Origin: Nautiliaceae bacterium
Lineage (GTDB): Bacteria > Campylobacterota > Campylobacteria > Campylobacterales > Nautiliaceae
NCBI GenBank assembly: GCA_027011225.1
Contig: JALVAK010000143.1
Coordinates: 1 to 57,941 of the forward strand
Direction of reading: 5' to 3'
DNA length: 57,941 bases
This document shows, in pieces, positions 1 through 57,941 of this stretch (position 1 is the first letter of the stretch; the number at the start of each line of letters is the position of its first letter). The notes beneath the pieces were generated by a model, which was given only the letters and a program-made list of their open reading frames with translations, did not search any database and was not told where the DNA came from. The position numbers were made by a program, and so were the translations under genes.

Positions 1-1197
1 CTCATTTTTAAATTTTTCTTTAAAATCAATTCCAAACTTCTCTTCAAATCTTTTAATATCAAAACTAAAATTTGCCATCATCTCCATTATAATATATTTT
101 CTAATTTTATCTTCTTCATTTAGTATAACACCTCTAAATACAGGAAGCTTTCCTTCATCTATTGCTTTTTCATAATTTTTTAAATCTTTATAATTTTGAA
201 AATACGCATCATCAGTCTCACTTATAGAAGTTAGCCCAATTCCTATTAAATCAGCCCCACCTTTTGTAGTATATCCTTGGAAGTTTCTATGAAGCTCACC
301 TTTTTCAATAGCTCTAAATAGCTCATCTTCTGGCTTTGCAAAATGGTCCATACCTATCATTTTATAACCATTATTTTCAAAAAAATCTATTGTATATTTA
401 AAAATTTTAAGTTTTTCTTCAGGAAGAGGAAGAGTAGTCTCATCAATTTTTCTCATTCCTTTTTTAAGCCAAGGTACATGAGCATAATTAAACACTGCTA
501 CTCTATCTGGGTCAAGCTCTTTTACTAAGTCTAAAGTTTTTTTAAATGTCTCTAAACTTTGATAAGGAAGCCCATATATTAAATCTATATTTATCGAATT
601 AATCCCAGCACTTCTTGCAATATCTACTGCCTCTTTTGTCAAGTCAAATGGCTGAATTCTATTTACAGCTATTTGTGTTGCTTCATTAAAATCTTGCACT
701 CCAAAACTAATTCTATTAACTCCATATTTTTTCATTACATCCATATGCTTTTTAGAAAAAAATCTTGGGTCAATCTCTACACTAATTTCTGCATCACTCT
801 CAAAATTTTTAAAATATGAATAAATTAGCTCATAAACTTCTTCTAATTCCTCTGGAGTAAAAAACGTAGGAGTTCCCCCACCAAAGTGAAGTTGTCTTAC
901 AAGTCTATTTGTATCAAGATATTTAGATAAAATTTCAAGCTCTTTTTTTAAATAATCAATATATCTTCTTCTTTTATCGGCTTTGCTTGTATAAACTACA
1001 TTACATCCGCAAAAATAACATGCACTTCTGCAAAAAGGTAAATGAAAATATAAACTTAAACGTTTTTTTGAATTTTGTAAAAAAGGAATAATATCTTCAG
1101 GTGTTAAATCTTTAAATTCAACAGCTGTAGGATATGATGTATATCTTGGTGCATGACGAGAAAATTTTGCTAGTTTTTTAAAATCAATTTGACTCAT
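1..1197 (-). CDS. hemN: Oxygen-independent coproporphyrinogen III oxidase (radical SAM), 3' end truncated by window edge
   Basis: Reverse-strand reading from ATG at 1197: MSQIDFKKLAKFSRHAPRYTSYPTAV...LYFHLPFCRSACYFCGCNVVYT..., HemN radical-SAM CxxxCxxC motif. Absent from the ORF track because it runs off the window. Confidence 0.93.
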   Translation of the reverse strand, partial: MSQIDFKKLAKFSRHAPRYTSYPTAVEFKDLTPEDIIPFLQNSKKRLSLYFHLPFCRSACYFCGCNVVYTSKADKRRRYIDYLKKELEILSKYLDTNRLVRQLHFGGGTPTFFTPEELEEVYELIYSYFKNFESDAEISVEIDPRFFSKKHMDVMKKYGVNRISFGVQDFNEATQIAVNRIQPFDLTKEAVDIARSAGINSINIDLIYGLPYQSLETFKKTLDLVKELDPDRVAVFNYAHVPWLKKGMRKIDETTLPLPEEKLKIFKYTIDFFENNGYKMIGMDHFAKPEDELFRAIEKGELHRNFQGYTTKGGADLIGIGLTSISETDDAYFQNYKDLKNYEKAIDEGKLPVFRGVILNEEDKIRKYIIMEMMANFSFDIKRFEEKFGIDFKEKFKNE

Positions 1198-1205
1198 AAT
1201 ATGCC

Positions 1206-2081
1206 TTATTTAAATTCTCTTGCAAATTCTCTACCAGCATTTTGCCACTCATCAAAAGGTACAAGAAACTCTTTTTTTATAAGTTTATCATCTTTCATAA
1301 GCGCAGCTTTAATTTTTATAGAATCATCTACCATAATTTTTGCATTCACTCCAACAGGTGCATGACATCCAAGATTTAGCTCATCTACAAAGTCTCTTTC
1401 AATTGTTACTTCTACTTGAGTCCATAAGTCATTAAGAGGTTTTACGGCATTAATTACCGCTTCATCTTTAATAGTCTCAATACCTAAAGCACCTTGTCCC
1501 ATAGCTGGCACAATAATATCTGTATCAATAACTTCGTAATATTTTACTTCTTTTAATAAACCAAGCCTTTTTACTCCAGCATAAGCTAGAATAATCGCAT
1601 CAAATTTACCTTCTTTAAGCTTTCTAATTCTTGTATCAACATTTCCTCTCAAATCAGTTATAACTAAATCATCTCTAAATGCTTTTAGCTGCATTGCACG
1701 TCTTATTGAGCTTGTACCTACTACCGCATTATGAGGAAGCTCTGCTAATGTCTCAAACGTTTCTGATAAAAATACATCTTCTACCGCTTCTCTTTTTGGA
1801 ATTGCAGCAAGAGTGAAGTGCTCTTTATCATAATCAGTTGGAAAATCTTTTAGTGAATGCACTGCAATTTGGGCTTCTCCTTTTAGAAGTGCTTCTTCTA
1901 CTTCTTTTATAAAAAGCCCTTTTCCGCCAATTTCAGCAAGAGGTTTGTCAAGTATTTTATCTCCTGTTGTAGTTACTATTTTAAGCTCAACCTCATGTCC
2001 AAGCTTTTCAAGTCTTTTTTTAACCCACTCAGCCTGCCATAAAGCAAGTTTACTACCACGAGTTGCGATTGTTAGTTTCAT
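1206..2081 (-). CDS. hemC: Porphobilinogen deaminase (hydroxymethylbilane synthase)
   Basis: MKLTIATRGSKLALWQAEWVK... with NLGCHAPVGVNA dipyrromethane-cofactor Cys motif. Confidence 0.96.
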   Translation of the reverse strand: MKLTIATRGSKLALWQAEWVKKRLEKLGHEVELKIVTTTGDKILDKPLAEIGGKGLFIKEVEEALLKGEAQIAVHSLKDFPTDYDKEHFTLAAIPKREAVEDVFLSETFETLAELPHNAVVGTSSIRRAMQLKAFRDDLVITDLRGNVDTRIRKLKEGKFDAIILAYAGVKRLGLLKEVKYYEVIDTDIIVPAMGQGALGIETIKDEAVINAVKPLNDLWTQVEVTIERDFVDELNLGCHAPVGVNAKIMVDDSIKIKAALMKDDKLIKKEFLVPFDEWQNAGREFAREFK

Positions 2082-2112
2082 TTAAACCCTTTTTTATTTT
2101 AATTATACCAAA

Positions 2113-3090
2113 CTATAAAAGTTTTGCGGCATCTTTGCTGTGATAACTAATTATCATATCAGCACCTGCTCTTTTAAATGATGTTAAAATCTCCATCATT
2201 AAACTCTCATAATTCATCCAGCCGTTAAGACTTGCTGCTTTTACCATTGAATATTCACCACTTACATTATAAACACAAAGTGGTTTTAGAGTATTTTCTT
2301 TTATGGTTTTAATTATATCCATAAATGCAAGAGCTGGTTTTACCATTAAAATATCAGCACCCTCAGCTTCATCTATAAGACTCTCAAGCAATGCTTCTCT
2401 AGAATTTGCTATATCCATTTGATAGGTTTTTCTATCTTTTGGTAAATATTCATTTGCAACAGGTGCGCTCTCAGCCGCATCTCTAAATGGACCATAAAAG
2501 CTTGATGCAAACTTTGTAGAATAGCTCATAATTGGAATATGAGAAAATCCATTGCTATCAAGTGCATCTCTTAGAGTAGCTATAATCCCATCCATCATTC
2601 CACTTGGAGCTATCATATCAGCCCCGGCTTTTGCGTGAATTAGCGCTTGTTTTGCACTAATTTCAAGCGTAGCTTCATTATCAACAGTTTTTAGTTTTGG
2701 ATTTATAATTCCGCAATGTCCATGGTCTGTAAACTCACAAAAACAAAGGTCTGTAATAATTGCTATCTTATCCCCAAAAGCCTCTTTTGCTCTTCTTACG
2801 CTTCTTGCAATTAGCCCTTCTTCATCAAGAGCATCACTTCCACAAGAATCTTTTAGTTTTGGAATACCAAAAAGTATAACAGCTTTTATTCCTAAATCAA
2901 TACACTCAGCTATTTCATCTAAAAATTCTCTCTCTCCATATTGATAAATCCCAGGCATACTTTTTATTTCATTTTTACCTTTAAGACCCTCTTTTATAAA
3001 TACAGGCATTATTAAATCATTTTTTGTAACATAATTTTCTCTTACTAAATCTCTTATATTGCTATTTAGTCTAAGTCTTCTTAAATTCAT
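2113..3090 (-). CDS. hemB: Delta-aminolevulinic acid dehydratase, Zn-type; start reassigned to internal MNLRRLRLN
   Basis: HemB active site (VKPALAFMDII) and Zn ligand motif DLCFCEFTDHGHCG; ORF-track start overlaps hemE and lacks homology upstream of MNLRRLR. Confidence 0.95.
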   Translation of the reverse strand: MNLRRLRLNSNIRDLVRENYVTKNDLIMPVFIKEGLKGKNEIKSMPGIYQYGEREFLDEIAECIDLGIKAVILFGIPKLKDSCGSDALDEEGLIARSVRRAKEAFGDKIAIITDLCFCEFTDHGHCGIINPKLKTVDNEATLEISAKQALIHAKAGADMIAPSGMMDGIIATLRDALDSNGFSHIPIMSYSTKFASSFYGPFRDAAESAPVANEYLPKDRKTYQMDIANSREALLESLIDEAEGADILMVKPALAFMDIIKTIKENTLKPLCVYNVSGEYSMVKAASLNGWMNYESLMMEILTSFKRAGADMIISYHSKDAAKLL

Positions 3091-3091
3091 C

Positions 3092-4117
3092 TTATCTCCT
3101 TGTAACTTCCTTACATAAATCCACAAAATATTTAGCGTTTTCTACTGGTACATCAGGTAAAATTCCATGCCCTAAATTAAATATGTGCCTATGCCCTTTC
3201 ATAATTTCAGCTATTTTAATAACTGCTTCTTTTGTAGCCTCTTTAGAATATAATCTTGTTGGGTCCATATTGCCTTGGAGAGTATAATTATCTTTAAAAA
3301 TACCTAAAGCATACTCCATTGGTGTATTCCAATCAACTCCTAACACATCAAACTCTCCATCCATATCACTCATATAAAGCCCAACACCTTTTGAAAATAA
3401 AATAACAGGAATATTTTTGTAATTTTGTTTAATATTTCTTGCTATCTCTTTCATATATTCCCAAGAAAACTCAAAAAATTTCTCTCTCTCAAGTGCTCCA
3501 CCCCAACTATCAAATACCATAACAGCATCAGCACCAGCTTCAATTTGTTTAGATAGATATTTTATAGTCTGATTTGTAACTTTATTTAATAATTTATGAA
3601 GCAGTTTTGGATTTGTATAAACCATCTTTTTAATTTTTGCATATTGTTTAGAGCCTCTTCCTTCTACCATATATGTAGAAACAGTCCAAGGAGAACCACT
3701 AAATCCAATTAAAGCTTTAGATTCTGGCAAATCTTTTTTAATAAGTTTAATTCCCTCATATACATAAGAAATTTTCTTATATGCGTTATCATCAAGCTCC
3801 TCTATATCTTTTTCATCATTTATTGTCTTATCAAAAACAGGACCAACTCCTTTTTCAAATCTAAGCGGAAGTCCCATTTCCATTGGAAGATTAAGTATAT
3901 CACTAAAAAGAATTGCAGCATCTACATCAAGTCTTCTTACTGGTTGAAGTGTAATTTCGGCAACAATCTCAGGATTTCTTGTCATATCAAGAAAATTACC
4001 AACTTTGCGTCTCACTTCCATATATTCTGGCAAATATCTTCCAGCTTGTCTCATCATCCATACAGGCGTATAAGGCGTACTTTTACCAAAACAAGCATCA
4101 ACAAAAATCTTTCCCAT
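3092..4117 (-). CDS. hemE: Uroporphyrinogen decarboxylase
   Basis: [16 protein letters not shown] signature; [12 protein letters not shown]. Confidence 0.97.
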
Positions 4118-4170
4118 ATTAATTCCTTTTATTAAAATTCAAAATCATCCTCATACACTCATCTACCAAT

Positions 4171-5430
4171 TTACTTAAAAATACCTTTTTCCATATGATA
4201 TTCGCACTTATTCATATCCATTTTAAGCTCATTCTCCCCAAATAATCTTCTTATAACTGATACAAAAATATCAACTTCTGCACTATCTGCCATTTTTCTA
4301 AGAGTCATATTTGGATGATGCAAAAATCTTTTAAACGCATTATGAAGCACTTTTTCCACTTCTTCTTCAAGCTCTGCTGGAATATAATGTTTTTTTACTG
4401 CATTTTTTAAAGCTCTTTTTGCACATTCATGAGCTTTATCTTGTAAAAATTTAATAACTGGCTCAACAGATACTGATTGAAGATATTTTTCAAACTCTTT
4501 TACACATTTTTTAATAACTTCATTTGCAATTTCTACTTCTTTTTTTCTTTTTTCTAAATTCTTCTCACTTATCTCTTTTAAATCATCCACTTTTATAATT
4601 TTTATATTTTCATCTTCAATATCTTCAATATCGCTAGGAATTGCTAAATCAAACCAAAGTCTTTTAAAATTCCTAGGTTTAATAAAGTCTTTTTTTATAA
4701 CAGCACAAGGAGCAGATGTTGCAGAAAAAAGTAGTCTATAATTATTAATAAGTTTTGGTAAAGCATCTAGAGGATGAACATCAATATTAACTTCATCTCC
4801 TAGCTCCTCTTTTAGAGCAATTGCATTTTCAATAGTTCTATTTACTAAAATTATATTTACACCATCTTTTATTAAATTTTTACAAACAATTCTAGCTGTA
4901 TCACCAACACCAACCACCACGGCAGAATATCCGCTCAAATCTCCTAATTCTTCTTTTGCTTTTCTTACAGCAATACTTGCTACGCTTACAGGCTCAGATG
5001 AGATTTGAGTTTGATTTCTAATTTTTTTAGCACATTTAAAAGAAAAATGTATAAGTCTTGTTAAATCTTTGCCTATAAAATGCTTCTCATAAGCTTCCAT
5101 AAAAGCTTCTTTTAGCTGTCCTGTAATTTGAGTCTCTCCTACTACCATAGAATCAAGAGAAGCTGCTACTTTAAATATATGCTCAACTGCATCCATTCCT
5201 TCATAAAGCTCTGCTTTTAAAAACTCTTTTGGAGAGACTACCTTATAAAACACTTTATCATAAAGCTCATTTAAATCTCTTTTTTTATTAAAAATTACTT
5301 CAATTCTATTACATGTTTGAAGATATAACACTTCTTTAAACTCAGCAAAATCTTCTAATTTCAAATCTGAGAGCTTACTTCTAAGCACAACATCTGAATT
5401 TCTATAGTTAAAACTTATTACAAAATACAT
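4171..5430 (-). CDS. hemA: Glutamyl-tRNA reductase
   Basis: LQTCNRIEVIF, VGETQITGQLKEA, GVGDTARIVCKNL motifs. Confidence 0.95.
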   Translation of the reverse strand: MYFVISFNYRNSDVVLRSKLSDLKLEDFAEFKEVLYLQTCNRIEVIFNKKRDLNELYDKVFYKVVSPKEFLKAELYEGMDAVEHIFKVAASLDSMVVGETQITGQLKEAFMEAYEKHFIGKDLTRLIHFSFKCAKKIRNQTQISSEPVSVASIAVRKAKEELGDLSGYSAVVVGVGDTARIVCKNLIKDGVNIILVNRTIENAIALKEELGDEVNIDVHPLDALPKLINNYRLLFSATSAPCAVIKKDFIKPRNFKRLWFDLAIPSDIEDIEDENIKIIKVDDLKEISEKNLEKRKKEVEIANEVIKKCVKEFEKYLQSVSVEPVIKFLQDKAHECAKRALKNAVKKHYIPAELEEEVEKVLHNAFKRFLHHPNMTLRKMADSAEVDIFVSVIRRLFGENELKMDMNKCEYHMEKGIFK

Positions 5431-5432
5431 TA

Positions 5433-5903
5433 TTACACCTTTTTAATAAACTCCGTTTTAATATAAATATTTTTTGCCAAAATATGTCCAGGAGTATCTC
5501 CAAGGCGTATATTTTTAAAAACTTCTCCTCTTTTAATTGTACTTCCACCTTTTACATTCAAATCTTTAATCACCATCACACTATCGCCATTTTTTAAAAC
5601 ATTCCCATATGCATCTTTTTTAATTTCAACCTCAGCATTTGCCCACGCTTCTTCTTCAGGCTCTAAATACATCATATCAAGCAAATCAGCCCTTCCAAGC
5701 TCTTTTAAAAGTCTATATGTCAAAACTTTTACAGCACTCTTTTCACTCCACATAGCATCATTTAAACATTGAAAATGATTTTCATCTAAATTGCCGCTTT
5801 CTATTTGAGATTTACAATTTTTGCATAAATTTACATACTCATCTTTTGGCTCTACTTTAAAAGCAGTTACACTCTCTTCACTTCCACATAATTCACAAAT
5901 CAT
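5433..5903 (-). CDS. PhnA/YjdM-family zinc-ribbon protein
   Basis: N-terminal CELCGS...CKNC zinc ribbon and C-terminal PhnA-like KNGDSVMVIKDLNVKGGSTIKRGEV domain. Confidence 0.75.
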   Translation of the reverse strand: MICELCGSEESVTAFKVEPKDEYVNLCKNCKSQIESGNLDENHFQCLNDAMWSEKSAVKVLTYRLLKELGRADLLDMMYLEPEEEAWANAEVEIKKDAYGNVLKNGDSVMVIKDLNVKGGSTIKRGEVFKNIRLGDTPGHILAKNIYIKTEFIKKV

Positions 5904-8416
5904 TGTTTCTCCTTATATTCTGGATGATAATCGTTATTTTGATTATTTTCACTAAATTCAACAGGTTTACTTATCTTTTGCATAATCCCCATTACTAAAC
6001 TAACAAGCACTACACCAAACCAAGCTCCCATTCCAAAAAACAGGATATAAACCCAAGTATACCCATCAGCTACACCTTGACCATAACTATGAAGCCCTTG
6101 CGCAATATAGAAATTTACTCCAAAGTATGTCATTAAAATGAAAAAGAAGCTCAAAAACGCAAGTAAAGAGAAAATAAATTCTCCTCTCATCTTTGGAATC
6201 ATTTTAGTATGAATTACAATTGCATAAACTACCATACTAATTAAACTCCAAGTCTCTTTTGGGTCCCATGACCAATATCTACCCCAAGATTCATTTGCCC
6301 AAACACCACCTAGAAATGTTCCAATACTAAGAAGTGCTAACCCTATATATAAAGCAATGTAAATAATATTATTTAATTGTTTAATTTGAAAATCTAACTC
6401 TCTTTTTAGATATTTTTTAATTGCAAAAAGAATTAAATTAAGAAATCCTAGCATTCCACCAACTGCTAAAAATCCATAACTTGAAGTAATTACAGCCACA
6501 TGCACTAAGAGCCAATATGATTTAAGTACTGGTACTAAGTTAGTAATTTGTGGGTCAATATTATTTAAATGTGCAACCATCATAAACATACCAGCTACAA
6601 AAAACCCTGCACCAAATGCAAGCATTGAGCGTCTAAAGAAAATAAGCGATGCAAATGCAGCACCCCATGCTATAAAAATAATAGACTCATATGCATCAGA
6701 CCAAGGAGCATGACCTGCAACATACCATCTAAGTATCATATTAGCTGTATGAAGTAAAAATGCAATCCACCCAAGAGCTACTATTATACGCTCTATATTT
6801 TTATATCTTTTAAGTTTTAATATCTCAATAAATCCTAAAATAATTGCAATTAATCCAATTGTTGTATAAAGCCCTATTAATTTTGGAAAAATTTGAAGTC
6901 TATTATAAGTTACTTCCCATTTAATTCTGCTTTTGCTTGGTAAAATCTCTGCGCTATAAGTTTTTTGCAATTCATAAATTTTCTCTCTTGCATCATGTAC
7001 TTTTTTAACATCATAAGATTTTATCCCAAATGCAAGATTTTTAAATAAATTAAAATAAAAATTTGCATCCATTGGGCTCATAAGCCCCATTTTTACAGCT
7101 TGCTCAAGCTCTGGCAGAGAAAACCATTTATAATTCATTCTTTTTGCTTTTGGAGTTGGAAACATATGAAAAATTGATGCAGTATAAATTGTATAAGCTA
7201 CATATATTCTCTCATTAAGTTTTAAAAATTCTCTTTGAACTTTATTTCTATCTTTATCAGGGGTATGAAGAGCATTATTTATCTCTTTTTGAAATTTTAA
7301 ATTACCATTTGCATCAAAAAATGCATTATATGGAGCATATTTTCCTTCAATTCCAAGCATTTTACGAATTGCAGGATGTCCTACATAAATTAATGGAAGC
7401 TTTTGAAATTCACTTGGATATGCAACCATTCCAGCTACTATTTGATTATAATTCATTCCAAGTAATTTTGATTTTTTGCTCATTTTATGAACTACATCTA
7501 AATCCAATGTATCCATAGGCTCAATTCTTCCTCTATTTTGCACTAATACTAAAGCCCATTCATTTGCAACATCTTTTGATTTTTTAATATATTCATTTAA
7601 ATCAAATGCATTTAAGTTATAAGAAGTTGCAATAAGTAAAATTAATCCAAAAAGCCCGCTTTGTTTAAGTTTTTTAATTGTTAACATAAACCTAGATTTT
7701 TTATATAACATACTCCATAAAAATCCTATAGCTAAAAGTAAATATCCTAAATATGTAATATACATACCTGGGTCATGGTTAACTGAGAGAATACTACCTT
7801 GCTCATCCATATCATAACTTGCTTGATAAAATCTATAACCTTTATAAACTAAAATATGATTCATATAAATGTGGTATTGAAAACTTTTATTGCCATCTAT
7901 AATAGTTACATAACTATCATAACTACTTGGTTGCATACTTCCTGGATATTTATGCATCACAAATCTATCAAGTTTTACTTTAAATCCAAGCTTTTTAGGA
8001 TATACATCAGCTGGATTAGATTTAGATTTTTCTACCATTATAAAATCTTTAACCTCTCCATTTCTTAAATGAAGCTGTCCTTCATATCCAAAATATCTAG
8101 TAATTGCAGCTCCAATTAAGATAACTATAATTGAGATATGAAGTAAAAAAATAGGAGGTTTTTTATAAGTTTTATATCTAAACATCACTCCTATTAAATT
8201 AATACCTAAAAGCCATAATAATGCTTCAAACCACTTTGTTTCATATACATATTTCCAAGCATCACTCATACTAAAAGTATGTTTTATACCCATAGAATCT
8301 ACATAAAATCCAAGAGTAGCCCAAATCATAGCAGCTAAAAAAATTAAAGATAAAATTACTGCCATCTCCAAAGAAAAGAAAAAATTATATATTTTTCTTA
8401 AATAAGAACTATTCAT
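5900..8416 (-). CDS. ccsBA: Fused cytochrome c biogenesis protein CcsB/ResB-CcsA/ResC
   Basis: 838 aa; N-terminal ResB-like region, C-terminal tryptophan-rich WGRYWSWDPKETWSLI haem-handling motif. Confidence 0.93.
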   Translation of the reverse strand: MNSSYLRKIYNFFFSLEMAVILSLIFLAAMIWATLGFYVDSMGIKHTFSMSDAWKYVYETKWFEALLWLLGINLIGVMFRYKTYKKPPIFLLHISIIVILIGAAITRYFGYEGQLHLRNGEVKDFIMVEKSKSNPADVYPKKLGFKVKLDRFVMHKYPGSMQPSSYDSYVTIIDGNKSFQYHIYMNHILVYKGYRFYQASYDMDEQGSILSVNHDPGMYITYLGYLLLAIGFLWSMLYKKSRFMLTIKKLKQSGLFGLILLIATSYNLNAFDLNEYIKKSKDVANEWALVLVQNRGRIEPMDTLDLDVVHKMSKKSKLLGMNYNQIVAGMVAYPSEFQKLPLIYVGHPAIRKMLGIEGKYAPYNAFFDANGNLKFQKEINNALHTPDKDRNKVQREFLKLNERIYVAYTIYTASIFHMFPTPKAKRMNYKWFSLPELEQAVKMGLMSPMDANFYFNLFKNLAFGIKSYDVKKVHDAREKIYELQKTYSAEILPSKSRIKWEVTYNRLQIFPKLIGLYTTIGLIAIILGFIEILKLKRYKNIERIIVALGWIAFLLHTANMILRWYVAGHAPWSDAYESIIFIAWGAAFASLIFFRRSMLAFGAGFFVAGMFMMVAHLNNIDPQITNLVPVLKSYWLLVHVAVITSSYGFLAVGGMLGFLNLILFAIKKYLKRELDFQIKQLNNIIYIALYIGLALLSIGTFLGGVWANESWGRYWSWDPKETWSLISMVVYAIVIHTKMIPKMRGEFIFSLLAFLSFFFILMTYFGVNFYIAQGLHSYGQGVADGYTWVYILFFGMGAWFGVVLVSLVMGIMQKISKPVEFSENNQNNDYHPEYKEKQ

Positions 8417-8835
8417 TTATTGCCTTTATATCTCTTTTCTATCTCTTGCAAAGCTTTTAAGAAAACTTCAGGAGGTCTTGCTCCATATATTGCACTAAAA
8501 AGCTCTCCATTTGGTTTTATAAATAAAATTGTAGGAGTTGAGCCTTGAAAATAATTTTGAACTTCAACTGGAAGGTTATCTTTATCTGCTAAATAAAAAA
8601 CTGGTACAAAATGAGAATTTATATAATTTGCCACTTTATCATTTGTGTATACATGAGTAGCTAAATATCTGCATGGAGGACAATGAGACAAAGATACATC
8701 CACCATAATTAACTTATTCTCTTTTTTAGCAATCGATTTTGCAGTATCGTAGCTAATAGCCCAATTAACTTTACCGCTCCAATCAAATGAAAATGCAAAC
8801 ACTACCCCTAATATAAAAAATAAAAATTTCTTCAT
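8413..8835 (-). CDS. Secreted thioredoxin-fold protein
   Basis: Signal peptide; SLSHCPPCRYLATHVY (CxxC) and TPTILFIKPNGE cis-Pro motif. Confidence 0.82.
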   Translation of the reverse strand: MKKFLFFILGVVFAFSFDWSGKVNWAISYDTAKSIAKKENKLIMVDVSLSHCPPCRYLATHVYTNDKVANYINSHFVPVFYLADKDNLPVEVQNYFQGSTPTILFIKPNGELFSAIYGARPPEVFLKALQEIEKRYKGNK

Positions 8836-8911
8836 ATCTAACCTTTTTTTGTGTATTTTAACATAAATTTAATATTACTTTTACACTAATGAAGAAAAAA
8901 AGAAGAAATAA

Positions 8912-9472
8912 TTATTCTTGAGATAAAGCTTCTAAAAGATTTGGGTGAGCAAAATGTGTCATAGTTTTATCATTATGACATCTAACACAGCTAACATCTT
9001 CTCCTGCTTTTTTAGGCTCCCAATAATATTTTTCATGAATTTGTTTAATATTTTCACTAAGCCCTATTGCACGCTCAGGCTCTTTTATACCCTCATGACA
9101 ATGTAAACACGCACTATCATATACATAATTTTCCATTTCATTAAAGTTTTCTTTAAAATCAACCATCTTTTTAAGACCAATATGAGCTAGAAAGTCTCTA
9201 GTACCACTAATACCTTTCATTACTAAATAACCAGCTAATGAATTATGAGGTAAATGACAATCGGTACAATGATGAGCCGCAAATCCTTGAGGGTTGTTTC
9301 CTCCATGCACACTATATTTAAAAGTCTCTCCCATTGGTTTCATTTCATGACAGCTCATACAAAATTCTGGCGTACCTGTTTTATCAACTGCAACTGCTGC
9401 AATATATGAAATACCAAGACCAATAATTACACCGCAAATAAGTGAGCCCCACAATACTTTTTTATTTGCCAT
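8912..9472 (-). CDS. NapC/NirT/NrfH-family membrane-anchored tetraheme cytochrome c
   Basis: N-terminal TM anchor plus four CxxCH (CMSCH, CTDCH, CLHCH, CVRCH). Confidence 0.88.
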   Translation of the reverse strand: MANKKVLWGSLICGVIIGLGISYIAAVAVDKTGTPEFCMSCHEMKPMGETFKYSVHGGNNPQGFAAHHCTDCHLPHNSLAGYLVMKGISGTRDFLAHIGLKKMVDFKENFNEMENYVYDSACLHCHEGIKEPERAIGLSENIKQIHEKYYWEPKKAGEDVSCVRCHNDKTMTHFAHPNLLEALSQE

Positions 9473-9508
9473 ACCTTACCTTTTTTGATTTGATTATAAG
9501 TAAAATTA

Positions 9509-9524
9509 GTGCTTAAAAAGTGCT
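9509..9524 (-). promoter_or_regulatory. Tandem direct repeat site S1 (AGCACTTTTTAAGCAC)
   Basis: Two GCAC half-sites 11 bp apart, upstream of TATAAT (9498-9493) of the tetraheme cytochrome. Confidence 0.5.
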
Positions 9525-9526
9525 TT

Positions 9527-11146
9527 TTAAAGCTCTATTACAAAAACTGCACCATTTTTAGAGTTATATGCATAAAGCTTGCCATTGAAATGCTGATTTA
9601 TAATAACTTTACTCATATAAAGCCCTATTCCTGTACCTTGAGACTGAAATTTAGTAGTAAAATATGGCTCAAAAATTTTATCTTTAATCTCTTCAGGAAT
9701 TCCTCCTGCATTATCTTCTATTTCTATTTTTTTACCATCGATTCTTATCCAAATTTTTCTATTTTTGATATCTCTTTCTTTAAGCGCATCTATAGCATTG
9801 TTTATAATATTTAAAATAACTTGAGAAAATTCACTTTTATATCCTGTAATTGGCTCAGTTTTTATAAATTCAAGCTCTACTTCAACTTTATTTTGCTTAA
9901 GTCTTCCTTCAATAAGTTTAAGAGCTTCTTCAATAATTTCTTTTGGACAAAATTCAACTTTTTTTGTATCTCTTTTAAAAAAATTTGTAAAATCATCAAT
10001 TGTTTGAGACATATATTGGATTTGAGTGTTTGCTTGCTCCTTAAATTTTTCTATAAATTCAGGAGTTAGTTTATTTTTGCTTGCTGCAAGCTCAAAGTTT
10101 TGAATTAAAAGAGATAGTCTTGTTAGAGGGTGTCTCCATTGATGAGCAATATTTCCAAGCATCTCACCAAGAGCTGCGAGTTTACTCTGAGCAATAAGGA
10201 GCTGCTCTTTTTCTTGTCTTTTTTCAATCTCTTCTTTTACTCTTTTATCAAGCTCTTCATAAAAAGAATAAAGAGGTTTTGAGAAAAATATTCCAAGTGG
10301 CACGGCAAAAAGTATAGAAATTCCTATCATAATTAGTGTTAAAGTTTTTGAAATTTCATTAGTTTTATTAATTAAATTTTTATTTTGAATAAACACTACT
10401 TTTATTTTATCACTTAACGATTTTACATATATCTCATCCGTAACAAATCCGTTTTGAGTATTTAATATTTTTTTATTTAGAAAAAAGTTAAACACATCAT
10501 TTAAATTTTTCTCATGATACAAATCAGAATATAATATGTTTCCATGCTTATCTATTATAATAAAATGATAAAGGTTATTATTTCTAAATAAATCCTTTAT
10601 AAATGACTTAACTTCAATAAACCCTGGATATTTTTCTATTTTTACAGGAGAAAAAGCAATAAATTCAATTCCTTTATCTTTAAAATTTTCTTTAAAAAAT
10701 AGCTCTTTATCACTTTTTAAGTTTTGTACTTTTAAAGAAATATTTGTATTATTACAATAAATACTATTCTCAACTTTCTCGCAAGATATAATATTTTTAC
10801 CATACCTATTAAAATAATTAATCTGTTTTAATTCATTATTTGCATAAAGCATAGTTTTAAAAACAGATTTTAATATTTCAGTATTTGGAGTAAAAGCAGA
10901 ATTAAAAATATCATTTTTAGCTAAAGCTAAGGTAGTATTTTTTATAATATTTTCTTTTGTTTTGTAATCTTTATAAATATTCTCTGCAATAATTTTAATT
11001 TTATCTTCAAACTCTTTAGTTGTAAGCTGTGTAAAAAGATAAATAGAAGTATAAGTAGTAATAACAATAATAACAAATGCAAAAATAACAAATGCAAAAA
11101 TCAAATCAAATTTAAAATCATTTGAGTTTTTCAATCTTATATCCAA
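9527..11146 (-). CDS. Sensor histidine kinase with periplasmic Cache-like sensor domain
   Basis: Two TM segments, LAALGEMLGNIAHQWRHPLTRLSL H-box, NIINNAIDAL and DNAGGIPEEI N/G boxes. Confidence 0.93.
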   Translation of the reverse strand: MDIRLKNSNDFKFDLIFAFVIFAFVIIVITTYTSIYLFTQLTTKEFEDKIKIIAENIYKDYKTKENIIKNTTLALAKNDIFNSAFTPNTEILKSVFKTMLYANNELKQINYFNRYGKNIISCEKVENSIYCNNTNISLKVQNLKSDKELFFKENFKDKGIEFIAFSPVKIEKYPGFIEVKSFIKDLFRNNNLYHFIIIDKHGNILYSDLYHEKNLNDVFNFFLNKKILNTQNGFVTDEIYVKSLSDKIKVVFIQNKNLINKTNEISKTLTLIMIGISILFAVPLGIFFSKPLYSFYEELDKRVKEEIEKRQEKEQLLIAQSKLAALGEMLGNIAHQWRHPLTRLSLLIQNFELAASKNKLTPEFIEKFKEQANTQIQYMSQTIDDFTNFFKRDTKKVEFCPKEIIEEALKLIEGRLKQNKVEVELEFIKTEPITGYKSEFSQVILNIINNAIDALKERDIKNRKIWIRIDGKKIEIEDNAGGIPEEIKDKIFEPYFTTKFQSQGTGIGLYMSKVIINQHFNGKLYAYNSKNGAVFVIEL

Positions 11147-11768
11147 CTCCTCTTACATTTTTAATAAAATTTTCTTTTAATTTGCTTCTTAATTTTTTAA
11201 CTTGAGTTCTAATTGTATTGTTGCATATATCTTTTCCATCCCATACATAATCTTTAAGTTTATCAAGCTCTACTACTTGACCAATATTTTTAATAAGCAT
11301 CTCAAGAAAATATTTTTCATTTTGAGTTAAATCTACTTCTTCATCTTTATAAAAAAGCTTTAATTTATCTAAATCAAATTTATAATTATCTGTAATTTTA
11401 ATCTCATTAGTATTTTTAAATACAAGTCTTTTAATTCTTAGCTCAAGCTCTTTTAAATCAAATGGTTTTTTAATGTAATCAGCCGCACCTAAATCAAATG
11501 CTTCTTCTATATGATTTATATCAGAATAAGCGGTAATAAAAATAGCTGGCACATCTTTTGCATAATTTTTAAGCTCTTTATAAAACTCATATCCATTCAT
11601 CTCAGGCATATTAATATCAATCAAATAAACATCATAATGCTCTGGATAAATCTCCTCTAATGCTTTTAGAGGAGAAGAGTAATAATCAACCCTATTATCT
11701 TGAAGCTCTAAATAATTTTTTATAGATTCTCCAATAAACTCATCATCTTCAACTAATAATATTCTCAT
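11118..11768 (-). CDS. OmpR/PhoB-family response regulator
   Basis: Receiver domain (LLVEDDEFIGES, YLIDINMPEMNGYEF, KKPFDLKEL) plus winged helix (LTQNEKYFLEMLI...TIRTQVKKLRSKL...VRGVGYKIE). Confidence 0.93.
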   Translation of the reverse strand: MRILLVEDDEFIGESIKNYLELQDNRVDYYSSPLKALEEIYPEHYDVYLIDINMPEMNGYEFYKELKNYAKDVPAIFITAYSDINHIEEAFDLGAADYIKKPFDLKELELRIKRLVFKNTNEIKITDNYKFDLDKLKLFYKDEEVDLTQNEKYFLEMLIKNIGQVVELDKLKDYVWDGKDICNNTIRTQVKKLRSKLKENFIKNVRGVGYKIEKLK

Positions 11769-12561
11769 TTACTCCCTTTAATTTATAAGAAGTAGGCGAT
11801 AAAATTACCCTATCGCCCTTTTTTAAATTTTCATTTCTTATTTTAACAAATCTATTTCCAACGCTAATTATAGCTATATTATCTAACGTTTCAATAACTA
11901 CGCCTCTTATTAATAATTCTTGATTTAATAACTCTTTTTTGTTTTTAAAAGAGATTATTTTACCTTTTTTTAATTCTATCATATTATCAGCTAATTTATA
12001 AATCTCACTAAAAGAGTGAGTTACCATAATAGTAGTTAAATTAAATTCTTTATGAAACATAAAAAGCTTATCTTCTAAAATCTCTTTAATTCTCTCATCT
12101 AATGCAGAAAAAGGCTCATCAAGAAGTAAAATTTTGGGTTTTCTCATAAGAGCCCTTGCAATAGCAACTCTTTGTTTTTGACCACCACTTAAAGTATGAG
12201 GATATCTATCTTTTAAATCATATATTTCACTCATTTCTAAAAGTTTTTTTGCTAAATTTTTATCATTATTTACATACAAAAGATTTTCTAAAACACTCAT
12301 ATTTGGAAATAACGCATAATCTTGAAAAACAAATCCAATTTCTCTTTTTTGAGGAGGTAAGAAAAATTTATTATCTTGCCATATTTTATCTTCTACTTTT
12401 ATAATTCCATCTGATTTTTCAAGCCCTGCAATAATCCTCAAAAGTGTAGTTTTACCGCTTCCACTCTCTCCAGTAATAGCTAAAAATTCTCCTTTTTTTA
12501 TATTTAAATTAACTTTTAAATCTATATTGCTTAATTTTTTACTTATATCAATAAATATCAT
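11749..12561 (-). CDS. modC: Molybdate ABC transporter ATP-binding protein
   Basis: Walker A GESGSGKTTLLR, LSGGQKQRVAIARAL; operonic with modB/modA. Confidence 0.9.
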   Translation of the reverse strand: MIFIDISKKLSNIDLKVNLNIKKGEFLAITGESGSGKTTLLRIIAGLEKSDGIIKVEDKIWQDNKFFLPPQKREIGFVFQDYALFPNMSVLENLLYVNNDKNLAKKLLEMSEIYDLKDRYPHTLSGGQKQRVAIARALMRKPKILLLDEPFSALDERIKEILEDKLFMFHKEFNLTTIMVTHSFSEIYKLADNMIELKKGKIISFKNKKELLNQELLIRGVVIETLDNIAIISVGNRFVKIRNENLKKGDRVILSPTSYKLKGVNENIIS

Positions 12562-13225
12562 ACTTTTTTCTTTGTTTATGGTTTATAAAATAGACTATAA
12601 ATAAAACTAAAAAGCTAATAACAAGCAAAATTGCACTATAGATATGAGCTGAGTGATAATCTAAATTTTCTACATAATCATAAATTGCAACACTTGCAAC
12701 TTCAGTTTTTCCCGGAATTGAGCCTCCTACCATTAAAACTACTCCAAATTCTCCTATTGTATGCGCAAAAGTTATTACAATTGCTGTTAAAAGAGCTGGT
12801 TTAATATTTGGCAAAATCACTTTAAAAAGAGTTTTCATTTTTCCTTTGCCACTAAGATAAGAGGCTTCTATAATATTTTTATTAATACTCTCAAAACCGC
12901 TTTGAAGAGGTTGCACCATAAAAGGAAAAGAGTATATAACACTTGCTACTACAAGTCCTGGAAATGAAAAAACTAACTTTATATTAAAAAGTTTGTAAAT
13001 AATCCCACCTAAAAAAGAATCAGGAGATAAAAATACTAATAAATAAAATCCAAGCACTGATGGCGGAAGCACTATAGGCAAAGAAGTAATAGTCTCTAAC
13101 AATGGTTTTATTTTAGATTTTGTATTAGATAAAAACCACGCATAAGGAATACCTATAATTAATAAAATCAACGTTACAATAAATGCTAATTTAAAAGAAA
13201 GTATAAAAGGAGTAAAATCAATCAT
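12548..13225 (-). CDS. modB: Molybdate ABC transporter permease
   Basis: LPPSVLGFYLL, AHTIGEFGVVLMVGGSIPGKTEVASVAIYD (ModB EAA-type loop). Confidence 0.93.
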   Translation of the reverse strand: MIDFTPFILSFKLAFIVTLILLIIGIPYAWFLSNTKSKIKPLLETITSLPIVLPPSVLGFYLLVFLSPDSFLGGIIYKLFNIKLVFSFPGLVVASVIYSFPFMVQPLQSGFESINKNIIEASYLSGKGKMKTLFKVILPNIKPALLTAIVITFAHTIGEFGVVLMVGGSIPGKTEVASVAIYDYVENLDYHSAHIYSAILLVISFLVLFIVYFINHKQRKKYDIY

Positions 13226-13931
13226 TTATATCATACCCATATTTTTTAAAGATGTTTTTTGCGCTTTTAGAAAATAAAAATTTGTAAAAATCTTGTGCTT
13301 TTTTATCCAAAAGCAAAGCTCCTTGATTAAGTGGTGAATAAAGTGAAGAGTTTATATCTTTATAGTAAAACTTTCCTATTTGTTTAATATTTTTGGAAAA
13401 AATTAATGACTTACTGATAATTCCAGCATCAACTCCATTTTTTACATATGAAATAACAGCCGCCACTGCCGGAGCATAGACAAGTTTTGATTTTATTTTA
13501 TTATAAATTTTTGCATTTTTAAATACTTCAACTGCCGCTTTTCCATATGGAGTAATTTGTGGTTTTGAAATAGCAATAGAATCAAATTTAGCTAAATTTT
13601 TAATTGAGAGATTATTATATTTTGTACTAAATAAAATTAACTTGCCTTTTGCATAAACTTTTGGAGGTAAAATCCCTATCCCTTTAGAATACAAATATTT
13701 TGGATATTTCATATCAGCAGATAAAAACAAATCAAAAGGTGCCTTTTTTAAAATTTGTGCCGTTAGTTTACCACTGCTTGATGTTATAAATCTTATTTTT
13801 TCATTTGGATATTTTTTATTAAATGCTTTAATTATTTCTGGCATTACATAAGTAAGATTTGATGCAGCCGCTATTACTATTTCCGAAGCAAACACAAAAC
13901 TTGCAAATAAACACAAAAAAACCGCTCTCAT
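13218..13931 (-). CDS. modA: Periplasmic molybdate-binding protein; start reassigned to MRAVFLCLFASFVFAS
   Basis: Signal peptide then EIVIAAASNLTYVMPEIIKAF; the ORF-track extension upstream is the structured leader RNA. Confidence 0.9.
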   Translation of the reverse strand: MRAVFLCLFASFVFASEIVIAAASNLTYVMPEIIKAFNKKYPNEKIRFITSSSGKLTAQILKKAPFDLFLSADMKYPKYLYSKGIGILPPKVYAKGKLILFSTKYNNLSIKNLAKFDSIAISKPQITPYGKAAVEVFKNAKIYNKIKSKLVYAPAVAAVISYVKNGVDAGIISKSLIFSKNIKQIGKFYYKDINSSLYSPLNQGALLLDKKAQDFYKFLFSKSAKNIFKKYGYDIND

Positions 13932-14070
13932 ATACCCTCCATAAAGACCTACCTGAGTTGATAAGCCTTTATGAAGGTTTCTTTCCAACTCAGGAGGCTT
14001 AATTTTTTCAAATTAAACCCTATCGGCTATAACTCCATAGCTAAACCTTAGGAGATATAGCTCGAAACCT
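13929..14070 (-). ncRNA. Structured modA 5' leader, candidate Moco-type (molybdenum cofactor) riboswitch
   Basis: Transcribed strand contains GCCTCCTGAGTTGGAAAGAAACCTTCATAAAGGCTTATCAACTCAGGTAGG: 9-bp perfect stem CCTGAGTTG/CAACTCAGG (13952-13960 with 13986-13994), inner CCTT/AAGG stem, GCTAT/ATAGC hairpin (14026-14030 with 14037-14041), TTAATT/AATTAA hairpin, and a 5' CUCC able to pair with the modA SD GGAG. Confidence 0.62.
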
Positions 14071-14076
14071 AAAAGA

Positions 14077-14105
14077 ATTTTAACTCAACTTTTATTTAAA
14101 GTCAA
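14077..14105 (-). promoter_or_regulatory. Predicted sigma70 promoter for modABC-RR-HK (TTGACT-N17-TAAAAT)
   Basis: On minus strand TTGACT(14105-14100), 17-bp spacer, TAAAAT(14082-14077); transcript would start about 14070, at the beginning of the structured leader. Confidence 0.65.
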
Positions 14106-14107
14106 TT

Positions 14108-14123
14108 GTGCCTAATAAGTGCC
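14108..14123 (-). promoter_or_regulatory. Tandem direct repeat site S2 (GGCACTTATTAGGCAC)
   Basis: Same 11-bp-period GCAC repeats between modA and napA, abutting modA -35. Confidence 0.5.
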
Positions 14124-14209
14124 TTTAATCTTAAATTTTTCTTAAAAATATAGCTTTATAAAAAGAAAAGATGTATCATAATATTGTTAAAATTGCTAAA
14201 GGAGTATCA

Positions 14210-17026
14210 ATGAACAGAAGAGATTTTTTAAAAACCACAGCAGCAGTTGCAGCAGCTAGTGCAGCAGGGCTAAGTATTCCAGAAGATGCAAAAGCAGCTT
14301 CAGAAAATACTCAAGCTAATTGGCAATGGGATAAAGCTGTTTGTAGATTTTGTGGTACTGGATGTGGTATTATGATTGCTACAAAAGGTAATAAAGTTGT
14401 AGCAGTAAAAGGTGACCCAGAAAATCCAGTTAATAGAGGAATTAACTGTATTAAAGGTTATTTTAACGCAAAAATTATGTATGGTGCAGATAGATTAACT
14501 CAACCGCTACTTAGACTAAACGATAAAGGAGAATTTGATAAAAATGCTCCATTTAGACCAGTTAGCTGGAAAAGAGCGTTTGATGAGATGGAGAGACAAT
14601 TTAAAAAATACTATAACCAATACGGACCAACAGCTGTTGGAATTTTTGGCTCAGGTCAATATACAATTCAAGAAGGGTATGCAGCAGTAAAATTAGTAAA
14701 AGCTGGATGGAGAAGTAATAACATAGACCCAAATGCAAGACATTGTATGGCTAGTGCGGTTGTTGGGTTTTATCAAACATTTGGTATTGATGAGCCAAGT
14801 GGATGTTATGATGATATAGAGCTTACTGATACAGTTATTACTTGGGGTGCTAATATGGCAGAGATGCATCCAATTCTTTGGTCAAGAGTAAGTGATGCAA
14901 AATTAAATAATCCTGATAAATATGTAGTTGTAAACCTTTCAACTTACAAAAATAGATGCTCTAACCTTGCTGATATGGAAATAATTTTTAGACCTAATAC
15001 TGACCTTGCAATTATGAACTATATCGCAAGAGAAATTATTAAAAGAAATGCTGTAAATTGGGATTTTGTAAAAAAACACACTGTATTTGCAACAGGCTTT
15101 GCTGATATCGGATATGGTATGAGAGACCCAAATAACCCTCATGTAACACCAAAAGAAAAAGATACAGTAGAAAAACAAGTTGCAAAAGTTGTTACTGAAG
15201 AAGAAGCAATAGCTCTTAGCCCTATTGGCAAATGGAAAGCTGGCGATGAGATGAAAATGACTCATGCAAAAGGTAAAGGTCCATTTAAACACTGGCAAAT
15301 TAGCTTTGAAGAGTTTAAAAAAGGTGTTGAGCCTTATACACTTGATTATGTAGCAAAAATTGCTAAAGGTGATAAAAACGAATCACTTGAGAGCTTTAAA
15401 AGAAAACTTCAAAGATTAGCAGACTTATATTGCGACCCAAATAGAAAAATAGTATCTTTTTGGACAATGGGATTTAACCAACATGTTAGAGGAAGCTGGG
15501 TAAATGAGCAAGCGTATATGCTACACTTACTTCTTGGAAAACAAGCTGAGCCTGGTAATGGAGCATTCTCTCTAACAGGTCAACCAAGTGCATGTGGTAC
15601 TGCAAGAGAAGTTGGTACATTTGCTCACAGACTTCCAGCAGACTTGCTTGTAGCAAATCCAAAACACAGAAAAATTGCTGAAAAACTTTGGAAAGTACCA
15701 CATGGTACAATTAATCCAAAAGTTGGTAACCATTTTCTTAAAATGATGAGAGAGATTGAAGATGGAAATGTAAAATGGGTATGGGTTCAAGTAAATAACC
15801 CATGGCAAAATACTGCAAACGCAAATCACTGGCTAAAAGCTGCAAGAGAGATGGATAACTTTATAGTAGTTAGTGAATGTTATCCAGGAGTTAGTGCAAG
15901 AGTTGCAGACTTAATCTTGCCAATTGCAATGATTTATGAAAAATGGGGAGCATATGGAAATGCTGAGAGAAGAACTCAACATTGGAGACAACAAGTAGTA
16001 GCTCCAGGAATTGCAATGCCAGATTTGTGGACAATAACAGAATTTGCAAAAAGATTTAAATTAAAAGAAGTATGGAAAGAGTGGAAACTTCCTGATGGAA
16101 CAGTTTTACCAAATGTATTAGAAGAAGCAAAAGCTATGGGTTATAGCGAAGATGATACACTATTTGATGTATTATTCAATAGAGAAGAATATCGCAAAAA
16201 TTTCCCATGGCCAGACCCAATAGCTAAAAACCCACAAACTGGAAAACTACATCCAAATACTGAAGCTGAGGGTGATTTTAGAAATGTTGTAGGAACTGAT
16301 GGTAAAGTATTTAAAGGATATGGATTCTTTATCCAAAAAGCACTTTGGGAAGAGTATAGAAAATTTGGTCTTGGACATGGACATGACTTAGCTGATTTTG
16401 ATACTTATCATAAAGTTAGAGGTCTAAGATGGCCAGTAGTTAACGGACATGAAACTAAATGGAGATTTAATGTAGATTATGACCCATATGCAAGAAAATA
16501 TGCAAAACCTGGTGAAAAATTTGCATTTTATGGACCACTTCTAAAAGCAATTCCAAAAGGTGATTTAAAAGGTCCTAAAACTAAGAAAAAATATCCGCTT
16601 CCAAACAAAGCAAAAATTTTCTGGAGACCATTTATGGTGCATCCTGAAGACCCTAAATATGATGATAAAGGATACAACTTCTGGCTATGTACAGGAAGGG
16701 TACTTGAGCATTGGCACACAGGTACAATGACTATGAGAGTTCCAGAGCTTTATAGAGCAATGCCTGAAGCACTTTGTTATATGAACCCAGAAGATGCAAA
16801 AGAGCTTGGTCTTAATAGATTTGATTTGGTTGTAATTGAATCTAGAAGAGGTAAAGTTAAAGCAAGAATTGAAACAAGAGGTAGAAATAAACCTCCAAGA
16901 GGGCTTGTAATGGTTCCTTGGTTTGATGAAAAAATACTTATCAATAAATGTACACTTGATGCAACTTGTCCATTAAGTAAAGAGACTGATTACAAAAAAG
17001 CAGCAGTTAAAATCTATAAAGCGTAG
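14210..17026 (+). CDS. napA: Periplasmic nitrate reductase catalytic subunit (Tat substrate); start reassigned to MNRRDFLK
   Basis: Twin-arginine [58 protein letters not shown] [4Fe-4S]/MGD binding; SD aaaggag upstream. Confidence 0.97.
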
Positions 17027-17034
17027 GAGATAAT

Positions 17035-17850
17035 TTGGATAGAAGAAATTTCTTAGCAAATTTAATTCAACTCTCAGCAGCAGCAACTGCTGCTGGTGCA
17101 GTTGTTTCTGGATTTGCCGAAGAAAATAAATATAAGCCACTTACACTTAGACCACCAGGTGCATTGCCAGAAGAAGAGTTTATTAAAACATGTATTAGAT
17201 GTGGTTTGTGTGTTGAGGCATGCAAAAATAGAGAAAATAAAATGATTATTAATGGAAAAGAAATTGATACTCTTTTCCTTGCAGCACCAGGAGATAAAGC
17301 ACCAATTGGAACACCTTATTTTATACCAAGGACAGGTCCATGTTTTATGTGTGATGACATACCTTGTCTTTTTGCCTGTCCTACAGGTGCATTAACTCCA
17401 GATATGTGCAAAAATGAAAAAGGTGAAGTTTCTATTGATTATGCAAAAATGGGTGTTGCGGTAATTGACCCTAGCAGTTGTATTGCTTATTGGGGGCTTC
17501 AGTGTACTGCATGTTATAGAGCATGTCCTGAGATGGATAAGGCTATTACAATTGAATGGAAACAAAATGAAAGAACAGGAAAACATGCATATAGAATTCC
17601 CGTTGTTCATGAAGAATATTGCACGGGATGCGGCATGTGTGAAATGGCATGCGTTACTGAAAAACCAGCTATAAAAGTTTTCCCAAGAGAAGTTTGTCTT
17701 GGAAAAGCAGGAGATAGATACGTCAAAGGATGGGATATAAAAGACCAACAAAGAGTAAAAAAAGCAAGCACTAAAACAACAACCAAAACCCCTTGGAGCG
17801 AAAAAAATCCGCTTCAAAACTTAAATGAGGGAGTAAATTGGGATGAATAA
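17035..17850 (+). CDS. napG: Ferredoxin-type protein NapG (TTG start)
   Basis: Tat motif RRNFLANL, four [4Fe-4S] Cys clusters; SD TAGGAG upstream of TTG. Confidence 0.93.
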   Translation: MDRRNFLANLIQLSAAATAAGAVVSGFAEENKYKPLTLRPPGALPEEEFIKTCIRCGLCVEACKNRENKMIINGKEIDTLFLAAPGDKAPIGTPYFIPRTGPCFMCDDIPCLFACPTGALTPDMCKNEKGEVSIDYAKMGVAVIDPSSCIAYWGLQCTACYRACPEMDKAITIEWKQNERTGKHAYRIPVVHEEYCTGCGMCEMACVTEKPAIKVFPREVCLGKAGDRYVKGWDIKDQQRVKKASTKTTTKTPWSEKNPLQNLNEGVNWDE

Positions 17851-18685
17851 AATATTTAAAAACAAATATCTCATCCTAAGACGCCTTAGTCAATTTACAA
17901 TTTTATTTTTGTATTTTGCAGCAAATTATTGGGGTTGGAAAATATTAATGGGAAATTTAAGCTTTTCAAAATTATTTGATACTATTCCCTTAACTGACCC
18001 TTATGCATTTTTACAAATGCTTTTTGCAGGAGCTGTAATTAGCACGAATTTAATTATAGGCGTGTTAGTTGTAGTTTTATTCTATGGGATAATTGGAGGA
18101 AGAGCTTATTGTAGCTGGGTGTGTCCAGTAAACTTAATTACTGATTTAGCAGCATGGGTTAGAAGAAAAACTAATCATGAAAAAGATAACTTAGTAAGTG
18201 CAATTAAAATTAAAAAATTTAGATATGCATTTTTAGTTGCTATGCTTATATTCTCAGCCATTATAGGTGCTGCGGCGTATGAATTTATAAATCCTATTGG
18301 ATTTTTTACAAGAGCAGTAGCATTTAGTATGGGATTTGCATGGGTGTGGCTTTTGGTTATTTTTATTTTTGATGCATTTGTCCTTAAAAACGGATGGTGT
18401 GGGCATATCTGCCCAGTAGGTGCTACATATGCCCTAATAGGTGCTAAAAATATAATCCGTGTATATCATGAAAAAGAAAAATGCACTAATTGTGGTAATT
18501 GTTTTATTGTTTGTCCAGAAAACCAAGTTTTAGCACCTGTTATTAACAAAAAAAGCGATTTCATATCAGGAATAGAATGTACAAATTGTGGTAGATGTAT
18601 TGAAGTATGTGAAGATGATGCACTACATTTTTCAATCAGAAATTTTATAAAAGGAGAAAAAAATGAAAAAAATAGCTCTAATTAG
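17843..18685 (+). CDS. napH: Ferredoxin-type membrane quinol dehydrogenase NapH
   Basis: TM segments plus CSWVCPVNLITD and C-terminal CTNCGNCFIVCP / CTNCGRCIEVC. Confidence 0.93.
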   Translation: MNKIFKNKYLILRRLSQFTILFLYFAANYWGWKILMGNLSFSKLFDTIPLTDPYAFLQMLFAGAVISTNLIIGVLVVVLFYGIIGGRAYCSWVCPVNLITDLAAWVRRKTNHEKDNLVSAIKIKKFRYAFLVAMLIFSAIIGAAAYEFINPIGFFTRAVAFSMGFAWVWLLVIFIFDAFVLKNGWCGHICPVGATYALIGAKNIIRVYHEKEKCTNCGNCFIVCPENQVLAPVINKKSDFISGIECTNCGRCIEVCEDDALHFSIRNFIKGEKNEKNSSN

Positions 18686-19160
18686 TGCAGCAGCTGCATT
18701 AATAGTTTTTAGTGGATGTAGTTTAAACAACTCATCTAATAAAGTTTCAAACAAAAAAGTTGAAGTTACAGGAATTAGAAAAGCAAGCCTTGATAAAGGC
18801 TCTCAAAACTTACCAGTTGTAACATACAACAATCAAGCGCCAATTCCTGGGAAAGTAAAACCATATAAAAAATCATATGTTACTGCACCTCCTATGATTC
18901 CTCATAGTGTAGAGGGAATGTTGCCAATTACAGCAAAAAGAAATATGTGTTTAAATTGTCACTTACCTCAAAATGCGAAAGCTCTTGGTGTAACTCCTAT
19001 GCCAGAAGACCACTTTATAGATAATTTTGAAGGGGGCAAAAAAGTTAGAAGAGTTGCAGGAAGTAGATATTTTTGTACAACATGTCACGTACCACAAGCA
19101 AACTTAAACCCTGTAATTGAAAATAAATTTGAATCACTAAAAGCAAATGCAGGATTTTAA
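18663..19160 (+). CDS. napB: Diheme cytochrome NapB with lipobox-like signal
   Basis: CLNCH and CTTCH heme sites; N-terminus MKKIALISAAAALIVFSGCS. Confidence 0.92.
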   Translation: MKKIALISAAAALIVFSGCSLNNSSNKVSNKKVEVTGIRKASLDKGSQNLPVVTYNNQAPIPGKVKPYKKSYVTAPPMIPHSVEGMLPITAKRNMCLNCHLPQNAKALGVTPMPEDHFIDNFEGGKKVRRVAGSRYFCTTCHVPQANLNPVIENKFESLKANAGF

Positions 19161-19636
19161 TGATAGATAAGAAAAAAAGAAACCTTTTTAGGAGAGCTTC
19201 TTCTCCTTTTAAATCTTTTATTTATCCTCCGTATTTTGAAAAAAAAGAAAATTTTTTAGAATGCATTGAATGTGAGAGTAAAGATTGTGTAAATGCATGT
19301 CCTGAAAATATTATAGAAATTGAAAATAATATTCCTGTAATTAAATTTGGGATAAACGGATGTACATTTTGTGATGAATGTGCAACCGCTTGTCCTAATG
19401 GAGTGCTGGATATAAAGCATAAGAAAAATAAACTAAATGCTGAATTTATTATAAATCCTAAAAATTGTCTTGCATGGAATCAAACAATGTGTTTTTCTTG
19501 CCAAGATATCTGTGAAGAAAATGCTATAATATATAAAGGAATGTTCAATCCTGTAATTGATTTAGATAAATGCAGTGCATGCGGATTTTGTATAAGTGTA
19601 TGCCCTACATATGCAATTGATATAAAAATAATCTAA
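19160..19636 (+). CDS. napF: Ferredoxin-type protein NapF
   Basis: Multiple [4Fe-4S] motifs CIECESKDCVNACP, CTFCDECATACP, CSACGFCISVCP. Confidence 0.87.
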   Translation: MIDKKKRNLFRRASSPFKSFIYPPYFEKKENFLECIECESKDCVNACPENIIEIENNIPVIKFGINGCTFCDECATACPNGVLDIKHKKNKLNAEFIINPKNCLAWNQTMCFSCQDICEENAIIYKGMFNPVIDLDKCSACGFCISVCPTYAIDIKII

Positions 19637-19646
19637 AGGCTAAAAA

Positions 19647-20600
19647 ATGAAAAAAATATTTCTTTTTTTTATAAGTGCAATTTTTGTATTTGCGATTACT
19701 GATATAAAACCTTACAAACTTTATAAATATGATTACTACATATCAAAAATTGCCTTTAATAAAAAGTTACTTGCAATAGGGCTTGAAAATGGCACTATTT
19801 TGATAAATGAATTTAGTACAAATAAAAATATAGATAAAATAACTCTTCCAAAAATTCATGATTTTATGGGAGAGCTGATTCCTATGCCAATTTATTCAAT
19901 TGATATCTCTCCTGATGGAAAAAATATTTTTATTTTAACTGAAGGCGAAGATGCAAAAAGAGAAATGTTTATTTATAATCTAAAAAACAAAAAGCTAACT
20001 AATGTGTATGAAACAAAAGAGACTTTAATGAAAGCTAACTATATCAATAACACACAAATCTTTATAGCATTACTTAGTGATGAGGTAGAGCTTTTTGATT
20101 TAAATACAAAAAAAATTATTTACAAAAATCAAGTAGGAAACTATGTATTTTCTACATATGCTCTAAATGAAAAAAAATCACTTGCCGCAATTGGTGATGA
20201 GAGTGGAAGCATAAAAATTGTAGATGTTAAAAGTGGTAAAAGAATAAAAAAAATTCAAGGCTTTAACAAAGATAAAACAATTTCACTAGATTTTGTGAAA
20301 AATTATGTAATAAATGGAAGTAGCGATAAAAGAGTAGGAGTTTATGATATAAAAACTAAAAATGCAATTGTTACTCTAAAAGCAAAATTTTTACCATACG
20401 CTAGTGCAATTAGCCCTGATGTAAAACAATTTGCTATTCAATATGATGAAAAATATAATATTAAAGTTTTTGATATGAATAAAAAGCCTCTATTTTTATT
20501 AAAAGGTCACAAAATGCCACTTAGCGATATGAAATATTTAAATAAAAATACAATAATAAGCTACTCACCAAGTGAAATAATAATATGGAAGGAGAAATAA
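19647..20600 (+). CDS. napL: NapL-like periplasmic beta-propeller protein
   Basis: Signal peptide plus WD/PQQ-like repeats; position between napF and napD as in Campylobacterota nap clusters. Confidence 0.82.
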   Translation: MKKIFLFFISAIFVFAITDIKPYKLYKYDYYISKIAFNKKLLAIGLENGTILINEFSTNKNIDKITLPKIHDFMGELIPMPIYSIDISPDGKNIFILTEGEDAKREMFIYNLKNKKLTNVYETKETLMKANYINNTQIFIALLSDEVELFDLNTKKIIYKNQVGNYVFSTYALNEKKSLAAIGDESGSIKIVDVKSGKRIKKIQGFNKDKTISLDFVKNYVINGSSDKRVGVYDIKTKNAIVTLKAKFLPYASAISPDVKQFAIQYDEKYNIKVFDMNKKPLFLLKGHKMPLSDMKYLNKNTIISYSPSEIIIWKEK

Positions 20601-20944
20601 TGAATATTTCAAGCATAATTGTTAGAACAAGACCTGAAAATTATGACGCAGTATGGATGAACTTACAAGAGAGTGAGCTATGTGAAGTGCATTTTGGAGA
20701 TAAACAAAAAGGTGTCATTATAGTTACAATTGAAGGAGAGTGTGTAGAAGAAGAAATTGAAAAATTAAGACAAATAGAAGAGATGCCATTTATTATAAGT
20801 GCAGATATGCATATGAGTTATTGTGAAGAAGAGCTTGATAAAATGATGGAAGATATTGATGCAAATAAAACAGTTGAAGAGATAAATAAAGATAAAAAAG
20901 CTGAAGAAATTACTTATTTTGGCTCTCTTAAAGGAAAATATTAA
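20600..20944 (+). CDS. napD: NapD chaperone
   Basis: MNISSIIVRTRPENYDAVWMNLQESELCEVHF...GVIIVTIEG; SD aaggag; start reassigned from 20585. Confidence 0.9.
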   Translation: MNISSIIVRTRPENYDAVWMNLQESELCEVHFGDKQKGVIIVTIEGECVEEEIEKLRQIEEMPFIISADMHMSYCEEELDKMMEDIDANKTVEEINKDKKAEEITYFGSLKGKY

Positions 20945-20968
20945 AAATTTTTTAAAAATTATACTTTT

Positions 20969-20984
20969 GGCACTTTTGAGACAC
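20969..20984 (+). promoter_or_regulatory. Tandem direct repeat site S3 (GGCACTTTTGAGACAC)
   Basis: Same pattern, 13/16 identity with S2, immediately upstream of an AT-rich -10-like TATAAAAT before hao. Confidence 0.45.
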
Positions 20985-21022
20985 GTTTATTTTATAAAAT
21001 TTTAAAGAGATAGTCTCAAAAG
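20973..21022 (+). repeat. 10-bp perfect inverted repeat CTTTTGAGAC...GTCTCAAAAG, 3' arm overlapping the hao SD
   Basis: Arms at 20973-20982 and 21013-21022; SD AAAAGGAG spans 21018-21025, ATG at 21032. Confidence 0.7.
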
Positions 21023-21031
21023 GAGTGAAAA

Positions 21032-22570
21032 ATGAAAAAAGCACTAACAGCAGGTCTAAGCGTAGCAGCAATCACATCTGTAGCATTTGCAGCTAACAGC
21101 TTAGATTCTAACCCAAATTACAAAAAACTTAAAAACTTTCACCCAAAAGGTGTAAGTAACGACCAATGTTTAATGTGTCACAAAACTACTGACCCTGGAA
21201 TTGTAGCTGATTGGCAACATTCTAAACACGCAAAAGCAGGTGTAGGCTGTGTTGAATGTCACGTAGTACCAAAAGACTATCCAACTGCATTCAAAAATCA
21301 CCCAATGCAAGGTGCTAACTGGACTGTTCAAATTGCTGTTTCATCTGTAACTTGTGCAAAATGTCACGCAAAAGAAGTAACTGAATATCTAAACTCTGGA
21401 CACGCAAGAGGTGCAGCTCAATGGCTTGCAGTAAATGGAACTAAACATGGATATTTAATGACTAAACTTTCATATTATTATGAAAGTTTAAAAGGTAGAA
21501 ATCCAACTCTAAATGGCGTACCTGGCGATAAAATGGCAAAAGGTATTAGAAGAGATGGTGAAGTATTTTATGCAAATGAAAAAAATCCAAAAATTGCTGA
21601 TTTAAACGTAGCAAACATTTGTATCCAATGTCACGGAACAACTATAAAACTTGATAAAAATGGTGTTCCAGACCCAAGAACTTGGCCAAATGATGGTATT
21701 GCTTCATTATATCCAGATGGAGGAGTTGGAAACTGTCTAAGCTGTCACAGCAGACATAAATTCAGCGCAGCTGAAGCTAGACATCCAGCAAGCTGTGGTA
21801 ACTGTCACTTAGGACCAGACCATCCAATGAAAGAAGTTTTTGAATCAAGTGTACATGGACACATCTTTGATACAAATGAAGAAGATTATAAATTCGATAC
21901 AGGTGAGCAAATCCCTGGTAAAACTCTAAGAGCTGCTACATGTTTTACATGTCATATGGCAGCAATTAATGGTCTTAAATCAACTCACAACGTATCACTT
22001 AGACTTAAATGGAATCTTTGGGCACCAGATAGCTTCTTAAGAACAGGTGGATATGAAACAGCTGGTTGGGCATTCTGGAAAGGTGGAGGAAAAGTTATTG
22101 GTGGCAAAACTGTAATTAGAGGTAATCCAAAAGCTGGTAATCCTGCAGGTCCAGAAGCAGCTAGAGCTGATATGAAAAAAGTTTGTATGACTTGTCACCA
22201 AGCTACATTTACAAACAATTATTTCCAAAGAGTAGATGCAGCTGTAAAAGTTTACAATGAATACAAAGCATTTGCTAATAAAATGATGAAAGATTTAAAA
22301 TCAAAAGGTTTAATTAAATCTGATGTATGGAGTGACCCATTCTTCAAACTATACTATTACCTATGGCATCATGAAGGAAGAAGATTTAGACATGGTGCAG
22401 CTATGGGAAGCCCAGATTATGCACATTGGCATGGAGTATTCCAAGTAATGCAAGATATTAGAGAAATGAAAGATATCTATGATTACAGAATGAAAATGTA
22501 CAAAAAATATAAAGACGCTAAAAAAGTTCTTGAAAATGAGCCTCCAATGCCAGTTGTTACTCACGAATAA
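21032..22570 (+). CDS. hao: Octaheme hydroxylamine oxidoreductase-like cytochrome c (epsilon-Hao type)
   Basis: Signal peptide and eight CxxCH (CLMCH, CVECH, CAKCH, CIQCH, CLSCH, CGNCH, CFTCH, CMTCH); C-terminal RRFRHGAAMGSPDYAHWHG. Confidence 0.92.
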   Translation: MKKALTAGLSVAAITSVAFAANSLDSNPNYKKLKNFHPKGVSNDQCLMCHKTTDPGIVADWQHSKHAKAGVGCVECHVVPKDYPTAFKNHPMQGANWTVQIAVSSVTCAKCHAKEVTEYLNSGHARGAAQWLAVNGTKHGYLMTKLSYYYESLKGRNPTLNGVPGDKMAKGIRRDGEVFYANEKNPKIADLNVANICIQCHGTTIKLDKNGVPDPRTWPNDGIASLYPDGGVGNCLSCHSRHKFSAAEARHPASCGNCHLGPDHPMKEVFESSVHGHIFDTNEEDYKFDTGEQIPGKTLRAATCFTCHMAAINGLKSTHNVSLRLKWNLWAPDSFLRTGGYETAGWAFWKGGGKVIGGKTVIRGNPKAGNPAGPEAARADMKKVCMTCHQATFTNNYFQRVDAAVKVYNEYKAFANKMMKDLKSKGLIKSDVWSDPFFKLYYYLWHHEGRRFRHGAAMGSPDYAHWHGVFQVMQDIREMKDIYDYRMKMYKKYKDAKKVLENEPPMPVVTHE

Positions 22571-22602
22571 GCCCTCTTTTTTGGGCTTTTATTTTTATCA
22601 AA
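22570..22602 (+). terminator. Rho-independent terminator after hao
   Basis: AAGCCCtcttttttGGGCTTTTATTTTTAT. Confidence 0.75.
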
Positions 22603-22617
22603 AATAGTCTTTGACAC

Positions 22618-22652
22618 TAAATTTAAAAAATTAAAAAGCCAAAAAGGCTAAA
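22618..22652 (-). terminator. Rho-independent terminator of the convergent monoheme cytochrome operon
   Basis: Minus strand AGCCTTTTTGGCTTTTTAATTTTTT. Confidence 0.65.
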
Positions 22653-22659
22653 GTAGGTT

Positions 22660-22896
22660 TTATTTTTTTCCGTATTTTTTAGCTGCTTCTTCGATTTCTT
22701 TATCACTCATTCCTTTAGCAATATTAACCATCATAGGATTGCCTTTTCCAGCTTTAAATTCTTTCATTTTTTTAACAATTTCTGCTGGAGTCATGTTGTC
22801 AAGTTTTTTTGCCATTCCACCATTATGGCACATAGCACAATCTTGATATGCAAATCCTAATGCCGCTAATGATAAAAACGCTAATAGTTTTTTCAT
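22660..22896 (-). CDS. Small periplasmic monoheme c-type cytochrome
   Basis: Signal peptide, CAMCHNGG. Confidence 0.85.
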   Translation of the reverse strand: MKKLLAFLSLAALGFAYQDCAMCHNGGMAKKLDNMTPAEIVKKMKEFKAGKGNPMMVNIAKGMSDKEIEEAAKKYGKK

Positions 22897-22937
22897 TACT
22901 ACTCCTTTTATTCAAATGTAATTCAAATTATATCAAA

Positions 22938-23750
22938 TTAAGTTCTAAATTTCATAGGAAGAGGAGCAAATTTCATTTTACATTTATTTTTAATGATTTT
23001 TCCATTTTTATCTATTATGATTTCATAATAACTATCAGCTCCCATATCATCAGTGGAATACAGCTCTAAAATAATTTTTTCATTATCTATTTTATATTTA
23101 TCAAAACTCTCTTCACTTCCTAAATCAAAAAATCTAATCCAACCTTTATTTAAATTAGCTATAAACGCATCTTGAGTAGTATTTTTTATTGTACCTATTA
23201 CAAATAAGTCATCTCCTACTTTAAATACAAAATTGCCATTAATAGAATTTTTAAGTTGCATTTTCTTAATTAGTTTTCCATTTTTATAAATTTCTATATA
23301 GCTTTTACCATCTCTAAATACATCAATTAATACGTAATAATCTTTATTTTTTACATACAAATCTTTAATAAGAGCATATTTTCTTGGAATTTTCACTCTT
23401 TTAATAACCCTTCCATTCTCATCTAAAACTAAAATTTCTGGAAAATAATTTGAATCTAACCCTGCTACATAAATTTTATCATTATCAACTGCAATTTTTT
23501 TAGTATCTAAATTAGTAGAAATAGTTTTGACTTGATTAAAATTTTTATCCAAAAAAACAATTTTAGCTCCATTTGCGCTTGGAGATGAAAAAATATAAAA
23601 ATTTTTAAATTTAATTAAATCATCACTTGTTATATGATATTTCTTTATTAAAGTTTTATCAATATTAACTTTTTCAATTTTCTTATCTATTTGAGACGTA
23701 GCACACCCTGCTAAAAAAATTATTGCTGCTAAATTTATTATCTTTTTCAT
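22938..23750 (-). CDS. Lipoprotein with beta-propeller-like repeats
   Basis: Lipobox IIFLAGC; repeated DxNG/KIYVAG blade-like segments. Confidence 0.65.
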   Translation of the reverse strand: MKKIINLAAIIFLAGCATSQIDKKIEKVNIDKTLIKKYHITSDDLIKFKNFYIFSSPSANGAKIVFLDKNFNQVKTISTNLDTKKIAVDNDKIYVAGLDSNYFPEILVLDENGRVIKRVKIPRKYALIKDLYVKNKDYYVLIDVFRDGKSYIEIYKNGKLIKKMQLKNSINGNFVFKVGDDLFVIGTIKNTTQDAFIANLNKGWIRFFDLGSEESFDKYKIDNEKIILELYSTDDMGADSYYEIIIDKNGKIIKNKCKMKFAPLPMKFRT

Positions 23751-23753
23751 ATC

Positions 23754-23981
23754 TTACCTTCCATATATTTTTAAAATATTTTTAATATCTTCTTTTGTTA
23801 AGCTTCTAGCAATATAAGACATGGTGCTATTTTCTTTTTTTAGCTCATTTAATCTTTTTTGAATATAACTTTTTTTAAGAGAATTTAAATCTACTTCTTT
23901 TCTTCCATTATGACAACTCATACAAAAAGTATAATTTTTTGCAAAAATTAAAATAGGTAAAATTAATAATATCTTTTTCAT
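23754..23981 (-). CDS. Small periplasmic monoheme c-type cytochrome
   Basis: Signal peptide, CMSCHNGR, TMSYIARSLTKEDI distal Met region. Confidence 0.85.
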   Translation of the reverse strand: MKKILLILPILIFAKNYTFCMSCHNGRKEVDLNSLKKSYIQKRLNELKKENSTMSYIARSLTKEDIKNILKIYGR

Positions 23982-24673
23982 TTTAACCCTTTATAAAGCA
24001 TATAAACACCAACTAATATAAGCAAAATCCCACTAATTTTTTCAATTATTCCCATATATTTTTTTAATTTTTCTATAATTTTTAAACTCATTAAAGTAAA
24101 AATTGCCATCAAAATAAAAGGCAAAGCAAGACCTATAGTGTATAAAATCATCATTATTATACTTTTAGTAGGCTCAGTGGCTGCCATCCCTACAATAGTA
24201 CCAAAAATTGGACCAATACAAGGCGTCCAACCAAGAGCAAAAGAGACACCTAGTAAAAAACTTCCTACATTTTGTAAATTAAGTCTTTTTTCGTATTGTA
24301 AAAATTTAATTCTTATAAACCCTCCTAAATGCAAACCAAAAATAATAATAATTAATGCTGCTACGATATTAAAAATTTTATTATGTAAAAAATTTCCTAT
24401 CAAATTTGCCATTGCAGCACCAAGTAAAATAAATACAACAGAAAAACCTAAAATAAACATTACAGAATTTATAAAAATTTTTATTTTTTCTTTTTTATCT
24501 AATTTCCTTTGTTGAAGCTCTGAAGCGCTAATACCTGTAATATAAAAAAAGTAAATTGGCACTAAAGGCAAAACACAAGGTGAGAGAAATGATAAAACTC
24601 CTGCTATAAAACTTACAATAAAAGGCATTGAATCAAAATAGTTAAAAAGCGAATATACCAAATTATCAAGCAT
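23978..24673 (-). CDS. ccdA: Cytochrome c biogenesis protein, CcdA/DsbD-beta family
   Basis: GVLSFLSPCVLPLVPIYFFYITG and LGWTPCIGPIFG paired Cys-Pro motifs. Confidence 0.92.
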   Translation of the reverse strand: MLDNLVYSLFNYFDSMPFIVSFIAGVLSFLSPCVLPLVPIYFFYITGISASELQQRKLDKKEKIKIFINSVMFILGFSVVFILLGAAMANLIGNFLHNKIFNIVAALIIIIFGLHLGGFIRIKFLQYEKRLNLQNVGSFLLGVSFALGWTPCIGPIFGTIVGMAATEPTKSIIMMILYTIGLALPFILMAIFTLMSLKIIEKLKKYMGIIEKISGILLILVGVYMLYKGLK

Positions 24674-25898
24674 TTTTATCCTTTAATTTTTTAGCTAATT
24701 CATATGAATTTTTAATACAATCATTAAAACTAACTCCTCTATAAGCATTACCTGTAAGTATTATACCTACTTTTTGCGCTTCTTGAAAAATATTTTCAAC
24801 TAACTCATTATGTCCTAGAGAATAATTTGGAATTGCTTTTTTATGAAGTTTTATCCAACTAAACTTTGGATTTTTAGCTCCAGTTATTTTTTCTACATCT
24901 TTTTTTGCAATTTCAATTATTTTATCTTCATCTAAATCCCTAATTTCAGGATATCTTGCACCTCCTAGCATTACACGAATAGCGTTTCTATTTGGAAAAA
25001 TATACTTATCCATCAAAATTCCAAGAGATTTTTCTTTTATTGTAAGTATTCCAAATCCAACTGGCTTTATTGTATCATAATCAAATCCAACAATTGCTAC
25101 AGGGTTATATTCTATTTTTGAAAGTAGATTTGAGAGTTTATTATATTTTTTTAAAATATTAGCAGCTTCATAAGTAGGAGTTGCTATCACAACTTTATCA
25201 AAATCTTTCAATTCATCAATATCTTTAATTTCCTTTTTTACAAAATTTGCTTTTATATTTTGCTTTAGTTTTTCTATAAATTCACTCATTCCCCATTCAA
25301 ATGAATGAAGCTCACCACTTGGCTGACCTCCTCTTTTTAGTTTTATCATCCCTTTAAATAAACTTCCATATTCACACTCTATCTTTTTAAGCTTTGGAAA
25401 TGCCGCATTCATTGAAGTTTTTTTTGGAGTTGAAGCATAAATCCCAGCAAGCATTGGTATCATCATCTTCTTAGTAAATTCTCTTCCAAATCTTCTGTTT
25501 GCAAATTCTTCTACACTCTCTTCATCACACTTTGGCTTTACAAAAAATTCTTTTAAAATCCTGAGTTTTCCTCTAAAACTCATTATATCACTTTTTAAAA
25601 AATCAAGCGGCTTTGTTGGAATTTGGATAAGTTTATTATCATAAATAAATCTTTTTTTTGCATTTTCATTTGCTTTAATTGGTTTAATTCCTATTTTCTC
25701 GCATAATTCAAGAGTTTTTGGAGAATTACTTAAAAAACCATTCACTCCTTCTTCTAAAAGATAATTATTTACTTTTTGAGTATAAGCCTTACCTCCCCAT
25801 TTCTCTTTTTCAAAGATAGTAATATCAAAATCATTTTGCAAATAATATGCAAGACTTAGCCCACTAATTCCACCACCTACTATTGCTAATTTTTGCAT
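24666..25898 (-). CDS. Protoporphyrinogen oxidase, HemY/HemG FAD family
   Basis: GGGISGLSLAYYLQ FAD motif, ...GREFTKKMMIPMLAGIYAS, ILTGNAYRGVSFNDCIKNSYELA. Confidence 0.86.
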   Translation of the reverse strand: MQKLAIVGGGISGLSLAYYLQNDFDITIFEKEKWGGKAYTQKVNNYLLEEGVNGFLSNSPKTLELCEKIGIKPIKANENAKKRFIYDNKLIQIPTKPLDFLKSDIMSFRGKLRILKEFFVKPKCDEESVEEFANRRFGREFTKKMMIPMLAGIYASTPKKTSMNAAFPKLKKIECEYGSLFKGMIKLKRGGQPSGELHSFEWGMSEFIEKLKQNIKANFVKKEIKDIDELKDFDKVVIATPTYEAANILKKYNKLSNLLSKIEYNPVAIVGFDYDTIKPVGFGILTIKEKSLGILMDKYIFPNRNAIRVMLGGARYPEIRDLDEDKIIEIAKKDVEKITGAKNPKFSWIKLHKKAIPNYSLGHNELVENIFQEAQKVGIILTGNAYRGVSFNDCIKNSYELAKKLKDKNA

Positions 25899-26701
25899 GA
25901 TTTTCTCCTATAAATTAATACCATTACTCCTAAAATTATCATAAATGAGCTTAAAATCTGCCCCATTGTAAAATGAGCTATAATAAATCCAAGCTGAGAG
26001 TCTGGCTCGCGCCAAAATTCGCACAAAAATCTAAAAACTCCATATGAGATAAGATAAACTGCTATTAATTCCCCTTGGCATTTGTAAAACTTCTTATAAT
26101 AAAAATAAATTACTAAAAAACTTAAAATTCCTTCAAAAAACGCTTCATATATACCAATTGGATGCCTTAAAGCCCCATTAATATATACTCCCCAAGGCAT
26201 TTCAGTAACTCTTCCAACAATTCTTCCATTTAAAAAATTACCAATTCTCCCAAACACATATGCAAGTGGCACAGCTAAAGCTACTACATCTAAAATTTTC
26301 CAAAAATTAACTTTTTTTATATAACAAAAAAGAAGCGTTGCAATCAAAAATCCTATAACTGCCCCATGATAACTCATCCCAGCAATTCCCACAAACTTAC
26401 CATTTACAAATGGATTAAATGCCTCCCAAGGATGAAGTAGATAATATTTTTGCATTCCTGGCATATAAAAAAGCACATACCCAAACCTAGCACCAAGTAT
26501 TATTCCAATTTCTGCCCAAATAAAATATTCATCAATTATCTTTTTACTAAATCCAAATTTTTCACCAAACTTAATAGCCAAAAAATACCCAGTAATTAAA
26601 GCTAAAATATACATAATTGCATACCAATGAATCTTAAATCCAAACAAAGAAAAAGCAATAGGATTAATGTGAGAATAAATATGCTGCCAAAACTCTATCA
26701 A
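25886..26701 (-). CDS. lgt: Prolipoprotein diacylglyceryl transferase
   Basis: GRIGNFLNGRIVGRVTEMPWGV signature. Confidence 0.95.
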   Translation of the reverse strand: MIEFWQHIYSHINPIAFSLFGFKIHWYAIMYILALITGYFLAIKFGEKFGFSKKIIDEYFIWAEIGIILGARFGYVLFYMPGMQKYYLLHPWEAFNPFVNGKFVGIAGMSYHGAVIGFLIATLLFCYIKKVNFWKILDVVALAVPLAYVFGRIGNFLNGRIVGRVTEMPWGVYINGALRHPIGIYEAFFEGILSFLVIYFYYKKFYKCQGELIAVYLISYGVFRFLCEFWREPDSQLGFIIAHFTMGQILSSFMIILGVMVLIYRRKSCKN

Positions 26702-27972
26702 CTATTATCCTTAATTACTTCTGCTATTAATTCAAGCGGGTGTTTAAATAATTTATTATCTCCAACTTTATCAAGATGCTCAGTTATTTGCATTCTACAA
26801 GCACTGCACTCTGCACTTACAATCTCAGCATCAACTTTTTTAATCATTTCGGCTTTAATAAGTCCTTCTTTTCGTGCTAAATCAAATTTTTCACTCTGCA
26901 TTGTAATACCACCAAATCCACAACAAACATTTGAATCTTCCATTTCATTAATTATATAGTTTTTAGAAATTAAATTTCTTGGCTCAGCTCTTATATTAAA
27001 CACTTTTCCAAAATGGCAAGCATCATGATATGTAACTTTTTTATCTGATTTTTTAATCTCTTCAAGTCTTTTTTCAAGGTCTGTATATTTATAAAGCCAC
27101 TCAGTTGTTCCAAAAATTTTTGATTTTATTTTTTTATGTCTATCAAGCCACTCTGGCATATAATGTTTTATATACTCTTCATAATCTTTTTTTAGCATTG
27201 CTGTACATGTAGCTTCTGGTACCAAAATAGCATCTACTTCATCTATAAAACTCTCAAAATACTCTATATTTCTTTTTATAAGCTCTTCTGTAGTTTTAAA
27301 ATCCCCAGTAAAATAAGCAGGAGCCCCACAGCAAGCCTGTTTTTTTGGAATAAAAATATCAATATTTAAAAATTTTAAAATCTCTACTAAACTATCTCCA
27401 ACTTCTACATAATTATAATTTGCAAGACATCCTATAAAAATAGCAACTCTTTTTTGAGCATTTTTAGCTGGAATTCTCTCAGGATATTTTTTTAAAAAGC
27501 TTTTTTTTCTAAAAGCTGGCAGAAGTCTTCCTTTTTTTAGCATTGGAAGATTAAATCTGCTTCTAATTGATTTTTTTTCTTCTTCTATTTTAAATCCACA
27601 AGTTTGAAAATAAAACCCAAGTTTACTTACTAAATCATATGCCCATCTATGTTTTAGCATAAAGAAAAATGCTCTCTTCCACCAAGCAATTCCAAATTTT
27701 TCTGCTACTTTTGCTCTTGCATTTTCTATCATAAAATCAGTCGGAAGCGAATTTGGACAAACTTCAACACATTGATTACATAAAAAACATGATTCAACTG
27801 TATCTTTTAAGTTTTTATCAATCTCAATCTCTCCTTCATCTACACCTTTTAAAATATCCAAAAATCCTCTAGGAGATGTAGCTTCATCAGGATTTACTCT
27901 ATGAATTGTGCATCCTGGAATACATTTTCCACATTTAATACACATGTCGCTAACTTCACTAAATTTAAACAC
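26698..27972 (-). CDS. GlpC/HdrD-like (Fe-S) oxidoreductase with two CCG domains
   Basis: CIKCGKCIPGC, CFLCNQCVEVCP, two CCG domains (QACCGAPAY, NVCCGFGG). Confidence 0.88.
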   Translation of the reverse strand: MFKFSEVSDMCIKCGKCIPGCTIHRVNPDEATSPRGFLDILKGVDEGEIEIDKNLKDTVESCFLCNQCVEVCPNSLPTDFMIENARAKVAEKFGIAWWKRAFFFMLKHRWAYDLVSKLGFYFQTCGFKIEEEKKSIRSRFNLPMLKKGRLLPAFRKKSFLKKYPERIPAKNAQKRVAIFIGCLANYNYVEVGDSLVEILKFLNIDIFIPKKQACCGAPAYFTGDFKTTEELIKRNIEYFESFIDEVDAILVPEATCTAMLKKDYEEYIKHYMPEWLDRHKKIKSKIFGTTEWLYKYTDLEKRLEEIKKSDKKVTYHDACHFGKVFNIRAEPRNLISKNYIINEMEDSNVCCGFGGITMQSEKFDLARKEGLIKAEMIKKVDAEIVSAECSACRMQITEHLDKVGDNKLFKHPLELIAEVIKDNS

Positions 27973-28022
27973 TGCTAGCCTTTTTTAAGTGCAATTTATC
28001 AAAATAACTATAAAAAGTAAAG

Positions 28023-28823
28023 TTACTTTTTCTTAAGAGTATTAAGTCTATCAGCCTTGCTTCCAATAGATGTTATTTGAATCCCAAAGTTTCCATCTAC
28101 AATAACAACCTCACCCTCACCTATCTTTTTATCATCAATTAAAATATCAAGTGGCTCACTTGCAAGCTGGTCAAGCTCAACAACACTTCCTATATCCATT
28201 GATATAACATCTTTTAAAAGCATAATCTTACTTCCAATTCTAACTCTTAGCTGAAGTTTAATATCCATAAGCATTTCAAGATTTTTAATATCTTCATTTA
28301 CTACACTGCTAGAAGAGTGCTCTTTAATTTCTTGATTAAATAAAGATAAAAATACATCATCAAAAAGAATAGAGCAAACTCCTGATATATCTTTTATTTT
28401 ACAATTAAAATTTACTATGTAAGAATACAAAGAAAAATCATCTCTAGTAGTTACAAATTTAGCATTAATAATTTCAAATTTAAGATTTTCCATATCTGAT
28501 TGAGCTTCAAGAGTGGTGGATAATGCTCCTAAAATATTTGAAACTATCTCTTTTATAGCATCTAAATCATCTTCATCCACTTCTTCTTTAGCTACTCCAT
28601 CTCCTCCTAGCATTAAATCACAAATAGCTGTAGATAATGCAGGAGGCAATAAAAAGCACATTCTTCCTTTAGGAGTTACTTTAACTTCTATTTTTACAAA
28701 AGGAGGTGTTGGCTCGCCTATATCTTTTGATTGAGATAGCAAAGTAATCTCAGGAGATAATCCAACTAATCCTTCAATTGTCGATTTTATTTCTTCTTGA
28801 AGTAATTTTATAAAATCATTCAC
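28023..28823 (-). CDS. fliY: Flagellar motor switch protein FliY/FliN
   Basis: C-terminal SpoA domain MDIKLQLRVRIGSKIMLLKDVISMDIGSVVELD; next to fliM. Confidence 0.9.
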   Translation of the reverse strand: MNDFIKLLQEEIKSTIEGLVGLSPEITLLSQSKDIGEPTPPFVKIEVKVTPKGRMCFLLPPALSTAICDLMLGGDGVAKEEVDEDDLDAIKEIVSNILGALSTTLEAQSDMENLKFEIINAKFVTTRDDFSLYSYIVNFNCKIKDISGVCSILFDDVFLSLFNQEIKEHSSSSVVNEDIKNLEMLMDIKLQLRVRIGSKIMLLKDVISMDIGSVVELDQLASEPLDILIDDKKIGEGEVVIVDGNFGIQITSIGSKADRLNTLKKK

Positions 28824-29889
28824 CCTCTTCTCCTGTTATTTGCTCTAATTTTTGTTTACGTTTAAGCTCTAAATACTCTAAAATCTCTTTAACTTCATCA
28901 TGCTCTGTTTTTAATTTTTCTTTTATTTTAATGCATTTTCTATATCGTTTTACTCCAAAATCTGCTATAAACTTCTCTCTTCCATCAACTTTTACAAGTG
29001 CAGTATCATCAGCTGCTCTATCAAGTTTTATAATATCCCCTACTTCAAGCTCTAATACTTCTTTCATATTAAGTTTTGCATATCCTAAAACTGCTTCAAG
29101 CTCTATTTTTGCGCCTCTAAGAAGAGCTCTTAATTCTTTATTTCTAGATTTTCTAGAACTAGAAGTTTCACTAAGCATTAAATCTCTGCTTGCAAGCTTT
29201 GGAAGAAGAGATTCAATTGAAATTACTGGATAACATATATTCATCATACCACTTGTTTGACCAATAATAATCTCCATAACTACCATTATTACAATCTCAT
29301 TTTGAGCTACTATTTGAACTACATTTGGGCTAGATTCTTTTGCCTCAATAATAGGGTAAATCTCCATTATAGGAGACCAAACTTCTTTCATATTTTGAGT
29401 AATAACTCTTAATATCTGGTCTAATAGATTTAATTCAATATCTGTAAACTCTCTATTTGCATCAAAAGGCATTCCAGGACCTCCAAGTAACCTATCAATC
29501 ATTGGAAACACAATACTTGGATTTAATTCAATTACACCTTTTCCATCAAGCGGTTTTAGAGAAAAAACATTAAAAGAAGTAGGAGAAGGCAAACTCATTA
29601 AAAATTCTCCATAAGTCATCTGGTCTACTGAGTGGAGTTGAATTTCAACTATACTTCTCATAAGTGAAGAGATATCACTTGCAAGATTTCTTGCCATTTT
29701 ATCATGTATTGCTCTAATACTTCTTAATTGCTCTTTACTTACTCTATTTGGGCGTTTAAAATCATATAAAGTAATTTGACGCTGCTCTAATATATCAGGA
29801 GTTTTTTCAAGCTCTTCTGGAGCAATATCTTCATCTTCAACAACTTCAAGTAATGCGTCAATCTCTTCTTGTGACAAAATCTCAGCCAT
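28816..29889 (-). CDS. fliM: Flagellar motor switch protein FliM
   Basis: MAEILSQEEIDALLEVV, YDFKRPNRVSKEQLR. Confidence 0.95.
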   Translation of the reverse strand: MAEILSQEEIDALLEVVEDEDIAPEELEKTPDILEQRQITLYDFKRPNRVSKEQLRSIRAIHDKMARNLASDISSLMRSIVEIQLHSVDQMTYGEFLMSLPSPTSFNVFSLKPLDGKGVIELNPSIVFPMIDRLLGGPGMPFDANREFTDIELNLLDQILRVITQNMKEVWSPIMEIYPIIEAKESSPNVVQIVAQNEIVIMVVMEIIIGQTSGMMNICYPVISIESLLPKLASRDLMLSETSSSRKSRNKELRALLRGAKIELEAVLGYAKLNMKEVLELEVGDIIKLDRAADDTALVKVDGREKFIADFGVKRYRKCIKIKEKLKTEHDEVKEILEYLELKRKQKLEQITGEEGE

Positions 29890-30559
29890 TTAAACTTTCC
29901 CTTATCTTTTTTATAACTTTTTTATGAATTTGAGACACTCTACTTTCACTTACTTCTAAAATTTCAGCTATTTCTTTTAATGAAAGCTCTTCAAAATAGT
30001 AAAGCTGAATAACTAATTGCTCTTTTTCAGGTAATGTTTTTAACACTTTTTTAATTGAATCAATTAATTCTTCTTCTTCAACTTTTTTTTCTATATTTTC
30101 AAAATAATTCAATTGCTCTTCTATTGGCATTATAGAATAAACTTCACTTGCCGCTCTTGCGCTTTTAATTTTATCTTCATCTATACCTAATACCTCACTT
30201 AGATACTTATCACTTGGCTCATGATTATACTTGCATACATAATCTTGTATTATTTTATCAACTTGTTTTACAATTTTTCTATCATTTCTGCTTAAAATAT
30301 CAAGTTTCCTTAAAAAATCAAGCATTGCCCCATAAATTCTTTTTTGAGCATATCCCCAAAAATTATCATTAATTTTTGGGTCGTATCTGTGAGAGAGTTT
30401 AACAAGCTCTTCATATCCAATTGATACTAAATCATTAAAATCTACACTATCTGGAATTCTCTCTTTTAATTTTGCTGCCATCGCTTTTACTGCTGGCATG
30501 TAATCACTTGCTAATTGTTTTTTATATTCTGATAATTCTTTTATATAAGGATTACTCAT
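29882..30559 (-). CDS. fliA: RNA polymerase sigma-28 factor FliA
   Basis: Sigma-2/4 regions, LSLKEIAEILEVSESRVSQIHKKVIKKIR. Confidence 0.93.
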   Translation of the reverse strand: MSNPYIKELSEYKKQLASDYMPAVKAMAAKLKERIPDSVDFNDLVSIGYEELVKLSHRYDPKINDNFWGYAQKRIYGAMLDFLRKLDILSRNDRKIVKQVDKIIQDYVCKYNHEPSDKYLSEVLGIDEDKIKSARAASEVYSIMPIEEQLNYFENIEKKVEEEELIDSIKKVLKTLPEKEQLVIQLYYFEELSLKEIAEILEVSESRVSQIHKKVIKKIRESLNG

Positions 30560-30894
30560 TTTTTCCTTTTCCTTATAAAATCTAATTCTTCTTCTTCAAC
30601 TTTTTTTATAAATTCATAATTTTCTATTATAAAATCTTCACTTTTTTCCAAATTCTTAATTTGAGCATCTAAAATCTCATCAATCTCTTTTTTATTAAAA
30701 AAAACTATTTGTTTAATATCTAAAAATTTTATAAATAAAGAAACACCACCTAATGCAATAACATAAAAAATAGCGGTTATAAAAATTGTAGCAAATAAAA
30801 ACTCAAAAAAATCAAATCCTTTAATAATTGAAAAAATAATTCCTATAAAAAATCCACTAACAGTTGCAAAATAGATAAAATTTTCTCCTCTCAT
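30556..30894 (-). CDS. Small membrane protein of the flagellar cluster
   Basis: Two TM segments, overlapping neighbours in operon. Confidence 0.75.
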   Translation of the reverse strand: MRGENFIYFATVSGFFIGIIFSIIKGFDFFEFLFATIFITAIFYVIALGGVSLFIKFLDIKQIVFFNKKEIDEILDAQIKNLEKSEDFIIENYEFIKKVEEEELDFIRKRKK

Positions 30895-31758
30895 TTAAAA
30901 TCCTGAAAATATTTTTTTGAAAAAATCTTTTATACCACTTTTATTCTCAAACACTTTTCTCTCTGATATTTTAGCGATTTTTTTTGCAATATTAAACATT
31001 TGCTCACTAACATTAGCACTTGGAAACTCTTTTACAAATATTTCTCTTTTAATAGAAGAATTTGTGATAATTTTGCTTTTTTGTATAAATCCTAACATTT
31101 GAAGTCTAAAATCACTTTTTAAATTACTTTTTGCGACATCAAAAATAGTCTTAAAAACATTTCTTGCTTCTTTTTCACTGCTTACTTCATTTAGTATCAT
31201 ATAAATTATATCTTTTTTCTCACTCAATACCTTTATCATTGCATAAGCATCTGTAATTGCCGCAGGCTCAGGAACTGTTACTACTATTACATCATCAGCT
31301 GCTTCTAAAAAAACTTGAACTCTTTTATCAATTCCAGCACTTGTATCTATAATAAAAAAATCATAATCTTTTAAAAAATCAAGCTGAGTAAAAAAATTGC
31401 TTAAATTTTTCTCATCTGCATATTTAATAATATCTTCCCCACTCTCACCAGGAATTAAAGTAAATCCTTTTTCTATATCTACTGCTACATCTTTTAATTC
31501 ACACTCACCCTTTAAAACATTAAAAATATTTTTTTTAGCATTTACTCTAAGCAACACATCAAGATTAGCAAGCCCTATATCTGCATCAAATAAAGCTACT
31601 TTAAATCCAAGAGAATGAAGGGCATACCCTAAATTTGCACTAATTGTAGATTTTCCAACTCCACCTTTGCCACTTGTTATAGCAATAACTCTTGTTGGAA
31701 GCTCTTTTTTACTTTCAGTTTGAACTAAATTTTTCAATTTATCAGCTTGAGTTTTCAA
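30895..31758 (-). CDS. flhG: MinD-like ATPase FlhG/YlxH
   Basis: SGKGGVGKSTISANLGYAL, adjacent to flhF. Confidence 0.93.
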   Translation of the reverse strand: MKTQADKLKNLVQTESKKELPTRVIAITSGKGGVGKSTISANLGYALHSLGFKVALFDADIGLANLDVLLRVNAKKNIFNVLKGECELKDVAVDIEKGFTLIPGESGEDIIKYADEKNLSNFFTQLDFLKDYDFFIIDTSAGIDKRVQVFLEAADDVIVVTVPEPAAITDAYAMIKVLSEKKDIIYMILNEVSSEKEARNVFKTIFDVAKSNLKSDFRLQMLGFIQKSKIITNSSIKREIFVKEFPSANVSEQMFNIAKKIAKISERKVFENKSGIKDFFKKIFSGF

Positions 31759-32924
31759 CTAAGCTCCTTTTCTAAAATACCCTTTAAAATATAATCAGCA
31801 TTAGCTTCAATCAAATCATCAGGAACCTCTTGACCAATTGAGAGATAGCTAACTGGCTTTTTTGTATCAATTAATAAAGAGAGCAAATTCCCATAACTTT
31901 TAGTTTCATCAAGCTTTGTAAAAATAAAAGTATCTATTGGCAAAATTGAAAAATTATTATAAATATCGACTAAATCTTCATACTTAGTAATTGCTGAGAG
32001 AACTAAATTTACATTAATTTCTGCAAATGAATTAACTTTTAAAAAACTAGAGAGTTTTTCTATTTTTTCTTTATCATGCTGAGAGCTTCCAACTGTATCA
32101 ATTAAAATATAATCATTATGCCTAAGAGCATTAAGCGCCTCTTCAAAATCACTAGGGTCTACTACCGTTTCAATTGGAAGTCTCATCATTTTAGCATATG
32201 TCATCAACTGCTCAACCGCTCCAATTCTATAAGTATCAAGAGTAATTATCCCAACTTTATGGCGAGAATTAAGTTGATACGCATATCTTGCAGCAAGTTT
32301 AGCAATAGTTGTAGTTTTTCCAACTCCTGTAGGACCTACAAACATCATTATTTTTTTATGCGGAGGTTTTACTTCTCTTTCAATTCTTATTGGAATCATT
32401 TTTTTTAGTAATGTATAAAAATATCTTTTTATAGCTTCTCTATTTTTCCTCATTTTAAGAGGCATATATTTAATGGTAAGTTTCATGATTTCATCTAAAT
32501 GTTTTGGAGCAATTCCACTAGCTTTTGTTAAAGCATAAATTTCGCTAAATTCCGGAGGCAATTCAAGCTCATTTTTATTTGCTACATCCCATACGGCAGC
32601 TTGTAAAAATTTAAGTGTATCTGAAATCTTTTTAATTTCTTCTTTTAAACTCACAATCTCTTGATTTACAACAGGTGGTTTTTCATCTGAGAGATTATTT
32701 ATCTCTTTGATATTATTTATCTCTTTTGCCGCATTTGATATTTTTAATAAAACATCTTCTTTATTATCTTCGATTGCTACTACAATTTCATAAAGACCTG
32801 GAGAGTTTAGAGTTTTTCTTTTTATCTCTTTGCTAGAGATTATAACAACATCATCTCCAAGCTCTGATTTTATTTTATTTAAAGTTTGTGTATAACTCTC
32901 TCCCCTATAAGTTTTTAGCTTCAA
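31755..32924 (-). CDS. flhF: Flagellar SRP-like GTPase FlhF
   Basis: MKLKTYRGESYTQTLNKIKSELGDDVVIISSKEI; GPTGVGKTTTIAKLA. Confidence 0.95.
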   Translation of the reverse strand: MKLKTYRGESYTQTLNKIKSELGDDVVIISSKEIKRKTLNSPGLYEIVVAIEDNKEDVLLKISNAAKEINNIKEINNLSDEKPPVVNQEIVSLKEEIKKISDTLKFLQAAVWDVANKNELELPPEFSEIYALTKASGIAPKHLDEIMKLTIKYMPLKMRKNREAIKRYFYTLLKKMIPIRIEREVKPPHKKIMMFVGPTGVGKTTTIAKLAARYAYQLNSRHKVGIITLDTYRIGAVEQLMTYAKMMRLPIETVVDPSDFEEALNALRHNDYILIDTVGSSQHDKEKIEKLSSFLKVNSFAEINVNLVLSAITKYEDLVDIYNNFSILPIDTFIFTKLDETKSYGNLLSLLIDTKKPVSYLSIGQEVPDDLIEANADYILKGILEKELS

Positions 32925-33378
32925 TTTTATCCTTTAGAGCTAATGGTACCAAAACCGAATCTCTTTGTTTAAAAAAAGGATGAGGTATTATTAGTTTTGG
33001 TTTGTTAATTTTAAGATTATCATAAATAATTATATCTAAATCTAACGTCCTTGGTGCATTTTTAAAACTTCTTTTTCTTCCAAATTTTTTTTCTGTATAC
33101 ATTAAAAAATTCAAAAGCTCAAAAGGTGAAAAATCAGTATAAATTACCATTATAGTATTATAAAAATCTGGCTGATTTAAATACCCAAAAGGAGGATTTT
33201 TATAAATTATAGAAGTTTGAACAACATCTATTTTTGGATGGGATGAAAAAAATAAAAAAAGCTTTTTAAATCTTCTTATACAATTTCCTATATTGCATCC
33301 AACTCCAATTAAAGCTTTATATGGTTTATTTGATTTTTTTATTTTAGCTGGAAAAAAAGTAGTTTTTATTATTTTCAT
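32905..33378 (-). CDS. folK: 2-amino-4-hydroxy-6-hydroxymethyldihydropteridine pyrophosphokinase
   Basis: FGRKRSFKNAPRTLDLDIIIYDN signature. Confidence 0.93.
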   Translation of the reverse strand: MKIIKTTFFPAKIKKSNKPYKALIGVGCNIGNCIRRFKKLFLFFSSHPKIDVVQTSIIYKNPPFGYLNQPDFYNTIMVIYTDFSPFELLNFLMYTEKKFGRKRSFKNAPRTLDLDIIIYDNLKINKPKLIIPHPFFKQRDSVLVPLALKDKIEAKNL

Positions 33379-33543
33379 CTATTTTGGCATTCCTCTACTT
33401 GTTATATATCCATAAATTCTTCTCATAATTCTTTTTATAATAGGAGCAAAATCTTTTTTCTTTATTGCTCTTTTTATCGCATTAAAATCCCCTAAATATT
33501 TTGCCACTTTATAAAGAATTGAGCGGATTTTGCTTATACTCAT
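33379..33543 (-). CDS. Small basic protein (54 aa), not in ORF track
   Basis: ATG overlaps pepQ stop (ATGA); stop abuts folK ATG; MSISKIRSILYKVAKYLGDFNAIKRAIKKKDFAPIIKRIMRRIYGYITSRGMPK. Confidence 0.75.
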   Translation of the reverse strand: MSISKIRSILYKVAKYLGDFNAIKRAIKKKDFAPIIKRIMRRIYGYITSRGMPK

Positions 33544-34541
33544 AATATTTCTACCTCTCCATCATGATTTATTGCTACCATATCCTCAATTCTTATACCA
33601 AATTCTCCTGGAATATAAATTCCAGGCTCAATAGTAAATACCATGCCTTCTTTTAAAATAGTTTCATTTTTTGAATTAATAAAAGGAAATTCATGTATAT
33701 CAAGCCCTACTCCATGTCCTAAAGAATGAGCAAAATACTTACCATATCCAGCTTTTGTAATAATATCTCTAGCAATTTTATCAAGCTCTTTTGCTTTTAT
33801 CCCTGGCTTAATAGCTTTTATAGCTTCTTCTTGCGCTTTTAACACAACATCATATACTTTTTGTATATGTTTAGGGAATTTTTGTTTTTTATCCATAGAA
33901 ATATTATCGCCTACATAAATAGTTCTTGTTCTATCAGAGCAATATCTTTTATATTTAATACCAGCATCAAGTAAAAGTAAATCACCTTTTTTAAGAATTT
34001 TTTCACTAACCTCAGCATGAGGTTTTGCAGCATTTTCATTAATAGCTACAATTGGCTCAAAACTTAATTGACGTCTTCCTCTATTAGTTAGCTTTTCTTT
34101 AAATCTATAGCTTAGCTCAAACTCATCAATATCAGTTTCAATAACATTTTTAAATTCTTCAAAAGCTTCTGCTCCAAGTTTTACAGCTTCTTTAATAATT
34201 TCAAGCTCATTTGGTGTTTTAATCATTCTTTTTTTAAATGAAAAGTTTTCTTCATTTTGCAAATTTGCTACTTTAGATAACTCTATATAATTATTATAAC
34301 TCCAATTATTTGGGTCAATTTTTAATCTTTTTATCTTATGCCTTAAAATAAGCTCTTTTGCTTTTTTAACTAAATCTCTAGCTTCAATAACTTTAGCTTT
34401 AGCTTTTTCTTTTGCATCAAGAGTATATCTTCCATCAGTAATTACATACTTTTCACCATCAAGTGAGAGAAAAAGAGCATTATCACTGCTCCATCCGCAT
34501 TCATAATAAATCTCATTTTCTTTATTTAAAATGTAATTCAT
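33540..34541 (-). CDS. pepQ: Xaa-Pro aminopeptidase/prolidase
   Basis: M24 metallopeptidase ligands (LLLDAGIKYKRYCSDRTRT, HSLGHGVGLDIHE, EPGIYIPGEFGIRIED). Confidence 0.9.
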   Translation of the reverse strand: MNYILNKENEIYYECGWSSDNALFLSLDGEKYVITDGRYTLDAKEKAKAKVIEARDLVKKAKELILRHKIKRLKIDPNNWSYNNYIELSKVANLQNEENFSFKKRMIKTPNELEIIKEAVKLGAEAFEEFKNVIETDIDEFELSYRFKEKLTNRGRRQLSFEPIVAINENAAKPHAEVSEKILKKGDLLLLDAGIKYKRYCSDRTRTIYVGDNISMDKKQKFPKHIQKVYDVVLKAQEEAIKAIKPGIKAKELDKIARDIITKAGYGKYFAHSLGHGVGLDIHEFPFINSKNETILKEGMVFTIEPGIYIPGEFGIRIEDMVAINHDGEVEIL

Positions 34542-34999
34542 TATTTATTTTGTCCTTGTTTTAATTCATTTAAAATTTGTATCATTGCAATAAGTGCTAA
34601 ATGATAACTAAATGGACCAAATCCTGTAATAGTTCCTGCAACTACTGGTGAGATTAGTGATTTTTGTCTAAATTCTTCTCTTGCAGCAGTATTACTAATA
34701 TGCACTTCAATTGTAGGTAATCTAACAGCTGCAATAGCATCTCTAATTGAGATTGAAGTATGAGTTAAAGCTGCAGGATTTATAATAATACCATTTGTTC
34801 CATCAGTTAAACTCTCTTGAATAGCATCTACAATATCCCCTTCATGATTTGATTGAAAAAATTCAATATCAAATCCATTTTGTTTAGCAAAAGTTTCCAT
34901 ATTTTTGTTAATATCTTCAAGCTTTAATGGTCCATAAATATTTGGCTCTCTAATTCCTAGCAGATTTAAATTAGGTCCATGAATTACTTTTATTTTCAT
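34541..34999 (-). CDS. aroQ: 3-dehydroquinate dehydratase type II
   Basis: [37 protein letters not shown]. Confidence 0.96.
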
Positions 35000-35065
35000 T
35001 TTTATCCTTTTTTTATTGTTATTTTACTAAAATTTTGGCATAAATACTTAAAAAAAGGATTAGTT

Positions 35066-36271
35066 TTGATAAAGCTAAAAGCTGATTATGTAATAACTAT
35101 GAATGAAAAAAATGAAGTTTTAAAAAATGCAGAAGTTTTATTTGATAAAAAAATAATTGATGTGGGATATAATCTAAAAGGAGAAGAGATATACCTTGGT
35201 AAAAACTCTGTATTAATGCCAGCACTTATAAATGCTCACACTCATCTTGAATTTAGCAAAAATAAAACTCTTCTTGATTATGGAGATTTTATAACCTGGC
35301 TTGAGTGTGTAATTGATAAAAGAGAAGAATTATTTATCTCCTGCAAAGGAGAATGCTATAAAAATGCAATAGAAGAGATGAAAAAAAGTGGAGTTTGTGC
35401 ATTTGGAGAAATAAGCTCAAGTGGAAATGATTTAAAATATTTAAAACACTCTCCTTTAAAAGTTGTATACTTTAACGAGATAATAGGAGCAAATCCTGCA
35501 ATTGTAGATGTAATGTATCAAGACTTTTTAAATAGATTTAATGAATCTAAAAAATTAGAAAATGAAAAATTTAAAGTAGGTGTTTCTATTCACTCACCTT
35601 ACTCAGTACATCCTATTTTAATGGATAAAGTAATATCTCTTGCAAAAGAAGAAAACTTACCAATTCAAGCACACTTTATGGAAAGCAAAGCTGAAAGACT
35701 CTGGCTTGATAAAGGTGAGGGTGAATTTAAAATATTTTTTGAAAAACACTTTAAAAATGCTAAACCTTTAATTAAGCCTATTGAATTTTTAGAAAAATTT
35801 AAAGATACAAATACTACTTTTGTACACTGCGTGCATGCAAATGATAAAGAATTACAAAAAATTAACGAAATAAAAGCTTTTATAGCTCATTGCCCAGTCT
35901 CAAACAGACTTTTAAATGTAGGAAAACTAGATTTAGAAAAAGTTAAAAACAATCACATAGACTACTCAGTAGCAACTGATGGACTTAGTAGCAATTACTC
36001 TTTAAATCTTTTTAAAGAAATAAGAGCAGCCCTACTTATGCATACAGAGCTTCATCCAAAATATTTAGCAAAAGATTTGCTAAAAGCCGTAACAAAAATT
36101 GCTGCAAAAGAGCTTAATTTGAATAATGGAAGCTTAGAAAAAGGAAAAGATGCAGATTTAATATCTTTTAAACTCCCATCAGAAGTAAAAGATATTGAAT
36201 ATCTGCCTTTACATATCATTCTTCATACTAATGAGGTAGAAAAACTTTATATAAACGGAGAAGAGATTTAG
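35066..36271 (+). CDS. Amidohydrolase, aminofutalosine deaminase-like (futalosine menaquinone pathway); TTG start
   Basis: NAHTHLEFSK, HFMESKAERLWL, HCVHAND metal-binding motifs; SD aaaaagga upstream of TTG 35066. Confidence 0.82.
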   Translation: MIKLKADYVITMNEKNEVLKNAEVLFDKKIIDVGYNLKGEEIYLGKNSVLMPALINAHTHLEFSKNKTLLDYGDFITWLECVIDKREELFISCKGECYKNAIEEMKKSGVCAFGEISSSGNDLKYLKHSPLKVVYFNEIIGANPAIVDVMYQDFLNRFNESKKLENEKFKVGVSIHSPYSVHPILMDKVISLAKEENLPIQAHFMESKAERLWLDKGEGEFKIFFEKHFKNAKPLIKPIEFLEKFKDTNTTFVHCVHANDKELQKINEIKAFIAHCPVSNRLLNVGKLDLEKVKNNHIDYSVATDGLSSNYSLNLFKEIRAALLMHTELHPKYLAKDLLKAVTKIAAKELNLNNGSLEKGKDADLISFKLPSEVKDIEYLPLHIILHTNEVEKLYINGEEI

Positions 36272-36885
36272 TTTTTATTTGTAATATCTATAATCTCTAC
36301 TCTTCTATTAAGTGCCCTATTAGTAGATGTAGTATTTGGCACTAAAGGATATTTCTCTCCATATCCTTTAACAACTATTCTTTTTGGATTTACTTTATAC
36401 TCATTTACTAAAATATCTCTTACCGCTTGCGCTCTTTTTAGCGATAATTTTAAATTATAATCTTGTGGACCTATATTGTCTGTATAACCATCGATTTCTA
36501 TTTTAAGATTTGGATTAGCTTTTAGTGTTGTTGCTATCTTTTTAATTTCTGGATAATAAATTTTTTTTACTTTTGCACTATTAAAATCAAAATGAAATCT
36601 CAAAGTTGTAATTATCGGACATCCATAATGATTTACAATTACACCTTTTGGCGTATTTGGACATTTATCTAATTCATCGATTATACCATCGTTGTCTGAA
36701 TCTTTAATTTTTTCTTTAACATATACTTTTTTGATTATAACTTTTGGTTTTTGAGTTTCGTTTTTATCTCTCCAACCTATTACTTTTTTATTTCCCGCAA
36801 GCTCTACTACACTAGTAGCCATCGGTTTTTCAGCACATCCTAAAAACAATAATACCCCAGTTGTAATAATAAAAATTTTTTTCAT
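36268..36885 (-). CDS. OmpA-family lipoprotein
   Basis: Lipobox LLFLGCA; thrombospondin-type DSDNDGIIDELDKCPNTP; OmpA domain IEIDGYTDNIGPQDYNLKLSLKRA. Confidence 0.9.
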   Translation of the reverse strand: MKKIFIITTGVLLFLGCAEKPMATSVVELAGNKKVIGWRDKNETQKPKVIIKKVYVKEKIKDSDNDGIIDELDKCPNTPKGVIVNHYGCPIITTLRFHFDFNSAKVKKIYYPEIKKIATTLKANPNLKIEIDGYTDNIGPQDYNLKLSLKRAQAVRDILVNEYKVNPKRIVVKGYGEKYPLVPNTTSTNRALNRRVEIIDITNKN

Positions 36886-36893
36886 TTTCTCTC

Positions 36894-39035
36894 CTAAATT
36901 AATATTTCTCTTTGACCTTTTGCGTTTGGCGGTGATAGAATTCCTTTTCTCTCCATTTGCTCGATTATATTAGCAGCTCTATTATACCCAATTTGAAGCC
37001 TTCTTTGAAGATAACTTATACTTGTTCTTTTTTCGGTGAGTATTATTTTTTTCGCTTCTTCAAATAATTCATCCACATCTTCTATATCTTCTTCAACACC
37101 ACTTTCATTTTCTATTGTATTAATAATAGAATTATCATACTCAACTTCTCTTTGAGATTTTAAAAATTCTACTACTTTTTCTATCTCTTCTTCGGTAGTA
37201 AAAGGAGCATGAAGTCTTAAAAGCCCTGTAATACCAGGAGGTGTAAAAAGCATATCTCCTCTACCTAGCAAACTCTCAGCTCCAAATTGGTCTAAAATTA
37301 CTTTTGAATCAATTTTTTGCCCTACTTTAAAACTTATTCTACTTGGTAAATTAGCCTTAATTAAACCAGTTACTACATCCACGCTAGGACGCTGAGTTGC
37401 TACTATTAAATGAATTCCGCTAGCCCTTGCCATTTGAGCAAGTCTTGCAATAGAATACTCTACATCTTTACCACTAGTCATCATCAAATCAGCTAGCTCA
37501 TCAATAATAATTACAATATAAGGCAGTTTTTCTTTGGCTTTTTTATTATAGCTTTCAATATTTTTAACTTTCATTTTTGCCATTAGTTTATAGCGTCTCT
37601 CCATCTCTTTTACCATTGCATTAAGTGCTGTTATTGCTTTTTTAGGCTCAGTTATTACAGGCGTTAAGAGATGTGGAATATCGTTATAAATAGAAAATTC
37701 AAGCATTTTAGGGTCAATCATTACAAATTTAAGCTCATCTGGAGAATTTCTATAAAGCAAAGATAAAATCATCGCATTAATTCCAACACTTTTACCACTT
37801 CCTGTAGTACCTGCTATTAATAGATGTGGAAGTTTTGCCAAATCTGTTACAAAAGGCTCTCCTACTATATCTTTACCAAGTGCTAAAGTTAGAGGAGATT
37901 TTGACTTTTTAAAAATATCACTCTCAAGAATTTCTCTAAGATAAATTGTCTCTTGTTTTTCATTTGGAATTTCTATTCCTACTACATCTTTGCCAGGAAT
38001 TGGAGCTTGAATTCTAATTGACTTAGCCTTAAGAGCCATTGCTAAATCATCTTGAAGAGCTAAAATTTTACTAACCTTAATATGAGGGAGTGGCTTAAAT
38101 TCAAAAGTAGTAACAACCGGTCCTACATAATATCTTACAACATCACCTTCAATTTTAAATTGCTTTAATTTCTCTATTAAAATTTTTATTTTTTTATCAA
38201 TTTCAGCTTCATTAATTTCTGCTTTTTTCTTAGGAGGTTTAGCTAAAAAATCTAAAGGCGGAAATTTCCAGTTTTTAGGTTTACTTCTCTCTCCTATTTC
38301 AATTTGACTAAGAAGCTTTTTAGTATCTTCAAGCTCAGTTGCTTTTTTAACTTCTAATCTCTCAACACTATCTTTTTTTTCTAGTGTTGTATTTTCTATT
38401 TCTTCATTGTTTATTCTTTTTTCTTCTTCACTTACTACTTCTTTTATCTCTTTTTTATCTTCAATTTCTACTTTATTCTCTATTTTTTCCTCATTTCCAA
38501 CTTCTTCATAATCAAGCTCAATATTTTCTACATTATAATCATCTTCAAACGAATTTACATAATTATCTTCTTTATTATCTTCTTTATTAAAATCTTCATC
38601 TACATTTTCATCTTTGCTCTTTTTTAACTTAAAATTTTTAAAATAATTAAACACTTCTTCTTCAAAAACCATAAAAATACCCCATCCGCCTATTACTAAC
38701 ACTAATAAAACAACTCCTAAAATCCCTATAAATTCACTTAAAGTATTTACAAATAAATTACCAACTATCCCTTTTTTTAAAATTAAGCTTTGAATAAATA
38801 AAAAATCAAAAAACAGTATTAATATCCCAAGTGCCCGCAAAGAGTTTTTAAAATCAAATTTATTTTTGAAAGCTAGATAAAGTATCCATAAAAGATACAA
38901 AAACACTAAATAAGCAAAATATCCAAAAAGTTTTAGATTAAGTTTTCCTAAAAATTCTCCTATTTTACCCACATAATGAAAATTTGGAAAAGCGGTTGAA
39001 ATACCAATAAATAAAATAATAGAAAATAAAAACAA
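36894..39035 (-). CDS. ftsK: DNA translocase FtsK
   Basis: AGTTGSGKSVGINAMI Walker A, IIIDELADLMM, gamma domain ISYLQRRLQIGYNRAANIIEQME. Confidence 0.96.
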   Translation of the reverse strand: MFLFSIILFIGISTAFPNFHYVGKIGEFLGKLNLKLFGYFAYLVFLYLLWILYLAFKNKFDFKNSLRALGILILFFDFLFIQSLILKKGIVGNLFVNTLSEFIGILGVVLLVLVIGGWGIFMVFEEEVFNYFKNFKLKKSKDENVDEDFNKEDNKEDNYVNSFEDDYNVENIELDYEEVGNEEKIENKVEIEDKKEIKEVVSEEEKRINNEEIENTTLEKKDSVERLEVKKATELEDTKKLLSQIEIGERSKPKNWKFPPLDFLAKPPKKKAEINEAEIDKKIKILIEKLKQFKIEGDVVRYYVGPVVTTFEFKPLPHIKVSKILALQDDLAMALKAKSIRIQAPIPGKDVVGIEIPNEKQETIYLREILESDIFKKSKSPLTLALGKDIVGEPFVTDLAKLPHLLIAGTTGSGKSVGINAMILSLLYRNSPDELKFVMIDPKMLEFSIYNDIPHLLTPVITEPKKAITALNAMVKEMERRYKLMAKMKVKNIESYNKKAKEKLPYIVIIIDELADLMMTSGKDVEYSIARLAQMARASGIHLIVATQRPSVDVVTGLIKANLPSRISFKVGQKIDSKVILDQFGAESLLGRGDMLFTPPGITGLLRLHAPFTTEEEIEKVVEFLKSQREVEYDNSIINTIENESGVEEDIEDVDELFEEAKKIILTEKRTSISYLQRRLQIGYNRAANIIEQMERKGILSPPNAKGQREILI

Positions 39036-39081
39036 AAAAAGAGCTTTTCTTAAAATCCTAAATCCTTTTTTTGATGGAATT

Positions 39082-41667
39082 TTATCTTAAAAAGTCAAGA
39101 AGCGTCAAATTACTAACTTTTGCAATACTTGCAAGAAGTGCTTTATAAGAAGTTTCAATAGAGTTTAATTTCATTGTAGCTTCGCCAATATCAGTGTCAA
39201 TATTTTGAGATTGCAATGATAATACGTGGTTTTTAAGCATTTCTACTCTCTCAATACTCAAATCAAATTCCTGAGAGATTGCCCCAATTTTAGCATGACT
39301 TCTTCTTACTCTATCCATTACATGCTCAATTGCTTCAATAGCACCTTGTATACCAAAATTTCTAGGATTTGCTAAGTTACTATTTGCATAATGATTACCA
39401 TTCTCAACTGCTTTAATTGCATTTTGAAGTGTTTTAAAAAAATCTGTTTGAGGCTCATCTATTGTAATTGCATTATTTGCTTGAAAAGAAAAATTTTCAT
39501 TAAATAAACTCACTCTTATATTCTTATCTGTTTTTAAATAAAATCTACCTTTATTATCTACTAAGCCTTTTACTATTTTGTTAGCAGCTTTAATAGAATC
39601 TTCATAAGAAGAATCTGGAAGATTTTGAGTAACAAGCATAGACACTACATCTGCTAATTGCTTAAAAGTTACTCCTTTAGTAATTTTTTCTTTTTGACAT
39701 AACTTGCAAGTTTTATTATCTAAGTAATTTACAGTTGTTATATGAGTATGAGCTGGAGTTTTTTCGCCAGATTCATTTAAAATATCATAAATTTTACCAT
39801 CAATCTCAAATGTAGATAAATGCCCATTACTATCTGGCGTATCTCTTAGAGTAATTGTTGCTCTTTTAAAATTTCCATTAATATCAAAAAACCTCATCTC
39901 AATTGTTTGAGGAAAAGAGATATTATCAATAGTATCAGCTATAACACTATTATTAGTAGCATAACTTTGAGCATTAGGATTTTGTTGAATAATTAAATTT
40001 CCATCTTTATAAATATACTCTCTATCAGCTATTATGTTAGAGACATTAGATTCTAACTTATTGCCATTTTTTTCAAAAAATAATTCATTAAAATTAGCTA
40101 TATCCTCACTTCTAAAAGCTTCTAAATTAGAATTATTAGCTTCTTTTGCAGTAATTGATAAAGAAAATTTAGATTTTTGAGTGTTATCTATTGTATTATC
40201 TTCCATAATAATTTCGCCATTTTCAATTCTTGCATCTACTCCAAAATTATTTTTGATTGTATCTAACAAATCTTGCATTGTAGTATTAGAATCTATTGAA
40301 AAATTTATATCTACACTATTTCCATTTACATCTGTTCCGCTAAGCTCTAGATGCTCAATATTTGCAATATTTCCATCACTTGCATCATATGCGCTAACTC
40401 CTATAACATCTTGAATTTTATCACTTGCAATTGCATCTCTTGAATTATCAAGAAGCTTAAAGTTTGAAAAAAATTTAAAAGTTTTATTATCCTTAAATCC
40501 TCCATTTGCACTAATAGTATCTAAGTTTCTAATAGAATTAAAATTACTTTTTTGAAAAATAGCAATATCATAAGGATTTCCCAAAGAATCGCCTCTTATT
40601 AAATCTTTTATTGAAGAAGGAGCGCTTTGTCCTTTAAAACTTTTTCCACCAGCAACCATATAAAAATCAGTAATCATTTTTCCAGTATTTAAATCTTTTA
40701 TTTGAATCTCTCCAGCATCATTTAAGTATACATCTACCCTTTTAAAAGTAGACGTATTTCCATAAATTTCTCCTATTTTATCTAATAAAGTTTTTATACT
40801 ATCATCATTACTTAAACTAAATGAAGCATTAATAACACTTCCATCGCTTTTTTTACCTTTTATGAAGAAATAATTAACTCCTGAAGTGTAAGTTTCATCG
40901 CTATTTTTAAAATCTCTAATACCTGTTAATACCCTAAGAGGAGAATTAACATCGCTTATTGTAATTTTTTGAGGCTTAGCTCCTTCTTTATTAGCTATAG
41001 AATCTTGAGGGTTATCTTTATCTATATATAGTTTTCCATCTTTTCTTACCACAAAATTTGGAAATTCTTTTAATTTATTATATTGAATTACATTTAAACT
41101 AAGATGCTTTTTATAATCATCATCTCTTCCTAAAAATAAACTTTTACCATCAATATTATATTCCCTCTCAACGCCTTTTCCCAAAAAAGCTTTAACTTTT
41201 TTATCATTACCCTGATATTCAAAATCTTCACTAATTGGTTTTTTATCAAACGCACTACCACTAAAAATATACTTTCCATCAAGCGAAGTATTTGCTAAAT
41301 CCTTTAAATGATTAAGCTCTCCTTTTAATTCTTTTGCTATAGCTTCTCTAGAAGTTAAATTATTTGTATCATTTGCAGCTTGTATTAATTTAACCTTAAA
41401 AGAATTTAGAGTATTAGAAATTTCATTTAAAATAGTATCAGTTTCATTTGCAAACGTCTTAGCAAACTGCGCACTTTTTTTTATCTCCTCAAATGAATTA
41501 ATCTCTTCTTGAAATTTTAAATCTTTTGTAAAAATAACAGGATTATCATACATATATTCAATTTTTTTTCCAGAAGAGAGCTGATATTGTACTTTTGTTA
41601 AAGCTTCTAAATTTTTTTGCTGATTAAGAATAAAGTTATTATATAACGTAAATTGAGTCACTCTCAT
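39082..41667 (-). CDS. flgL: Flagellar hook-associated protein 3 (FlgL), long form
   Basis: N-terminal MRVTQFTLYNNFILNQQKNLEALTKVQYQLSSGKKI and C-terminal flagellin D0/D1 helices; 861 aa. Confidence 0.87.
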   Translation of the reverse strand: MRVTQFTLYNNFILNQQKNLEALTKVQYQLSSGKKIEYMYDNPVIFTKDLKFQEEINSFEEIKKSAQFAKTFANETDTILNEISNTLNSFKVKLIQAANDTNNLTSREAIAKELKGELNHLKDLANTSLDGKYIFSGSAFDKKPISEDFEYQGNDKKVKAFLGKGVEREYNIDGKSLFLGRDDDYKKHLSLNVIQYNKLKEFPNFVVRKDGKLYIDKDNPQDSIANKEGAKPQKITISDVNSPLRVLTGIRDFKNSDETYTSGVNYFFIKGKKSDGSVINASFSLSNDDSIKTLLDKIGEIYGNTSTFKRVDVYLNDAGEIQIKDLNTGKMITDFYMVAGGKSFKGQSAPSSIKDLIRGDSLGNPYDIAIFQKSNFNSIRNLDTISANGGFKDNKTFKFFSNFKLLDNSRDAIASDKIQDVIGVSAYDASDGNIANIEHLELSGTDVNGNSVDINFSIDSNTTMQDLLDTIKNNFGVDARIENGEIIMEDNTIDNTQKSKFSLSITAKEANNSNLEAFRSEDIANFNELFFEKNGNKLESNVSNIIADREYIYKDGNLIIQQNPNAQSYATNNSVIADTIDNISFPQTIEMRFFDINGNFKRATITLRDTPDSNGHLSTFEIDGKIYDILNESGEKTPAHTHITTVNYLDNKTCKLCQKEKITKGVTFKQLADVVSMLVTQNLPDSSYEDSIKAANKIVKGLVDNKGRFYLKTDKNIRVSLFNENFSFQANNAITIDEPQTDFFKTLQNAIKAVENGNHYANSNLANPRNFGIQGAIEAIEHVMDRVRRSHAKIGAISQEFDLSIERVEMLKNHVLSLQSQNIDTDIGEATMKLNSIETSYKALLASIAKVSNLTLLDFLR

Positions 41668-41697
41668 AAATTACCTTTTTTTGAGCTTAAGCAAAAT

Positions 41698-42480
41698 TTA
41701 TTCCTTAACTATTTTTTTTAACTTTTCATTTAATTTCGCAATTTTTTCAATTAAAGTATTAATTTTCTCTATAGACTCTACATCCACATCATAAAGCTCA
41801 TTAAAGATATCTTTAAAATCTTGCAATAATCCATACATTTTATCAGTTATGTTAACTAATGTTTTACTCTCTTTAATAATATTTGAAGAATTTTGTTTTA
41901 AAGAGTTTATAGTAACTTCTACTTCTTTTGTAGCCTCTTGGGTTCTCTCTGCTAGTTTTCTAACCTCATCAGCAACTACTGCAAATCCTCTCCCATGCTC
42001 GCCTGCTCTTGCTGCCTCAATTGCAGCATTAAGTGCTAAAAGGTTTGTTTGCTCTGAAATATCTTTAATTAGCTGAATTACATTATTAATCTCTTCTACA
42101 GAAGTTTTAAGACCTTCAAAATTATCAGCAGTATTAGTACTAAATCTTACTATCTCATCAATTTTAGCATTTAAAAGCTCAAATGTCTCTTTTAAATCTT
42201 TAATTAAACTTTTAATAATCTCTCGCATCTTTTTTAGATATTGGGCTTCTTGTAAAGAATTTTCGCTAAGAGCTACCGCTTTTTTTAAATTATCATCGCC
42301 TGTTTTTTCTGTTTTTAACTCTTCAATTCTTTTTCTTAACTCATTATTTTCTTTTTTTAAAGTACTATTTTCATATTCAAGCATTCTTAATTTATCATAT
42401 AACTGCTCATTTTCTTTTTTTAAATTATCTAATTCTTCTTCTTTTTCTAAAAGAGCATTTTTATATTTATTACAAAACAT
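41698..42480 (-). CDS. Cytosolic methyl-accepting chemotaxis-like signalling protein
   Basis: MCP hairpin tip motif [35 protein letters not shown]; no TM segment, N-terminal coiled coil. Confidence 0.9.
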
Positions 42481-42515
42481 ACTTAGCCTTTTTATTTTAT
42501 AATCGTCAAAAAGCG

Positions 42516-43913
42516 TTATTTTTTTACATCAAGGGCTTTTGATTTTATTTTTACTTTTGTATTTACAATATCAAAAACATCTCCTACATTAATCTCTTCT
42601 AATGAAACTCTTTTGCCATTTTTAACAATTTCCCCAAAACCTTCTTTTTCTCTATTTTGAGGATTTAACGCTTTAAATGCATCTTCTAAAGCTTTTAATT
42701 GATTAGATTTTTTATTTAAAACACTTAAAAAAGCATTATCTAAAACTTCAAAAAAAGATAAATTATTTTTTTTAATACGGAAAATATTCTCTATTATATT
42801 TTCAAAATTTTTCATTAAAATCTCTATCTCTTTTTGCTCTTTTTTTAATCTATTTTGAGGAGAGAGAGATAAAAATTCATTTTTTAAAATATCAATTTCG
42901 TTTTGTTTTATATTAAAAATAGTTTTTATGCTATTATCAAATTTATCTTCTAAAACTCTTAACTCTTCTTCTTTTATGAAAATTTTCTTATCAATTGAAT
43001 TTGATTTTAAAAGCTCATACAAATACACAATATTTCTCTCTTTTTTAGAAATTATTGTACTCATTTTATAGTTAAAAATATTTATCATCTCATCAATCAT
43101 CATAAGTATTTCATTGCTATCTGGAAGGGCGATTTCTATTGCATTAGATGGGGTAGCAGCTCTTTTATCTGCTACAAAATCACTTATCAAATAATCAATC
43201 TCATGTCCTACTGCAGATATTATAGGAGTTTTTGCTTCAAATATAGCATCAGCTACTACTCTTTCATTAAAAGCCCACAAATCTTCTTTGCTTCCTCCTC
43301 CTCTTCCTACAATAATTAAATCAAATTTACTTCCATCTTCAAATACAAATTCATCTGCTAATTTTATTTTTCTTGCTATATCCTCAGCCGCCATCTCACC
43401 TTGAACTAGCGTATCAAACAAATAAAATTTTGTAAGTCTCCATCTTTTATTTGCAATTCTTAGCATATCTTGCAAAGCTGCAGCAGTTGAAGAAGTAATA
43501 ATAGCTATTTTTTTAGGAAATTTAGGCAGAGGTTTTTTCTTACTTTCATCAAAATAACCAAGTTTATAAAGCTCTTCTTTTAATTGCTCATAAGCAAGTT
43601 GTAATGCTCCTATTCCACTAGGCTCTATATTTTGGGCTATAAGTTTATACTCTCCTCTTGGAACATACAAATTAACAGCACCATAAACTAAAACTTTCTC
43701 ACCGGGTTTGAGTTTAAATTTTAGTTTTTTTAAATTACTCTTCCACATTGCACAATTAATTGAAGAGTTTTCATCTTTTATTGTAAAATATAAATGACCT
43801 GAAGAATGATATGTAGCTTTACTAACTTCACCTTCAACTAAGACAATTTCAAAATGACTCTCAAGAATAGATTTTATTTGATTATTTAGTTGAGTTACAC
43901 TTATTGGTTTCAA
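42516..43913 (-). CDS. xseA: Exodeoxyribonuclease VII large subunit
   Basis: OB-fold N-terminus, [18 protein letters not shown]. Confidence 0.95.
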
Positions 43914-43933
43914 AAAAGAGCCTTTTTAATAAT

Positions 43934-44908
43934 TTATTTCGTCACAATTCTCTTAATTCTTGGGGAAATTTTTACTAAAATATCATAAGTTATTGTATCA
44001 AAGTTTTTAACAAACTCTTTAACATCATCAAATACTATAACTTCTTTTTTAAATTCTCCTAAAACTGACATATAATCCATTGAAATTTTCCCAATAGCCT
44101 CAGTATCTTTTAATTTGCATCCATTCTTAAAATACGGAATACCATCTGCATATCCTACATCAATAGTTGTAATTTTGACTTTTTCTTTACTAAAAAATTT
44201 TTTATTATATCCAACACCATCATTTTCAATTTCTCTACTACTTACAACATTTGCAACCAAACTCATAACCGGCTCATACCCTTCAATCCCACCATATATC
44301 GCAATTCCTGGACGCACATAATCAAATGTATCAGGAAGTTTTGTTAAAGCCGTTGAATTTGCTATATGAAAATATGGTCTTTTTAGGGTATTTATTTTGC
44401 AAAAATGCTCTATCTTTTCTTTTACCTGTTTAAACTTTTGATATTGAATAAATGTATCACAATTTTCTTCTTCAGAGCAGCAAAAATGAGAAAAAACTCC
44501 TCTTAACTCAAAACCTTTTTTTAGAATAATTTCTAATGCTTCATCAACCTCATCTATCTCAATCCCATTTCTATTCATTCCGGTATTAATTTTTAAATGT
44601 ATATACGGATGACGATTTTTTTTAAGTTGAGAGAGAGAATTAATTGCATAAGAGATATTTAAAGCATTTCTATTTGTTTGAGGATTAAATACTAAAATTT
44701 CTTCAAAAAAACCTTTAATTATTTCCGCTTCATTATTGTTTCTTACACATACTTTTTTTATTCCATACTCTTTTAAAAGTTTTGAAATAGTAACAATTCC
44801 ATGCCCATAGGCATTGTCTTTTATAACAGCTAAAATATTAGGATTTATTGAAGAAATTTTGGATAAATTGCTAAAAAGATTAGATTTATTTATATATATT
44901 GTAGCCAC
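43934..44908 (-). CDS. alr: Alanine racemase
   Basis: NILAVIKDNAYGHGIV PLP-Lys motif, VRPGIAIYGG. Confidence 0.93.
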   Translation of the reverse strand: MATIYINKSNLFSNLSKISSINPNILAVIKDNAYGHGIVTISKLLKEYGIKKVCVRNNNEAEIIKGFFEEILVFNPQTNRNALNISYAINSLSQLKKNRHPYIHLKINTGMNRNGIEIDEVDEALEIILKKGFELRGVFSHFCCSEEENCDTFIQYQKFKQVKEKIEHFCKINTLKRPYFHIANSTALTKLPDTFDYVRPGIAIYGGIEGYEPVMSLVANVVSSREIENDGVGYNKKFFSKEKVKITTIDVGYADGIPYFKNGCKLKDTEAIGKISMDYMSVLGEFKKEVIVFDDVKEFVKNFDTITYDILVKISPRIKRIVTK

Positions 44909-44914
44909 AAGGGA

Positions 44915-45196
44915 TTACCCTTTAAGTGGCTTAATAGCATCAAATGGATTTTCAATAACTCTTTTTCTATCAACTACATAAGGAATTAATGCCACTTGTC
45001 TTGCTCTTTTAATAGCTTTTTGCACCATATCTTGATGTTTTTTGCATGTACCAGTAAGACGTCTTGGCATAATTTTGTATCTCTCAGATAAAGAGTATTT
45101 AATTAATTCTAAATCTTTATATCCGATATAATCTACTTTCATTTCACAATATTTACATCTTTTTTTTCCATATTTTTTCTTTGGGTCTTGTGCCAT
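44915..45196 (-). CDS. rpsR: 30S ribosomal protein S18
   Basis: [39 protein letters not shown]. Confidence 0.96.
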
Positions 45197-45206
45197 TGTC
45201 TATCCT

Positions 45207-45638
45207 TTAAAATGGTATATCATCTTCATCAATATCTATTGATGGAACTTCATTTTGTTTTGTTTGTGGTTGCATCTGCGGCTTACTATCAAATTCGCCC
45301 TCACTTTGTGCTTTAGAATCCATAAATTGTAATTTCTCAGCAACAATTGAGTGTTTAGAGCGTTTTTGACCTGTGCTATCTACCCATTGCTCAAATACCA
45401 ATCTACCCTCAACTAAAACTCTTCTACCTTTTGCTAAATACTGATTAGCAATTTCTGCGCTTCTACCAAACACGGTTATATCTATAAACATAACTTCTTG
45501 TTTATTCTCACCTGTCATAGTATCTTTATAGCTTCTATTGGTTGCAAGACCAAATTTTGCTATAGCAGTACCAGATGGAGTATATTTAAGCTCTACATCT
45601 CTGGTTAAATTACCAACTAAAATAACTTTATTGTACAT
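45207..45638 (-). CDS. ssb: Single-stranded DNA-binding protein
   Basis: MYNKVILVGNLTRDVELKYTPSGTAIAKFGLATNR; acidic tail DIDEDDIPF. Confidence 0.97.
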   Translation of the reverse strand: MYNKVILVGNLTRDVELKYTPSGTAIAKFGLATNRSYKDTMTGENKQEVMFIDITVFGRSAEIANQYLAKGRRVLVEGRLVFEQWVDSTGQKRSKHSIVAEKLQFMDSKAQSEGEFDSKPQMQPQTKQNEVPSIDIDEDDIPF

Positions 45639-45960
45639 TTTTTACCATTTCTTCCCAGCGTTTAATATCTTTTTTTGTTTCATATTTTACAGTCATAAAT
45701 CTTAGTAAATCTTCGTTATATCTCATTTGTCTCTCAAGCTCAAGTACAGCTTCAGCTGGAGCTTTATAATAAATTATATAATAATGACCTCTCTCAAATT
45801 TTTCAATAGGATATGCTAGCTCTCTAACACCTATATTATCAACTGCAACTACTTCTCCACCATTTTGAGTAATTACATTTTTAATATTTTCTACAACTTT
45901 TTCTCTCTCTTCATCGCTAAGCGTAGGCTTTACAATAAACATAGTCTCATAATGTCTCAT
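45628..45960 (-). CDS. rpsF: 30S ribosomal protein S6; start reassigned to MRHYETMF
   Basis: MRHYETMFIVKPTLSDEER; ORF-track upstream extension crosses the predicted promoter. Confidence 0.96.
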   Translation of the reverse strand: MRHYETMFIVKPTLSDEEREKVVENIKNVITQNGGEVVAVDNIGVRELAYPIEKFERGHYYIIYYKAPAEAVLELERQMRYNEDLLRFMTVKYETKKDIKRWEEMVKNVQ

Positions 45961-46020
45961 TAAATCTCCTTTTGGCTTTTTAGCCCCGTTTGCTTGGAGC
46001 AAGGAGGCATATATTTTTGA
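45961..46020 (-). promoter_or_regulatory. Structured rpsF-ssb-rpsR leader (candidate r-protein autoregulatory element)
   Basis: Hairpins TTGCT-cca-AGCAA and GGCT-aaaa-AGCC between CCTCC and the SD AGGAG, which can pair. Confidence 0.5.
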
Positions 46021-46026
46021 AGTGAA

Positions 46027-46055
46027 ATTATACAATAATTTAAAAAAAAAACCAA
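46027..46055 (-). promoter_or_regulatory. Predicted sigma70 promoter for rpsF-ssb-rpsR (TTGGTT-N17-TATAAT)
   Basis: Minus-strand -35 at 46055-46050 and -10 at 46032-46027. Confidence 0.6.
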
Positions 46056-46148
46056 TAACATAAATTGCACTTAATATGCCTATAATTTTTTTGTAGCTAA
46101 TCATTGTTTTAGCAAGTATTTAATTTAATGTATAATTACAAAAAAAAA

Positions 46149-47177
46149 GGAGAAATTATGAGCAAAAAAAGAGTTGCTATAAATGGTCTTGGAAGAATTG
46201 GTAAAATGGTGCTTTGGCATTATATTATTAATAAACCTAAAAATATAGAAATAGTAGCAGCAAATGGTGGAAGTGGAAGTGCTGAAGATTTAGCTTATAT
46301 GCTCAAATTTGATAGTGTACATGGAAGATTTCCAGCTGATATTAGTTATACAGATGATACTTTAAAAGTTGGAGATATGGAAATAAAATTAGTTACAGGA
46401 AGAGAGCCTGAGAGTTTGCCATGGAATGAGCTAGGAGTTGATATAGTACTTGAGTGTACTGGAAAATTTACAAAAAGAGATGCAGCTGCAAAACATTTAA
46501 AAGCTGGCGCTAAAAAAGTAATAATATCTGCTCCTAGCAAAGATGCAGATGTTACCATAGTAATGGGAGTAAATCATGATTGGTATGAGCCAAGTAAACA
46601 TGATGTAATTTCAAATGCGTCTTGTACTACAAACTCACTAGCACCTGCAATTAAAGTACTTAATGATAATTTCGGAATAGAAAGTGCACTTGTAACAACT
46701 GTACATGCTTATACATCTTCTCAAGTTACAGTTGATAGAAAAATGCCAGGAAAACACAGAAGAGGACGTGCAGCAGCTATTAATATTATACCAACAAGCA
46801 CAGGTGCGGCAATAGCAACAACAAAAGTTATACCAGAACTTCAAGGCAAAATGGATGCAAAAGCTCTAAGAGTGCCAGTTGCAGATGTAGCAATTACTGA
46901 TATTTCAGCAACTTTAAAAAAGAATGTAAGCGCTGAGGAGATAAATAAAGCATTTGAAGAAGCAATGAATTCATATCTTAAAGGTATTTTAGAAATTACA
47001 TATGATGAAGTTGTATCAACTGATATGATAAATAATCCTCACTCAAGTATTATAGATGGGCTCTCAACAATGGTAGTTGATGGAAATAAAGCTAAAGTAT
47101 TTGCATGGTATGATAATGAATTTGGATACTCTGGAAGATTATTAGAGCTTGCAGATTTAGTTGCTTCAAAAATGTAA
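46149..47177 (+). CDS. gap: Glyceraldehyde-3-phosphate dehydrogenase; start likely MSKKRVAING
   Basis: INGLGRIGKMV, SNASCTTNSLAPAIKVL active site; SD aaaaggag. Confidence 0.96.
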   Translation, partial: GEIMSKKRVAINGLGRIGKMVLWHYIINKPKNIEIVAANGGSGSAEDLAYMLKFDSVHGRFPADISYTDDTLKVGDMEIKLVTGREPESLPWNELGVDIVLECTGKFTKRDAAAKHLKAGAKKVIISAPSKDADVTIVMGVNHDWYEPSKHDVISNASCTTNSLAPAIKVLNDNFGIESALVTTVHAYTSSQVTVDRKMPGKHRRGRAAAINIIPTSTGAAIATTKVIPELQGKMDAKALRVPVADVAITDISATLKKNVSAEEINKAFEEAMNSYLKGILEITYDEVVSTDMINNPHSSIIDGLSTMVVDGNKAKVFAWYDNEFGYSGRLLELADLVASKM

Positions 47178-47195
47178 AGGGAGAAATCCCTTTTA
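47176..47195. terminator. GNRA-capped hairpin between convergent gap and tnp genes
   Basis: AAAGGGA-GAAA-TCCCTTTT directly at both stop codons. Confidence 0.6.
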
Positions 47196-47933
47196 ACTTT
47201 TAGCAAGTTTGCTAATATAAGCGTTTGATACTCCTAAAAATCTTGCAATTTCACTATATTTATATCCATTTGCTTTTGCAGCTTTGATTGCTTCTTTTTT
47301 ATCTTTATACTCTTCAAAAAATTCTGATAGTTTTTTTCTAATTACTTTTACTTCTCCATCTACTATTATTATTTTTGGCTCTTTGTAAATCTCTTCTAAT
47401 TCATGTTTTTCTAAAGGTTTTCTAAGCCACTCTATATACTCCTCTAAAGGCTTTTGTAAAATTTTACTATCTCTTATAATTTCAAAAAATTTAGTTTTTT
47501 TAAGTCTAAGAGCTAGAGATTGATATTCCCATTTAGTTACATCATCTACTAAATTTAAGGCAACTGCATTTCTTTCAATATATTTAACTACTCTCCAAAA
47601 ATGCTCTTCATCAAAAAGCATATAACTCTCAAATCTACCTTTCCACAGATGCCCTACTCTTCCACTTTTAAAGTTATACCAAGCAGCATAAGCAGAATTT
47701 AAAAATCTCATAGCTTCACTTAAGTTTGGTAAAGTTGTCTCAAGCAAAATATGATAATGAGTTGGAAGCAATGTAAAGGCATGAATTTTTATTTTATAAT
47801 CATATGTAGTTTTTAACATAAGCTCTAAAAATTTATGAAAATCCTCTTTTTGCTCAAAAACTATACTTTCATTTACACCTCTATTTACTATATGATAAAA
47901 TCCCGGCTCGTTTATTCTTGGTTTTCTTGCCAT
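47193..47933 (-). mobile_element. REP-associated tyrosine (Y1/HUH) transposase-like protein with C-terminal HTH
   Basis: FYHIVNRGVNES...LLPTHYHILLE (HUH), YIERNAVALNLV (Tyr), C-terminal YSEIARFLGVSNAYISKLAK HTH. Confidence 0.88.
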
Positions 47934-48001
47934 ATCTTTCCTTTGACCCTTATAAATTTGACTAAAATATTACATAAATTTTACATCTTTTTCAAGGGAT
48001 T

Positions 48002-48436
48002 TTAAATTTTTTCTACTCTAATAATTTTATTTCCATTCATTATTAATCTTACTCTATCTCCTTTTTTGAGTTTTACACCTTTTACAATTACTACAATCTC
48101 TCTTCCATCATCAAGCCTTATAAAAAGCTCTTCTCCATTTGCTTTATCAAGCTCATACCCTGCAAGAGCACCCGTTATTCCACCTATTAAAGTAGATAAA
48201 ACATTTCCTTTCCCTCCCCCAAACATACTACCAAGCACACTACCACTCATAGCACCAACCATTACTCCATTTCCATTATCTTTTAAAATAACTTTCTTTA
48301 CATCTTCAACTATACCAGTTTTATAAGTAAACATTTTATTAGTTTCATACACATCAACCTCATTAGAATTATACATTTGAGTACATCCACTAAATAATAT
48401 AGCTATAACTCCTAAAATAAATAAATATTTTCTCAT
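48002..48436 (-). CDS. Glycine-zipper outer-membrane lipoprotein (SlyB/Pcp-like)
   Basis: Lipobox LFSGC; GVMVGAMSGSVLGSMFGGG...GGITGALAGYELD. Confidence 0.85.
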   Translation of the reverse strand: MRKYLFILGVIAILFSGCTQMYNSNEVDVYETNKMFTYKTGIVEDVKKVILKDNGNGVMVGAMSGSVLGSMFGGGKGNVLSTLIGGITGALAGYELDKANGEELFIRLDDGREIVVIVKGVKLKKGDRVRLIMNGNKIIRVEKI

Positions 48437-48912
48437 TTAATATCCTTTATAATAGCATTCACAATAGCATCAAAAGCATCATTTATACAATTATAATTTT
48501 TACACTTTTCACTGAAGTTTACTTTTTTAACTTTAGAGTTTATATAAACTCTTGCATGCATATATAATTTATCATCTTTTAAATAAAAATCGTCAATTTT
48601 TATATCAACTTTATATTTTGCATCTCCATCCCATGGATACAAAAACACTTTTGAATTACATAATGCATTTGATAATTTAGTGCTAACAATATTTATAGGC
48701 TCTTTTGAAATATAAAGATTTGTATCTTTTAATATATGCTCGTTTAATTCTAATATTTCTAAGTCTTTCATATAATAAGGAAGTGTTACTTCTTTTATTC
48801 CTATGCTAACGCTTTCGTTTTTAACACATTTATGATTTGTTGGCACAAAAACAAATTTCTTATTTGAGCATCCTAAAAAAATTAATAAAAACAAAAATAA
48901 AATTTTTTTCAC
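48433..48912 (-). CDS. PqiC-like lipoprotein (MCE transport accessory)
   Basis: Lipobox LIFLGCS; position directly after pqiB-like gene. Confidence 0.68.
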   Translation of the reverse strand: MKKILFLFLLIFLGCSNKKFVFVPTNHKCVKNESVSIGIKEVTLPYYMKDLEILELNEHILKDTNLYISKEPINIVSTKLSNALCNSKVFLYPWDGDAKYKVDIKIDDFYLKDDKLYMHARVYINSKVKKVNFSEKCKNYNCINDAFDAIVNAIIKDIK

Positions 48913-48913
48913 T

Positions 48914-50461
48914 CTAATCTCCTAAAAGTATAGAATTTGGTTTTTTATCGATTTTTATTATTAGTCTATTTAAGTTATTTGTTGTTTTATCTATATCATA
49001 TAAAACTTTTGAGACTTTTTTATAAAATAATGAATTATTTGAATATGTTTTTAAAGTATCATTTAAAGTTTTTAAAAGCTCATTTGAATTATCAAGTAAT
49101 TGATTAATCTTAGGATTACTTACAAAATTGCTTATGTTATCACTCATTTTTGATATTGATAAAAGAGTTTTACTAAGCAAAGGTGTAGTTTTAGATATCA
49201 TCTCATTAAAATTATTTATGCTTTCTTTAAGAGGTAAAGCATTTAATTTATCCAAAAATTTAGATAATTTATCAGCAATACTCTCTTGAGGTTTATAAAT
49301 TACATTTATTTTAGCTCTCCCATTGAGCATTTCATAAGAATAAGCCTTTTTAGTAAAAACTAAATCTAAATAAGCCCCAAATAAATCCTTTTTAAGAGCT
49401 ACACTAATTCCTTTATCAAAAAGCTTTTTAATATTTGTGTTAAATGCAGCCACATTAATTTTTAAAATAGCAAAAGAAATAATTTTGTCTTTATTAAAAT
49501 CAAAATATGATTTTACTTCTTTTATAAATCCTACATTAAACCCTCTAAATTTAATAACCTCATTAGCATTTAAAAGAGAGTTTTGTCTATCAAAAACTGC
49601 TATAAATTCTTTATACTGAGCTTTATCTCCTAATTTATTAGCAAAAGCTTCTGCTTTTGATGGATATAATTCAAACACTTTTTTAGTTAAAGATTTATTA
49701 AAATCTAAAGTATCAAAAGCTATACCTCCAAAAATAAGCTCTTTTAAACTAGGTGTTGAGAGCTGAAGATAATTTTTAGAAAGAGAAATATCAATTTTTT
49801 TCACATTCCAAAATTTAGTAGAATCATTTAAAAATTTTGTATATTTGTTATTAATTGAAATAATTATTTCTACTTTGCCATTATTTTTTAAATTTATCTT
49901 CCTTATGCTTCCAACTTTTATATGCTTATAAAATATTGGAAGTTTTTCACTAAGCCCATATGTAGAATCAGCCACTAATTTTAAAATTTTACTATTTAAA
50001 ATAAAACTATCAAGAGGCGGATTATCAAGACCTTTGAATTTTTCTTTTGTAAAACCTTTAGGTTTTGCATACATTTGAATATATGGTCCGCTAAGCAAAG
50101 CATCAAGCCCTCTAACCTGAGTAAGAGCAATTTGAGGCTTTACTATCCAAAATTTAGTAGTGTCGTTTAAAAACGGCTTCATATCTTTATGCATTCTAAC
50201 ATATACTAAAACACCTTCATTTCTCTTCATAATTTCAACTTTTTCTACCTGTCCAACTGCCACATCTCTAAATTTAACAACCGAGCGTTTTGGCTCTAGC
50301 CCTCCACTATTTTTAAATTGAATTGTAATTAATGGACCAAGAGAAGAGTAATACTTATAAATAAGCCATCCTCCTACGATTAAAGAAATTATCGGTATTA
50401 TCCAAACAATTAAATTAACTTCCTTTTTTTTAATCTTTACTTCTAAAATTTCTTCATTCAC
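48914..50461 (-). CDS. pqiB: PqiB-like multi-MCE-domain protein
   Basis: Single N-terminal TM; repeated MCE cores (VKFRDVAVGQVEKV, IFYKHIKVGSIRKI, IKFRGFNVGFIKEV). Confidence 0.88.
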   Translation of the reverse strand: MNEEILEVKIKKKEVNLIVWIIPIISLIVGGWLIYKYYSSLGPLITIQFKNSGGLEPKRSVVKFRDVAVGQVEKVEIMKRNEGVLVYVRMHKDMKPFLNDTTKFWIVKPQIALTQVRGLDALLSGPYIQMYAKPKGFTKEKFKGLDNPPLDSFILNSKILKLVADSTYGLSEKLPIFYKHIKVGSIRKINLKNNGKVEIIISINNKYTKFLNDSTKFWNVKKIDISLSKNYLQLSTPSLKELIFGGIAFDTLDFNKSLTKKVFELYPSKAEAFANKLGDKAQYKEFIAVFDRQNSLLNANEVIKFRGFNVGFIKEVKSYFDFNKDKIISFAILKINVAAFNTNIKKLFDKGISVALKKDLFGAYLDLVFTKKAYSYEMLNGRAKINVIYKPQESIADKLSKFLDKLNALPLKESINNFNEMISKTTPLLSKTLLSISKMSDNISNFVSNPKINQLLDNSNELLKTLNDTLKTYSNNSLFYKKVSKVLYDIDKTTNNLNRLIIKIDKKPNSILLGD

Positions 50462-51035
50462 AATTTGCTCCTATCATTCTTTCATCAAAACTCATCGCAC
50501 TAAGAATAGTAAAAATTACCATTAATAAAAAATAAAGCACTGCTTTTTGAGGAATTATACTTATATATTGAAAATGAATAATACTTGCCATTACAAACAC
50601 TACAAAAACATCAAGTAACGACCATGGACCTGATATTTCTATAAATTTATAAAGTTTTCTTTTAAGTTTTATATTTTTGCATGATTTTACACTAATTATT
50701 AAATAAAATAAAATTACGAATTTCAAAAAAGGAATAAGTACAGAAGCCAAAAATACAATAATAGCAATAGGATAATCTCCACTTTTCCATAATTCAAAAA
50801 TTCCACCAATAATAGTACTTGTGTAAGTCAAAAAGAATTTATTTGTTTGCAATATTGGATAGATATTAGCCGGAAAATAGAAAATAACTGCAGTAATTAA
50901 AAAAGCTAAAGATGTATAAATAAAAGAATAATCTGTTTTAATCTTTAAACTGCACCTTTTACAATATTCATCAAAAGCAGTATTTGTAGCACCACAATGA
51001 ATACATCTTACATATTTTTTTCGTATATTTCCCAT
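50454..51035 (-). CDS. pqiA: PqiA-domain membrane protein, second half
   Basis: CIHCG..CKRC zinc ribbon and four TM; GPWSLLDVFVVFVMASIIHF PqiA motif. Confidence 0.82.
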   Translation of the reverse strand: MGNIRKKYVRCIHCGATNTAFDEYCKRCSLKIKTDYSFIYTSLAFLITAVIFYFPANIYPILQTNKFFLTYTSTIIGGIFELWKSGDYPIAIIVFLASVLIPFLKFVILFYLIISVKSCKNIKLKRKLYKFIEISGPWSLLDVFVVFVMASIIHFQYISIIPQKAVLYFLLMVIFTILSAMSFDERMIGANCE

Positions 51036-51613
51036 AATGAATGAACTCCTATTATTTTTACTATGTAAAACATTATACTTAAAAACAAAATATACGCAAT
51101 AAAGCCAATATCAAAAATTATATCTGCATATGAAAACATTTTTATTAATGAAACTAAAATAGCTATAAAAAATATATCTAAAAAACACCAATCTTTCATT
51201 ATTGTAATTAAAATTAAAAGTTTTTTTACAAAAGACTTATTAAATTTAACTAACAATAAAAAACTACTCATAAAATATGCAACTGCACAAATAAATGGAA
51301 ATAAAAAAACACTAAATAAAACAAACAAAGATATAATAATATATCCTTTATTGAACAAAAATAAAATAGCATTAAAAATTCTAAAAGAATCTTCATACCC
51401 TATAATATTTATTTTAATAATTGGAAAAAACATTGCTATAATAAAAAAAATAACACCACTTAATACTAAAGAAAATATCTTAAGCTCTATATTTGATTCA
51501 TATTTATACAATACTTTACCACATTTAGCACATACTGCTACTTCATTAGGATTTAAGGCTCGTTTTATATTAGGAGATTCACAATGAGGGCATACTATTA
51601 TATTTTTCGTCAT
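51008..51613 (-). CDS. pqiA: PqiA-domain membrane protein, first half
   Basis: CPHCESPN..CAKCG zinc ribbon, four TM; KDWCFLDIFFIAILVSLIKM. Confidence 0.82.
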   Translation of the reverse strand: MTKNIIVCPHCESPNIKRALNPNEVAVCAKCGKVLYKYESNIELKIFSLVLSGVIFFIIAMFFPIIKINIIGYEDSFRIFNAILFLFNKGYIIISLFVLFSVFLFPFICAVAYFMSSFLLLVKFNKSFVKKLLILITIMKDWCFLDIFFIAILVSLIKMFSYADIIFDIGFIAYILFLSIMFYIVKIIGVHSLWEIYEKNM

Positions 51614-51673
51614 TACTTATACCATATATTTTTTATTAAAAGTGTCAAAGAGTATTTATTTAAGATAAATTAC

Positions 51674-51750
<77 letters not shown>

Positions 51751-51752
51751 AA

Positions 51753-51828
51753 TGGTGGTCGCTGCAGGGCTCGAACCTGCGACCCCCAGCTTGTAAGGCT
51801 GGTGCTCTCCCAACTGAGCTAAGCGACC
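51753..51828 (-). tRNA. tRNA-Val (TAC)
   Basis: GGTCGCTTAGCTCAGTTGGGAGAGCACCAGCCTTACAAGCTGGGGGTCGCAGGTTCGAGCCCTGCAGCGACCACCA. Confidence 0.97.
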
Positions 51829-51832
51829 AAAG

Positions 51833-51908
51833 TGGCGTCCCCAACGGGATTCGAACCCGTGTCGCCGCCGTGAAAGGGCGGTATCCTAGACCACTAGACG
51901 ATGGGGAC
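51833..51908 (-). tRNA. tRNA-Glu (TTC)
   Basis: GTCCCCATCGTCTAGTGGTCTAGGATACCGCCCTTTCACGGCGGCGACACGGGTTCGAATCCCGTTGGGGACGCCA. Confidence 0.97.
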
Positions 51909-51911
51909 AAA

Positions 51912-51987
51912 TGGTGACCCGTGCTGGATTCGAACCAGCGGCCCTCTGCTTAAAAGGCAGATGCTCTACCGACTGAGCTAACGGGTC
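51912..51987 (-). tRNA. tRNA-Lys (TTT)
   Basis: GACCCGTTAGCTCAGTCGGTAGAGCATCTGCCTTTTAAGCAGAGGGCCGCTGGTTCGAATCCAGCACGGGTCACCA. Confidence 0.97.
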
Positions 51988-52018
51988 AATTTCTCACAAC
52001 TTTCGTTGTGTGGGTGAA

Positions 52019-52047
52019 ATTATAAGAAAAAAATTTTTTTAAGTCAA
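52019..52047 (-). promoter_or_regulatory. sigma70 promoter of the tRNA Lys-Glu-Val-Asp operon (TTGACT-N17-TATAAT)
   Basis: Minus-strand -35 TTGACT (52047-52042), 17-bp spacer, -10 TATAAT (52024-52019). Confidence 0.8.
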
Positions 52048-52239
52048 GAGATTAAAGAAAATTTTTAGAAAAAGAGTTATTATTCTCTTAAGTATATTTA
52101 TCTTTTCTAATAACTCCTTAGAAATTTGCTCTAACTCTTCATAGTATTTTTTTGCTTTTTCTAATTCTTGTGAGATATTTTAATAAGTATCATGTAATCT
52201 CATATGCAAGTTTTCAATTTTTATTAATGTTTTTAACAT
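52039..52239 (-). pseudogene. Small coiled-coil ORF interrupted by an in-frame TAA
   Basis: Single frame: MLKTLIKIENLHMRLHDTY*NISQELEKAKKYYEELEQISKELLEKINILKRIITLFLKIFFNLLT*. Confidence 0.4.
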
Positions 52240-52286
52240 CTTCTTAATAAAAAAGTCATAAAATACTTTAATAAAAAAGGCTAAAA

Positions 52287-53216
52287 ATGCACATACTTCA
52301 AAATATTAAAAATGAAATAAAAAAAGCTATCATTGGACATGAAAAATTAATTGATTCAATGCTAATAGCTCTTATTACAAAAGGACATATACTAATAGAA
52401 GGTGTGCCAGGAATTGCAAAAACTACAGCTGTAAAAGCACTTGCTAAATCAGTTGACTTAGAATTTAAAAGAGTGCAATTTACTCCAGATTTACTTCCAA
52501 GCGACATTACAGGAATTGAGATATACAACCCAAAAACAAATGAATTTCAAATCAAAAAAGGAGCTATTTTTACTAACTTTTTACTAGCAGATGAAATAAA
52601 TAGAGCTCCTGCAAAAGTACAAAGTGCACTTCTTGAAGCCATGCAAGAGAGACAAGTAACTATAGGAGAAGAAAATTTTACATTACCAAATCCTTTTATG
52701 GTCCTTGCTACTCAAAACCCAATAGAGCAAGAAGGAACTTACCCTCTTCCTGAAGCTCAACTTGATAGATTTATGCTAAAAGTAGAAGTTGATTATAATA
52801 CGCTTGAAGAAGAAATTGAAATAATAAAATTACTTGACAATCCAAAAGAGATAAAACCAGTAGCAAATAAAGAAGATATCCTAAAACTCCAAAAAGAAGT
52901 TAAAAATATACATATTGATGATGAGCTTATTAGATATATTGCTACAATAGTAAATGAAACGAGAAAACCAAAGCATATTAAATATGGAGAATATATTGAG
53001 CTTGGGGCATCGCCAAGAGCGACAATTTCACTTGTTAACGCCTCAAAAGCCAATGCAATGCTCAAAAATAAAGATTACGTTGCACCAAGCGATATAATTG
53101 AGCTTATTCCTTTAGTGCTTAAACATAGAATAAAACTAAATTACAAAGCAGAAGCCGAAGAGATAGATAAAGATATGATAATTAAAGAAATCATAAAAGC
53201 AATTGATATACCATGA
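52287..53216 (+). CDS. MoxR-family AAA+ ATPase
   Basis: EGVPGIAKTTAVKALA Walker A; LLADEINRAPAKVQSALLEAMQERQVTIG. Confidence 0.95.
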   Translation: MHILQNIKNEIKKAIIGHEKLIDSMLIALITKGHILIEGVPGIAKTTAVKALAKSVDLEFKRVQFTPDLLPSDITGIEIYNPKTNEFQIKKGAIFTNFLLADEINRAPAKVQSALLEAMQERQVTIGEENFTLPNPFMVLATQNPIEQEGTYPLPEAQLDRFMLKVEVDYNTLEEEIEIIKLLDNPKEIKPVANKEDILKLQKEVKNIHIDDELIRYIATIVNETRKPKHIKYGEYIELGASPRATISLVNASKANAMLKNKDYVAPSDIIELIPLVLKHRIKLNYKAEAEEIDKDMIIKEIIKAIDIP

Positions 53217-54010
53217 AAGAGCTTATAATAAAAACAAAAAAGAGAGTATATTCTCTTTTTAGCGGAAGACATTTAAGCAAATTAAAAGGAAGTGGGCTTG
53301 ATTTTAGAGAAATTAGAGAATATTCATATAATGAAGATGCAAAAAGAATAGATTGGAAAATAAGTGCAAAACTTCAAAAACCTATGGTAAAAGAATTTGA
53401 TGAAAATAAAGAGTTAAACATTATTATTTTATATCTTTTAAGTGGGAGTATGCATTTTGGAAGTGTAAGATTAAAAAGTGAGCTTGCTATTGAAATAATG
53501 TCTATTTTGGCATTTAGTGCAATAAAAAATGATGATAAAGTAACATTTATTGCATATGATAACAAACCCCTACATTTTAAACCTACAAAATCAGCAAATA
53601 CTGCATTTGCATATATTGAGCAAATATCTCAGATTAAACTACTTAACAGAGATTATGATTTTTATTTTATAGATTATTTAAACAAAATAAAAAACTCAAT
53701 TCTTTTTATTATAAGCGATTTTTATAAAATACCGCCCCTTCATAAGTTAAAACACGAAACTTACGCTATAAAAATAAGAGACAAATTTGAAGAAAACCCT
53801 AAATTCAAAGGGTATATCAATACAATCAATCCCATAACTTTAAATGAAAACGAAACTTTTTTTAATGCCTATTCAATACAAAAACATAAAAATTATATTA
53901 ATAACTTAGATAAAAATTTTAATGAATTATTGAATTCAAAAAGAATAAAACATACAAAAATTTATACACATGATGATGCCTTTTTTAAATTAGGAGAGCT
54001 TTTAAAATGA
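53213..54010 (+). CDS. DUF58 domain protein (Bat operon)
   Basis: GSGLDFREIREYSYNEDAKRIDWKISAKLQKPMVKEF. Confidence 0.9.
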   Translation: MKELIIKTKKRVYSLFSGRHLSKLKGSGLDFREIREYSYNEDAKRIDWKISAKLQKPMVKEFDENKELNIIILYLLSGSMHFGSVRLKSELAIEIMSILAFSAIKNDDKVTFIAYDNKPLHFKPTKSANTAFAYIEQISQIKLLNRDYDFYFIDYLNKIKNSILFIISDFYKIPPLHKLKHETYAIKIRDKFEENPKFKGYINTINPITLNENETFFNAYSIQKHKNYINNLDKNFNELLNSKRIKHTKIYTHDDAFFKLGELLK

Positions 54011-54360
54011 ATGAATTAGCAAAACTAAAACCTATAAAACCAGATGTTGCAATAAATACATTTCATTTTAATTGGTGGATAGTTTTAGTTATTGTCATTT
54101 TTTTAGGAATAATAATTATTTTTCTTAAAAAATCTTTAAAAATTAAAAAAGAGAAAAAAGAGTTATTAAACTTATTACACAATCCCAAAAAATTTGCTTA
54201 CGAATTTACAAAAAAAGCAAAAAAATTTAAAAATAAAAAAAATGAAAAACTTTTAGAAGAAATTCTAATACGCCTTAGCAACTACAAATATAAAAAAGAA
54301 GTAAAAAACATAGACGAGAAAACAAAAAAAATGATAAAAAACTATTTAGGAATCAAATGA
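54007..54360 (+). CDS. Small single-TM protein of Bat operon
   Basis: One TM helix, overlapping start and stop with both neighbours. Confidence 0.75.
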   Translation: MNELAKLKPIKPDVAINTFHFNWWIVLVIVIFLGIIIIFLKKSLKIKKEKKELLNLLHNPKKFAYEFTKKAKKFKNKKNEKLLEEILIRLSNYKYKKEVKNIDEKTKKMIKNYLGIK

Positions 54361-55214
54361 GTTTAGAGCATCCTATTTTTTTAATATTGCCAGTGTTATT
54401 TTTAATCTGTTATAAATTTTGCAAACCAAAACTTGAAGCGATAATTTTTCCAAATACAAAATTTTTTGAAAAAAAAATACCTTTTAATCTTCTTTTATTT
54501 TTATCAATTCTTTTTTTTAGCATTGCATTAAGCTCGCCTGTAAAAATAAAAGTTTATAAAAACACCCAAAAAGGATATGACATTCTCACAGTTCTTGATA
54601 CAAGCGGCTCAATGCAAATGTATCATAAATTAGATTCTGCAAAAACTATAATAAGCGATTTTGCAAAAAAAAGAGTAAATGATAGAATTGGGCTTGTAGT
54701 ATTTGGCAATATTGCATATATAGCATCTCCTCTTACTTATGATAAAAAAATATTTAATGATATTTTAAATAGAATATATGCAGGAATTGCAGGAGAAGCA
54801 ACTGCAATATATGATGCTTTGTTTCTTAGCACAACTCTATTTAAAAATTCGCATGCAAAAAACAAAATAATAATTTTAATAACCGATGGGATAGATAACT
54901 CTTCTAAAACTCCAAAAGATTTAGTACTTAAAACACTTAAAAATATTAAAGTTTATACTATAGGCATTGGAAAAAATATAAATAGTAAAAATTTAAAAGA
55001 AATTGCAAATAAAACAGGTGGAAAATTTTATTGGATTAAAAATGCAAAAGAGCTTAAAAAAGTATACAAAGACATAAACAAACTTGAAAAATCAAAACTA
55101 GATACTAAAATCCAAATAGAAAAAATTTATTACTTTGAATATCCTCTTTTACTAGGAGTTTTATTATATTTAATTTTTCTTTTTAACTATAGGAGAAGTA
55201 TATGGAATTTCTAA
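54357..55214 (+). CDS. BatA-like VWA membrane protein (intact MIDAS)
   Basis: TVLDTSGSMQMY MIDAS, ILITDGIDNSSKTP; TM segments at both ends. Confidence 0.9.
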   Translation: MSLEHPIFLILPVLFLICYKFCKPKLEAIIFPNTKFFEKKIPFNLLLFLSILFFSIALSSPVKIKVYKNTQKGYDILTVLDTSGSMQMYHKLDSAKTIISDFAKKRVNDRIGLVVFGNIAYIASPLTYDKKIFNDILNRIYAGIAGEATAIYDALFLSTTLFKNSHAKNKIIILITDGIDNSSKTPKDLVLKTLKNIKVYTIGIGKNINSKNLKEIANKTGGKFYWIKNAKELKKVYKDINKLEKSKLDTKIQIEKIYYFEYPLLLGVLLYLIFLFNYRRSIWNF

Positions 55215-56002
55215 ACCCATGGGCGTTTTTGCTTCTTTTTGGATTATTAGTTGTTTTTATAAAAAATAAAAATCTCCCTTTTAAAAAAGATGTATTAGAA
55301 AAAATTACAACAAAAGTCACTTTTTCTAAAAAAAAGAGATTTATTTTATATTTAATAGCATATATTTTTGTAATAATTGCACTTGCAAGACCTATAATAA
55401 ACAATGGCTACACAACAATTACACTACCAAAAAATAATATAACCATTATACTTGATGCATCTGCACCAATGAAATGCAAAGATATCTATCCTAATAGATT
55501 TGATGCGGCTGTAAACAAACTAAATAAACTATTTAAAAAACTTAATATGCAAAATGTAAGTGTAATTATAGTAGATAATTCGCCATATCTTCTAAATCCT
55601 CCAACTAATGATTATGACTCAATTATTTATCTATTAAAACATATTAACAAAACATATCTTTTTACTTCTCCTTTTTCAAATATAAATGAAGCAATTAATA
55701 TAGCTAAAAAAAACATTAAAAACCCTATATTTCTTACAATTAGCTATGAAAAAGCAAAAGAAGGGATTTTTTATAATGTAGGATTAAAACCTTGCCTTAA
55801 TACACAACCAACAAATAAAGGTATAAAATTTACCTACTCAGATACTGATATAAACATAATAGCAAATAAACTTAATAAAATGGAAAAAAACAAACAAGTA
55901 AAAATTTTAGACAAAGTTGAGCTTTTTTACTACTTTTTAATAATAGCTTTTATTTTAATATTTATAGCAAGTTTTTTACCTTCAAAAAGGATATATAAAT
56001 GA
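55202..56002 (+). CDS. BatB-like VWA membrane protein (degenerate MIDAS)
   Basis: Same architecture as upstream gene; IILDASAPMKC at the MIDAS position. Confidence 0.82.
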   Translation: MEFLNPWAFLLLFGLLVVFIKNKNLPFKKDVLEKITTKVTFSKKKRFILYLIAYIFVIIALARPIINNGYTTITLPKNNITIILDASAPMKCKDIYPNRFDAAVNKLNKLFKKLNMQNVSVIIVDNSPYLLNPPTNDYDSIIYLLKHINKTYLFTSPFSNINEAINIAKKNIKNPIFLTISYEKAKEGIFYNVGLKPCLNTQPTNKGIKFTYSDTDINIIANKLNKMEKNKQVKILDKVELFYYFLIIAFILIFIASFLPSKRIYK

Positions 56003-56601
56003 AAAAAATAATAGTTTTTTTAGCAGTAATTGCATTTGCACTACCTCGTACACAAGAAGTAATCTATAATAGCGCAAACTCATATTACAAAAAAGGAGAA
56101 TATAAAAAAGCAATAAATCTTTACAAAAAAATAACAAAACCATCTCTTAGATTTAGAGCCCTTTATAATTTAGGAAATGCCTATGCAAAAACATTTCAAT
56201 TTCAAAAAGCAATAAATGCGTATAAAAATGCTTTAAAGATAAAAAAAGATAAAGATGCTTTGTATAATTTAAAATTAGTTGAAAAACTTTTAAAGCATAA
56301 ACACTCTTTACAACAAAATAAAAATCCTAAAAAACAAAAGAGTGATAATAAAAATAAGAAAAAAAATGCTTCACAAAATAAAACTCAAAATAATCATCAA
56401 AAAAAAGAGCAAAAGAAACAAAATAAAAAACATAAACAAAAAAGTATTAAAAATAAAAAAGAGAGTAAAAAGAAATCCAATAAAAAAAATCTTAAAATAA
56501 TAAAAGAATCAAACACAACTGATATAAGAAAAAGGTTTTATATGAACAAATTAAAAGAGCTTAAATTCAATACTTTATTATTGCCATTAAGGAGTAAATA
56601 G
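55999..56601 (+). CDS. TPR protein, BatC-like, with Lys/Asn-rich tail
   Basis: TPR repeats YNSANSYYKKGEYKKAINLYKK, YNLGNAYAKTFQFQKAINAYKNAL. Confidence 0.85.
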   Translation: MKKIIVFLAVIAFALPRTQEVIYNSANSYYKKGEYKKAINLYKKITKPSLRFRALYNLGNAYAKTFQFQKAINAYKNALKIKKDKDALYNLKLVEKLLKHKHSLQQNKNPKKQKSDNKNKKKNASQNKTQNNHQKKEQKKQNKKHKQKSIKNKKESKKKSNKKNLKIIKESNTTDIRKRFYMNKLKELKFNTLLLPLRSK

Positions 56602-57941
56602 TGAAAATTTTGATGTTATTAATTCCATTTATTTTATTAGCTACAGGTGTAAATATTAGTGTAAATAAAAAAACTCTATATTCAGGGCAAGAGCTTATCA
56701 TAACACTAAGTGCAGAAGGAGAAAATATTAAATTCCCAAATATTCAAGAAATTGAGGGAAATACAATTATAGGCACTTCCACATCTGATAATATAAGCAT
56801 TATCAATGGAAAAATGAAAGAAACAATTACAAAATCATATATCTTATATCCAAAAAAAAGTTTTACAATACCCTCATTTGATGTGTATATAAACGGAAAA
56901 ATATATAAAACAAAACCAATAAAAATACAAGTTCTCACACCTAAACAAACAAAAGGAGATTTCGAGCTTGATATAAATATCTCAAAAAATAATCTTTATT
57001 TAGGTGAAAATGCCATCTTAAAACTTACCTTTATAAAAAAAGCTGACGCTGAATCTATTCAAATCCAAAGACCTTATATTAAAAATTTCTTTTTAAAAGA
57101 GATAAATTCCACAGAAATAACAAAAAATAAGCAAGATATAATTCATTACAATTTTTTAATCATACCTCAAAAAAGCGGAAAATATAAAGTAGGTCCTCTG
57201 ATAGCTAAAATAGGAAAATTAGTCAAAATAAATACTGATAATTTTATAAAAATTGCAAGTTTAAAATATCAAAACATCTATTCAAATAAACTTAATATCA
57301 ATGTAAAACCAATACCAAAAAATTCAATTTTTGGAGATTTTAACATTTCAATAAAAAGTAAAAATGAAATAAAAGCAAACGAGCCTAATAATGTTACTCT
57401 AAAAATTTCTGGATGCGGGGATTTTTATTCTATTGAGCCTTTTAATTTAAATATTGATAATACTACCATTTACAAAAGAAAACCAAAGCTAAATTTATCT
57501 ATAAAAAATAATAAGTTATGTGGAGTATACACTCAAACTTTTAGTATTATTGCAAATAATAATTATGTTATTCCTTCAATTAAGCTAAAAACTTTTAATG
57601 GTAAAATTCATACTATATCTACTCCTAAAATTTATGTAAAAGTTAAAAATCCTATAAAATCCGAAAATATAACTTATACAAAAACTTCCGATAATAAATT
57701 AAATTTAAAATTCATCATTCTTATATCTTTAATTTCACTTATTGTAGGAATAGTAATAGGAATTTTATTTTTAAAAGCTTATAATTATTTAAAAAACTCT
57801 GAATATACAAAAATCAAAAAAGCTAATGAAAAAGAGCTATTAAATATTTTAAAAAAATATGAAGAAAATAAAAAAATAAAAGAGATAATGCAAAAAATTG
57901 AAGAAAACATCTATAAAAATGCAAAAAATAAAATCAACAAA
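56601..57941 (+). CDS. BatD-like oxygen-tolerance protein, GTG start, truncated by window edge
   Basis: Signal peptide, ...VNISVNKKTLYSGQELIITLSAEG..., LYLGENAILKLTF repeats, C-terminal TM; open to window end. Confidence 0.82.
   Translation, partial: MKILMLLIPFILLATGVNISVNKKTLYSGQELIITLSAEGENIKFPNIQEIEGNTIIGTSTSDNISIINGKMKETITKSYILYPKKSFTIPSFDVYINGKIYKTKPIKIQVLTPKQTKGDFELDINISKNNLYLGENAILKLTFIKKADAESIQIQRPYIKNFFLKEINSTEITKNKQDIIHYNFLIIPQKSGKYKVGPLIAKIGKLVKINTDNFIKIASLKYQNIYSNKLNINVKPIPKNSIFGDFNISIKSKNEIKANEPNNVTLKISGCGDFYSIEPFNLNIDNTTIYKRKPKLNLSIKNNKLCGVYTQTFSIIANNNYVIPSIKLKTFNGKIHTISTPKIYVKVKNPIKSENITYTKTSDNKLNLKFIILISLISLIVGIVIGILFLKAYNYLKNSEYTKIKKANEKELLNILKKYEENKKIKEIMQKIEENIYKNAKNKINK

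Follow-up and report, generated by a model that had tools for sequence, protein, structure and literature searches.

The 10-bp inverted repeat that precedes hao in a 57,941-nt contig of a Nautiliaceae bacterium (the window; Table 1) is best explained by an activator-dependent promoter. At a probability of roughly 0.82, its 5′ arm would lie in a PhoB-like tandem operator through which a two-component system encoded in the same cluster would co-activate hao, cycB and probably nap, the genes of reverse-HURM nitrate ammonification. Conservation, spacing, co-occurrence and synteny are observed, and from these we infer binding, activation and the start site. The preliminary description of this DNA is partly supported on the sequence comparisons given here: its headline, an RNA switch, appears not to hold, and its second promoter model does.

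On gene content, the cluster is the reverse-HURM nitrate-ammonification set as in Nautilia profundicola (PMC3701875, PMC2628731), the link between its genes and the published ones being one of homology. The minus strand carries modA-modB-modC, the genes for an OmpR-family response regulator and a histidine kinase, cycB, a thioredoxin-like gene and a cytochrome c assembly gene, with the two-component genes sitting between operator targets. When N. profundicola is grown on nitrate, haoA, cycB and napA rise 8.5-, 7.1- and 4.6-fold, and added ammonium significantly lowers haoA and cycB (PMC3701875). A literature search found no published regulator for the reverse-HURM pathway in Nautilia.

Table 1. 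Coordinates of the hao, cycB and nap/mod control regions and associated genes in the window.
Feature	Position	Strand	Basis or remark
cycB, NapC/NrfH-type tetraheme quinol dehydrogenase, HURM partner of hao	8912..9472	-	PF03264 E=1e-22
−10 TATAAT of cycB promoter	9493..9498	-	10 nt past operator
Putative operator before cycB, AGCACTTTTTAAGCAC	9509..9524	-	33.5 bits, top match in the window; 19/19 loci
Putative cognate sensor histidine kinase, periplasmic dCache-type sensor	9527..11146	-	PF00512/PF02518; structure model
OmpR/PhoB-family response regulator, proposed operator ligand	11118..11768	-	PF00072+PF00486; close orthologues where motif occurs
Moco (molybdenum/tungsten cofactor) riboswitch, mod leader	13962..14079	-	Rfam RF01055, 74.8 bits
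mod promoter, TTGACT (14100-14105), 17 nt, TAAAAT (14077-14082)	14077..14105	-	sequence; abuts riboswitch start
Putative operator in nap/mod intergenic region, GGCACTTATTAGGCAC	14108..14123	-	copy in 18/18 nap intergenic regions
nap operon (napA, G, H, B, F, L, D), upstream of hao, same strand	14171..20944	+	
Putative operator before hao, GGCACTTTTGAGACAC	20969..20984	+	two CAC half-sites 11 bp apart; includes 5′ arm; 21/21 orthologue leaders
5′ arm, CTTTTGAGAC	20973..20982	+	probably untranscribed operator DNA; upstream of conserved −10
−10 TAAAAT of hao promoter	20995..21000	+	exactly 10 nt past operator
Predicted hao mRNA 5′ end, local hairpin GAGA-TAG-TCTC	21007..21017	+	start ~21006-21007, placed from −10
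3′ arm, GTCTCAAAAG, overlapping Shine-Dalgarno AAAAGGAG (21018-21025)	21013..21022	+	sequence
hao (ATG at 21032), octaheme hydroxylamine-oxidoreductase-type cytochrome, reverse-HURM nitrite reductase	21032..22570	+	ORF; multihaem Pfam hits; role per PMC3701875

The two arms are perfect complements over 10 bp with a 30-nt spacer, the 3′ arm overlaps the hao Shine-Dalgarno, and two candidate −10 elements lie nearby, TATACT at 20960–20965 and TATAAA at 20993–20998; all of this is exactly as the preliminary description had it. The arm pair occurs once in its own genome (1.64 Mb searched). Within the window, 23 perfect 10-bp inverted repeats were found against 16.7 expected from shuffles (loop 3–60), and 3 with at least four G/C per arm against 0.9. 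Dinucleotide shuffling of the 87-nt hao leader yielded a 10-bp inverted repeat in 3.5% of cases, and one with at least four G/C in 0 of 3000. The repeat is real and moderately unusual, beyond ordinary A+T noise, and not extraordinary.

Orthologous hao leaders were taken from 19 of the 21 family genomes, including that of the window, and from two genomes of family f13; 20 were aligned, and that of genome G076 was read separately. The pattern used to locate the repeat in these leaders excluded the −10 sequence. In all 21, the 5′ arm is held within a conserved direct-repeat element, GGCACTTTTnnRACAC, with two CAC half-sites 11 bp apart, and the order GCACTTTTnnnnCAC (GCACTTTATTGACAC in one leader), exactly 10 nt, TAnAAT is preserved across both families. 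The −10 is followed by a leader of mostly 28–41 nt (52 nt in G076) and then the Shine-Dalgarno. Because the conserved TAnAAT and this short leader lie downstream of the operator, the 5′ arm appears to be promoter DNA upstream of the hao start site, most likely absent from the main RNA.

These comparisons bear on two promoter models in the preliminary description whose predictions are mutually exclusive. In the first, transcription would start at the 5′ arm from TATACT, and a 10-bp RNA hairpin would hide the Shine-Dalgarno until heat, a ligand or a protein released it; in the second, which the 21 leaders favor, the downstream −10 is used and the 5′ arm is untranscribed DNA within a direct repeat. 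The hairpin itself is predicted at −15.5 kcal/mol at 37 °C, and transcribing the operator would raise the cost of opening the Shine-Dalgarno from 1.2 kcal/mol, calculated from the predicted start, to 6.3 kcal/mol. However, TATACT is present only in the window among the 21 leaders, and since the −10 lies downstream of the 5′ arm in every one of them, the two arms would not share a primary transcript, read-through RNA excepted. The pairing that a Shine-Dalgarno-sequestering switch predicts, and which had been proposed as its test, is neither conserved nor covarying: the operator-leader stem has 10 bp in G000, G066 and G071, 9 in G072 and 4–8 in the rest (only 5 in G069), that is, 9–10 bp in 4 of 21. 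(The MAFFT leader alignment misplaces a CTC block in several rows, and stems were therefore compared row by row rather than by column.) A melting thermosensor, also suggested at the outset, is not favored in a moderate thermophile because the hairpin is predicted to survive at 55 °C, and an Rfam search of the window gave no match at hao, only the Moco riboswitch and tRNAs. With its 5′ arm already accounted for by the operator, an RNA switch is very improbable.

Part of the perfection of the hao repeat arises because two independently conserved elements, the operator CTTTT and the Shine-Dalgarno AAAAG, complement each other. They supply 5 of the 10 pairs of the stem, and the perfect repeat would thus consist of an operator (CTTTT...) partly complementary to AAAAGGAG plus five lineage-specific pairs. 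The matching 10-nt arms upstream of hao are mostly a by-product of operator and ribosome-binding site.

Other promoter and operator types were also considered. TTGGCAC resembles the −24 element of a sigma-54 promoter; no GC element is found at the right spacing, and the TAnAAT −10 is invariant instead. A CRP/FNR-type site, TTGA-N6-TCAA, is absent from the hao promoter.

The arms of a tiny hairpin at 21007–21017 are GAGA/TCTC, as in several relatives; G073 and G033 have GAGT/ACTC instead. The latter form fits a small in-transcript hairpin better than pairing with the operator, and the element is too short for a claim of function.

Upstream of cycB, the same kind of repeat, 10 nt and TATAAT (TACAAT once) were found in 19/19 regions. 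The operator holds a fixed position relative to the −10, in place of a −35, at hao and cycB, and does not do so at nap/mod. There, each of 18 loci has a copy in the interval from nap to mod or to the response-regulator gene, mostly reversed relative to nap. The window copy runs in the reversed orientation, tens of bases away from the likely nap −10; the G076 copy points toward nap, with TATAAT again 10 nt on. This operator probably serves nap, and/or mod plus the two-component genes; all are candidate targets, and the sign of control may be either. The window copy ends 2 bp upstream of the −35 of the mod promoter, a consensus promoter with the Moco riboswitch directly behind it; this arrangement may bring molybdate uptake, along with the two-component genes, under the proposed regulator as well.

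The window was scored with a matrix trained on relatives only, its own sites left out. Full promoter scores were 33.5 bits at cycB, 31.7 at hao and 9.3 at the nap/mod site, with 9.0 for the next match, the best outside the regulon; with the operator only, the cycB and hao sites scored 26.5 and 25.8 bits, nap/mod 21.3 and the next match 12.3. As full promoters, cycB and hao were thus the window's only strong matches. Genome-wide scans, which were pattern searches, covered 200 genomes of the order: the strict promoter pattern occurred in 18, all belonging to the window's own family (f1) or to f13, and the reversed-pattern control in none.

Looser genome matches of the operator were not used as evidence. 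Of five read in context, four fall within genes and one precedes a molybdopterin oxidoreductase gene. A near-perfect operator, GGCACTTTTTAAGCAC (G000:C43:19142-19157, minus strand), precedes a gene for a PhsA/PsrA-like molybdopterin oxidoreductase, which may belong to the regulon as well. G073 has an extra strict-pattern site (L168, 1017–1047), 10 nt before TAAAAT and upstream of a 96-codon small ORF, as well as four successive CAC half-sites, each 11 bp from the next, in the interval from nap to the response-regulator gene (L135, ~4957–4993, minus strand), which suggests oligomeric binding. In G060 (L033, C1 ~61–65 kb), the first hao is followed directly by a second, diverged copy, recovered in two pieces by tblastn and preceded by a degenerate operator-like sequence.

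The cluster encodes a regulator with receiver and winged-helix (Trans_reg_C) domains that co-occurs with the motif. Orthologues of 65–91% identity are present in 18 of the 20 other family genomes and of 67–71% in the two f13 genomes; the closest in twelve motif-free genomes reach at most 47%. In G012, hao and the regulator gene diverge from either side of the operator. At hao, cycB and nap/mod the half-sites are direct and 11 bp apart, the geometry of an OmpR/PhoB-type operator. Direct repeats of 11 bp are typical of OmpR-family winged-helix proteins, and CRP/FNR sites are inverted repeats. Given the association of motif and regulator, and an 11-bp tandem geometry known for PhoB-like proteins and for Sulfurospirillum RR2, the response regulator of the cluster probably binds the repeat, a putative assignment made by proximity, co-occurrence and geometry. 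The 11-nt tandem unit is that of the PHO box (PMC4415409), and in Sulfurospirillum an OmpR-type regulator recognizes CTATA repeats, separated by gaps of 6 nt, that cover the −35 (PMC7755780). Nitrate respiration in Wolinella is controlled by Nss regulators, which are of CRP/FNR type and may also exist in marine relatives (PMC6682613); the repeat could be bound by such a protein, the two-component link being fortuitous. However, the site has the direct-repeat style of the OmpR family rather than the inverted repeat of CRP/FNR, and it is found in genomes and loci carrying the cluster's response regulator, which makes binding by a different regulator quite unlikely.

The periplasmic domain of the kinase, in which Pfam alone detects almost nothing, was modeled with good confidence (pLDDT 86.6); its best Foldseek match (E 7e-9) is to a histidine-kinase sensor domain, and other matches are to dCache domains. 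NarX/NarQ-type sensing does not agree with these assignments, the regulator being OmpR-type and the sensor model matching dCache folds. A dCache fold does not single out nitrate as the ligand; as judged from the published induction of homologous genes, the stimulus is likely nitrate or one of its products.

In the promoter model that we favor, two tandem CAC half-sites (GGCACTTTTGA and GACAC...), 11 bp apart at about −37 to −23, would replace the −35 box and end exactly 10 nt before the TAnAAT −10. The response regulator, phosphorylated by the dCache histidine kinase, would dock head-to-tail on the repeat and bring in sigma-70 RNA polymerase. A promoter of this type would also drive cycB, and the upstream operator would serve nap (and/or mod and the two-component genes). 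With a common operator at hao, cycB and nap, the periplasmic steps from nitrate to nitrite to hydroxylamine would come on together. Transcripts of the hao promoter, beginning near 21006, would lack the 5′ arm and have an open Shine-Dalgarno.

Read-through transcripts from nap, if made, would carry both arms. In the lineage of the window, such RNA might fold the operator onto the hao Shine-Dalgarno, so that hao would be translated only from the RNA of its own promoter. The predicted opening cost in read-through RNA is 7.8 kcal/mol, against 1.2 for hao-promoter RNA; nap and hao are 88 nt apart, and inspection of the napD–hao gap by eye revealed no G+C-rich stem of an intrinsic terminator. The layout is that of phage T4 gene e, whose late promoter occupies the 5′ strand of an inhibitory hairpin that, in longer RNAs, would cover the ribosome-binding site (PMC3014915); the hao hairpin differs in not being conserved, and read-through here is hypothetical. 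Occlusion exceeds that of shuffled upstream sequence in the window and its two nearest relatives, G066 and G071 (z 2.4–4.1 for read-through), and, irregularly, in G069, G074 and G048. Over the 21 leaders, however, it is not conserved (mean z 0.5 from an operator start and 0.9 for read-through); G067, G073 and G033 have nap upstream and no occlusion, whereas G074 and G048 show occlusion without nap upstream. Insulation of hao from read-through is therefore unlikely, if somewhat less so than the other alternatives; were it true, one DNA segment would be both a protein-binding operator and an RNA lock.

Taken as an activator-dependent promoter, the hao and cycB control regions resemble PHO box/PhoB promoters in their tandem 11-nt units with a conserved core upstream of the −10, in their lack of a good −35 and in a regulator of the same structural family. 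They differ in the core (GCACTTT, not CTGTCAT), in their targets, which are nitrate-ammonification genes, and in the dCache kinase as sensor. The PCE-responsive RR2 of Sulfurospirillum (PMC7755780) is likewise an OmpR-family regulator of respiratory genes in Campylobacterota that acts at short direct repeats in 11-bp steps overlapping the −35, but its sequence is CTATW, and genes and inducer differ. NarXL/NarQP share the function, two-component control of nitrate respiration, whereas the present system pairs an OmpR-type regulator with a dCache-type sensor.

How nitrate control works in Campylobacterota is poorly understood, and the phylum reportedly lacks NarPL and comparable regulators (PMC6682613). 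For the reverse-HURM pathway in Nautiliaceae and one related family, the present analysis names a putative operator, a promoter architecture and a candidate two-component system. A tempting RNA-switch reading is corrected to a coincidence of operator and Shine-Dalgarno, and the value of the locus lies in the operator and the two-component regulon. With such an operator, the published joint induction of haoA, cycB and napA by nitrate would be simply explained.
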